Assembly: GCA_005281725.1 (NCBI GenBank)
Contig: SSBO01000009.1
Coordinates: forward strand, 6,820,303 to 6,884,302
Reading direction: 5' to 3'
DNA length: 64,000 nucleotides
From: Wuchereria bancrofti
Lineage: Eukaryota; Nematoda; Chromadorea; Rhabditida; Onchocercidae
Made by a program: the position numbers and the translations under genes. Positions 1 to 64,000 of the stretch are shown here, piece by piece. Every line of letters begins with the position of its first letter. The stretch's first letter is position 1. Below the pieces are notes generated by a model, which did not search any database, had not been told where the DNA came from, and worked only from the letters and a program-made list of their open reading frames with translations.

Positions 1-2386
1 CCTCAAAGTACTAAGAATGCACGAGATGCATTGACACGCGGTAAACACCTGTCATAAAAGAATCAATGTGTTACAGTCAGAAGTCAGAAGAATAAAACCG
101 AAACAGGAGAGATAAGAGAAGTGAAAAAAAAAAACCGAAATTCATGGAATGTGTTCATTCCGACACGTTTAGAAAACAAATATTTTTTTTTTTTTATTGG
201 ACTGAAAAAGAAATGTCTTCTTTTAGCTACCGATTGATCTCTATCGACCTGAAACATAAAAGGGACAAATAAAATATGTATCTGAGTTTCGAAGTTAATT
301 TCCAAATAAATAAGTACTGCATTGGAATGAATGTGAGAAATCGGACGAATTTAGCGTACAGCAGAATATTTAAACTTTGTACATATTCCTCCACACAAGT
401 GATAAACAAAGTGCAATTCCTTAAAGCATAGAATAACCTTCTCTTTAGATGCTACCTGACTTCGAATTATTTTACTTATACCTTCTTTAGCGTTATCTCC
501 AGCCTCTTTCCCAACAGCTCGAAGATACAGTAAAAGTAAAAATATACTTAAAATGGAAAATGAAACATAGAAACGAGACTAGAGATTCTGATGGATGACA
601 AAAGCAGATCCATAAAATAGTGCATAAAGAAGGTAAGATGAAAGTGTGCAGTATGCTGGTCACAGAATGATGGTGATGATATGACAAGCCAGATAACAAC
701 CGCTGAAAGATCCTAGGGGAAAAATACCATTATATATATATGTAGTGAAACTACCTAAGTTCAGTCAAAATATTTTTGAAACTGATGATAAATCATTCCA
801 ATATCGAATAACTGCTCTTAAGAAGAGTTATTCGATAAGTGAAGAAAGAGAATGTGATAAAGAAGTTGAAATACTGCAACAGCAACAGCAGTGCTTCAGT
901 TTCCGGCCGAAACCGAAACTTCTAATTCCGGCAAAATAGAAGGTACAAAACTAAAAACCCATAATGTTTGAAGTTGCACTTACCTACAGAATTTCATTGA
1001 ACAAATTAACTTATTCACTTGCTAGAAAAAGTGATGACAGTCTAGTCATATAGCAGAGAAATAGTTGAAATCTATTTAAGCAATGACACAGATCTATTTA
1101 GCTAACGGATAGACTTGGCAACAAGAGTGCTCAGCAAGCCCAGATCCGGAATTCATTTTAGCCCTCAATGTAAATCCATTGCAAAAACCACAACAATTAC
1201 GATCGAAATGATCGTTTTCATAATGATAAGACGGAATGTATCGAAATTCCAGTCACTGAAGGTGATAAGCCATACTGTTTGCCTGTTTCTGCAGATAAAA
1301 ACCCGAATATGACACAGACAGAGACGAAAATTTACTTCATCCAAATAAGAAGAGGAAGAGATATTAGACTGATAAAAAATTGAGACTACAAGAAGCAAAA
1401 TGAAGAATAAGCTTTAAAACTGCCTCTACTTTGGATGGAATTATATGACAATTAAAATTGTGCAATTCAAGTCCGTCCAATTGATTTTGATAAAAACTGA
1501 TAAACGTAAAGCCTATTAATTTTTCATACAAATAAAGATCTCATAAATTAATAAACGCACCTATGACAATATTATTGTCATACACTTAATCGTGTGTGAC
1601 AACGAGGCTAAGAGAGTTACACCTACCAAGAATACAAAAATATACGTCCCATCTCTATCCCACATCTGCTGTGTACAAAGAAAAGAATCACCTTTCAAAA
1701 AGATGTAAAGAAGACAGTTGACCTTTACTACCTAATTCTCATTCGCCAACCAAAATTAATAAAGCCCATTTTTTTATAAAGTGAGAAAGCAATATTCAGT
1801 AACTATAAGCACTTAGTCTTCTTTGATTTTGCAAAAATTTTTTGAAAACATCTAACGACAAAAATAGTTCCTAAATCCTATGAAACTTTTTCCCCGCATA
1901 TTACTTCAATATTTCACATATGTATCGTTTTGAAAGACTTTTACTCCAGAGAACTAAAAGAAGTATGAGGGTAATAGCTCCATCATGTCAGTAATGATAA
2001 CAAGCTCCACTAATAGGTAGCAAAATTAATAAGAAATTACAATGCAATGATCATGTGATGAAGACAAGTATCATTTGTATTAAAGAGAATCACAGGAGGA
2101 TAATTAAGGAAGTTCTCGAAATCTCCATAGTGTTATTTCCTTTTCTTTCCAAAAATCAAACTTTCAATGTATTTTTGTTCTCCATGGGTTTCAGGATAAA
2201 TGGATGGAGATGCGTTCCCGAAAAAATGCAAACCATGACCTCAATAAATGATGCATGAGTGCGACCATTAGATTAACAATTCTAAGTGAACAAAAAGTGA
2301 CCAAAAATTGATGACAGAAACCGAAAGATGTGATAAAAAATGAATCTTGCAGAGAATATTTCTTCAGGAATTATAATCGCGCAAAG
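1..2386. other. Intergenic sequence downstream of ELL
   Basis: No convincing gene. Open frames here are short, AT-driven and lack flanking splice consensus or recognisable motifs. The best one, about 745-939 plus, encodes a Gln run from a CAG/CAA tract near 878-892 and overlaps a palindrome, but it has no recognisable homologue. The remainder is low-complexity A/T sequence. Confidence 0.5.
803..836. repeat. Near-perfect 34-bp palindrome
   Basis: ATCGAATAACT (803-813) is the exact reverse complement of 826-836. The 12 central bases pair again through TCTT/AAGA, so only two base pairs are mismatched. The function is unknown; it could form a hairpin in RNA or a binding site for a dimeric protein. 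Confidence 0.7.
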
Positions 2387-5300
2387 TTATAATGCTGAAG
2401 CGTTCTTCAGCGTATGATGATTACTGCTGCTGCCATTACTGTGTAAATTCGTCCTATCCATAACCATTTGTTTTCTTCGGTTTTTTTCCCAAAAATCTAC
2501 ATGTTTCTTCAAAACCTCCAACTTTGATCTCAAATCTTCATGTCTCTGTCTCGTTTCCAAATACTCTGGATTACGCTGATAATGCATATACCGCATTTCT
2601 ATTGCTTCCTCTGCCTTAAACACAGGAAAAAAGTTGGAGAAATTACTATTATATGCATGCAGGTTATTATTCCTGCATCTTAAAATATTTATAGAAAAAA
2701 GTTATTTTAACGGTAAAAAAAATGCTTGTCAAACACAACCAATAGATTAATCAGCACTTAAAATTTCAATTTTGGATTTTTGGATATAATACTATAACAT
2801 AATTTAGTTTTTCGCACCAAAATCTGGAACGCATACCTTTTCATGTTCTTTTGAATTCTTTGGCGCCTCATTCATCTTTCTTTCTAATTCTTTGAATTCA
2901 TTTACTACTGCCGATAGGAGATTATAACATGTCAGATATTTTGGGTAATCATCCTAAATTATAATCCAACTAATACAAGAGATTTTTACTTTACAGAGAT
3001 GGAATTGTTAAATGGCCAAAAATCAATGTGAGTGTAACGACGTTAAATCGCCAGGAGTATGAGAAAAATTTTAATAGAGTTTTCCTTCCAAACAAATGGT
3101 GTATAACATAGGATAAACAGAGAGATCATAGACCAGTATTTATGACAAAATTAGTAAGATAAGCTTATAAATATTTAAGACAAACTTACATCTTTTTTTT
3201 TTTTATTTGCGATAAAATTAGTAAGATAAGAAAATTTTTCTGAAGCTAGTAATTTCAAATTCAAAAACTTCTAGAAAATTACAAAATTAAGTACCAAATT
3301 TGGACAGAAAAAAGAAATAAATATTACTAGGAACTTCAGGTAGTATGTTTCGGCTTCCTCTAAACTTCGTGGTTCTGGGAACTCCTTCAACCAATCACGA
3401 CTAGTTTGTGGTACGGAACTAGGCGATAAGTGACTGTTTGCAGGGTTCATTGGTTCCGGTGGGCGTTCTGTATCATTCAGTCCAGTAGGACGTTGACCAT
3501 TATTTTTCTAGATGGAGTGAAAAAATTCAATTATCGTACTTCATAAATAAAATAAAACTCACTTCCAAAAAAAAAAAAAACAATAAAAATATGAGTCTGT
3601 TTTCAAACGTTATACACATTCAGAGTTTCAAGGTACATACCACATTTTATTATTATAATACTGTAATTTCAACAATTCTAAATTTAACCTCGATTTGACT
3701 AATATTTTCTAAATATATTAAATGATCAGTATCATAATTCTGAAGTAAAAGAGTGGTTCATGTCGCACAAACATGTGGACACAAGTACCACATAACTTAC
3801 AATTAATGATAAACGAAAGATGTAACGAGAGATCATTAATCTAAAATAATTGCAATTTTGACATCCATGAAGCTCTATATTTATCAATGAAATTACTGAT
3901 CGAAAATGAACGCATACCGTTTGTTGTGGATGCATGGCTAAGTTGGCATTCGATGGGTCTTCCGGCGGTGATAATGAATGTTGCCGTGGCCTCTTAGATG
4001 TAATTTGAGGAAGTGGTGTTATTGAATTAGCATGAGCTTTTCGCTTTGAATTTTGCATACTTGAATTATTGAGATCATCATTCGCTTTACCACTGTAAGG
4101 AAATGAAAGATATGCTAACAAAGACTAGTAAGTGACAGAAAGCTGAAAACTTTGTTAACTTCCAATTATTTCTGATTTCGAAATCACAATAATATACAAA
4201 CTGAAAAAACTTACTCCATCCCCGTACTATTTACATTATTGTTAATCTCGGAGGGACTTTTTGAGCTAATACTGGATGCCGTGGATTCCGGAGACTTACT
4301 TTGCACAACACGAAGAGATGAATCTAAAAATATAAGCATGCTGTTAAAGAAATTTGTATCTTTAATTTTAATCTGAGAATTTTAGAATTTAACCTAGTAT
4401 CTTTATATCTTGTGCTACCGAATGAACAATAATTGTCAAAACGTTGAAACTCTTAAGACTCAAATAAGAAGCCAAGCAAAAGAAGTTATGAAAATAAACA
4501 CGGAATTTCGTGAAATTATCCATGATTTTATGAAATATATTGCAACAAATGTTATTTCAAATTTCATACAAGCAAACAAAGTGTCAGATAAACAGGAAAG
4601 AAATGGTAATTTTTCGAATAATAAATGAAGAAAAACAAACCATCCGTTGACAGAACTGCATTATTAACCACCGTTCCTGATCCAGGTGCCACCATGGGAA
4701 CAATTCTTGATTTCCGCACTGGTGCGAAATTTGAAATATTATTACCCATACTCCCAGACAAAATCTTTCTCACATAACTCTTTTCATCTGAACTAAAACC
4801 CGGCCAACGCGCATCCACCTGTCAAAAAACATAAAAATAAATTAGATATTTTATATAAAAAAATTTTTTTGTAGCAACAAGACTAATACAGTAAAGCACA
4901 GCACAGCATCCCCTTTTGAATTTATACACTTCTTCCACACTGTCCTTTCATTTCGAAAATACCTGTAAATAAAAAAAAAAACCTCATTATAGAATGCTTG
5001 TTTCAGTTGCAGTCGACCAGTTTCACGATTCGATTCCCCAATCTGAAATACAAGAAATTACACCTTAATTATTCTTTTATCTATTAATTCTTAAACATTT
5101 TCTACTTTTAGTAATCTAACATACTAATTCTTCCTCCTTCTTCCCATTAGTGGCTTCTAATAGATATAACCAACTCGGCTTCACGTTTTATTGTTACATT
5201 TGGTTAAAAATTAGTTACCGAAAGTCTAAAAGCCAAAAAGGCAAAGAGGATGAATGATTTTTGGAACAGTTTGTTTGGGACCTGATAAACCCTTGTCGCT

Positions 5301-8300
5301 ATGACGAACTGCAACTAATAATAACAATGTTCCGACCCGTGATTATATAATTGTTCTGAGTTGAAATGTGTATAACAGCACCCAGGCATTCAACCAAAGG
5401 AAGTTATTATGAAGACATCAGTCATTCATATTAACGATTCAATAAAAATACTGATGGTCTCATAAGCACAGAATTGAGAAATATAGATTTTATATTGCGG
5501 ATTAAAGAAATTCTATTATATCACTGAAGCTGAAATGGAGGAACTGAAATTCAAGTCAATTTTGAATAATTTTATTTTATCGAAAGCAGTACTCTCTCTC
5601 TACATGTCTTAAATCTATCCATTTTATCACCCGAAAAGATGACATATATTTCTGCTGTTGCACTTTGGGACAACGATCGATCAGTGGTGTAAAAAGACGA
5701 AAAATGGGATAAACACAACTTCAATTTGAAAGTTTAGAGCCAAAAAAATTGGAAAAGGACATCATCACACCTTTTCTCTTCAAAAAGAGATATCAAAACT
5801 CGAAAACCTTCTCAAAAACTCTAACTAAACACGCCATATAAATGAATTAAAATGAATTAATGAAATAAAAACAAATTACTTCATCGATAATTTCTTGTAC
5901 TCGATCAGCATCCTCTTGAGCGATCTCCTCACTCAACGAATCCTTCCGTATCTGAGTAATAATTTCATTTGCTAAAGAGAATCGCCCAAGAATAACCAAA
6001 TGTATGACACGCTTCCTCAGTGGTCGCCTTGAAAGTTCTGCACGCACAAATGATCGTGCGCCAGCTTCAACACATATTTAAATTAGGTAAACTACTGCAT
6101 TGGATAGGAGTCAACGCATTTAGAAGCCATTGCCCTTTCTATACAGAAGCCTGACCCAAAGAATCACTATTTTAAACATTCCTGATATGAGTTAATTCAG
6201 TGAATTGGTAAAAAATAGCATCTATTTTCAGGTTTTTGATTTTCTTTTTCATATTAAACTACACGATACCTCTCTTCTTGCTTCAAGAATATCCAATTTT
6301 TAATATATTGATAAGCTTCAAGAATATCTCCAATTTTAATAGCAACATTACCGTCTAGAGATACTCCACAGTCATAGGTTGTACCTACTTCCTTGATGTT
6401 ATCCTTAAATCTACGTAAAACTTCCAATTTTCTTTCATATATCAACTAATTATTGCGCATTACTTTAATTAAAGAATCTTTTTTAGTGAGGAAAAGAAAC
6501 TTATGCGAACATTTAAAATTGAAAACAACCGTTAAAAGAGGAAATATTTCAAAATGAAAGCATACCGGCTGATGCATTCGAAGAAACCTGTTGTTGCTGA
6601 TTACCCAAACTCTAAACACATTGCATTATTGCTAATTGGAAAAATAAATTAAGCAAATTCTTCATTAGGATAAAAATCATTTTCAACTGATTGTAACATC
6701 TTTTAATAACAACAGGATCATTCAGAAAATCATCAGCAAGATCTATTTTCGAGATGAATAAAAAGCACAACTGGAAGGAAGAACATTCAACTGCTAAAAA
6801 TACTCAAACTATGAACAAGCTCTTTTTTCTCCCATGAAAACAGTATCATTCCATTCTCCATACTTTAAGGTACAATTATCTAACTCTGACTCTGGATGCA
6901 GCACTTTTGCTTGAAGAATCGGAATAATGAGATCGAACGGAGGATGAGGAACTTGGACGTTGGGCGCCGATTGCCAATGGGTTCGTTGCACGCTTCACAG
7001 TTACTACTGGGCGTTGCTCACGTTTATGTCTAAAAAATTAACAATTTAATCAAATATGAAATAACTAATCTAATTCACCTGTATAAATATACGCTGACAT
7101 TTTATGGACTGTACTTCAAATGTGTCTGATTAGAAGTCAAAATATCCTGCTACTTAAAATAATTGCCCGGATTACATCATTTCAATTAGTTTTCAAATGA
7201 AACAGCATTATTCCACCTTCTACAAAGATTACCTCGATGAATCCTTCATCTGCTTCTTTTTTTCCTCCTCGATAAGCTTTTCGCGTGTTTCTGCAAGCGC
7301 CTTCGCAGTGGTTTGCACCTAGAATTGTGTCATTATTATCAAAATATCTCAAAAACATACCTAATAGATATAGAAAGCAATATAATCTGAGCGATAGAGA
7401 ACATGACTGGAAAATTCTAGAGAAAAAGAGACGAGAGAAAAAATTAAAAAAAATGTTCGCTCGCCTGTATTTTGGAATGAAAAGTAGCCACAGTTCGGTA
7501 CTTTTTTTGGCAGTCATAAGAAACAGCATCAGCTGGTGCTCCTGGTACTTCCTGTATGACGAAACGAAATTTGGTTGCCTGTCCACTGCAACCAATTTCA
7601 ATAGCACCTCCCTGTAACAATAAATTTCAAATATCATGGAAAACCTTTTGTTTCTTTACACTTTTGAGTTCCATCACAATCTCATACCTATCAAAATAGG
7701 ATAGAAGAAAACTAGTTAAAGCAGTAGATTGCACTTTGGATGTGATAAATATTAATCTAAGAAATTCTAAACAGTAAAGCACTAGTCGGCATAATATACA
7801 GCAAAACGTATCTACAACTCCATAACATAATTCCAAGTGATTGCTGGGCATCAGTTAAAGTAGGTCGGAAATTGAAAAGGATGAAAAGTGTGGAGCACAA
7901 CAGATTCCTAGTTCCTTCCATAAATAAATAGCCATTTTCAAAACAGTGTCCCACAGTTAGACTTTGCAGGAATTAGCAGTCAGCACAAATAGAGATCCTG
8001 TAATACAGGTCTCGTAGAGTCCTGTTTAAACCTTTTCGTTGATTAGTTCCTGCATCGACTCCCGGCAACATATTTGGTAACGTAAAGCACTTTCTCATGG
8101 ATGAAGTCATTTTCGCAAAATCTTTATACAAACATTGAAAATATAAAGATTAAAGCAAGTTTTACCATATGATTTTAATTATGGAAGCATGAGGACACGA
8201 CATAAATGACAAACCTGTTTATCAATTTTTAACCGAACAGGTTGTCGAGTCTTTTGAGCCACTTTAAGGGCAGCAAGGCTTTCATCGGTAAGCTTAATCA

Positions 8301-8403
8301 TCATAGCTGACTGACGAGCCATTGAATCGGTATCCATCTGCATCCGCAGAACTTCCAAACTGCCACTAGGAGAGGAGTTACGAGGTGATCCTGTCCCGGC
8401 CAT
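2387..8403 (-). CDS. ell-1: RNA polymerase II elongation factor ELL
   Basis: ELL raises the catalytic rate of RNA polymerase II by suppressing pausing and works in the nucleus in super/little elongation complexes. I read 13 exons on the minus strand: 8403-8215, 7611-7465, 7318-7233, 7029-6885, 6611-6566, 6037-5880, 5042-4983, 4818-4641, 4323-4215, 4092-3918, 3507-3328, 2953-2837 and 2614-2387. All phases agree and give 605 residues. Recognisable family blocks are [19 protein letters not shown] (exon 1), [17 protein letters not shown] and [15 protein letters not shown] (exon 2), [10 protein letters not shown] (exon 6, start of the winged-helix region) and WPGFSSDEK (exon 8). The last three exons are acidic/basic heptad-like and match the occludin/ELL C-terminal domain (about residues 475-580, e.g. 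[18 protein letters not shown]). The middle is Ser/Pro-rich and variable. Intron 2 appears to use a GC donor. Identity is strong; exon 6's acceptor is the least certain junction. Confidence 0.93.
6254..6445 (-). other. Unexplained open frame inside an ELL intron
   Basis: A 63-codon frame on the coding strand lies within the 6038-6565 intron of ELL. It has a balanced composition unlike surrounding intron sequence but no match to ELL that I know, and it would break the phase-consistent joining of exons 5 and 6. It contains a short internal near-repeat (GATATTCTTGAAGC occurs twice, about 30 bases apart). It could be a chance frame, an alternative exon or a decayed insertion. Confidence 0.2.
7319..7464 (-). 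other. GC-AG intron in ELL
   Basis: On the minus strand exon 2 ends ...AAAATACAG and the intron starts GCGAGC; it ends TTCTAG before GTGCAAACC. No GT donor in frame lies near that point, and joining at GC keeps phase 0 and the expected ELL sequence across the junction (ATFHSKIQ then VQTTAKAL). Confidence 0.65.
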
Positions 8404-11400
8404 TAACGTCGATTTTCCAACTTCACCTTTTCCACTAACTACTTATTCACACTTGATTTTTTTTCCTGAATCAATTCGGTTTATTTTGTATAGGAAACGA
8501 GATGTACGCAACTCCAGAGAAACATCGTAAACAATCCTATATAACATAGTAAGAAAGAAAATCAATCAAAACTGTTATTACTTTGTATTGAAATATCATT
8601 TTTTCTACATCACGAATTCAGAAGAGCCTATCACTGTGAACTAATGGAGACAGAAAGAAAAAAAAATGCTTGAAAGACACACTGCGTTTGGGATCATGTA
8701 AAGGTCAATGCAATCAACCTTTACAAATAACAGACGATGGACAATGAGATTGTGCACAGTAATAACAGAATGAACAATGAGATTGAGTAACAAGATCAGT
8801 AAGTTTTGACAAGTATCCTTGTTTAAAAGGAATGAAAAATACACTAACCACCTCATCGAGAAATAATTAACAAAGATATAGACGAATATCAAGTGCTCAC
8901 AAGGTGACACTACCACCACTGTCTTCTTCCACTTCCCTCCACTTTCCAACATGGTCAAATATACTGCTCTTATCCCAATTTCACCCTCCTATTCCACAGA
9001 TAATGTTAGTTGTAACACTAAGTTAAAAAAATGAGTAAGTTGCAAAGATTCAAAATAAAAAACACTTTAAAGGCAATATTTCAAATGTAAAAATACTCGT
9101 TTCTCTATGAAGAGAAAAAGGAGAGCAATTATATGATGCCAACAGTGAATTCGGAAAATTAGGAGAAGTGGAGAAATATGAACAGAAGAGGAAACGGAAC
9201 GGAGCGGAAATGGACAAAGGAGAATCATGTAGCTGTCTGTCTCGCTAAGTTATTAATATCTCGTAGTGTTGCTCAGCGAAGATATAAAAGTTCACTCTTT
9301 TCAACAGGAGGGCCAATCTAAATGAAATTAATTGTTTGGACAAGTGACAAGAAGAGAACAAAACAAAGTTGTACTAGAAGGATTTCATCAGTTACACTAA
9401 GTCAAGTAAAACAAGCAAAGGTGGTGCATTGCCTGTGCGAATATAATAGAGGTCAATCTCTTCTGCAAAGTAGTATGCTGTTACTGCCCATTGGTGTCAA
9501 AAGTGACAAATGAGCTCATTGAAAATTATCGAATGCTCATATATATAGCAATCGATCGATCGATGAGTAGTCGTCTTACGTTGAGTGATAAAGCTAACAG
9601 ACGACATTTCTGTAGCTATATCGCAATTCAAACTAACATTTGCCGAACTCTGTCCGATTGAAATGTCACTGATGCCGTTGACAGGACGCATGTTTTTGTG
9701 TTTCAATAATTTCCAGCAAATACTTGTTTGTCGTACTTTGGCCCACTATCTCCCGTTCTTCCGGGCAATGCATAAATAAACTAAATCTATCTCCAACTGC
9801 TTCCCCTTCTTAGTTTACGCTCTTGACCTCTGTATAAATCTATCAGATTCAAGCAGCTCAAACTATTTAAGCAATCCTGATGATGTGATATGCAGTTTAC
9901 GTTGGTTTCACATAAACTGCAAGAAAAGAATTATAAAATGGAAAGATGATTGCAATCATTATGCAAATCTGTCTTCCATCATATTTTAGCAATAAGTTTA
10001 AGGGATCAAGCCTGATTCAAAAATAAAATAACTAAAACTTCAAATGATTCACTAATAATCATTCTAAGTTTTTGAATAATTGTACAAAAATTCCGTACTA
10101 TGGACTGTTTAGTCAACTGCAACTTTCCAAAAGTCAAATTCATCTTTTCACTTTAACTCTTTTTGAATTACTTCGCATAACAGCTCTTTGCCATACAAAA
10201 TCTAACCATTTATTTCCCATAATATTAGCTTTTACGCCATCATTTGTTCGTACATTTTTGGAGAATTTGCAAACATCCATAAAACTTCTGTTTTACCCCC
10301 CAAAAAAAAGTGCAAAGAACGTAAAATAGCTTAAAATACTGTTTTGTTTTAATAACCTAAAAGAATTATTCCATGAACTGTTTCTGCTATGCATTTCCTT
10401 CATTCCCAATACGCTTAGTTGCAAATTAACCAACGGAATTTATCAAAAAATTGGAAACGAAGTTCAGGAAATTTTTCACAATTTGAAATTAGAAATAAAC
10501 AGTACTAGATCCATGTTTAATACATTCACGTAATCCTTTGACCTTCGACCATCTGCATGTGTTAATTGTTTCATGTTTATGATCAGGAATTATTATAGTT
10601 GAGCAGGAATTATCTGATCTAGATGTGAATAAGAAAAAGTGATGATATCTTCCTCTACTGAAATGACGTAAATGACAAGAAGATATCCTCCTGAATTTGT
10701 ATAAGTACCAAATTCTACAAAATCAGAATAGATTTTCCCAACCCATCGAGTGATGGAAGATTTAGAAAGAATTTTGATAGCAGAAAAGAAACGAAATTCG
10801 AGAAATAGATAATGAACCCAATAAACTTGACTGAACTATGAATTCTTTTGGATAAGCCGAAATTATTCCCTGTTACCTATGCACTGCAATAAAGATTTCT
10901 GAATCAAATAGCTTCTTTAATGCCATATTTCTTCCTTTCGAAGTTGAGGGATTTATATTTCCTACTGATATATTACGTCAGAGGTTAAAATTCGAATTCT
11001 AAGATTCTTTTTTCATGGTATAATGAGGGAAAAGTAAAGAGAAAACATGATAAGTGAAGACGCACAACTGTCCTAATTCAGCCTCTAATTAAAAGAGTCC
11101 ATGATTCACAAATTTTTACTTCGTTGCAAAGCTCTTCCAGAAAATGAGCACTTTCCGCGTGTGAAATTCATTAGAGACATTAGGTCAGAGGCGAAAAGAG
11201 TTCGATGGAGCATTAAATAGCCATGCCTATGAAATAATTGAATATTATAAACGTTCCTTGGAAATTTTCAGAGCAAAGGACATATTCAAGAAAGCCATTA
11301 TAACATGCTTATGAAAAGTCACTAGAAATGTTCGTCACACTCATTTTGAACCTTGTGTCCCGTGAAAATCAATAGTTTGCGTCAACAACCTGATAAGTCT

Positions 11401-11511
11401 CGTCAATTCTTAAGGATGTTAACTGATAGATAATCTCTTCTTTTTTCCATTACATTTGCATTCCGTTTTCAGAAATGATATGTATCCTTCTTAATAATGA
11501 AATTAAACTAA

Positions 11512-11847
11512 ATGTCTCAGAAAAAGTTTGTAGAATCAAAAGATACCTTACGCCATCAACTTCGACAACAGAAGTTACAGGACAAAAATATTACAGCCAA
11601 CAAAATCATTGCTGATCATGCAGGACCGTCTGTTTTTCGAGGAATAGTATCGTTGCAAGGCATCTGTCATATCACCCGCTCTAATGGATCAGGGGATCAA
11701 AATATATGGATGGAAATATTGTATCCACAGAAAATGTTAGGTTTGCCTCTAGCTAAACAACTCTCGCTTATGTATGAAATAAATACGTGCGGAAATGTCA
11801 ACAGAATGCAAAAAAGACCGGAAGAAATGAGTATGAAAAACAGATAG
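11512..11847 (+). CDS. Unrecognised 111-codon open frame (doubtful)
   Basis: This intact frame starts MSQKKFVESK and ends KNR. It is Lys/Gln/Asn-rich at its start, with no signal peptide, membrane segment or domain that I recognise. It is the longest intact frame in the 11-kb gene-poor stretch, but a frame this long can arise by chance, and there is no splice-leader acceptor of good quality just upstream. It could be a single-exon gene or noise. Confidence 0.15.
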   Translation: MSQKKFVESKDTLRHQLRQQKLQDKNITANKIIADHAGPSVFRGIVSLQGICHITRSNGSGDQNIWMEILYPQKMLGLPLAKQLSLMYEINTCGNVNRMQKRPEEMSMKNR

Positions 11848-12677
11848 CCAAAAAGAGTTTGGTGATAGCAGAAGATATGCAAAAGTCAAACACGGGAAAA
11901 TAATTGAAAGAAAACTACGAGGAAACAGTAAGAACACATCAGACATTTCCGGATTTTCTTAATACAGATTACCAGCCTCTATTAAATTTACTTGTGTCTT
12001 GTGTGGAACCACACGTTCCCATTTGAATAAATACACGTTAAACATAAACGCCATGCATATCTGTATCATATTATTTCAATGCCTCAATATATTATTTTAT
12101 TAAAAGAAGCAAACTGCAAATCAGCAATGTCCGCTTAAAAACTATTCGTGATTGTTAATACACAAAATGATTGGGTTAGCTTAGAAATAATAAAGTTCGT
12201 CAATGATTCGATTTGTTTGTTGCAACAGCTGGAAGCAAATTTTGGAAATGATAATAGGGAAAGCAAGCATCGATTTATGCTCTGGAATTTAGGACAGAAA
12301 TTCATAAACAGTTAAGAGCAAAATATTCTACATAACATGAGAAAATAGAATGAGGAAGTGGAGACATATCAAATATCCCACTTATCAGTGAATTATTTTG
12401 ATGCCAAAAATTTCAACAAATTTAAATAAGACTGCTTTCAATATCCTTCAAACATAGTATTAAGCAAGAAAGTTGAGTGCACGAATATTGTACAAGCCTT
12501 TGTTTGGTAAAATAGGAGAATGAAGAGAGATGATAAACTTTATTGACATTAGGGAAAAAAAATCGACTTAAATAAAGGTAGAAGTACGGCTATGGACTAT
12601 GTCCAGTTTTCTTTAGCTTCTTAAATTCTGAAAAAAAGAATAATAAATCCCAAAACTGAAACTAATTTGTTTCATCA

Positions 12678-12701
12678 ATATATATATATATATATATATA
12701 T
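12678..12701. repeat. (AT)12 microsatellite
   Basis: Twelve uninterrupted AT units. Confidence 0.95.
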
Positions 12702-15700
12702 TTCAATATTGGAAGAAATGCAGATATGGAGGAGGAGAAACAGAATGGAGAAAAAATTTCCCAACTAGTTTCACGGGAAAAAATTTCGAATCGCCTGTCC
12801 TCCTTCGTTACTGTCTGATCATCAGGAATGTTTGAAATGGGCGCAGATTTCGTACAATGCGTAGACAACAAACTTTATTATAATAATACCAATAATTATT
12901 ACAAAAAGGAGCAAATATCGTACTAACTCTAGGTCTTACTTTTATATTTAAGACATTATGAAAGGAAAAAAAAATTTCGATATAAGATGTCCGGTCATAC
13001 AAATGAGCCTTATTAGTAGACTCTTTCTCTTCCTCTTTTACTTTTTCTTTTCTCCTATTGTCTCATTATTCTCTTTATCGTATACCTCTGTTTTTTTAAA
13101 ACGACTGAAGAAAGAACGTGGACTTTTTGGTTTCAGGATACGAAAGAACGTGAGGGGAAGTAAGAAGCGACATGCGACAGTAACATTGTTCGGTTTAATA
13201 AAATCTTACGCAGTTTTTGTACTCTTATTAGCTACTTTCTCTAGCCACTTTATGAAAACAGTAATAACCTAAAGTGAATTAAAAAAGTGAATCATCATTC
13301 ATTTCATCTGCCGGACAGTAATGGCACTGAGGGATACCTGAGCATTAGACAACCATACCACATGACAAAATATCCTGCAAGTAACAGTCTTTTCACCTGA
13401 TCCTTTTAAACTGTTAGCAGCCAACTTCAAAGAACACATTTGTTCACCATATGATTAACACCCATATATCAACTCCCTCACGAACGTTAATAGTTCCACT
13501 ACACCACTAACAAATTGTTATTGTTTACATAACAAAATATTATATCTCGATGATCAAAAAGTTGAATGAAAAGAAGTGCACTGTTTAAAAAAATTTCAAA
13601 TAGGAGTTGCTAACATTATTCGCATTATATTACCACCAACATAAATTGGTTTTATATTTCTGTAAAAACTGATTACGTCAGTTTTCATTTATGATAACAT
13701 TTGTTGGAACGGGTCGAAAACTAGAGGCTATAATGTGAATAAAGTTATGTTCTTTAAGCAAATAATATTAACTGCCCAGAATTAGGAAACTGAAAAATGT
13801 ATCAATGAAATAATAGCTTCTTTTATCCAGCCTGCTTTTGAAATAAATATAATTAGGAAAAAATAAGCATCATTACAAGTTACTTCTCCTATAATAATTA
13901 TCCGAATGAATTAATATAACATTTATTGATTCCGAAAGCTCTACCACTCCTTGTCTTGCAAAACTTTCTACCTGTCCGCTGACATTTATAGTATCATCAA
14001 CACACTGATCATCATCATCTCACCATTATCATCACAACTGCAACTTCCACTACACCACTACGATATGAACACATCGTTCAAACCTCGACAAACAACATTT
14101 TTGAAGAAATAATTAATGTCAATGAAAAAAAGAACTTTGAAAAAGAAATACGTTTGAAGTTGACGCATACATATATATTTCTCATCTCTGTGCATTTACG
14201 AGTATAGATGGACTAGAATTTATTTACGAAAACTAGTTATGCCTTTCTGTTTTCACATTTTACTCACACAACTACTATAAACGAAATCAACAACGGCAAG
14301 GATGATCGAAATAACAAGGACAAAGATAAATCATGATAGGGATGATAATGATAAATAATAACAATGACAACAGTTATGATCAGACTAATAATAATGAGAA
14401 CTAAAATTACTTTTGGGAAGAGCTATGTTATGTCCTTTATATCTTTTCAAAAATAAGATAAATTGTAAATAAATTACTAAATTAAATTATTTAGCTCGGT
14501 GATTTACTTTCCACCTGCTTCACTCATTCAGAAATACATAACAATTTGATTACTAACTGAAAAGCAGATAAAGTAAATTTGAGATTTCAATATTTTCAAT
14601 ATCGGAATTGTCAATTCTGATAACTCTGTCAGTGATTTACGAAATCTGTTTCGTCTAAACGTCCTGAGTTTGCTTAATCGTCAATAATTTACATGCTACC
14701 ACGCTTCAGTACGAACTTTAAACTGCCAACAGAATTTGATGAAGTTAAAGGTATGTAGCTTGTGAACGAGATATTAATTCAATAATAAACGGTAATAAGT
14801 AATGATGTACACGACAGAACTAATACGTTGATCAAAGGTAGAGGTTGCTACGCAGAAAGCATTGCAAAACGAGGAGAGTATCATCATCATTTTTGCCATT
14901 CTTCATCTATCACATCAAAAGCTGAACAGTGAGAAATTAAATGAAAATTAAATCATGGAAAATAAAACGATAAGAGAAAAGATAAAAGAATGGCAACTTT
15001 ATGGGATTCGCTTTATAAGATGTAAGTTCACCGGATGATCAAGAAAATAGGTAAATGATCGAGACTTTTGCTTTAAACAAGAAGCAAATGAAGTATGTGC
15101 AACCCCCTGAAATAAAATGAGTGTAGGAATTCTTGTCACTGCTGTCAATTTATTTCAACTGATGAAAGAATTGAAAGATAAAAAGACCTTACAATAGTAT
15201 ATATTTGATAAATTAATACTTCCAAAGACTCAGAGGTCTCTTGACATCATAAAGTTATCGATATGAAGTGCAAATAGTAATCTCAGATGTCACAAGGAAT
15301 TTAAAACGCAAAAAGATTTCCGAAAGAATTACGATTGAAAACACTCAGAATGGACACGATTGTTATATGATTCATCTCTCCGTTGCACATTAAGAATTTT
15401 TAACATAGATTACATTTGTCAGGCAGTTCCTTGTCGAATTATTCCAGTTCTAAAATCTGAATATCCGATCTTTCAAAACTATGAGACTAATTCAAAAAAG
15501 GCGACCAAAAATAAGACTACTGCAAAGATTGATTCTTACCGAAATCTCCTTGGTACGATAACTCTGAGGATATCCCTATATACATATACCGGTAGGAAAG
15601 TGTTTGCATATGTGTGCATGGCTATGTATAGCTTTGTTGTTTATTTAACGAATAAAAATTAGTAGCAAATGGAAATTAGTGGGATTTTGAGAAAATAGTT

Positions 15701-18082
15701 GCACTGTCATGTCGTTTACTCAGTGCTGAAAAGGAGCAAAGTGTATTGTTGTGTAAAACAATGAGTCATTTTAATGAAATGTGGGAAGAAATAAGTAGTA
15801 AACTAGGGTTACAGTGATTTGAAAGATAAATTAAGGATTAAGAAAAAAAGAACTGATGAGAAGAGATGATAAATACTAGGATTATGAGTTATTAATGGAA
15901 ATTTGTTCTCCAGAGTTGCATAACTACTCTTTCACTGTTGCCACAAGAGGAAAATTTTCACTTAGTTCTCAGAAGCAGTTAAAAAAAGTGCCCGCAATAC
16001 AGTGGTATGGTGTACCATATGGTTACATTATGGTGTACGCGATCTTATAAGCACTCCTACTGTATCAATTTTTATCAAACAATGATAAGACATGTTGAAG
16101 ACCTATTTGACGATTAAAATAGATCGACTAATTTCAAAATGAACAATGTTATAGATTGTAAAGCTTAGAACTTCAGTATCATATTTACACAGCATTTAGC
16201 AGCAAATTCTTTCGCCAATATTATCACATGGTCACATCTAATCCAGCATCATACCAAAGTCTTCATTCTAACCTTCCAAAAAGTTATACTGGAAAACGCA
16301 ACATCAATTCTCCATAACAGTACATTATCAGACAATGAATAATACCGATGATAGGATTTTGTAAAAAAGAAAAACTTCAGTAGACTGACCATCTTTTCTT
16401 TCAATAAGATTTGAATTGAATGAATTTGATTCCATTTATTCGACAAAAGATCAAAAACTTAAAACACTGCACTTCTACCTCGTCAAAGATTTTGAAAACC
16501 ATCGCAATTATGACTATCCATATATAATGATATTAATCACTTACCTAATTAATCACAAGCACATTAAACTCAGTACTGGAAGTTAAAATAGATCGATTTC
16601 AAGATTGTTACGATAACATGATATAATATTGCTTATTGTTAAATATGAAAACGATCATCAGAAATCATTCTGCTTGAATTAGTATCATTTCTCCATATTG
16701 TCTTATAACTTCAAAAAATTCTCCCTCACAAAAAAAAATGTCATTTTCTTTAGAGAAGCCGAAAATCAAGCAACAAGTAGCGTATCAATGTGTTGGAACG
16801 CATGAGAAACAAATTATCAACGAAGCGGTAAATCTTACGTACTGTAAACCTACTCACCTTTGGGAAACGTTTCAAAAGCTCAACAAACACTTTTATTAAA
16901 AAAAAGAATGCATTGGTAATAGTTGCTAATTTTTTATATTGACTGAGAGAGAAAGTTTAGCTTAAGCAGCAAATCACCAAAGTTATAATCACAGACTTAA
17001 AAGTCCCCTTTCTTGATTTTAATTAATTCAGCAAAGGTTATCAGTAAAATAGGTGAAAGTCACATACGTCAAAGCAAAGTGTTGAAATAAACAAAATGAC
17101 ACCGTGGAAATTTTGGTATTTAAGCAGTTTTAGCAATCTTATTGAACAGTGATAAACACCGAAGAGCATCAGAGGAGGCTCATTCTAATATTTTTATATT
17201 GTAATTTGTTATTCATTAGCAGTTTGCGGACAAACGCGGGAAATTTTTTGAGGATGTGAGGGATTGATGCCGTTGTTCTGCAAATTTGCCACTTGTTCAA
17301 ATAAGTTTTCTATAGGACCTAAAGTTTTTCCAACCTTCGCAGGCCTTTTCCACGAGTATTTGACAAGAATGCACTTGTAAGAAGTTTAAAAATCCTTAGT
17401 TTTGTCGATAAGTATATTTTAAGCATCCACCGAAAAATTATTTTTTTTTTTTCAGTTTTAATCGGTTTAAAGAATAAAAATGAAAACTGAGTTTCCTCAA
17501 ACAACGAGTTTCCTTCACTTTTCTTCAGACATCATTAACTAAAGAAAAATATACACCTATCAAGTAGTACGATAGGAGTGGTTTGTTTATCAGTGAACGA
17601 AATAAACTTATTATACTTTTCCATCAATTCTAAATGGTTAATCTAGTCAGACAAATGAAGCGTACTGTGCAAAGTTTGCAGAAAAATGGTAGAAGTTGGA
17701 GAAAATACGAACGAACTTCCAGGAATCCTAAATTTATTGAACCAGTTTATCATGTTCAGATGGAAAAAAGAGAAGAGATATCGCATGTTTGTGTTGAATG
17801 AAAACGGGACAGATAGATTATATGTAAGGAATGAAGAAAACAACCGACTAAATCAAACGCTAATAGCACCAACGGGGCGCAAATACCGTCTCTTATGTCT
17901 TCGTCACATTCCATTAAGTGTCGCTTTTTCTCTTATCATATCTTTTTATCATCATACCGTTCATTATAATAATAACTGGCTCTTTAGAAAATGTTAAATT
18001 GCAAAAAAGATGGAAGGATGATATGAAGAGAAAATAAGGATGCAACAGGTGAATACGACAATAACAAATAAAAAGAGTATGC

Positions 18083-18114
18083 TGTGTGTCTGTGTGTGTG
18101 TATGTGTGTGTGTG
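18083..18114. repeat. (TG)n microsatellite
   Basis: TG-repeat tract interrupted by single C and A substitutions. Confidence 0.9.
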
Positions 18115-19320
18115 AATAACAGCAGAATAAACACGAAAAATATGTCAATATAATAAGAAGGTAAATTCATCATTTTATCAAGTAAACGAGATGTAGATAC
18201 AATAAGGAGAGTAAGATGAACAATAAAGAAGATTCGGATACAGCGGGAATAATGAGAATACCGCAGCTAAACGCTTCTGCTTACAAATTTTATGATTCAA
18301 ATTTTTTTTGATAAATGCTTCTGGAATCTTTGCGTGTGAACCATTGAAATTAATAGAGATCGATTGAAATATAAATTTTAGGATGGGAATCTTCCCTTCA
18401 GCTTCTCAAAATTGATCAAATCATCGATCTCAGCAAAAATATAGGATTGCGAGAATTTTGGAGCGGATCCATCTATAAGTCTAATCTCAATTGCCAATTT
18501 AGCGAATTTCATGTAAGAATTTTGAGGAGGACTATTCTAGTTCATTTCTCAAGGGAATATATTCAAGAAATTACACAACTGTTAATTTATCATTACAACC
18601 AATCTCGATCTCGACCAGCAAGTGACTGCCTTTCGGAAGGAAATCTCAAGGTAAAAAATATCGGAAGCAAGTATTCGTTTTGGACTGTTAAAAGGACCAT
18701 TCCTACGATTTTCTCTCCACCACGATGACTGATTTTTCTTATCTCATAAAAACAAGATTTAGGGAAAGCGAAATTCAAGAAACAGGTCAAAGGTTGCACC
18801 GAGAATAATCCCAGCAAATATTACTGAATCACAAAAGACAGGCAGAGAAGCTACTGGTATGAGAAAGTTACATGACCGGCGCATTTGGCAAAACATAAGA
18901 TAGGAGTTTAGATGGGAATCACATCAGGGAGGAATGGGAAAATCAGGAGCAGTGTCTGCTGCGTTGCCCAACTGGTCGGGAAAGTGGGAACTGAGAAAGA
19001 ACGGAATGAGAAACTGAGGTGATAAAAACAAGACCAACTATCAGCGATATTATGATCAGTTGTTAATATGGATGATAGTTCGGTGGTTTAGGGTCAGTTC
19101 GCGACTTTCAGGAATTTGTGCCTTGCTGATACTCTATGGCCGTTAGGGGTGGGGTGGTGTTTTTGGTTCCGGATCATATAATGGCTGGTGATTGTTATAT
19201 TACTAGTCTTGAAGATCTTTAACTCTGACGTGTGGGATTTTGAATTAGGACTTAAGCAGCGAGTTTTCTTGTATTGCCTTTGCAAAGCGTATGAGACATC
19301 AAGCAGTTTCTTTGGTTTCA

Positions 19321-19331
19321 TTTGATTTCAG
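19321..19331 (+). promoter_or_regulatory. Probable trans-splice acceptor of BTBD7
   Basis: TTTGATTTCAG lies 22 bases before the start codon at 19354 with no upstream exon visible. This spacing is typical of nematode mRNAs that receive a spliced leader. It could instead be the acceptor of an unseen 5' UTR exon. Confidence 0.5.
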
Positions 19332-19353
19332 AAAAAATGTTAGTGAAGAATCA

Positions 19354-22300
19354 ATGGGTGCACTGAGTAGCAGTGTCAGGAAAGAATTCAGGCTTGATTG
19401 GATTGCGCCAACTTCAACAAGTAAAGGTGATAGCATTCGGCGTAATCGCTTAACATCTATTATCCATAGTAAATGCTTCATTGAGAAATTGAAAATTTTC
19501 GGCTGGCGACAGAAGGTAATTCGATTTCTTAATAAAAATTGTTTGTGAAGTTTGAATTTTGGTGAGAGTCTTTTAAGCTGCTAAAATGATGAGCTCTTTA
19601 TGACAGTTTCATGAATTAAGAAATTAAAGAGTTTTGCTCCGACCTCTTCCCTTGTATTTTATTTAGCGTCCATTGGTACACTGAGCGCATGAATTACGAG
19701 TTTAGAAATTTAGGTTCGTTTTTCCTTCTAATTTTGTAGATTTTAAGTTTGTAAAGTGATAGAAAGATAATGCCAGTTTTGTAGTTTCACCGTATGGAAA
19801 TACCAATTAAAGCTTCAAGCTTTTTCGTTGCAGTACCGACAGATATCGCGAGAAGATCAGCGTGCTTTTTGCGATCTTATCAGTCACTGGACAAGTACTG
19901 AACTTGTTGCTTTATTAACAGAAATGGAAAGTGCCTGCGGGGTGCGGGAGTTAATTTCGGTGGCTGAGGAAACGCGGCCAGGCACGTCTGTTCTAGCAAC
20001 GGATCTGCTGAATGCTTGGAAGAATGAAATAGTTCCTGATTGCTTCGTTACACATAAGGTACTCGTGACTTTGATTTTCACTGGCAATTCTGAAGGCTCA
20101 AAAACTTCTGTTTACACTTTCTTTGAATACATTTTTCTGTAATTACTTTCTTATTTTGTTTTTTTATCAATTTAAATTGTATGAATGGACTTAAAACAAC
20201 TGAAAGGAGTAATCATTCAATTCAAGTGATCTTTGAGGACAAGTAATGGAGCAGTATTGTTTTTCACCTATTTTTTGGTTTTGAGGACCTGTAAAGTATG
20301 AATCGTATTTTTATCCACAAAAAAATAAATTGTGACAGAGAGTTTATCCTTATTTACCCTTCTGTGCGTTGTGCTTCATTAATATTTCAAAACTGGTTCA
20401 AAATTTGCCTTAAAAAATTTCATCTTATTTTTTGCCAGCTCACAGGCTTACCGAAACACTTGAAAAGTGGCTGACCATTTTCTAAACACCGCGTTTTTGC
20501 TGTTAATGTAAGCAATTTTTTGGTTCATTTCGTTAATAGGAATGAACTTTTACCACTTCCAGGGATTCCGTTATGCTGCTCATTCCTTTATACTTCGAGC
20601 ACGTTGTCGTTATTTCTCTGATTTCTGGAATTCATTAGTTATACAGCAATCGGATGATAAAAAGTTGGAAATCCTATTCATGAATAATAGTATATCGTCG
20701 GAAACATTCCAAGCAATGTTGTATTATATTTATTCTGGTGAATACGACAAATCAATATCTGATTTCGACCGACAGTCATTTAATGCCATTTTACAAAGGT
20801 TTTATTTCAAATAAGTCAACCAGCTGACTTTGTTTTATTATATTTCCAAATAGTTTGAATTGTTTTATAGTGTTTGGAATTTTATTAAGATACCATAGCA
20901 CGCTAAGTACTTTTTTCTCTTAGATCGCATGTTTCTAATAACATCTATATCAATGCTTCTCACTGGAAAAGTAGTAAGAGAGTGCCTTGACGTATAGACT
21001 AACATAAAAAGTAATAGATGTAGCGATTAGTGAGCAACGAAACTATATATGTTAATTGTCGTACTTGCATTAATGACGTTATTTTGTTTTAAGGTATGGT
21101 TGTGGTTCGTCTCTTTCCAGTGATCTTATGGCAGTGGATTCCCAAAAATGCGACTGTACTTTAATTTTTACAATGGGGAACAGTAATATTTAATTAAATT
21201 CTTGCATTCTTCGTTATTATTGGTCAATTCTTTGGGCACAGATTGGAAATTTTTTTAGGAGAAGGGATTCATAATGAAAATCGTGATTATCGGATAAAAT
21301 GTTCGGGAGCAGTTCTGGCAGCACGATCTAGTTATTTGCGATCTGTGATAGAGAAGCGTATTTTATGTGGTGAAGAGTTAGAAATTGTCATCAATGAACA
21401 TCTTTTCCCACGCATATATGCACGTATTATTTTGGATGCAATTTACACAGATCGGTTGGATTTAAATAAGGTATCAATGTTATTTAGTAAGCAAAAAACA
21501 ATAAGTCTTAACTATTTTCAATCGCTTTAGATATACTTTGTAGCAGGAAAGTTTTTTTTTCTTTACAACAAGAATATTACTCGCAGGTCCAACATGGTTG
21601 TTGTGATATTCATCCAGTTTTCCATGTATCTGTACTCTGAAACTGATATAATCAAAATTATAGATGCCAGATGGATGTCAGGTATCAGTGAGCAGTTTGA
21701 GTGAGGTGCAAGCAATCGCATCTGGACAACGACATTTTGCTCCTCTTCGTCATGCTATTGATATATTCCACATAGCACAGTTTCTTAATCTTCCATATTT
21801 AATACATGGTTGGTGCATTAATTGAATGTATCTTTGGCTTACCCAGCGAACGATAACTTTATTGGTTTAATTTAATTAACTGGTTCCTTATAAGAGATTT
21901 CAAGCAGGAAATAACCTTAAATTCAAAGCTTTTTCAATACTTTTCCATATACTATTCCTTTTGTAGAATTCATTAACCTGAATCCTTTGTGATTATCAAT
22001 GGATCGTACAAGGAACAGTTGTCCAGCCTTTTTTTAGCCTGTGAGGACATTATCGTAGCGCAAATATCCATAGAAACGGTGGGAAGCCTATGGAATTGGG
22101 CATGCGAACCTGGTGGTTCTGCTTACGTTCGACGTCATTGCATCGCATTTCTTTGTGCCGATTTCTCTCGAATTTGTTCTTCACATTTACTTTTTGAGCT
22201 AGAGGAAGATTTACTGAAAGATTGCCTGCTTTCTGACTATGTTCAGGTTTCCAGTTGTTTTTGCTTTTCTTATCCCTTTTGTTTATTTCATGACATAACA

Positions 22301-24597
22301 TTTCCTTCTATAACTTCCGAATTAAATACCACTGTAGTCTGATATGGTATTAGGTTAGTTGGTTGAGGTAAATTGCTAAGACATATATTCCAAGAGTAAG
22401 AGTTAGCTCATGTAGCCGTATGTAATTTAAAACTTATGTAGCCGCTAATTGTATGGATCGAATGAAATAGTAGACCTTTCTGTGTGAGAGCATACTGATG
22501 TAATTGTAGTACTATTTGCATCAGCAATTAATTAGAGAAGTGAAGCGAGGTATATGTAGAAGTTCACTTGGAATTTGATATATTTGTGTTTATAGTGTGC
22601 TGAAGTGAAAATCCTGGAAACAGTAATACGGTGGGGTGAGCATGAATTGGTGCGACGAATGGAAGAACGAGAACCAAACTTAATCGCCAATACTGCCCAC
22701 AGTATCAGTAGGAAAGGCATTCGCCGGTCTGAGTTGAATGATGTAGAACTGAAAAGTATTTTATCAAATTTATTACCTCTTGTTCGAATCGATTATATTC
22801 TTCCTCCATTCCACCAGGTAATAATTTATTGGTGGAGTAAATGTTTTATTTCGGTTTTGGCCTTCATTTATCTTTCTTTGTTCTACTTTCAATGAATTCA
22901 TTTAGCTTCTGCACAACTTTTATAGAGTTTGAATGCTGCTTATAAGCGGGGTTTGTTGGACAGTTCACCACATATGGATTTATTGGGCCAACGTTATCCG
23001 GATAGCAGATCTCCGGATGTAAATCCTGATGCACATTGGTTTGATCATAGTGTACCGCGTCGACATGCTGCCGGGCCACGGCTTCTACTACCATATATTG
23101 TGGTTCATTATTATAAATTTAAGAAATATGGTTCGCTTTTTAATTTCCATAATTATTTTTCTTAATTTTATAGGAAGTCCGGAAGCAGTTGAGACGTTTA
23201 TATAAAAGTGGAGAAAATGTATCATACACACTGCAACAAAAAACTTCACTGGCTAATGAACTGCAACTTTTCGTCAATAATTTATCCCCAGAAACTGTTT
23301 CCGAGAGTTTAATAATGAAGGTTTTGGCAGATTTTATTAACTTTAACTTGTTTCTGGAACTTTTTTTTTTGTTTCTGTTGTTTTGCTGATGAAAAAAAGA
23401 TTATATCGCTTTTTCAAAAATCTTCAATTTATGATCGTGTATTGTAAACATCCATTCGCTTGTTATTTGGGTTGAATTTTCGACAGTTTTTTCAGCGTTG
23501 TGTAGGCTGTGTCAAAATGAAATTGTAACTGGTTATTAACAGTTAAAATATGTGACAAACTTATAAATTTGGAACACACATGCATGAATTAGAGATTATT
23601 TGATCAAAATTAATTGAAAAGGATTATGTTGCAATGCAGTTTACTTGATTTTCATGTATAGAGTTCAAGATTTCAGATTGAAAAGCGTGTGAAGGAATTG
23701 GCTGAAGATGATTTATTAAAGAAAGTAACTTGCTGTGGTTGTTCTTATCATCTTGAGTTAGCCATCGAGCAGGTTGGTTATGCATTTAGATAATAAAATT
23801 CTCTAGATTCTCCCATTTGAACTTCTTATGCCCTTTAATTTTTATTCCCTCAATTGATCACATAAGTAGGCTTTAGATTCGTCTTCATGTACTTCGAGAA
23901 TTAAATATTGGTGATGAATGTGTGGAAGTGTTATGTATTAGTTCGGCATCAAAACAAAATCTATTGCCATATTATTGCTGCAGTCAGCCAACAGTAACTG
24001 CCTGTGATGCCGTTAATATTGACGTCTCCCTTTCTTCCACAGCGCTTTGCGGTTATGGTATTTTGTTTATTTATTTTGATATACTAAGAAACCATAAAAG
24101 GTCACTGTATTATGCATAGTTAATTCGTTTAGTAATTTTTAATAATGGTGGAATTATTGAAACCATGAAGCTACTTATGTGATCAATTTTTGACACAAGG
24201 AATTACTATACACACAGACATTTAATGATTGCATGAGACAAACGGTCTTTCTTTTGGGTAAGGACAAAATGCTTATTTTATCTTCAAAAATAGACATTTG
24301 ATGGGTTTTAAAGGAAACAAAACGAACTTGCTGTTTTTGTTATTTATGGAAGTTAAGAAGAAATAGCAATTTATTTTTCACTTACTTTAGCCATATATAC
24401 GTTCCTTCTTTTGATTATCTCTATCTTTTTATCGATTTTCTTGTTAAAATTTCATTCAGTTTTACATTTGTTCATTTTCAAGGAATTCTTACATGATATT
24501 CCTTCCTTCCTACAATGTTCTTATTTTTTGTTTTTTTCTAGATAACCACGAGAAAAGCTGTTTACCAGATGTACTGCACAATGGAGCCACTTTATAA
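19354..24597 (+). CDS. BTBD7: BTB/BACK-domain protein, BTBD7 family
   Basis: BTBD7-family proteins carry two BTB domains and a BACK domain; in vertebrates BTBD7 controls cell adhesion changes during branching morphogenesis, probably as a cullin-3 adaptor. Thirteen exons join with consistent phase: 19354-19515, 19834-20058, 20563-20798, 21094-21182, 21259-21470, 21664-21808, 22038-22246, 22596-22817, 22926-23102, 23174-23320, 23677-23772, 23877-24057 and 24542-24597, giving 718 residues. The start MGALSSS matches the family's N-terminal MGA.S and leaves Gly2 free for possible myristoylation. BTB1 is about residues 120-205 (AAHSFILRARCRYFSDFW), BTB2 about 220-310 (SGAVLAARSSYLRSVI), BACK about 357-500 (ACEDIIVAQISIETVGSLWN, WGEHELVRRMEEREPNL, LLPLVRIDYILP). 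Exon 9 ends with GPRLLLPYIV, the conserved block after BACK. Human BTBD7 is over 1,100 residues, so the worm protein lacks the long Pro-rich tail. Family assignment is strong; the function in worms is inferred. Confidence 0.92.
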
Positions 24598-24619
24598 TGC
24601 TCACTACATTTAAAGGACT

Positions 24620-24625
24620 AATAAA
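24620..24625 (+). terminator. Poly(A) signal of BTBD7
   Basis: AATAAA 22 bases after the stop codon. Confidence 0.75.
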
Positions 24626-24721
24626 TACTATTTATGTGAAAAGCAACATTATACTTTTCAATTTTCAGTTAGTTCAATCCACCCAAAAAAAATGGAATAT
24701 CCCCTATCAATAAACAGCAAC

Positions 24722-24787
24722 GACACAATATGACATTTGTAAAGTACCCTTGATGACACTGTTACTTTATAGTTAGCATATTGTGTC
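24722..24787. repeat. Symmetric 66-nt two-stage stem-loop
   Basis: GACACAATATG (24722-24732) pairs perfectly with 24777-24787, and TAAAGTA (24740-24746) with 24763-24769. The two stems are separated by 7 bases on each side and close on a 16-base loop. It is just downstream of BTBD7. It could be a structured RNA, a relict of a small transposon with terminal inverted repeats, or chance. Confidence 0.65.
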
Positions 24788-26521
24788 ATTTAATTTTGTT
24801 TATGTTCTAATCGCTAAAGTAAACAAATTCTCGAAAAGCAAACTGGTTAACCGTCCTCGCCATCTGTACAAATAAAAATTATGTGTTCTGTTGTGTTTAT
24901 TTGTTAATTGTTTGTAAATGTAATAAAAATTGCAGAATTAAATGTCAGTTGCCATTTTGGATTCGAAATCTGACGCTTTTTGACTTTGAAACCGATATCT
25001 CTAAATTTCTATAATTTTTTCGAAATATGACTAGTTCTTTGAAAATCAGTCATTTTTCTGGTTCTGATAAAAATCTAAAAATCGATGATTCGTTGTTGTC
25101 CAAAAACTGATCAAAATTTCTTTTAAAATGAGTTTAAATGTTGTTAGTGAAACATAATTTCCACTTTTGAAATTTCGCAAGTGTAATTCCAAAAAATCGC
25201 AGGTGCTGGGTAGCTGAAGTTTCAACTCGGGAAGTCTTGAATTCGAAATTAAATGGATGGCCTTAACATAAAAAATGTGGGTATAACGGACAAAACTGTT
25301 TGGTTGTCCCTTCATTTTAAGATTCCCAACATGGAAATAATTTTCGGCTCTTATTTTGCTTGCATAAAAAATTGTCGATAATTAGTTCTTTTGGAGTTTT
25401 GGGATTTTTCACTGAAGATGTGTGCATAAACTCGAAAAAGGATCGATTAGTCTTGCTCTAAGCAATTATGTTATTCCATCAAGATTATTACACTAGAATT
25501 AAGGAAAACAGGGAACATGCTTGATCCTGAAAGTTAATGGATTTTATTGTTCTCGAATTGGGAAGCCTATACTGCCAATGACAGGATGGGGTCGAATCGA
25601 TAATGTCCATATCTTTCATTCTGGATTGTCGTCATTAAATTTAAATTTCAAATATTGAAACATCTAAGTTCATATGTGGATAGCTTGACAGGCTTTTCAA
25701 ATCTAGAAATAATTGCAGTGATGAAATATGTAAATAAATGAAATATAATCACAAATGTCATTTTATGATTGGACAAATATCAAATAAAGCAGCTAATGCT
25801 TGTAGTTTGTCACATATTTTTTAATTTTAAGGATTTAACTTCGAAAAGTTGAGCCATTAGTTGCTGATATTTTTATTTCTGAAATGAAGCACAAGCAAAG
25901 TTGCTATCAGAACAACTTTATTTCTAAGTTACAGATCCAATAAGATTAACTCTTTGGACAAGATATTTTATTTAATTCTCCTATAAAATTTCCAACCTTT
26001 AAGATGATTGCTTGTCTTGATAATTCGATAGATATGATAAATAATCATTACACCTGAAAAAATTTCATTTATTTCAATAGATGTTGGATTTCACTTTTTA
26101 ATAAATAAGCTGAAAGCATTTAGGAAACCACTCGACCTCAATGTTTGAATTTTCTTCTTCCACCAAATATATCCTGATTCGGAAATCATCGCATTTAACA
26201 AATTTTCCTTAAAGCTGAGAAAGTAATTCTCCGGATTTGAACATTCAGATTCGCTTCTTTCTCTGCAAAACACCAGTTACTAATGACATGAATTAATCAA
26301 TCCTCGAGCACTAATTACTCCAGTACTCACTTTAATAATAAAAAACTTAGAAGTCAAAAAAAAAAATTTAAGCATGCAAATTTGTTGCATATACTTTTCA
26401 AAACTTTGCTTACTCCTTCATCATCACTAAGTCTTTTTTATCAGTGTTATTTTATTCATTGCTTGTCGATTAGTTCTTTCTCATCAAATCATGAAACCTT
26501 CGTTTATTACCAAGCCAAGCA

Positions 26522-26526
26522 CATGA
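26522..26526. repeat. Target-site duplication CATGA (left copy)
   Basis: Identical to 27039-27043 on the other side of the solo LTR. Confidence 0.8.
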
Positions 26527-27038
26527 TGTCGCGAATTTCAATATCGCGAAGCTAAATAAATGATAATACTGCTTAATATAGCAATCCATTATAATTTCCT
26601 TTGCAATGCATCGCACTCGTTTAGCTGACCTTTGATCTTATAACAATCCTATGCTATGAGCATCCACCATTTAATGTCAATTGTAACCAACCATAGTTGC
26701 CACCCAATGTAAGTTCTTTGTGATGCAATCCTTGCATTGTAACTATTGTCCATTGTAACCTATTGTTCAAGTAACTCCTTATCATCTAACTAAGCGATTT
26801 CTTCTTTGTAAAAATGTCTGATTATAAACCACTCCCACATCTTAATATATATAATGCATCAGTTTTGTTGGATTTATCAAGATTGTACGGTTGCTTCTGT
26901 TAATAAAGGATTATTCTCTTCCTCTCTTACCCCACATACTTACATCTACATTCAACGAATCTCCCTGCAATCAACAACCTTTCCCGAAATAATAAATTAA
27001 CTTAACAATCTACCAAGAGAAATTTTGCTTCCACAACA
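26527..27038 (+). mobile_element. Solo LTR (BEL/Pao-like)
   Basis: A 512-bp LTR begins TGTCGCGA and ends CCACAACA, with TG...CA termini, and is flanked by CATGA at 26522-26526 and 27039-27043. It has a TATA-like box (TATATATAA, 26846-26854) and an AATAAA signal (26902-26907) in the expected order U3-R-U5. No internal coding sequence follows, so it is a solo LTR left by recombination. The 5-bp duplication fits BEL/Pao or Gypsy elements. The TGTCGC start plus hairpin resembles the BEL/Pao LTRs at 54-57 kb, although the rest is not similar. Confidence 0.8.
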
Positions 27039-27043
27039 CATGA
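27039..27043. repeat. Target-site duplication CATGA (right copy)
   Basis: Identical to 26522-26526. Confidence 0.8.
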
Positions 27044-29431
27044 GGCAAATTCATATAATCCTTCAGGTACTCCAAATTGTCGTATTATTGTCCTCATAAT
27101 TGTCCGGAAAGACTATACATCCTGTACCCAGCCAATTGCAGTTTATGAGACGGATGCAAAGTAGGCCTATTTGGCCTTGAGATCATATAAATCTAATTTA
27201 AAGCAGTTTGTTATTGCAAAGCTCTGAAGCTTGCTTGCTAAGAATAACAAAAAGGAGAGACGAGTGAAGAGCAAAGCATTCGACGAAGCTAAAAGTTGCT
27301 CCATTCATAAGCATAATTTATTAAGAATGCAACAGAGCAAAGACGTGCCTCATCCCAATCCTTTCTAGTCCGAATCTCCAGCCTAGTTCTGGCTAGTTTT
27401 GGCTTTTCTCAATTGTTATCCTCCTCGAAGTGCCACTTATTATTTTTAAAGCAACATCTTATTACTTTTCTAACTAAAGCGATCCGAGAAAGCGTACCAT
27501 TCTTCATAAATGTTCAACAGTTCTACAATTAACTATTTTTTATAATAGAGAAATAAACAATTAAAATTGAATGAGTGTAAAGTTGAAAAAATTGTCAGAA
27601 ATAATAAGAATAAAATAATACCCTTGGCCATCTGCTTATCTTTGCTACGAACAAACAATCTTTTGCTATTCGTGGTATTTCAGCTTATTGAGGTTTATTT
27701 TACATTTACGTATAAGATAATTACGTATTTCAGTTTGATTAATTTCCTGAAATGCTTTTTATTCATTTCCAAATTTCAATATTTGCTAATCTTTTTATAT
27801 GCTTCCCTAAAAAGACCAATTTTAGCTTTTAAAATAATCAATCTTACTTAAAATTGGAAAGATTTATTGGCTAGAGAGATACCTAGAAATAGATTTGAAT
27901 TTAGGTCGCCTTGGTTACGCGTCCTACAGCTTTACGCATTTTCTTTTCGCTATTGCACCATTTAAATGAACTTATTTCTCATGAAATCGAGAAATTGAGC
28001 AAAATTTTTGACAATTTTATTTAATCTTCAATACATGAATTAATACATAAATATTTAATATATATATATATATACATACTTAAGCTTTAATACATAAATA
28101 TTTACATGTTTTTGCGAGTGAGAAAAAAGTTGAATTAGAATTAAACAAGTTCATTTCAACCCAAAGTTTTGTTTTTTTTTTTTTTTTTTTTGCATTGCAA
28201 CTGAAGAAGTATTCAGTGAGAGTTTTTTTAAAAAAACGTTTCCGCATATCATAAGTACTATCCGATGAATGCGCACACTTCTTCACTGCGGAAATTTAAT
28301 TATTCTGCAGTGGAAATTCAAAAGATTTCCAGCTACTTCGAAAAAAGTTTACGATCATTTTGCACATCCTTGCAAATCTTATAATTACGCAGTTTTTGGA
28401 ATTCAAACATGTTTCTGAAATATGTAAATACAGAAACATTTTTGAAGTTTTCACATGAATATTTCCTTTTCATTGAAATAATCACATGTGAGATTTTCTT
28501 TCTTCGTAACTTATCAAGCAAAATGAAACGAGTGTTCAAAAAGACAGATAATTAATAGCAGGAAATCTAAATAAGAACTAAACTTAGATCGAAACGAGAA
28601 TATTTAGAGTGCAGTTGGAAACATTCTCTACTCTTTCTATGGAATACGATACTTTTAAAGTGTAATCCGAAAAGTTATGATATTGTCTAAGTAAAAAAAC
28701 AAACAGCGCAATTTTTCTGCTTTGTTCACTAGTGCACGAGGGACATGCATGTTTTTTTTTCTTTTCAAATATTTCATGTTTGCATTGACACGAACTATTT
28801 TAGCGTAACAAAGCAATTTACTATGAGCCCTTTTTTGGTTATCTCTTTAATGCTTTCAGTTTTCATTTTTTAACTGCCACTAATTAAAAATTTTTTTTAA
28901 TCCATTCACTTCACTTTGTCTTCTTTTTCTTCATTTTTATGAGAAATATTTTTAATTTTTTTTCACAAGGAAATTTTGTATTTTTGAATAATAAAATTTT
29001 ATGTTTTCCAGAGACGGCAATAGTCCTGAAAGATTTAAATTCAGGGAAAAAGTGGAAATATTCAAATGTGATATGATGTGAATTGATAATTTTAGGATGC
29101 ATTCAGAATATAAAAGACAATCTTTTAGCTGCTGTAAAAGAATCATTTATTAAAAGGATATCTTTCTATTTGAGAAGCATAATTTGTAAACTATTTCTTT
29201 CCCACTTAGTTTTTTTTAAACTGTTAACAAAGTCTTCACTTCTAATTAGTCTTCTTTTTAAAAAAAAAGAAGTTTGTTTATAACGAATTATATAAATATT
29301 CATGAATTTATGCAATTTTCAGATTGCACTCCTCGATAATTAGTTAGTTTTTCTGTACTTTGTTCCATTCTATTTGTATTTAAAGCATTCACTAAAGAAA
29401 TTTTTCAAAAATTGGTCAACATTTTGCTTTC
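27044..29431. other. Intergenic sequence upstream of the giant gene
   Basis: No supported exon. It holds an (AT)n run at 28058-28074 flanked by an 18-bp direct repeat (28040-28057 and 28087-28104), a T20 tract near 28172 and very AT-rich sequence. The promoter of the giant gene should lie here. Confidence 0.5.
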
Positions 29432-29480
29432 ATGATGAAAATGTTTTTTTGGTCAACGATCACTTTCGGATTACTGTTTG
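29432..29480 (+). other. Signal-peptide exon of the giant gene
   Basis: The exon encodes MMKMFFWSTITFGLLF, a charged start followed by a hydrophobic stretch, then a GTAAGC donor. The next exon (29914-29982) continues in phase as VRQSCSEAIVRIESGRHMIR, so cleavage is likely near the VRQSC junction. Confidence 0.7.
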
Positions 29481-32400
29481 GTAAGCTTTTCACAGGCTTT
29501 CTTGAGAAGTAAAAAAAAATATACAAATGCGTTGAATGTTTTTTTTTGGCTTTTAAATTTTCTTTTAATTCAATTTATTAAATTGCAACAGAATTTTTAC
29601 TTCATTCAAAATATTTTATATAAAGTTGATATGAAAAATTTTATCGGTTTTTGAATTTTGAGACTCTGAATGCAGTACATGAACGGAGAAGCTTAGAGTT
29701 ACCGAAATTATCCAATAAATTGTTATATTTATTGGATAATTTCAACTTTAGCAATCAACTTTGGTCTTTTTTCTTATAAGTTCTTAGCATACACACCAAT
29801 TCAAATTTATAATGCAATTGTTTAAATCAATTAAATATGCAGGACTTTACTTCCATTTTATTTATTTTCATTTTTTCAAAATTTTAAAATAAATCGCAAG
29901 AAATCTTTTGCAGTAAGGCAATCGTGCAGTGAAGCAATAGTACGAATAGAAAGTGGTCGTCACATGATTCGCGTTGAAGAGAGTAAGCACTGTGAATTCC
30001 TAAAATATACACCTCAAAATTTCATTTTTTTTTATCTAAAGTGTTGTTTTAGAATAAGACGACTTGAATATTAAATTCGCTTTTGCTTAAATGCAACAAT
30101 TTTCGCTCACATTTTAGAACAAACTATGAAGGATTAGACTGTAGCGACATCAAATACTCTTGTCTCGAAGTAGATTTATTTAAATTAAAATTTAATTCAA
30201 CTAATCTTCTTTTAATTTAATTTATTAAATTGCAAACAGGATTTTTACCTCATTCGAAATATTTAATTTTTAGGGGAGCCTTTCTTAGGCAGTTATATTC
30301 AATTAATTTTTTCAAAACTACATTGTATCACTTCGTTGATTATTGATAGTATAACTCCTTTAACTGGCGCTGAGGAAATGTTGGTTTTTTTTTTTGAGAA
30401 TTCAAAATTTCAGAAAAATAATTTAATAAATTAATCGAAACTGTTAGACTGTCGATAAAGTGATCATATTACCATAATTATTCACTATCTTTCTTATTAC
30501 TTTCTGATAAATCATTCCTGCTTGATCGATTTCAGAGAACTAATCTACAAGATTTGTGAAAATGATTCAGTATGGTATTTAATACATTATAGTAATAGTG
30601 GCGGCAACTTCACACTTCATTCTCCTATTTATGCAGCAGTTTTTGCAGTGGTAACTCATAAGCCCATCAGTATTGTTGACGTTGATGCACGACCATGTGG
30701 GCATACCGACTTGCAAAAAACTAATATGACGTTAATTTTTTAAATCAATTCAACACATCAACTGTAGATTAATAGTGAAGATTAAGCCAATTATATTTGA
30801 TGGATAGAAATTTGGTATGAGAAAGATTCAGAATTTCAAGGTGAAATTTAGAATCAGAATGAGCATTCATTCCTAAAATTATAAATTTAAGAAAAACTTA
30901 CAACAAATGTATGTCTTTGAACGGAAGAAAACCGCACAAACAAAGAAAACATCGTAATCAACGATTTTTGGTCCTGGAGAAAAGTAGGAGAATGAGACGA
31001 AGTATTATTTTTGAGAAGGTCCTTGAATTCACCCCGAAAAATTCACCTTATCGTATTTCAAAAAACATTACTGTCCACGCTGAACAAGTTCTCAAAATAC
31101 ATGCTGGAACAGATATTACTTTTTCTCAAAATACTGGCATCATTGTGCACGGTAAGATTATCATTAGTTCTTCATTTTTCAAAGTTCTTCCTTACTTGGT
31201 GAAACTGATGCTTATGACATAAATAATTAATGGCCTTAGGTATTTTGCAAATCGTTGGTACCAAATATGACCCTGTCATGTTGCATGCAATGAATGGTAC
31301 TTGGAATGGCTTATGCATTACATTTGCTAATGGTAAGTAAATTATTTTGTACAGCAAAAAAGAACATACAAAGATTTGAAAAGAATATCCAAAAACAAGT
31401 CAAAACTTTAACTTTTTCAAACTTTTTAAAACTTTGCCAGGTTACTTCTAGAATTTTAGTATTAAATGATTTGATACCGAAATGAAAATGTAATCTGATT
31501 TTTAGCAGATGTAGCGGAACAGTCACGGCTAACTTACTTAAGCGTTTCTGGAAGCAAGTTTGGAATTAGGATCGAATCATTTCTACTGCCACAGATAGAA
31601 AACATTATTAGTAATAATAATGATAACGGACTCACAATCTTGGCCTACAATGACAATAATAATTTCAGTGACGTAAGGGTGGATTTTGTTTCAATTTTTC
31701 ATTTCTAATTTCAAATATAATAGCTTAAGTTCAAGTCAAAAAATGTTTCATGTGTTCATTAAGTTTCATTAATCTCAATGTCATCAAATTTCATGAACAA
31801 TCTTTTCTCATAACTTTTTACAAAAAACAACCATATCAAGAAACAAAGAAATAACTGCACTTTAGGTTTCATTAATTTTACTAACCCTTTTTATTCACTT
31901 TACGGTCATTTCTCAAAAATTTATGAAGCACTATTCATTTAATATTTATTGTTTCAGAATATATTCAATCACACATTGAAAAAAATCACGGCTATAAATA
32001 ATCGTGAAAACGGTGTATCAGTACGAACTGCGAAACAAGAATCGGTAGACTAATTAATTTATCAACAACTAATTAAGCTAATGTCAGTAATCAAAGAGAA
32101 TATTGAGTTAAGTATGATTATTTTAGCTGTACCGTAATTTGCAACTAAGTCATTATATATTCATAGAATTATATGACATTTTACAGGGTCATTTTGTCCT
32201 AGAAGAGATAGTCTCAGAGTCAAATCAAATAAATGGTCTTTTGCTAGAAGGAACCCTTCATGTCACTATTATATCAAGTCAATTTTTTTCTAACAACAAA
32301 GATGGCATCTCAACATACTTAGCAAATGGGTCAACATTAGAAGTGTATGATTCATCTTTTGGCTCTAATGGTCAGCATGGTTTACAAATACAGAACGGAC

Positions 32401-35400
32401 AACAAGTTCAAGTTAAATGCTTTTCCACCACTTTCAAGGCTCACAATTCTGGGTAAATTTTCTATTGGGCGATTGCCGTTGGCGGAATAATAATGGTGGG
32501 ATTGCTTTTCGAGATGTTACTGATGTTGAATGGAAATTGGGTGCGGAATTTTTTAAATGCTAGACTAGCCATGGCTTCATCTTCATTACAGGGAAGCTGT
32601 TTTGGTTAAAAATATTAATGGTGCTAATTTCCTATTGGACGATTGCCGTTGGCGGAGTAATAATGGTGGGATTGCTTTTCGAGATGTTACTGATAGCAAT
32701 TTGCATTTGTTGAATGGAAATTGGATGCGGAATCGAGGAGCATCCGTAATTGCTGATAAAATCAAAGGAAAAACGAATATTTTGATTGAAAATAACAGTT
32801 TTCGACAAAATATGTTTCACTCTAATACCACACTTAATTCGGTTATCGAATTAGGAATGAATGAAAATGACAAAGGTTTGCATTTTACATTTTCCATTCT
32901 ATTAGAGCTTTTTTCATCAATCAAAACAATTCGAGTTAGTAACGAAAACTTCTTACTTTCAAGTCCAGAAGGACGATTAAATATTTCAAAATTGCTGATC
33001 AGTTTTCTTTGCATCAATTTCAGATGCTCGCATTCAGATACATGATAACCGGTTTTTACGGAACGCTGTGGAAATCATTTTATTAATCGGTCGAACTGAA
33101 CCAAGAAACACGCCAACAAATGCCGAAATTATTATTTCAAAAAATTCATTTGTGGAAAACTTGGCTTTGAATGAAGTATATCTGGCGGCAAATTATGTCA
33201 ACATTTCCTATAATAGTTTCCATAATTCTGAGGTGAATGTGAAAGAGTTCAAGAAATTTTTTTGAATTTTTAAATGCAATATAGCTATGAACTTCATTAA
33301 TACTCTAATCCTTATAATTACTTCCCTTATCAGTACTACCACAATAATTTGTTGTGACTGATTAGATAATTTTTTGATTCATTCTAAAGATTTTTATATT
33401 AAATTTTGATTGCAAAACTTTTTAGGCTCGTTGTGAACTGCATTCTGGACTAAAATTATCAATAGGGGCGTCCATCAATGCCACCAATAATTATTGGGGC
33501 ACAGCTAATCAAGAAGAAGTCATTTTTCAGTTCTAATTCTGTGGGAAATTATTATAGTGTGAATTTATTAGAAATCTGAGAACCTGGTTTTGTCTTCAAA
33601 ATTCCGCCTTCTTTTTATTCCTGTACAAGGAAGTAATCTAATAATAGCTTCTGGTAAATATTATTACTATTATCAGGTGATAAGTCGAATTTGCGATAAC
33701 AAAAGAGACAAATCATTAATCCCTGTGATTGCGACGCCATTCTTGAGTGTTGAATTTAAAAAATTACCGTTGATTGTCACCGAGCGACCAGGAAATCCTT
33801 CTTTTTTGAAAGCGTATGCTACTTTTTGCAAAATCAATCTTCTATCTCCTCTTTTATCCATTGTCAATCTTTTATCCATTGTCATATTGTCACATACGAG
33901 TGATATATATATAATAATCAGAAGCAAACTTTTAAAACAATAACTTTTACTGTAAATAAATCACTCGAAACTCAATTTTTCAACTGATTAGAGAAATTTA
34001 GATTTTCTACATCGCTGATAATAGGAAAAGATGAAGTTGCAGTTTTTCATGAAGGATCTGCGTTACATTTTAAACCGAATCATGGAATTATCGTTTTTGG
34101 TTTGTCATTCATAAAATTAAAAAATCCTACTCCTTTCAGTAATATGTTACAGAATTACTTTCACGTCGGATAATACGTCGGCAAGACGTTAAAAAAAGTT
34201 CAATTATTCCAACGTATACTTAAATTAATGACTGAAAATAATTAGCATGAATTTTCAAACACAAAAAAGAAGCAAAAAATAATTTAGGTGTTCTACACTT
34301 GCTAGGCCAACAAAATCATCCAATTTTATTGAAAAGTTCTGGTCATGCACCATGGCTTGGAATTATTCTCAGTCAGAGTACGTCTTTCCATTCATTAAAT
34401 ATAGAAGTTTTATTTTCGGAATTTACTAATTTAGTAAACATATTCACTTTTAATTAAATATGTGACGCAAATTAAATTATACCTTACTCTACTTTTCTGT
34501 GGTTAGCATACTGCAAAAGTCTAAGTTAAGACGAAATTGATTAAAAATGAATTCTCAATAGAAATACCGTATTAATATCATTGCTAACATATCGCTATTA
34601 ATATTACTATTGCAATTATGAAAGTTATCTTTTTTTGATTCCAATTTCTTTTCTAGATTAAGTTCGATAGGCGAAAACAACCAAAACATTATCAAATCAC
34701 AAGTAAAAAGATTTTTGCTTTGATTTCTAGATGGCATTATCCATGCAAGCCATTGCATTTTGGAAAATGCAAAAGTTGGGTTGAACATTAGTTCGTCAAA
34801 TATATCAATTCAAAATATGCGAATCATACGACCGATCTTTACTGGTATTTTGATTACAACTGCATACAATGGTACTTTTGATATGGGTGAATCAGTCATC
34901 CTGCAATCACGCAGAAATGGTATTCGGATCCTAAAACGTCAGATAAATGATACTCTTGTTATCAGGTATAACTTATATGCTAACGATTGGTAATTTTCAA
35001 CTTGTATAGATTGGTTAATAGAAAGTTTGTGTCTTTTTAGAATTAAAGAATTCTTATATATCTATGAAATATATTTTGTCATTCAAATGTAAGATATTCT
35101 CGGATACAAGATTTTGTTTTGCGAATAAAAATTCCAATCTTTTTAACAATTTTATTGTTAGAATTCTTCAATCTTTTTGTTTTTTAATAGCGCGAAATTA
35201 TGTGTTTCAGAAATGTTCAAATAATAGATTGTGCAGAAGCGGGAATAGATTTCGTGGATCCGGCTGGTAAAATAATACTGCAAAATATTGTGGTTGGTTA
35301 ACTGTATTTGAAATAAAGATTTCAAAATCGAGTAGGCTTTCCTAAATCACATATTTTCAATTAGCTTGATTGTTTATATTTTATTGTTCAAATGTAAATA

Positions 35401-38400
35401 ACTTTTTAATCCACTAAATCAAAAAGGAAAAGATTGGAAAATTGTTTGAGAATTTTTAGAAATAAAATTTAAGAAGAAAATCAAGTTATAGTTGGAAAAT
35501 AGTGGTTCGTTCGGGATTATTATTGTTCAAAGAGAACAGAATGGACTGGATTCGATTGTTCTCAACAATCTAACAGTCCAAAAACAGGAACGGGGTAGTG
35601 GCGGTATTTTACTCAATCTGAAATCCTATTATTCACTCTGTCTAAATACTTCAAATTTTGCTTCGAATATGCTTCCATCTGTTATTATAGTTTCAAAGGT
35701 TAGCTGGCTATCATTTATAATTAAATGATAAAAATATAAGTGCAATTAGTCATTTTTTATAAAGCAATTCTTTATTTTAGTGTCCATTAAGTGGAAAAAA
35801 GCGGAAGGTACCAACGATATTTATTGAAAGAAATCACTTCTTGAAGAATGACAATTTGGTAATGCGTATAACATTGGAAGGTTGTGAGGTTACAAAAATA
35901 CGTCGAAATACTTTCATCAGAAACAATGGAAATGGACGAAAAGGAACGCTAGCCATTTACGTATCGCTGACGCCAATGGTACAATTTCATTTCTATTTTC
36001 TGCTCTTTACTTAAATCATTCATATCATTTCTTTTTATACCTTCAATTCGATTTCATGTATAGAAGAATGTACAACCTGGCCCAGCAGTTAATATTGCGC
36101 AGAATGTATTTGTGGAAAACAAAGGTGAATGGTCATTGCTTGCTTCGGCAACAAATATGAACCGATTCAACGGTACCATCCACAACAATCATTTCAGCGG
36201 GAATCAAAATTCTCGTGACTCGCTAATCGTTACCACTTCTCACTTTCACGTGAATGGTAACGAATTCGAACAATTTAACATTGACAGCAAACATGCAAAC
36301 AAAGAAGTAAGTTATAACGTCGATACTGGAAATGTACCGCCTTCATGTCATATCTGTCATTAAGAACTCAAAAATATGTATTTGTAAGTTGGGAAAATTC
36401 AAAGAATGAGTCATTAAGTGGTTCGTATTTGAGCTGTGCATAACTTTACAACTGCAATAGGACTTATGGAATGTTTTGCGATGTTTTAGTAACAAACAGT
36501 TTACAGAGATGAAAGTTTAAGCGGTTTTGACTCATATCATAATTTGTTGTTGCTCCAGTAATTGGTGAGCAAAATTATTACATAAATGACCGCTATAAAG
36601 CAAAAAATAAAAGTGATTGATCAAGGTGAGAGTGGAATAAAAATCAAGAATGAAAACTTAGCTCTCAACGCTCAAGTTTTTATGCAGAACTTTCAAGTTC
36701 TGTGAGCCCTTAATTTGGTTTCCAGCCAGGAACTAGTAAACCAATAGTGAAAGCAGGTCTGACCAGGAAGTTCTTCCTAATGTACACAAGCTTTTGTTTT
36801 TGTAAACATGTACTTAGATCATATAGAAGGTATTGTGCTGATATATATATCAATTTTTTCGGGATTTTCTTGATATATATCAATGGAATGAGTTATGCGG
36901 ATTCAGTTATTCGACTGTAACAATTTTGTTTCTTTTTTGATTATAATTGGTCTTCAATTTGTGTCGCTAATATTGTTGAAGCAATCTTTTTTAAGAATGC
37001 TGATTGGAACTACTGGAAAAATGTTGATATGTTTACAACCAGAGAAGAGATGAAAGGTTAGAATTCTTTAGGTAGTATCATACTAAGAATGATATTTGAG
37101 ATTCTAAGGAGTCAATTAATAACCTTAAGTTCCTCATATGATTTTTTTCAGTTCATGATAATTTAAGTTTCCCAAATAACTTTTGCTATTTTGAGCTATT
37201 AGATTTCATCTTGAATTTTTCCAATCAGCTGGATTGTCCAACTGATCAACTTTTTTCTGAATTATGTGAATAACATTTTTTTTGAACTAGAAAAAAAAAT
37301 CGTTCAATATAGATCAAACACAAATCAATTCAATCGGCCGAAAACGAGCTGCTGAAGATTGTTTGTCTGTTTCGAATTGCTCTCATAATGGACAATGTAT
37401 CGGTAAGTAGCGAAGATCATTGTTGGGACAGTTGATAACTGCCTGTTAATTGATCTTTGCATGGTATAAGCCTTGAAATTGTGGGCTCTTTAATTTGCAA
37501 ATTTCGAAGGAAACCTTCTCATATTTTAGGTCTAAATGTTTGCCGCTGTAATGTCGGATATGCAGGGCTTGATTGTGCGCAAATATCGTGTTCGACCTTA
37601 AAAAACTGCTCAAGGAATGGTCATTGTGTAGCACCAAATGTTTGCAAGTGCTTCGATGGCTTTCAACGTCAAGACTGTTCAGAGCCCACTTGTCATTTGG
37701 TAAATAATTGTACTGGGCATGGTACCTGTGTATCACTCAATGAATGTGATTGTGAACCAATGTTTGAGGGTTGGTATTTTTCCAGGTCTGAAAGGCTCAG
37801 ATATTATAATGCTATGTCCAAGTCTGTTGAAATCATAGTCCAAATAGTCTCAGGAAAAAACAGGAGCGCTAAATCAAAAAAGAGATCCATCACTTGATAT
37901 AGGTAGTCTGATATATACGATAATGAAAATGATTCCATTAGTTAATTTTAATGCATTTAAAATGTCAGTGTTATACTTTCTATGAATTCGGGAAATTATT
38001 ACTACCAAAGGAAACAAGCAATGTTTCAAGTTCCAATTTGCTGGTAGATAATTCATTCTTAAATTTTATGTCTTTTTAATGAAGTCAAAGATTTTCAGGT
38101 GTTGACTGTAGTAAACAAATTTGGAACTGTTCAAGTATAAATTGCAACAATCATGGCTTATGCATCGACAATGCATGCGTTTGTGAAAGCGGTTGGACGG
38201 GACCGTTTTGCTCAAGAGCACTATGCGACCAGTTAAATAACTGTTCCGGTTCCGGCACGTGCGTTCGGCCTCAGATGTGCGAGTGTTTCCATGGATTTAC
38301 TGGGGATGATTGCTCGATTTGTGAGGGTCCAATTTGCGATCTCTGTGATGCCAAATGTATTCACGGACGTTGCAACTTGAATACAAGGTTTATCACTTTG

Positions 38401-41400
38401 CTTTGATATAGTTTGTCTTCTTAATATCATACTGCAGTATGAAGTTAACGTAAGTTCAAACTTTACCTTTTGTATCCTGATAACTCACTAACGCTTAAAG
38501 CTTGCAATCAATGAGTTCGTTTTTGGAAATGAAATTCTCCAATTAACCTGCACGAGATAATTGCTAAGAAACTTACAGCATCCAAATCAAAAAACTGGAA
38601 AGCTGCTTACTTTAAGAAAATTCATAGATGAAAAACAATTTAGCTAATTTATTTGATATTGAGAGCAAAGGAACTAATAGAAAAAAATTTTTTGAAATTA
38701 GAATTAAGCTAGAAGGGCCTCAGTAAAAGTAGCAAAATGAGCAGTGAAACATAAACAAATATTAAAAATGAATTCGAAAAATTACATCAGCATTCTGCAT
38801 TAACGTATCGAACGTCGATGACATATAAACAAAACAATAAAGCTTATCGTTTTATTTTCATGTTGCTGGCTTTTTGAGGATGAAATGCATGAAAAAATTG
38901 TGCTATTTTCAATTTTATTCACTAATTCGTTGAATATTCGAAAATTCTAACAGTCATTTAGAACTTGCATATGTCGTAGTGGATGGGCTGGTCCAAACTG
39001 TGACATTTGCGCCACTGATAAATGTGACGTTATGTCAGCTGTGTTGTATGTTTTACCAACAGCTGCTGGAATTCATCAGAAGGGAGAAAATATTTTAGTT
39101 TATGGCAATGATTTACCTTTGTAAGTTTTTAAGAAATAATGTAAAGCGATGAATGAATTTATAATCGTAAAATGGATTTTTTTTTTGCATAGAATGGATT
39201 TTTTTTTGCATAAAACTGATACACCAATATGAGTTTCTTTTACGCTTCAAGAAATGTGGCTTGCTTACGGTAAAATTACTGAATAATTTTTATCCTTTTA
39301 AACATTGAAGTCTTCGTTGTTATGCTTTTTCGCAATTTATTTTAATATAAATGTTGTAGCTAATGGAAAATTTCATTATCAAATAAATGATAGATCAGAT
39401 TGAGCAAGGATTATATTTGTTATGAAATAGGATCTGATTCGAATAGACTGTAGAACTGAATGGGGAATGCTTCGCAGAGAAGACTGATCAATTTTTATTT
39501 TATTGAGATGAAAATTATCATTCATCTAAGTTATTGAACAAATCGGAAAGTTTGAGGAAGTAGATCTGGAAGAGCGGAGAAAGCCATTATGTTCGGAGCG
39601 GTTCTCACCAATTAACCATTACTTTCTTTGGTCTGTATATAGAATAGGAGTGGTTTACAATAAAAGCACATGATTACTGTGAGTAAAAAACTGCCTCAGT
39701 CAGATGATCTTTACTCTTTATATAATAAAAGTTGGATTTTAACATTATATCAATTGCTCATAAGAATGAATATCAGAATAGAAGACCTGGTTTAGAACAA
39801 AAGATTAGTTGAAACAAAGAGCTGACAACCTGTTAACAAAGTAAAGAATAAAAAACTGCCCAACATGTCGACAATAAAATTGGCAGCAATTTTCAAGCAG
39901 TGCACATATTCTTTGTTAACAAACTGTAAATTCCAGACTCTGCAGATGAGTATTGGATAACGGATTTCTAATTGCAACATTTATCTAAGGATTAGTCAAA
40001 TACGACAATCTTCAGTCTTATAAATTCAATACAAATTTATTTCGATGTATTCAGTTTTTCCGACAACATTTTCAGCGTACCATCAAAGCGTTACACGTGC
40101 TTATATGGTAGCACAGCGTCCGATGGTTTCTATGTCTCGTCATCATTAGTACGCTGCACAATTCCAGGTCTAGCCTTGCCAGGCCGCTATCTGTTCAATA
40201 TCATTCCATATGGATCCGACAAAGTTGTCCCTTTTCTTGACAAGCGCTTGGTACATGTCAATTTAATTTCATTTAGAACTTGTCCAAATTTAATATAGTG
40301 GTAACAGTGTTTAATGTAGTGGTAAGAAGCCAGTACATTAATAGCATTAAAATAACATTTGCTTACTTCTGGCTGAGTTAAGATTTGGACAGAATATTCT
40401 TATTGACAGATCCACTTCACTTTATACAATGAATGCAATCAAGCAGAGTGTAAAGGTTACTGTATAGGAGCAATTTGTGTATGTCCGACAGGTCGAGATG
40501 GCGCATTTTGTGAGCAGGTGATCATTTTACATTACATCTTAAACTTTATTAAATTCTTCGAGTTAGGTCTTTAAAAAATGCTCTCATAAATCTTCTCTAA
40601 CTACTTCACTGTAGCATTATCCAAGTTGTGGTTAAATATTGAGATTTATTAAAACTCGATATGTCATCTTGAAGAGTTAAAATGCTTCTGTAGAAGACAA
40701 ACTTGGATTTTTTGGCTATGGATTTTTACAGCAAAAATATTTTTCGGGACTTCTGTTGCTGATGTGCAATCGATTACATCACAAATCTAATTCATTAGAA
40801 TATAGGAAAAGTTTCTCCTGTAAGCTACTTTTTAGACAAAGGTTCTACCAAAGTTGGATCGTGAAATTTTGAGCAATGAAAAATTGATACAAGCTGTAGA
40901 AGGTGAACCGTACACTGTCAAAATGCCTATTCAGGTTTGCTGATGTTTTTTAAAAGAAGGTTTAAATATGGTTTATGCCAAATTTAATATTTAGTCAACA
41001 AATTGGAGATCATTTGTCCATATGGTTTCGCTCTTTACTCATTGTCGCGAATTTCAATATCGTGAAGTCATTGAATTATTTTAAAATCGAATCACATTAA
41101 CTCATTTATTGTACTGCCATAATTGCTCATGAAAATAGTTTTCTTGACTTGTAATTACTGAAATATCAATTTGCTTTAGATGGGCTAATTGTTAGAGCAA
41201 ATTTCTAATATGTTTTTTCTTTGTATATTTTTTCCATAACATTTAAAGTTTTAATTAATATTAACTAAATACAGTGAATTACTATATGTTATAGCAAGAG
41301 AATACAATATTCAACGTTGAAACAGATGCGAAAGGAATGATAATTTATCCAAATGGCATGGTATTTTGGGCACAGCCAATCGGACGTGTCCAACCGTATA

Positions 41401-44400
41401 CTGTAAATGTTACCACTGCTTCACTTACTGGTGGAAGTGCAATTAGTTGGAATTTAACCGTTAAACCGATATATTTCCCAGTGATTACTAAAGTAGAAAG
41501 TTCTGACGACTCAAATATGAAAGTTATTAAGGGGATTGTTAATTATAATGAAAAAGTAAGTTCCTATTTCAAATGCTAATTATCACAACAAAAATAGTGA
41601 AAAAATAACATTAAATATTACCTAAATATTACTTTCCTAAAGCAAGCATAAATATATGCTTTAAATTAACTTAAGAGTAGTTATTTCTAAATTGTGAATA
41701 AGTTCGTTCAATTAATTACTTGTACTTTGTGACACTTTCTAGAGTGCTCTAGGAAGCCATTACAGCTTATCGGTGAGGTTCCGGTGGAAATGCTGGTTTA
41801 TCAGAACGGCGAGATGGTAGGAAATGCTTTAACAACAAGTACGGCCGATGGTCACTTTAACTTTGAACACTATCCATTCGATGAAACAATTTCGACATCA
41901 GTGGTGTGTTGTTATTTCTGTCTTCTCTGAATCATTGTTTTCGTTCATTTGTTGTTTATATTTCTTCTGAATTTGTTGTGTTGAATATTTTGCAATATTC
42001 TGTCTTGCCGACGAGAAATATTAGCGTAAATTTGATAAAGAAGATAAAGTAAAAATAAAGTGAGGATGAAATATCAACTGGGCAAAATGTATTAAGCAAT
42101 AGAAAGTAGGTCGACTAGTCGATCGTCAGGAGAAATAATCTTGGAATCATGGATTAATTTTAAAATCTTGTGTGTATTAGCTACCATTAGCATCACATAC
42201 TTCATTTACGTAATGATCGGTTTCAGGTTGTAGTGCATCCTGGTGCAGCAAAACTTAATACCACTACATCATCCAATAATGTAACGTGGGCTGCGTATAA
42301 ATTTGATATTAAGTATGCTCCTAAAATAAAAATGAAACCGGGCGCACAAATTGATGGAGAATATCAGATAAAAAATAAAGGCGGAGAAGTACTTCTAAAC
42401 TGTCAGTTCGAACTAATTATACCGCGTGATAAAATACAAATTGCGAAATACGAAAAGGTTTAGATTTTACTATGTTTTTTAAAACTAACTTTAGAACAGA
42501 AATGCTTAAGTGATTCCGGACAGATTACTGCAAGTTTTTGTTGGTAGAACATTATTCATTAATATTACTTCTTTTTTTGAAATTTTCTTTAATATTTTCT
42601 GATACTTGCAAATTTTTAGATAATAAAAGGTATAACGGTTGGTGAATCAAAGTCAATGAAAGTTACATTTGTTGCTGGTAGTACTCTCGATAACACTACT
42701 CTTATCCTTCAATTCAAGTGTATTAACACTCCCAGGAAACTTGTCAGGTCTGAAAATAAAGCATAATTTAATTCAATAAACCAACAATCAATTTGATTTG
42801 TTTTTTTAAGATTAACATTTGAAATTGTTTTGGTAGATGTACAGTTTAAGAAGTGTCAGGCATGTTTTTTGAAATCACTTAGACTTTAATTTAGGCAGCA
42901 AATAGAAGTTGACCGAAAAAGATTGACATTTGCATCATATCCACCGGAGATACTTGTTTCCATCCCACCACGAATGCCGCCCAAGATTATTACGGTTTCC
43001 TTGTTTATTCATTAATTTGTAGGAATTGTGAAGAAGAAATCTGTTCCCTTTTGTTCCAGTTTCCAAATTTATTTACTTTCCATTCATTATGTTATTGAAT
43101 TTAATCAGTTAGTTGCTTCCTTAAGTATTTCAGTTACTCACTTAATTTCACATCAGGTTAATATCATAAATAAAGAAGGCTATCGATTTGTTGCTGCACC
43201 ACGAATTTCTATTCGACCTGATCAAAGTCCTTTATTTTTGGTATCTACCAAACCACCGTTGCAAAATATCACAGAATTCAATAATCCAGAATCAATACTT
43301 GTACTCTTCCTCAGCTATCGACCGCTACCAATTGGAGCTCTAAATTGGACGATAGCTGGTGACCTGATTTTATTGGATGAAAATAAGGTGCTGTTGAATT
43401 GCAATAAAAACTGCAAATTTGTGGTTCTGTTTGAATAGAAGTGTAAAATAATTATAATACGCTTCTCTGTCAATACAATTCCAAATTTTGCAATTTGGAT
43501 TTGAATTTGGAATTAACAACATCGGCATCATCAGAGAAAATATTGTTTGAGCTGTGAAGATTGCTTATACAGATCATTTTAGTAATAGTAAAGTCTTCTA
43601 TGTTAGCATGCTGAAATTATTTTGTTCATGCATCAAACATCTTTTATAGGAACTATTTACGATAGAATATCGTAACTATGCTACTTCGGACTTATTTGAT
43701 TTTCAAATAACAGTAGTGGATGAATTGAGCGCATTAGATCCGACTCACATTGTCGATGATGCGGAGATAATACTCCGGAATGATATACTTGGCTATCATG
43801 ATAAGAGGCAGACAAAACCTGATGGTAATTGAAAATCATTGAATTTCCAAAAATACATAAACCAGAGGAGGGATTGGTTCAGATATCTTGATTAAAAGCA
43901 ATAGCGCAAAATTTTTTAACTTTTATAGTATTCCCTACTCTCTGCATACTGATGTTTCTTTTTGATGGCAGTCAATTCATTTACTTGAGATTGGTTCATA
44001 TTTTCTTGCAGAACCTGTTGTATTTTTCTCGATTATTGAAGGAACATATCAGCTTACTGTTGAATCTCCAACCCATGTATCGGTCACCTTGATAGTTCAG
44101 GTGTGCTTTGTCAAAGCCTGAAGTCTTGTTACAGAATGCAAAGATACTTCATGTGTCAAGTTAAAATTTTCAAACTTTTTGATTTATCTGACAATTTTAC
44201 CTAGTTAATAACAATCTGGAAATTCAATTTTAGCCATCATTTATTAATTCCTCACTAGCAGTATTTGTTCCAATTATTTCACCTTATTATCCAGTTGTTG
44301 AAGATGGAAGATTATCGGTAGAAGAAACTGATGAGCAACAAAAGGTAAACTCAAACTTTACTTTTTAAAAGTTTCAGTTTTCAATGACATGTTGAATTCC

Positions 44401-47400
44401 TGTTTTTCTCATTTGAATATATACATATATTATTTCTTTTAGCAACTAATTTTTATACTAATTTGAGTTACCTTATACTCATAATATTCGATGATCATGG
44501 CTGCTGAAATGTTTTAGAGGGATGAAAGTGATTTTCTTTTCACATCAATTTTTTCAGGTGCCGTTTCCTAAACTTCATTTTATACCATCTGCAATACTGC
44601 CACCTGTAAATGGTACAAAAGAAGTGAAATTGTTGATAAGAAGTGATTTGAGTGGTCCAAGTGATAATATCGCTGTTTTGCCCTCTGTTGAAATTCATGA
44701 AGAATATGTCCCCTTTACTTTTGCAACGGTTGGTTAATTTTTGTGCTTGAAAATCTGAGTTATGTACAGGGAAGCAAATAAATTTGTGGACGTAAATTAC
44801 TTTAATTGAATCTTGAATTAAAAAAAGAGATATGTTTTAGTCAGTACGAAACGAAAATGAATGAATTTTACAGGATGATCTCAGGAATGGACTAGGACGG
44901 GGTGACGGTTACTATATGAAGTGCAAGCTATCACGTGTGTCAAATCAGGCAAGGAGAACAGCTCCATGTACTGTTTTTGCCTTGCAGATTCCATATATTT
45001 ATATGGTGTCAGCTTCGATATCAAATTATGCACGGAATGTTATGATATTGGCTGATAACAGGCATAAGCAAGATGATAAAGTTCATCTCTGCGAAGGTAT
45101 TTTTGAATTTTTAAAATTCATAACAGCAAAACTGATCCAAGACCACTTGCTTCTTAAACTTTTAAAACTTCCTTGCCTTTCCAGAATTCTGTCGTACAAA
45201 TTTATTGTTTAAGTGTTTTCATCAGAATGTTGATAAATACGCCTCTTACAGTTGAAATCGCCCTAAGGTAATTATTCTAATAATCACTGACAAATTAAAC
45301 AGATTAACTTTTTATACCTTTTGGTGACTTCAGTTGGTCTGCAAAGTGCAATCAAAGAAGTGTCTGTTTGGACTAAAAGTACTATTTACTGCAATTGCGC
45401 AATAAAGACGAAGAAACGCTGTCGTAGACAATATATTTCTGCATCAACTTGTGGCAGTGCGTGGAAATATATTCCGGATGATACAGTATCGCTGCAAACC
45501 ACAGCAATGTTCATTGTATTGATTGCGGAATGTCATACGGCTGGGGTCGATTTTCATAAAATCAGACAATTTCTTGCGTAAATTTTGCAATAATTTTCAA
45601 TAAGAATAATTTGAACTATTGAATTTTGAAAACGAATACAATGTTAGGAAGTCGATTGGATTTTTAAATTATTTTTCTCTTGAAGTCTCAAAGCTTATAA
45701 AAATTAAGTCTATTGCAGACAGTTGCTTAAAAAGAAAATTCTTATGCCTCTAATTTTGACATTGAATTAATTCGTATAGATGTGTTTCTTTACTGGACAG
45801 TCATTGTCCGATATCACAGCAGCGATCTTTCACTAAAAATAAATCCTCATGGGAAAGTCAACAACGAACACAGTTCTTTGACCAGGTAATTGAGTTTTAA
45901 TCAGATAGTATGATATTCTCGCATTTTCTGTTAAAATATAATTCATGAACAATTGAATTATTTCAACCAGTGTGCTGTTATCCATTCAATTTAATATCAA
46001 TCCCCATCTTAGTGTAATCAAATAAGTTTCTTTTAAGTACAAGAAAAGTTAAATACCCTGTTTGATTAAATAATCTGAATTGAGCAGACTAATATTTTTT
46101 TCTTATTTTTCGTAATTTTCTTCTTATTCCCAATTTTCAAAAAGCACTAGATATGCGTGGCAGAGACATGTTTTCATTTTTGAATTGCAAAATTTCCAAG
46201 ATTTCAGCTTGCCATGGCCAGCGAACGGGCAGATGAGATATTGCAGAAATATTTTCCGATGCTGAAAGTGATAGCATCACAAACTGTAGATGTAATTGCC
46301 TTGTACAAGGACTTTTTTGAACGGCTCAATGTTAGTGTGCTTAATATTTATGTAATCGAAAAGTACTACCAATTCTTGGCAAGTAAGCCTATGATGAAAA
46401 GAGCTGTAATTTGGTATATTGAAGAGAATCTCCGTATACGACATATAATATTCTCTGTATGACCATGAAATCGGATCCATGTAATGTTTAACAGATGAAC
46501 TAGGAAACTTGAAGACGAAAGGAACAACCTATTTGGTCAAGCTTTCCTTCATTATGAGCTCATTTTCTTCTGGTTAAAAATAAAATTAGGGACATGTAGG
46601 ACGTGACACTTTCTGCTTGGGCTGATTCCATTCCTCTCATTTCATGCTTCAGTTTTGATTTCTTCATTATCCTTTCTTTTCTTGTTTTACATCCAGCCGT
46701 TGTTGCCCATCACACTAATTCCAATAAAAGTTGCTTATGAGCGATACCTTGTTATATCATAAGAAGCTGCACTTTTATTCATAAAATTTAATTCAAAGAA
46801 GTAACGAAAAGAGGAAATTTATAGTTTCAGAATTTTTTTGTAGTAATGCTACTTCAGATCTTACTACCATTCAAGTATTTCGAAGAAATTAATAATAGAC
46901 AGTGGTTCGATAACTTTTTTGAGAGCATATCCGAATCATCGGAAAGTGGACTAGCAATCAGTGGAACCGAATTCAAAAAATTAAAAGGTGAATTTTAATT
47001 CTGAATGGGATAAAATCAAATTAAATTGAGTGAGTGTATCTAACAGTTTCAAAACATCAACATCAATTGATTTTGATCATTTAAAACACTTGCTTTTTTT
47101 TTTTGAACTAAATTTGTCACGCTTCACTTTATTTAAGACGAGAAAGGAGGCTCAATTTTGGCCCTCCGTTGGAACTCTACAGTTACCGAATGGACTATAA
47201 CACCGAGTGCTTCTTTGAAAGCAAACTTTTTGGGAATGAAATTTGCAGACACTCGAGAACTGATTATTAGCTCGGATCGATTGAAAACACTCGCAAGACA
47301 GGTACGTCTCTTTGCGGCGAGCAATTCAAAAAAACTATGTGAATGGGAAAGGTGAAAAATTAAAAATAGTGGAACAATAATAAGATACAAAAGATAAAAT

Positions 47401-50400
47401 GAATTTTAGTACGGTGCTGCTAATCCATTCACTTTGCTTCACGATTACATGGGAAAGTTGTTGTCGTGGCATTCGGAGAATATGTCTGATTCACAGCAAA
47501 CTTTGACGCCTGGAAATAGTTATGACGACATTTGCGCCTATGCTTACAGTCTGATAACGCCCGAAAAACCATATGAAAACAGTGAATTTCATATTAGATT
47601 AAAAGTGGCTAACAAAAAGGTTTGAAATTAAATATATACAGTCTAAAACAATGATATTTGAACTAATTTTTCATTAATGTAAAAGTAATCTCATACAATG
47701 TGTTTGACGTGCTGTACAACTCAGGAAATTGTTCATTAAGTGTTTGGGTGTTCTTGGCAATTAGCAACAATTAGCTGATAGAACACATCTTCAACATACT
47801 CAAATAACCGGAATTTTCAAATAATTTTTCTTTCAGAATGAACCGCTAGAATCTGTCAAAGTAACATTAGAAATTATTCAAAGTCATGCTAGCACAGTAT
47901 CAAGTGGTGACACAACGCCCATACAATTTCGGATTAGACTAGTCATGTTAAATGGAATTGGCAGCATTGATCGCGCTTCGAAACTGCCACCAAATGCATC
48001 ATTTGTCGTAAACTGGAACCTGAAGCCGGTCAAAAATGTGCGGTTGATCCGTGAAGTTGAATATCAGGTATGCTATTAATAGTAAAAATTAGATAATAAT
48101 AATCGGGCATCGAGCACAAAAAGTAAAATAAAAAGACGGATAAAAAACTTTCTGATTCATAAACGTTTCGAAATAAGCTCATCAAAATATTTTAATTATG
48201 CGTTGGAAAGTAATAACATGATGCCTAAAAGCTGTTTAATTATTGGTCAGGTTAATACATATTATTATATACATGGTTGTTCTTGAATTCCCACCTGGAG
48301 TTTTTTATTTATCAAGTTTCACTACTTATCTAGTTACTGCAACATTTCCATTCGATACTAGCATTTTTGTAAGAATCTAATTTCAAAAAATCATATCATT
48401 TTTGATAGAACAACTTTAACTGACTTAGTTCTAGGCAATTTTTTTAGGCAATTTTGATTTTGAAATTTACTCAAAATGGTCACAGAAGCGTGCAACGAAT
48501 AGCAACACAGACTATTGTACTTCAACCTCGACCATCGCTGAAAATTTATTACTTCATCTCAAACTCAGCACTTTCGGAAAGTACGAAAAACTCAAATGTT
48601 TCTCTGCCCACATTTAACATGATGATAGCTTTTATGAACACAGGGTATGTTATGTTTTAGTTGTGCTTTGAAATGGCGTACGTTGCATGCAAGTTGTTTT
48701 GCACATTGTGGTATTGCAGCATGAACTAGCTACTCTCATAAGTCAAATTACTCACTTCATCTTCCTCCTACACTTTGCTTTGGTTGAGAAACAGGCAACC
48801 AAAAAAGATAATTGAAGTTTTTTTTAACAACCACCAAATTATTTAAATATCTAATAGCTAGATTATGTGAGTGAAAGCAGTCTATGTCTAATAGATGTGA
48901 AAAAACCATTAGCTTTGATTCAAGAGGTGCTTGAGACCGGAAGTTGTGAGAGTTAAAAACATACGTCCGAGATCAAAATAAATTATAATTTAAGAACAAT
49001 GAAGAATTTATAATTTTCACAATTCCAGTTATTCGAATCTCAAAAACATCAAAGTGGAAGAAATCCGAATATCGATATTGTCGGAGGATAATGTGGAAAA
49101 TCTTATACCTTATCAAATCAGTGGTGTTATCAGTGGTAGTGGCATTGAAGACAGAATTCTTTCCGACTTGCACTTCATAATTGCAAATATTGAGTCCGGG
49201 AAAACTGTTAATGTTATGTACAATATCTCGACTAATTTCGAACAGGCAAAATTTACTTTTAATTCATTAGTCGTCCGCAATAACTTGAATGTTATAACAT
49301 TTTGTTTTTGATAATTTACAAAGTGAATAACACATTTATCAGTTCTAATTTGAGCTGAATATTTCCGATGTTATGATAGTTTCATTTTTATTATATCATA
49401 TTGTAAAAAAAAATTTTAGTATTAAAATGTTAAAAAGAATGCTTTATAAAAAAGGCATATTTGAATTGTTTGTAGAAAATAGTAATTCGTGACTTCAAAA
49501 TGACGACTTCGATGAATGGAGAACTTATTGAACTTGAAGATACTCAAACATTTACTATCCAACAGTTTATTTCATCAACCAAATTTCTGGTTTCAGCTCA
49601 TACAGATCCAGCTTTATTGTTTTATTATGATGCGCAAAAGGCGGTAATGCGTACCACTACGCCTTTAACCTTTCCTAGAGTAATTTTTTTTCTTTTTTTT
49701 TGGTTCGTTTAGAAATGACTTACTATTCTTTCATCAAATGTTTTAACTCCAAGTTGTTTTGAAAGGACTAAGTAATTATTCTTGAGATATATCTCTTTCG
49801 AATGCAATTTTTCTAATATCAACAAATATTCAAGTCGTTTCGTGTCAAAAAAGAAAATTTCAGGTGGAAGAAAAAAGTGGTAACAGTGACGGGAAGCCGT
49901 TTCGGCAACAGATTGCATCATTTCGACTCAATGAATCACAGCAACAACTTACATCATTTTACGGACGGATTCCGTATCCAATTGATTTAGAACACGACTT
50001 CGAAGTACTGCGACTAAATCAAATTGGTAAAAATGGTGCGCTAAGGCTAGTCGACCCGCGACATGTTTGGACTTCAAATACTGATCCGGTAAATCATTTT
50101 CTCAAAAATGGTTCCACTGCACAGCCTCAGTGATTTATGTTAGCTATGTGAAAATGATTGACAGAAATGTGATATTGAATATATTATGAAAAACGAAACT
50201 GGAATATATCATAAAGAATGGTCTCACATAACATGAGAAGGTTTGCTTAAATATATCTCGATTTTTTTATAATCTTGGAATCAGGTATCTCTGCTGTTTG
50301 CTTGATTTCATCAAAATCTTTGATGCATAGTTTTGACAGGAAATCAAATGCTGTTGTATTTTGTCTTGTATATTGTTACTAGAATTAAACTGTATAGAAT

Positions 50401-52733
50401 AGCGGTTGTCAGTTGCTTTCTGTATGTTGAATCGCTAACGACCATACCTTTTGTTTGTTTGAGGTCTGATAAACATCGCAACATATCATCGACAAAAAAA
50501 AGCATGAACAGAAGAATGCTACTTCATAGACATTTCGAAAAACGGTAGCACAGGTAAAAAAAGGATAGGATATAAGAAAATAATTCACGATAACAGGAAA
50601 TTTAACAAAATATATAAATGTTTTAGGAATTTGTCCATTTTATCGATGATAATCCATCAGCAGCATCTGAATCAATCGAGTACGAAATTATTTATGGTAA
50701 TGCTGAGCTATTTCTTCGTCCGCGTTTCGAATTTCCTATTTACAATGTTCCACTTGTAACTGAAAATTGGCCACATGTTGGCGACGAGATCGCCCGCATT
50801 CAGGCTACTTCTCCAAGTCAATCATCTATTCGTTACGAACTTTATTCAAATTCCGGTGAAATGGATGATTATTTCAGCATAAACCCAAAAACCGGTTCGA
50901 TTTACTTTATATATGTATTAATTAAACAAATTGGAAGTAATGATTATGTACGTACTTGAATGAGTAGTTGAAGACATTACTTTCATTCAATTTTACTTGT
51001 TTCGAGGTCTGATTCGATTCTATTATATATTGGACCAAAATTGAACCTTGACTCATTCCTTCTCAATCTGGTCCCTAAAAATTCTTAAATTAAATTAAAA
51101 TCTAGAGTGGTGGCTGATACTGAAACAGCAGTATCAGCCACCTTAAAACTTATAATATTTTCAGGTGTTATAATCTTAAGGAAAGAAATTCTACCTGCGG
51201 AAATAGAAAAAAGTTATTGTACCACTGTTCGTGCAATTGATGATCATGGGCGTTCTGAGACAACTGCAGTGACCATTGGATTCGATAGTTTTGTCAGGGA
51301 ATGTCATAAAATCGACAACTTTAATGGCCTTCAACCTCTCAGATACATTCCTTCTCAATTTCATCCCTCAAAATCTGTCACAGGAATCATTGTAACCAAA
51401 AATGTTACTTCAGAAATACCGAAATCATATGCCACAGCTCCTTCGCTCTCATCAACTTTACCTTCAACAACAGCGAAAACCGATCGAGAAGCAAATGGTA
51501 GATATCGAGTAATGCCTTTAGTAACAAGGAGACACGGATATACGAAATTGATAGCCACACAATCAGTTTCTGATTCTAATCACAAATCCGCCTTAACTTT
51601 AGATTCGAGCAATCATTTGCAACTCTCCTCAACTGCTGCTTCTGTCTCCAGAACAAACTCTGAACCATATTCAAGCGTTTTTCTTGGCACAACAAGTACC
51701 AGTGGTGATACTACAGAAGGAGATCTAAATGACGTTTTTTTCTCTACTGGATTTGGCACTAATGAAATGGTATTTAAAACTGATGGCACCATCAACAGTG
51801 TTAGGTTCTCGACAGGTAAGCCATATGAGACACGTATAATTGGAGGTGCCAAGGAAAGTAGTACATTATTGTCCCGTAAAGAAATTCATGGCGGATCCGA
51901 TAGAACTAATGGGGGAGAAATTACATGGAGTGATAGCTTTAGTTCTGGAAGTAGAGATGCGAAAATTTTTAACGAACGAAAAAATAAACTGTGGTATAGC
52001 ACCAATCAACGAAATGATCCTTTCAGCACGATCACAACCAATCCATATAGTATATTTATTAGAACCAATCAAACCTCTATTTCGCCTGTTTCTTTTACAT
52101 TTATTAATGGTGATACAGCTCATAGCTCCAAAACTACCGAACACTCTGATATCAGATTGCTTACTGAGAAAGATGTATCAAACGAAATTTCTAAAGAAGT
52201 TCCAAAATTTCACCCCTTATTTTCAACTCAAGCCCAACTGAAAAAGGTCTATTTCCCTTGGCTGTACTGGTACATACGACATTAGTATCCAATCATTTAA
52301 TCACCCACTATACGGAATCAACCTACAGTTCCAGCACTACAAACATTATCTACTTTTATTCTCTAATAGTAATCTAGAAGCAAAGTTGCCATCTTCAGAA
52401 AATAATGGGAAAGTAACCATTACAGGTGTAACACGGAATGATGGTTCGCATAACTATCAGTCTCAGATGACGTCGTCCCACAAAAGCACATATGCTCCTA
52501 CTCCGCGAATTACAGAACTCTCAGGACAAGATAATAGCGAAGAAGAAAAGCCGAATATTCAGTCTACAACTAAAATTCCATCTTCTGGTGAAATATTTGT
52601 GGATTACGAGGACAAAGAAAATATCTCAGAGATCGCTTGCCGCCTGAAAGATACACAACCTATTTGGAGTCTTATTTGTGATCTTAGCAAAACATCAAGT
52701 AGGAAGAGTACTGAAAACAAAAAGTTAGAGTAA
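29432..52733 (+). CDS. Giant secreted beta-helix/EGF/cadherin-like protein
   Basis: One long chain of about 50 exons, nearly all with GT-AG limits and compatible phases, runs on the plus strand. Order of modules: signal peptide (exon at 29432-29480, then 29914-29982), parallel beta-helix repeats (31019-37056), EGF modules (37313-40517), beta-rich extracellular segments (40836-50088), a cadherin-like repeat (50627-51290) and a Ser/Thr-rich tail ending at 52733. By my reading the protein has about 3,200 residues. I see no membrane segment near the C-terminus, so it should be secreted into matrix or cuticle-facing space. I do not recognise an orthologue by name. The beta-helix part, with its N-Y/W-W-G motifs, recalls the Bark beetle/Anakonda proteins of septate junctions, but those have other domains (scavenger receptor, lectin, membrane anchor). 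A role in adhesion or matrix is inference. Least certain are the exons between 30100 and 31020, the 33677-33746 exon, and the junction after 45545. Confidence 0.75.
29704..29743. repeat. Perfect 17-bp hairpin in intron 1 of the giant gene
   Basis: GAAATTATCCAATAAAT (29704-29720) is exactly complementary to 29727-29743 with a 6-base loop TGTTAT. It lies between the first two coding exons. Confidence 0.85.
31019..37056 (+). other. Parallel beta-helix module of the giant protein
   Basis: Exons 31019-31151, 31240-31332, 31506-31672, 31958-32044, 32187-32452, 32592-32875, 33024-33232, 33426-33518, 33677-33746, 33992-34099, 34288-34377, 34731-34965, 35211-35292, 35492-35698, 35781-35978, 36064-36306 and 36996-37056. 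The region starts with the cap-like block SPYRISKNITVHAEQVLKIH followed by GTDITF and GIIVHGILQIVGTKYDPVML, and a second such start occurs at 33992-34377 (GIIVFGVLHLLGQQNHPILL). Asn-rich turns (NNNDNGL, NNKDGIS, SNGQHGL) recur at about 20-25 residues, and NYWGT (33426 exon) and DWNYWK (36996 exon) close the two halves. So there are two tandem beta-helix domains of similar plan, suggesting internal duplication. Confidence 0.75.
32453..32560 (+). pseudogene. Decayed partial copy of the next exon, in the intron
   Basis: Intron sequence from about 32456 to 32552 matches exon 32592-32875 (its part at about 32625-32735) almost base for base, for example GATTGCCGTTGGCGGA and GGTGGGATTGCTTTTCGAGA. 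It lacks 14 bases (AGCAATTTGCATTT) and has a few substitutions, and it diverges at its right end. The 14-base loss breaks the frame, so it is not a usable exon. It is a local tandem duplication that starts right at the donor of the preceding exon. Confidence 0.85.
37313..40517 (+). other. EGF-like modules of the giant protein
   Basis: Exons 37313-37402, 37530-37769, 38099-38387, 38962-39120, 40076-40250 and 40410-40517. Repeated C-x-x-x-G-x-C-x...C-x-C patterns form about six to eight EGF-like units, e.g. CSRNGHCVAPNVCKC, CTGHGTCVSLNECDC, CNNHGLCIDNACVC, CSGSGTCVRPQMCEC. They lack the D-x-N/D-E start of calcium-binding EGF. Between units at 38962-40250 lies a segment (VLPTAAGIHQKGENILVYG ... 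GSTASDG ... VRCTIPG) that resembles an IPT/TIG-type Ig-like fold. After it one further EGF-like unit (CNQAECKGYCIGAICVC) ends the block. A basic KR pair precedes the first EGF unit and might be a cleavage site. Confidence 0.8.
40836..50088 (+). other. Beta-rich extracellular segments of the giant protein
   Basis: Exons 40836-40934, 41295-41555, 41766-41903, 42227-42457, 42620-42747, 42895-42994, 43157-43387, 43650-43824, 44012-44100, 44234-44344, 44558-44728, 44874-45096, 45334-45545, 45820-45885, 46208-46330, 46858-46987, 47138-47301, 47410-47619, 47837-48067, 48448-48644, 49029-49269, 49476-49679 and 49864-50088. The first part has carboxypeptidase-regulatory/CNA-B-like phrasing (KGIVNYNEKLIGEVPVEMLV ... 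TADGHFNF). Later exons alternate hydrophobic and polar residues as in Ig-like folds, with N-glycosylation sequons. One Cys-rich patch (YCNCAIKTKKRC, 45334 exon) precedes a helical patch (46208 and 46858 exons). I cannot assign further domain names by eye. Confidence 0.6.
41043..41068 (+). mobile_element. LTR-end fragment in an intron
   Basis: TGTCGCGAATTTCAATATCG matches the first 20 bases of the solo LTR at 26527 exactly, and the next five differ at one base. Similarity then stops. It lies in the intron 40935-41294 of the giant gene. Probably the remnant of a related LTR insertion. Confidence 0.6.
50627..51290 (+). other. Cadherin-like repeat of the giant protein
   Basis: Exon 50627-50894 ends ...YFSINPKTG and exon 51165 onward starts VIILRKEILPAEIEKSYC; together they make a cadherin repeat: YNVPLVTENWPHVGDEIARI, then F-SINPKTG-VI-L, then TTVRAIDDHGRSETTAVTI. 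The DHGR version of D-x-G/A and the partly lost acidic sites suggest weak or no calcium binding. The donor at 50895 (GTTCGA) is weak, but no other choice keeps the fold. Confidence 0.7.
51109..51142. repeat. Perfect 14-bp hairpin just before an acceptor
   Basis: GGTGGCTGATACTG (51109-51122) pairs exactly with 51129-51142 across a 6-base loop AAACAG. It is in the intron 50895-51164, ending 22 bases before the exon. Confidence 0.9.
51291..52733 (+). other. Ser/Thr-rich tail of the giant protein
   Basis: The rest of exon 51165-52269 and the last exon 52370-52733 encode about 460 residues rich in Ser, Thr and Asn with many N-x-S/T sequons, typical of a mucin-like extended segment. The tail ends in ...STENKKLE and a TAA stop. 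No hydrophobic stretch long enough for a membrane span is seen. The donor is TG|GTACAT at 52270 and the acceptor ATAG at 52369, keeping phase 2. Confidence 0.6.
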
Positions 52734-53938
52734 ATTTTGCAAATAAAAAATTTGTAGTACCGAAACTTATTTGTTTTGATAAGAGATTCTCTGAGAACTT
52801 ACTTATTTGTATTCTTGTTGTGCCTTTAAATGCTACTTTGATCTATTACTCTTATTGCCACTGATGAATTTTGTTTGCATAAGATTTTTAACAATAAAGA
52901 TGTCAAACAAGAGAAAAAATTAATGCGAAAAGTAGCGATATTTCTTCAGTACGTAATGGAGTTAAGCAAGATTATCTTTAATTATAAATGCGGAAAAGAT
53001 GACATGTACTATCCCATACTTCATAGATGTCAAAAGGATAAAAAAAATAACTAATGAAGCTGAGGTATGACAATACGTGGATTTCACTTAAGTAGATAAT
53101 AGTAGATAACAGTAAACTGTATAATAAGTGTATTTTCTTGTTAAGAACATTATGCCCGGTAAATTTTTTATCTCACTTTCAAAACATGAAAGTTGGGCAT
53201 TCCTTGATAATTGTTGGATCACTGCTAGAAAATTCAAAATATACCTCAATATCCTTCTGTGTTCTCAACGGTAGCCAAACTGCTTTGTTTAATGCTTTAA
53301 GAATATGACAGTAAAAATAGTTCAGAAAATAAAATTCACAGAAAATAAAATTCTTTTGCTTTCAAGTGATGTCTTTGAGATTATATAAACATTCGTAATT
53401 CATCTTTACTTCAGCAATAAATTTAATTTGATATTATACCCATTTTTAAAAAATTTAAATATTCTATTTGACAACACTTTGGTAATTTAAACAATTAAAA
53501 AATATGTGGAATAAATTTTAAAAAAATATGAATAATAAATGGTAAACCACCAATAATGCTTAATCATTCAAAAACGAATTTCAATTGACAGCTTATTCAT
53601 TTTCATAGCTATGATCTTTTCTGCACAAGTAACATATTTTTTAGTTAGAATAGTAGGTTTTATAAACATAAACCATTAACAACTGGTTAATGACTTCAAA
53701 CTTATTTTTACTGCAAAAATATTCTTTGATTGATTTTAGATTCATTAGACATACCATATTTTTCTTTCAAGTGGCATGTATTTGGTGATAAAATGATAGC
53801 CATTGATATTATTTAATTTTTCAGCTCATTTTTACTTAAAAAATGAAATAAAGTTTTCCGCTTAGAATTTCATTCATTTTTGTCACATATTCTTCTGCAA
53901 TGAAAAATTTTAAATCTCATACAAATTTTATTAATGAA
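52734..53938. other. Intergenic, AT-rich
   Basis: No supported gene. It includes a short duplication (CAGAAAATAAAATTC twice, near 53324 and 53339). Confidence 0.5.
52742..52747 (+). terminator. Poly(A) signal of the giant gene
   Basis: AATAAA starts 9 bases after the stop codon. Confidence 0.7.
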
Positions 53939-54409
53939 TGTAAAAACAAATCTGGTATTTCTTCCTTACTGCTCTGCTTCCTTGCGAAAGTAGTTTTTCT
54001 CTTTTGATAGTTCAGATCGTTGACTTCTTTGCCTTCGATACTGGTAGATTCTCGGATCTGTACTGGTTCCGTTCTGTGTACGTGTACTGTGGGAGTCTTC
54101 GTGAAATACTTTATTATTCAAACCTCAAACTTGGGTAATTAAACCACAGATTAATATTAAAAATTATACAACGTTACAATAACGAATTGATACATAACAC
54201 ACAAACATAACTTAATTATAAAACATTTAAAGATATAAGCAAGCTAGACTCCCAACCGACCCATACCAAGACAAGAAGCTATAATGCATGACTTTGTAAG
54301 GAAGAAAATTGGGAGAGATTTTATGGATGTTAAGGTTACAAAGCGGATTAAAATCACTTAATACAATAATCTTTGTTCATTACGTTATAGCTTCGCCATT
54401 GTGGCGACA
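53939..54409 (-). mobile_element. Inverted solo LTR of the BEL/Pao element
   Basis: A 471-bp copy, minus strand, of the LTR seen at 56866-57340. In sense direction it starts TGTCGCCACAATGG at 54409 and ends TTTTTACA at 53939. Flanks are ATGAA (53934-53938) and ATGAG (54410-54414), a 5-bp duplication with one change. It carries one copy of the 84-base unit, the TATA-like box (54163-54168), SL1 (54124-54145) and AATAAA (54110-54115) in the same order and spacing as the other LTR. It differs from that LTR at scattered positions, mainly in U3. Confidence 0.85.
54124..54145 (-). promoter_or_regulatory. SL1 spliced-leader sequence within the LTR
   Basis: Read on the minus strand, the 22 bases are GGTTTAATTA-CC-CAAGTTTGAG, identical to the nematode SL1 exon. 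The next bases are GTTTGA, so the GAG|GT donor junction is kept. The TATA-like box starts 23 bases upstream. Confidence 0.9.
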
Positions 54410-55854
54410 ATGAGTTATCGAATCTCGATGACAGTGAACTTCTTTAAAATGTAAAATAAAGTAAATAAAATAAGTAAATAGTAAGCGCAGATGCAATCTA
54501 TTCGAATTTTCTTCCCTGTCTTTATGACGCTTTATGTTATATTCAGTTTGAAATTTGAAAATTTGATCCTAATTTTGGATTGTTGAATTCTATACTTCCG
54601 TTGTTAATTCAGGCTTAGAATTTCATTTTAATTTACAGTTTAGATTTTTTCCGGATAAGATTTATTTTTTTTACCAAATTTTAAAATGTCTTTATTTTTC
54701 TAAATTGGAGAAAAAACGAAGACAACAGCCGTATTTAATGATGTGATATAAATGAGATTAAATATGATTAAAACTGGAATTCTTTTCCTGGATACAATTA
54801 AAAGACTTTTCATGTGACCTATTATAATAGAATTTTATTTGAAGGATCCATAGTTTTGAAGGATCATAGAGTTAGTTCACTCGAAGTTCATCAGAAGATT
54901 TTCGTCAAATTAGTTTGATGCAAACAAAAATCTGCTAAAGACAGTTGTAATTTAAAAAAATAAGCGGTAAAGTTCTGGATGTCAATTCAGTATAATTTTG
55001 ATATCCTAGAATAACAAAATTGAATTTACCTTATCAGTTTGATTAAACACTAATAAAATAAAGTAATTGAATCGATTTTTGAAACTCGTATTTAAAAGGA
55101 AAAATTTATATAAAAAACTGAATCTCACTTAATTGAATTAGTGATACTTGACGTTACAAAATGTATTATGAGTACTTGCAACGAAATGAGCGAAGACAAT
55201 ATTAATGGAATATTGTTTAGCTAGAGCGATTTAAAACAAAAGATTGAATTTAAATCGGAACTAGTCTAACAATACAAATATAGCGGATTGATGGCTACTC
55301 GTAAAACAATGTTTTGATTTACTGCAAAAACAAGAAATCATTTGAAATTAAAGAAAATAATCGAAAATAGCACACTGATGATGAAACATATACAATTTGA
55401 GCGAAAGTATACTTATTTATCAGAATACATTACCAAAAATTCATTATTTAATTAGTCCATATGATAAACAAATTTATTCTTTCACTATTTCAAAATTAGT
55501 ATTTTGATTCGTTTCATGATTGGTAATTACCCATCAGTTTTATCTTATAGTCACACATTATCCATGCGCACTTAGGAAAAAGATGAAAAAGACTGCAGAT
55601 TGCACAAAGTGGTGAAATAAATCCTATTAATTGGATAGTTCTTTCATAGTTACTTTTATATGAATGTACTCAGTGTTTAATAATAATAAGCTAATCGTTT
55701 TTTCCAAGTCAAATGTTTACTTCTAATGTTGGATATAGTTGAAGTGTTGTCATATGATTTTTGTCATCTTAAGCATTGTTTTTCAGCAATAATTGTTGTC
55801 TGATATTATTGAGGGTCCAAATATGCCAACTTTGGTAGACTTGAAAGTGCGTCT
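54410..55854. other. Unique sequence between two inverted LTRs
   Basis: About 1.45 kb of AT-rich DNA with no gene that I can support. Confidence 0.5.
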
Positions 55855-55859
55855 GCGTG
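55855..55859. repeat. Target-site duplication GCGTG (left copy)
   Basis: Identical to 57341-57345. Together they delimit the element. Confidence 0.85.
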
Positions 55860-56279
55860 TGTCGCCACAATGGCGAAGCTATGATGTAATGAACAAAGAT
55901 TACTGTTTTAAGTGATTTTAATCTACTTTGTAACCTTAACATCTGTCGCCACAATGGCGAAGCTATGATGTAATGAACAAAGAGTATTGTTATAAGTGAT
56001 TTTAATCTACTTTGTAACCTTAACATCTGTCGCCACAATGGCGAAGCTATGATGTAATGAACAAAGATTACTGTTTTAAGTGATTTTAATCTACTTTGTA
56101 ACCTTAACATCTGTCGCCACAATGGCGAAGCTATGATGTAATGAACAAAGATTACTGTTTTAAGTGATTTTAATCTACTTTGTAACCTTAACATCTGTCG
56201 CCACAATGGCGAAGCTATGATGTAATGAACAAAGAGTATTGTTTTAAGTGATTTTAATCTACTTTGTAACCTTAACATC
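55860..56279 (+). repeat. Five tandem 84-bp units at the 5' LTR start
   Basis: Units begin at 55860, 55944, 56028, 56112 and 56196, each starting TGTCGCCACAATGGCGAAGC and ending TTAACATC. Units 2 and 5 share GAGTATTGTT where the others have GATTACTGTT. The 3' LTR and the solo LTR have one unit only. Because 84 is a multiple of 3 the antisense strand shows a repetitive open frame that is not a gene. Confidence 0.95.
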
Positions 56280-56422
56280 CAAAAAATCCCTCCCAATTTT
56301 CTTCCTTACAAAGCCATTTATAGTATCTTGTAATGGTATGGCTCGGTTGGGAAGTGTCTAGCTTGCTTACATCTTTAAATGTTTTATAATTAAGTTATAT
56401 TCGTGTGTTATGTATCAACTCN

Positions 56423-56820
56423 AATGGCAAACGCAATACCTTCAAACACTACGAGACCGCAAACAAAGAGAACACAAAGGACCACACGCGCAGACTAGAC
56501 GTATTCCACAAGTGGGAGAGATTGTCTTGGTGCGCACAGGAGCAGTACCCAGAGGATGTTGGCCTCTGGCGCGCATCACCAAGTTAATAGCACAAGCTGG
56601 TAATATTCGAGCGGCCCAACTTAAAATGTCCAATGGACACATTTGGGAAAGACCATTGAACCACCTCTACCCCTTAGAACTGAGCATCAGTCAAAACAAA
56701 CAGTACCAAGTCGTGGACCCGAATATCGAACTAGAAGATGACGAAGATGAAGAAAAGCTATCCATCCGTCCTCGATTCGGCGGAAGAAAAACGATGCCAA
56801 AAGAGCTAAGAACAGGCTGA
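56423..56820 (+). pseudogene. BEL/Pao polyprotein C-terminus (DUF5641-like) remnant
   Basis: About 132 codons are open from the N to a TGA stop. The segment contains the hallmark order of the region after integrase in BEL/Pao polyproteins: W-x-x-x-Y-L-x-x-L-R, then VGEIVLVRTGAVPRGCWPLA, ITKLI, AAQLKMSNGHIWERPLNHLY and PLE. It ends in an acidic run (ELEDDEDEEKL) and basic residues. The upstream coding sequence is absent, so it cannot make a working product as it stands. Confidence 0.85.
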
Positions 56821-57106
56821 AAACAAGTTCAGTCATTTAGCTTGCTACTTTTCTCGAGTCGGGAGTGTCGCCAAAATGGCGAAGCTATGATGTAATGAAC
56901 AAAGATTACTGTTTTAAGTGATTTTAATCTACTTTGTAACCTTAACATCCAAAAAATCCCTCCCAATTTTCTTCCTTACAAAGCCATTTATAGTATCTTG
57001 TAATGGTATGGCTCGGTTGGGAAGTGTCTAGCTTGCTTACATCTTTAAATGTTTTATAATTAAGTTACATTCGTGTGTTATGTATCAACTCGTTATTGTA
57101 ATGTTG

Positions 57107-57112
57107 TATAAT
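57107..57112 (+). promoter_or_regulatory. TATA-like box of the LTR
   Basis: TATAAT starts 23 bases before the first G of SL1. The same spacing is kept in the inverted solo LTR. Confidence 0.55.
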
Positions 57113-57129
57113 TTTTAATGTTAATCTGT

Positions 57130-57151
57130 GGTTTAATTACCCAAGTTTGAG
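57130..57151 (+). promoter_or_regulatory. SL1 spliced-leader sequence at the start of R
   Basis: The 22 bases GGTTTAATTA-CC-CAAGTTTGAG equal nematode SL1 at every position. They are followed by GTTTGAATAATAAAG, giving a GAG|GT junction like that of the SL RNA donor, then the poly(A) signal. No Sm-site or SL RNA body and no 5S rRNA gene is present, so this is not an SL RNA gene. Confidence 0.93.
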
Positions 57152-57159
57152 GTTTGAAT

Positions 57160-57165
57160 AATAAA
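57160..57165 (+). terminator. Poly(A) signal of the LTR
   Basis: AATAAA 9 bases after SL1. Confidence 0.7.
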
Positions 57166-57340
57166 GTATTTCACGAAGACTCCCACAGTACATGTACACA
57201 GAACGGAACCAGTACAGATTCGAGAATCTACCAGTATCGAAGGCAAAGAAGTCAACGATCTGAACTGTCAAGGAAGGAAACCTACTTTGTTTCGCAAGGA
57301 AGCAGAGCAGTAAGAAAGGGTTATTAAATTTGTTTTTACA

Positions 57341-57345
57341 GCGTG
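57341..57345. repeat. Target-site duplication GCGTG (right copy)
   Basis: Identical to 55855-55859. Confidence 0.85.
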
Positions 57346-57829
57346 AGAAGCCGGTTTATCTTTAAATATGTAAAGTGCGGCGCATTCGGCATGTTTAATT
57401 TTAAGCTTAACTTTAATTCTCAATTTACATATGGTTTTATTTATTGAACTTGTTGGCAGCAATAAATGGAATGGTTTTTAGCTAATGGATGAGGTTGGAG
57501 AACAGTGAAGTTGAGGCACAACAAGTCAAGTCGCAGCAACAATAGCAGAAAGATAAAATAGCATCGGCACTGGTTAATGGTAGTGGTAGCTTGTAGGAGC
57601 AGAAGAATGAGGAAGAAATGACAGATGTCACATAAGCTGTTTCTCAGTGAGGGCAGTATTGATATGGCGTCAAGGACGCCAATAATAGTCGCAGAAGCAG
57701 AAAAATGGAGGGAATTTGTGAAATTATATTGTTTCATTTTTAAATATGCAAATCTGGCAAAAGCTTAGTTTATAATATTTTGTCAGTTTGCAGTTTTTAA
57801 CAAATGAATAAATCAAAAAGAAACCAATT
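57346..57829. other. Intergenic or 5' region of a small gene
   Basis: No coding exon is supported. A TTTGTCAG/TTTGCAG pair at about 57779-57793 could be the trans-splice acceptor for the next gene, 35-45 bases before its ATG. Confidence 0.4.
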
Positions 57830-58104
57830 ATGCAACAAGAAAATCACGAAGCAGAACCAACAGTATCAGAGCTCTTCCATACTCCGGAAGTAGAAGGTTT
57901 GCCGAAGATAATACCAACAGTCCCTTGTCAGCTCAGAAATATCGACCCTTATGAGGTAAACAGGAATGCAAACAGGTCGTGCATAATTGTAAATTTAAAT
58001 TCATGTCATTAATATACTGGGAAATTATAAGTGGATAATTTGAATGAATTCGAAGATGGTTAATTTAAAAATTTGCTATTTTTCAGGATATTGAATGTGT
58101 CTAA
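57830..58104 (+). CDS. Small two-exon gene of unknown function
   Basis: Exon 1 (57830-57955) encodes 42 residues from MQQENHEAEPTVSEL to RNIDPYE and ends at GTAAAC. Exon 2 (58087-58104) follows TTTTTCAG and encodes DIECV then TAA. The product is an acidic 47-residue protein without signal peptide or membrane span; I recognise no domain. The AATAAA poly(A) signal overlaps the stop codon, which fits a very short 3' UTR. Good splice sites, an in-phase join and the poly(A) signal argue for a real gene. It could also be the 3' end of a longer gene with upstream exons that I missed. Confidence 0.5.
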
Positions 58105-58108
58105 TAAA
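58103..58108 (+). terminator. Poly(A) signal overlapping a stop codon
   Basis: AATAAA shares two bases with the TAA stop of the small gene. Confidence 0.5.
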
Positions 58109-61100
58109 ATTTGAGGCTTTGAAGGGATGGCGAATTCACGCCATTAAAACGCATGTGTAAAACAGTTTTGAAACTATTTTCATTAATACTTTAAAAAAAT
58201 TATTCGTTAATGGTTGATTTTACCTAAAAGATAAAATATTTTGAATATTACATATTTCAAGCTTTTGCCAGAGATGCGGCCACTTCTTCAATATGCCGCA
58301 TGCAATATGCCAGTCGTCTGAAAAAATAACAGTCACAATGATGTTTCATTCCTTGGAATAGTGCTCCAAAGCTGCGAAGGCTGTTATAAATGGAAGAACC
58401 GTCAAGCGGCGTAGACTTGAACTGGCGGTGGGGAAGAAGAAGCTGGACACTATTACACTCTTAATAAGGGGATTTTTTCTTTTCAATAATACCAGACGCA
58501 AGATATTATTGTCGAAGATTTTAATGTCGTGAAACTCTAGAATATTATATGAGAGTTGAGAATATAAGTAAGAAATATATCCTATGGATGTTTAACCACT
58601 TTTGGAGAACTATGACCTCCGATGACACAATCTTTGAAAAAGTAGTTTCGGAAAAGCTCATTGGATTTCTTATTGTGTTGCGATTTTGTTTTTCAATCAA
58701 TAGTTCTATTGTTTTTGTTTTATTTTGCTTACCAATTTATTAAAATATAAAAAAGTGGAAAATGAAAAACAAAAAACAAAGAAAACAAAAAAGTCAAAAA
58801 ATGGAAATAGAAAAAAACCAGAAAATGAAAAAATAAAAAATAAAAGCAAGAAAGAAATAAATTTAAAAAATCAAAAACTAAAAAAACAAAAAAGGATGAA
58901 TTGATTCAGTTGTATTGCTAACATATTGTTCCAATATGTTATTGATCAGTTTATTTTCATTTTATTATTTTTTTTGATTTTAGTTACTTTCAATACCACA
59001 CATTTTTGTTATTATCACATATTTTTATCTTCAACGAACAGTTATTGTGATTTCTCTTTTTTCTTGTCATTTTAATTTTTACTTATATTTCACATGTTAG
59101 TGCTGATTTCATACATTATTATTTCTTTTCATTTTTTTTCTCATTCTAGCTCATTTTTCTCCTACTCTCGTAATTTATTGGAGTTTTTTCTGTTGATTAG
59201 ACTAGATGTTGACTAGATATTTTTATTTTCCACGTTTTTTTTTCTGTTTTTTCATTGCAATACGGAATTTTAATATATTTCTATAGGTATCTCTATTGCC
59301 TAACAAAATTTAGATGTTTTCATATTTTTGTCATGATTTAATTTCTTAATAAATGTTTTAATATTTTTATTAAATTTGGGCAGTTTAAAAATGGATGTTT
59401 TAGGTCGAATTATATATTGTTAAGAATCGTTTTGATGCTTTATTCTGGTCTAAAAAAAATGTTTTAGGTCCAACTATTGTTTGTGACTGCAATATTCTAA
59501 AGTTTTCAATTGACTTCGTAGCTTTAATAACCATTCTATAGGAAACAATAAATAATTTCTTACAAATTATAAAATTTCGTGTCATTAATTAAGATTAAGT
59601 GCTGTGACAATTGTTTAGTATAGGTTGTTATCAAAAAGTAGTATATTTGCAGTGATTTTGTACTACTTGTATGTAAGCTTTAATTGCAGAAGCATTTCTA
59701 ATTATAGAAATATTGAGTGTAAATTTTGATCTCAGTTCCAGTGTTGGTTTTCATATTTTTACCTTTTTTTGCATCAGGAAGGTTTTCATTTTCCGATACA
59801 CTGTTTCATTCTTCAAACCTTTTGTCGTATTTTTTTACCGGCTCACTAATAATTTGGTATATTCTCAACTATTTTTATACATCTTTCCTTTAGTTTATGT
59901 TTCTCTTGCAGACTTCTTCCATGTCTTGCTTTAACATTTCCTTTTTGATAGCTGTTGTCTAATATTTTGTCTAATATTAGCTTTCATGGAATAAATCAGC
60001 ACAAAATCCTCATCGATGTCATAAATTGATCAATTAGTGACATTTATTCAGTTCCGCATAATCAGACGTTATCTTTTCAAAATTGGTGGAATATGTTTGA
60101 ATTAATCGAAATCTTCTCATGACTTAGTATGTAAAAATTATTTGACCTACTTTACATCATTATTTACAAAACGTAATCTGATATCCTTTATCTCAGGCTT
60201 ATTAATCCTTTGCTACCTGTTTGACGTACGTTTCACGCATAATATTACTGTGATGAACCACTAACCTTTCATAAAACCTTTATAAGACTAATTTGCAAAT
60301 TATTGATCAATACTGTACATTTAAAAAAAATATATGACTAATTTTAATCAAAATAAGAGATTTATATGACAACGAATAGTAAGTGTCAAGCGCGCACCGA
60401 TAAGTGCATTTAATAGAAAATTGGTTTGATCATAAAGCTAGACTGAATGATTCAGGTATCTAAATCACTTCAGCTCCTTTGGAATATTAATTCATGATTG
60501 TTTTGGCACAAATTATAACGACAATCAAGAATGTGATTTGATTAAATATTGGTTTTTTATCAACAACTTTGCAATTAAATGAATAAAATAAAAAGACTAA
60601 GAGCACTTAAGATAGTTGTAATCCATTCTTTAAAATTGTTTTTCGTTGTGATTATGGTAGAGGAGAATCAGAATTGGTAGATTCAATCAAAACAGTGTAA
60701 AAAATGAATCTGATCCAAAGTAAAAAGAGAAAGGTAAATTGAAAGAAAAATTAAAATGGTATCTAAACCAGTAATTTTGCCGGTTGTGCAATTGTAATAG
60801 TAAAATGAATCGATAAAACTCTTTTTTGAATCAACATAATCCTTTTCTTATGAGTGAATTTCTTTTTTTTGCTTTTTCAGATCCAATAAAATTAGGTCGA
60901 TGAAATATGATATTACTAATTGTAAGTTCATTAAAAAAGGAAATTTGGTTGTGACAAAATTAATAAGTTTCATTGTTTCATTATTACCATTACTCGGCTT
61001 AGGCTGTATTTTTGTTTTATTAGTAAGTGGATCTTTTCAGTTTCTCTAAAAGCCATTATTAATGATTAGACTCGACACCTTTGAACGCTTGTGCACTAGT

Positions 61101-63475
61101 AATGACAATGAAAAGTCTGGAGCATGTGGTAAAATGTGTTCCAATTACTTTCATAATTAAAAAGAAGCATATAAATAAATGGATTATTTATAAAAAGATT
61201 ATTATTAAAAAGTGATGTTGTAGAAGTAAATTATCTATTGCAAAGTATATTATTTTATGGCAACATTTTTTATGTATAAAAAAAATGTAAATTAATATTT
61301 TAAGTTTCATAAACAAATTTTTTGATAGTTTATATCATTACGACGAGATCATTTTTCCCTTTTCTCTTTTCCTTTCCTGTTATCGAATAAATTAGCGGAA
61401 GAAAAATTTAGTAATATCTAAAATAATAAATTACTTCCGGTATATGTACAGAGCATCATATCCAACAAAGACATTTGTAAAAATATGAGCATCAAAATGC
61501 TAATAAGTTATAAAATTACAATTCTCTAACATTCTTCCACTTTTATTCAGAAAATAACCTTTAGTTGACATTATATTCATAAGAGATAACCTTCTTTCAT
61601 GCAAGTAAGATCTTCTTGATAATTATAGCAATAAATTTTATAGTAACTTCTCTATGGAAAAATTCAATAATTGTTGCATAAATTTTTTGAATCAAATTTA
61701 GAAAGTTGAAAATAGCATTAGTAATAAAATTTTAGCTTTTTAAAAGAAATTAAGTTAAGCAGTTTAGCCTTTGGACCACACGTTGCTTATATTTCATAGA
61801 AGATTTAGCTTTCAACTTATTTGCAGTGAATGTTCATCGTTTTTTCTTCGTTCTTCTCTTTTACTTCAAACTGAGCTGATATTTTACCTTTGAGCAGCTA
61901 ATGATAAGCAGCAGGATAATAAGCATAAATATAATTACCACCTTCCTCCTTCATATTTGATGTTTAGGAATTCGTTAGTACATTATGCCTTACTAGTAAC
62001 TTTAATTGCCAAATGGATCAGAGAAGATGAAACGAGAAGAGAAGAGAATAGATTTATGTAATGAGGTAATCAACAGCGCTCTCTTCTTTTCTGTCTTTTG
62101 CGCTAATTTGTTGTCCATGCTGTTTGCTAATATTAATGAGGCCTATCTAGGCCTTGTTAGTTTTAATCTTAAAGAGACAAGACAAAAAAGATGTTTAGAC
62201 AAGCCAATGATAGTCACATGTCTTTCTTGACTACTCCATTACTTACCCCTTACACATTCTTTTTATTTACCCAATACTGACTCTTCGTCCTTTAGGCTTT
62301 TCTAGATAATCATTTTTTTTTTCAAGTTGTAAGAGTCTGATAAATATATTGAAGGTTGTGAGAGTACTAGGCAGACAAGCAAAATGGATTCACAGTTAGT
62401 ATGCTTGCGAGAAATATTGGCGTCTGCAAGCTGGCCTCAAGATTTATCAGTTCAGGAAAAGTGCTAAAAACCTGACCATTCTTGGCTTCATCTAATGCAT
62501 TAAAAGGCGATAACCAGAATGCTTCCATACTAAAAGACCTACCTACCTGCCTAACACTTTTCTTATGCTAATTCTTTTTATTCCGTTGATTTTATTTTAG
62601 TTCAGTTCGCACTGTCATATAATATTGTTTAATTCATATCGCCATTTCACTCATTTTGTTTATGTATTTTATCGATAAATTTTTTTAGTTCTATTCATTT
62701 TACCGTAGAAACAAACGCTTTGCGTAAATTGAATTTTGGAATTTTGTTCAATTTACATTCCCAAAGGTCTCTTTTCTAATTCATTTATTGTTACTTTTAT
62801 ACCTTCTTATTTTATTCCTTTTTGATAGTAGTCCCATTAAAGCAGTACCCATACATTACTTACATTATGATGACCTCGGCAATAATTTATCGGCAAAATA
62901 CTGAAAATCTAATAGCGATTCACCAGTAATCAAAGTATTAATAGTTCAATTGATACTGAAATATTGAATGAAAAAATCAATTAATGAAAGTTTTACTTTC
63001 TCGGATTTATTCATAAAAATTGTATGTTTTCAACAAAGATTAATGGGGAAGATCATTCTGGATACTTTTTATCTGACCTTGTTTATAAAAATTCTTGTTT
63101 AGATTTCGTTATGTGTATTTTATCGTTGTAAGTTGAAATTATTAAGTTAGGTTGTAAAGTGCTTTCAAGCGAAAGAAACCAGAAATCGGTACCAATATAT
63201 TTTCGAATACTAAAGATCTTTTAAAAAACTTAAAAAATTTGTGAACAAAAATGCATTCAGATTGAAATTTAAATTGGGTGAATACCATTACTTTCTGTTT
63301 GTACATTCTCGTTTCATAGCTCAAACAAATAACATTTCAGTGCTTACTGAACTTCGAAAAATTTTATTTACTGGGTCAGTTATTTCAATGATAAATGGGA
63401 GTAATGAAGATGAAATAAGTTATCAGTGACAGTAATGAGATTTTAAAATGCGCTTTATTTTGAATAAAAACTTAC
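58109..63475. other. AT-rich intergenic region
   Basis: No exon chain is supported. Frames of 60-75 codons are AT-driven. A TGTCG...TCGTGAAA segment at 58510-58534 looks like a diverged relative of the LTR start at 26527/41043 (about 19 of 25 positions). The stretch from 58742 to 59260 is strongly strand-asymmetric (A-rich then T-rich). Confidence 0.5.
58742..58898. repeat. A-rich low-complexity block
   Basis: About 155 bases made of AAAAA runs broken by single G or C. It is followed from about 58940 to 59260 by a T-rich block, so the two could pair loosely. Confidence 0.75.
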
Positions 63476-63554
63476 CTGTCCAACCATTAACACTTTCATT
63501 CTCATCCGACTCAGTTGACAACTCAAAACTTCTTTTTCTTTCCCGCACATGCAT
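63476..63554 (-). CDS. Candidate first coding exon, product unknown
   Basis: On the minus strand an acceptor-like TTGGCTTAG (ending at 63577) is followed after 22 bases by ATG (63554), then MHVRERKRSFELSTESDEN and ESVNGWT, then a strong GTAAGT donor at 63475. Spacing and composition fit a trans-spliced first exon. A possible next exon in phase starts after CTTTAG near 63209 and ends with a stop at 63142-63144, giving a product of only 48 residues. I do not recognise the protein; without a confirmed second exon this remains tentative. Confidence 0.3.
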
Positions 63555-63576
63555 TGAGGCTGTTATTATACCAGGC

Positions 63577-64000
63577 CTAAGCCAAATATCGATTTTAATC
63601 AACAAACGTTCTTACAAAGGCGTCGTTGGAATGCAATGCCTTCTAACGCATTAACGTTGTGTTACCTAATTTGGGGAAGGCTTTTGGGGTTACACACTTC
63701 ATTAAATATAGGAATGCTCCAAAGCAGTAGGATAGGGTAAGATCTCCTTTTCTTTTTTGCATTACTTTAGATGATTTTTAATGTTGAATTTTAGAGTCAG
63801 TATTAAAGTAACTAACATCGACCTCTTATAGACCTGGCTAAAGAAGAATATTTCGTTTTATAAGTCTCGCAGACATTTCTTCTATTTAATTACTTCGATT
63901 GCAATTCTAAACTACGTAGTGGAATGAATAGGAAATAGAGTAGGAACAGGGAGAGAAGCTTTTCAGTAGGGTCAACAAAAAAACTTAACTCATTCTTTTC
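63577..64000. other. Window end, no gene seen
   Basis: AT-rich sequence without supported features. Confidence 0.4.

Follow-up and report, generated by a model that had tools for sequence, protein, structure and literature searches.

Of 316 SL1 spliced leader sequences reported for Brugia malayi by Foster et al. (2020, PMC7181701), 120 lie outside SL RNA genes, and 60 of the 120 have a PAO element within 1 kb; the authors infer that the leaders were added to PAO RNA and integrated along with it. This is the closest described counterpart of the elements analysed here, with the same leader, the same type of element and a related worm. In contrast, the available parts of that report place no SL1 within an LTR and describe no R segment, no exchange of ends and no sameness of SL1 across lineages.

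Two other systems bear a partial likeness. In the nematode LTR element Cer1 of C. elegans, SL1 is acquired by trans-splicing on a short spliced RNA, full-length RNA not being trans-spliced at that site (PMC3315495), and the accessible portions of the paper make no mention of SL1 in LTR DNA. Retrogenes of dinoflagellates that keep relics of the leader (PMC12014239, PMC6050394) likewise result from reverse transcription of a spliced leader into the genome, but the relic, as presented in the available text of these reports, marks the 5' end of an mRNA copy, whereas the filarial SL1 lies within element LTRs. With BEL/Pao elements at large (Belpaoviridae), in so far as the descriptions at hand go, the elements analysed here share domains, LTRs and 5-bp target duplications; they would differ in that R coincides with a host RNA leader in these filarial elements, a comparison in which the LTRs examined were those of the present genome.

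A search of the literature on SL1 or spliced leaders together with retrotransposons, LTRs or Pao found no account of SL1 as R in titles and abstract openings, with older Ascaris papers and most subscription journals outside its scope. An initial sequence-only reading of this DNA could not say whether the arrangement had been described before. Proximity of SL1 to PAO elements has been published for B. malayi (PMC7181701), while the R position of SL1, its constancy from one LTR lineage to another and the swapping of ends at this place are not found in the available parts of that report and, within the literature searched, appear to be new. We propose, at roughly even odds (a probability of about 0.5), that host SL1 has been built into the LTRs of several BEL/Pao lineages, between U3 and a downstream end, where it would act as the R repeat.

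SL1 within the LTRs of BEL/Pao elements

The window, a stretch of 64,000 nucleotides of Wuchereria bancrofti DNA, contains an element whose 3' LTR holds an exact SL1 (Table 1). The sequence-only reading had placed SL1 in this LTR, after a TATA-like box and shortly before AATAAA, and all three statements held: the LTR is real, with a perfect 5-bp target duplication on both sides of the element, and the two motifs lie at the distances given in the table. GT directly follows SL1 in this LTR. A second exact SL1, in a solo LTR of the same family, had escaped that reading. Chance origin of these matches was ruled out, since the shuffled window gave no SL1 match even at up to 3 mismatches and a reversed control sequence has 0 matches in the assembly.

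Table 1. Features of the window element and of a related solo LTR (positions within the 64,000-nt stretch)
Feature	Position	Strand	Remark
Solo LTR, window family, ~90% identical to the 3' LTR	53939..54409	-	flanked by CTCAT/TTCAT
Second exact SL1, inside the solo LTR	54124..54145	-	exact match
Target-site duplication GCGTG, left copy	55855..55859		precedes the 5' LTR
Partial 5' LTR (U3) of the window element, containing an 84-bp tandem repeat	55860..56421	+	cut off by N 56422
Open frame with DUF5641 (end of BEL/Pao polyprotein)	56428..56817	+	E 1.9e-08
3' LTR, 475 bp, TGTCGC...TTTTTACA	56866..57340	+	followed by GCGTG
TATAAT, putative promoter element	57107..57112	+	starts 23 bases before SL1
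SL1 22-mer, exact; predicted start of R	57130..57151	+	22/22 match
AATAAA, likely poly(A) signal	57160..57165	+	8 bases after the end of SL1
Target-site duplication GCGTG, right copy	57341..57345		directly after the 3' LTR

The 5' LTR is joined to the 3' end of the coding region by the single N, an assembly gap inside the element; the gap takes in the bulk of the internal region together with the 5' copy of SL1, which is hidden in the window. DUF5641 is usual near the end of BEL/Pao polyproteins. The open frame that contains it is 95% identical to a W. bancrofti protein and 93% to a B. malayi protein, and the nearest relatives of the element proteins are from Brugia and Wuchereria. The 84-bp unit that opens the 5' LTR is repeated head to tail over 55860-56279, and an extra unit is present in many other LTR copies of the window family (best 40 of 215 candidates scored). 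Elsewhere in the window, a 398-aa open frame at 51089-52285 has two relatives at 46-56% identity (best 7999 candidates scored).

The anatomy of a whole LTR is clearest at locus L047, a complete BEL/Pao element with 398-bp LTRs that are 99.5% identical, have TG...CA ends and are flanked by GTTAC duplications. Its domains DUF1759, DUF1758, Peptidase_A17, Integrase_H2C2 and DUF5641 score above the cut-off, and rve below it. BEL/Pao membership is supported by these domains and the DUF5641 of the window, together with an LTR pair and target duplication in each of the two elements. The L047 LTR reads U3, AATAAA, SL1 and GTTTCACGACA, with SL1 11 bp from the LTR end, so that 33 bases separate AATAAA from the end of the LTR, 22 of them being SL1. 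Poly(A) is usually added some 10-30 bases past AATAAA. With AATAAA directly before SL1, this spacing puts R in or around SL1.

In other LTR types, the length from SL1 to the LTR end is 40, 43-44, 66, about 158 or 189 bases, the last being that of the window, and a primer-site-like sequence stands right after the LTR end in several copies. AATAAA immediately precedes SL1 in 46 of the 48 contexts of the largest class and lies at +9 after SL1 in 18 of 19 window-family contexts. Overall, 69 of 86 contexts have AATAAA within -40..+60 of SL1, and a control stretch of equal length has one in 3 of 86, copies of one family not being independent in these counts; in the long-LTR class none was found within -40..+60. 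The suggestion that SL1 stands where R should begin is thus supported by its position in the LTR.

SL1 sequences across the assembly

Exact SL1 occurs at 243 places in the whole assembly (86.5 Mb, 108 contigs). It is followed by GTAA, as in SL1 RNA genes, at 11 of the 243 and by GTTTGA, the continuation of the window family, at 62; it was absent from viral contigs and from the bacterial and archaeal genomes searched. Surroundings were examined for 90 of the first 100 places listed (a hand count) and for other loci, and the remaining 143 were covered only where they were met in flank and continuation searches. Contexts with at least 100 bases before and at least 90 after SL1, once identical ones had been merged, numbered 88, of which 2 are SL RNA genes. 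The other 86 fall in repeat classes common to LTRs, with full LTR borders set for only a few, and form ten upstream classes. When their U3s are compared, the ten reduce to groups I and II, the window family, a long-LTR family and a set made up of the second members of tandem SL1 pairs. The borders between these are blurred, because some group II U3s end in 21-85 bases of group I. The window family is 72-77% alike to group I U3s, over 56-74 bases only. A further lineage has a slightly decayed SL1 with an extra TTTGAG, which was considered as a product of splicing to an AG inside SL1 and set aside, since slippage would give it equally. The sequence-only reading had named as evidence against itself an SL1 confined to one insertion lineage, with decay in other copies; this is not the case, several LTR groups carrying SL1.

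Same-strand exact SL1 lies within 8.5 kb of 8 of the 15 strong Pao peptidase matches on contigs C1-C11, and random placement gave a mean of 0.28 and at most 3 in 1000 trials; the other 7 have no exact SL1 within 8.5 kb (35 of the 38 matches on these contigs were used, three weaker second pieces being omitted). A retrocopy of a trans-spliced mRNA would have SL1 only at its 5' end, without LTRs. SL1 lies instead in both LTRs of L047 and in LTRs of the window.

The sequence-only reading took the GAG-GT junction to be kept, and raised the possibility that LTR RNA itself acts as a leader donor for trans-splicing. GT directly follows SL1 in the window LTR and in 70 of the 86 distinct contexts, and is absent in 16. 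A donor role, in whose favour the junction speaks, nevertheless appears extremely improbable: the Rfam SL1 RNA family matches at the two SL1 RNA gene loci that were scanned, L043 and L044, with 112 and 123 bits, and matches neither in the window nor at three LTR-type loci (L047, L001 and L054), and the contexts without GT also tell against it.

Constancy of SL1 and exchange of the ends around it

The flanks of the LTR groups are largely unalignable, and the 22 bases of SL1 are the same throughout. With one representative per class, pairwise identity is 0.38 at the base before SL1 and, over the three bases that follow SL1, 0.62, 0.91 and 0.43 in turn, the value of 0.91 arising in part because many representatives have one short end in common. 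Because the contexts had been picked by exact SL1, copies were also searched by their flanks alone. In four flank-chosen sets SL1 was exact in 40 of 42, 14 of 15, 56 of 60 and 26 of 39 copies, or 136 of 156 in total; for the last set 40 of 46 candidates were scored, one on C107 was left out and 19 of the 39 copies had been fetched earlier through SL1.

Variants within SL1 are mostly private to single copies, as expected from decay after insertion. In the window family (59 of 60 rows typed, the missing one being a copy of the commonest row), 5 SL1 variants are private and 0 shared, compared with 24 private and 5 shared in the 43 bases before SL1. In the D0 family, named for its downstream end, the corresponding numbers are 12 and 2 in SL1, 26 and 10 in U3, and 29 and 11 downstream, after copies with the same 3' flank had been merged (39 to 34) and with each deleted base counted once. 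Some variants are shared. Three copies that lie within 9 kb have G2A, two copies of the D0 family have A15G, L118 and L127 have an inserted form in common, and CCCAGG recurs in two neighbouring copies. Any renewal of SL1 is therefore not strict.

The comparison of substitutions in SL1 with those in the rest of the LTR, which the sequence-only reading had proposed, gave a negative answer within the window family: 3 of 638 cells are changed in SL1 against 141 of 12235 elsewhere, and 114 of 424 22-base windows show as few changes, so that SL1 is not unusually conserved there and a conservation argument from this family alone was rejected as too weak.

One or a few old captures of SL1 from trans-spliced RNA, followed by passive inheritance with no present role, would come near the published view. 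That reading agrees with the addition of SL1 to PAO RNA and its subsequent integration that Foster et al. (2020, PMC7181701) infer in the parts of their report available, and with the decay of SL1 in old copies. Capture as such, one of the two routes offered by the sequence-only reading, gains from the limits of the shared block, which coincide with those of the SL1 exon, as would be expected of a leader captured from trans-spliced RNA. Passive inheritance accords poorly with group flanks that have diverged beyond alignment around an unchanged SL1, and with the high proportion of exact copies among those chosen by flank, and we consider it quite unlikely.

The arrangement of U3s and downstream ends around SL1 bears on a role as R. 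Over about 365-400 bases, right to the SL1 border, group I U3s are 76-96% alike; after SL1 they continue into downstream ends of types D0, D2 or D4 or into an 11-base end; with D5, only the last 21-35 bases of the group I U3 are in common. In the clearest pair, the U3s are 93.7% alike over 366 bases while ends of their two types, D0 and D2, show no more similarity than shuffled sequences do (z 0.9). Similar U3s thus do continue into unrelated ends, the pattern taken to mark an exchange of U3s and downstream ends at SL1, although several downstream ends are alike in their last bases, by the LTR end (z 3 to 7; S-D9 z 7.0, D8-D9 z 6.6), so that not every pair of ends is unrelated.

In the long-LTR family (L053, L062, L064, L055 and L131-L134), some copies have and others lack a group I U3 module of ~365 bases immediately upstream of SL1. 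Many group II U3s diverge before SL1 and match again at SL1 (best 40 of 72 candidates scored). One type of group II U3 continues into a 44-base or an 11-base end. The 11-base end was considered as a second trans-splice site and rejected; a deletion between TTTC repeats, suggested by comparison with the 44-base end of that U3 type, is the better reading, and the short group II end is therefore not an exchange of ends. At L135 (C78:10700-13200), two direct repeats 1.57 kb apart have U3 and the CCCAGG form of SL1 in common and differ in their downstream ends.

Mixed LTRs could also be made at the DNA level, if LTRs recombined or underwent gene conversion at the 22 bases that they share, SL1 being then a seed of recombination and not R. 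Three copies with the same 3' flank (L104, L109 and L127), of which two have SL1 exact and the third has the inserted form of L118, would fit such events, and nested and inverted copies are common. However, 22 bases offer little homology, and wherever the end of an LTR type was found SL1 stands at a place that suits R; recombination of this kind is in our judgement very unlikely.

SL1 as a candidate R segment

SL1 lies inside LTRs with target duplications, as an exon-exact block of 22 bases that is the same across lineages and at which alike U3s are joined to unrelated ends. R is the segment of an LTR that the two ends of the RNA must have in common, and it is in first-strand transfer that a downstream end from one RNA becomes linked to the U3 of another. 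SL1 sits and behaves as R would, and we infer from this that it is R. Element RNA would then have SL1 at or very near its start and would receive its poly(A) in or just after SL1, and first-strand cDNA made at the 5' end could in this way be transferred to the 3' end. With one R in common to all such RNAs, the downstream end of one lineage could be joined to the U3 of another. With less confidence, we suggest that the SL1 at the 5' end may be supplied or renewed, at least at times, by ordinary SL1 trans-splicing, and that the cDNA would land on an SL1 encoded in the DNA of the 3' LTR; each new insertion would then set out with a fresh SL1.

In its fullest and more doubtful form, which we put forward tentatively, these elements would have given up a private R: trans-splicing would write SL1 onto the 5' end of the RNA in each cycle, the SL1 of the 3' LTR would receive the cDNA, host SL RNA would keep the leader correct, and any such element could exchange ends with any other. 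If so, trans-splicing would be part of the replication cycle of a retroelement, with a host RNA supplying the sequence on which cDNA lands, and this would explain how 22 bases can stay constant between ends that diverge and are reshuffled. Finding SL1 at the start of a filarial RNA would then not by itself be proof of trans-splicing.

Three observations speak against simple trans-splicing. A G before AG makes a poor splice acceptor. By this consensus the acceptor that trans-splicing needs, the end of SL1 itself, is a poor one; GT frequently follows SL1; and full-length Cer1 RNA is not trans-spliced at its SL1 site, according to the available parts of that report (PMC3315495). The main rival for the source of the 5' SL1 is direct initiation, with transcription beginning on or close to the first G of the SL1 in the LTR itself; the RNA would then carry SL1 without trans-splicing, and selection would keep the 22 bases as an initiator or translation leader. 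We regard this as unlikely, though it is favoured by the TATAAT upstream of SL1 in the window LTR, by the GT that follows SL1 in most contexts and by the inheritance of some SL1 variants. The fixed distance after TATA envisaged by the sequence-only reading did not hold up: the nearest TATAAT, TATAAA or TATGAT starts 17 to 47 bases before SL1 among the U3 classes that have one, and no such string was found in four of the ten classes. Direct initiation alone would, moreover, leave the exchange of ends at SL1 unexplained. Renewal by trans-splicing, for its part, would explain the exon-exact edges and sameness of SL1 as well as tandem copies, which are present in two groups, and needs no fixed promoter distance, which indeed varies.
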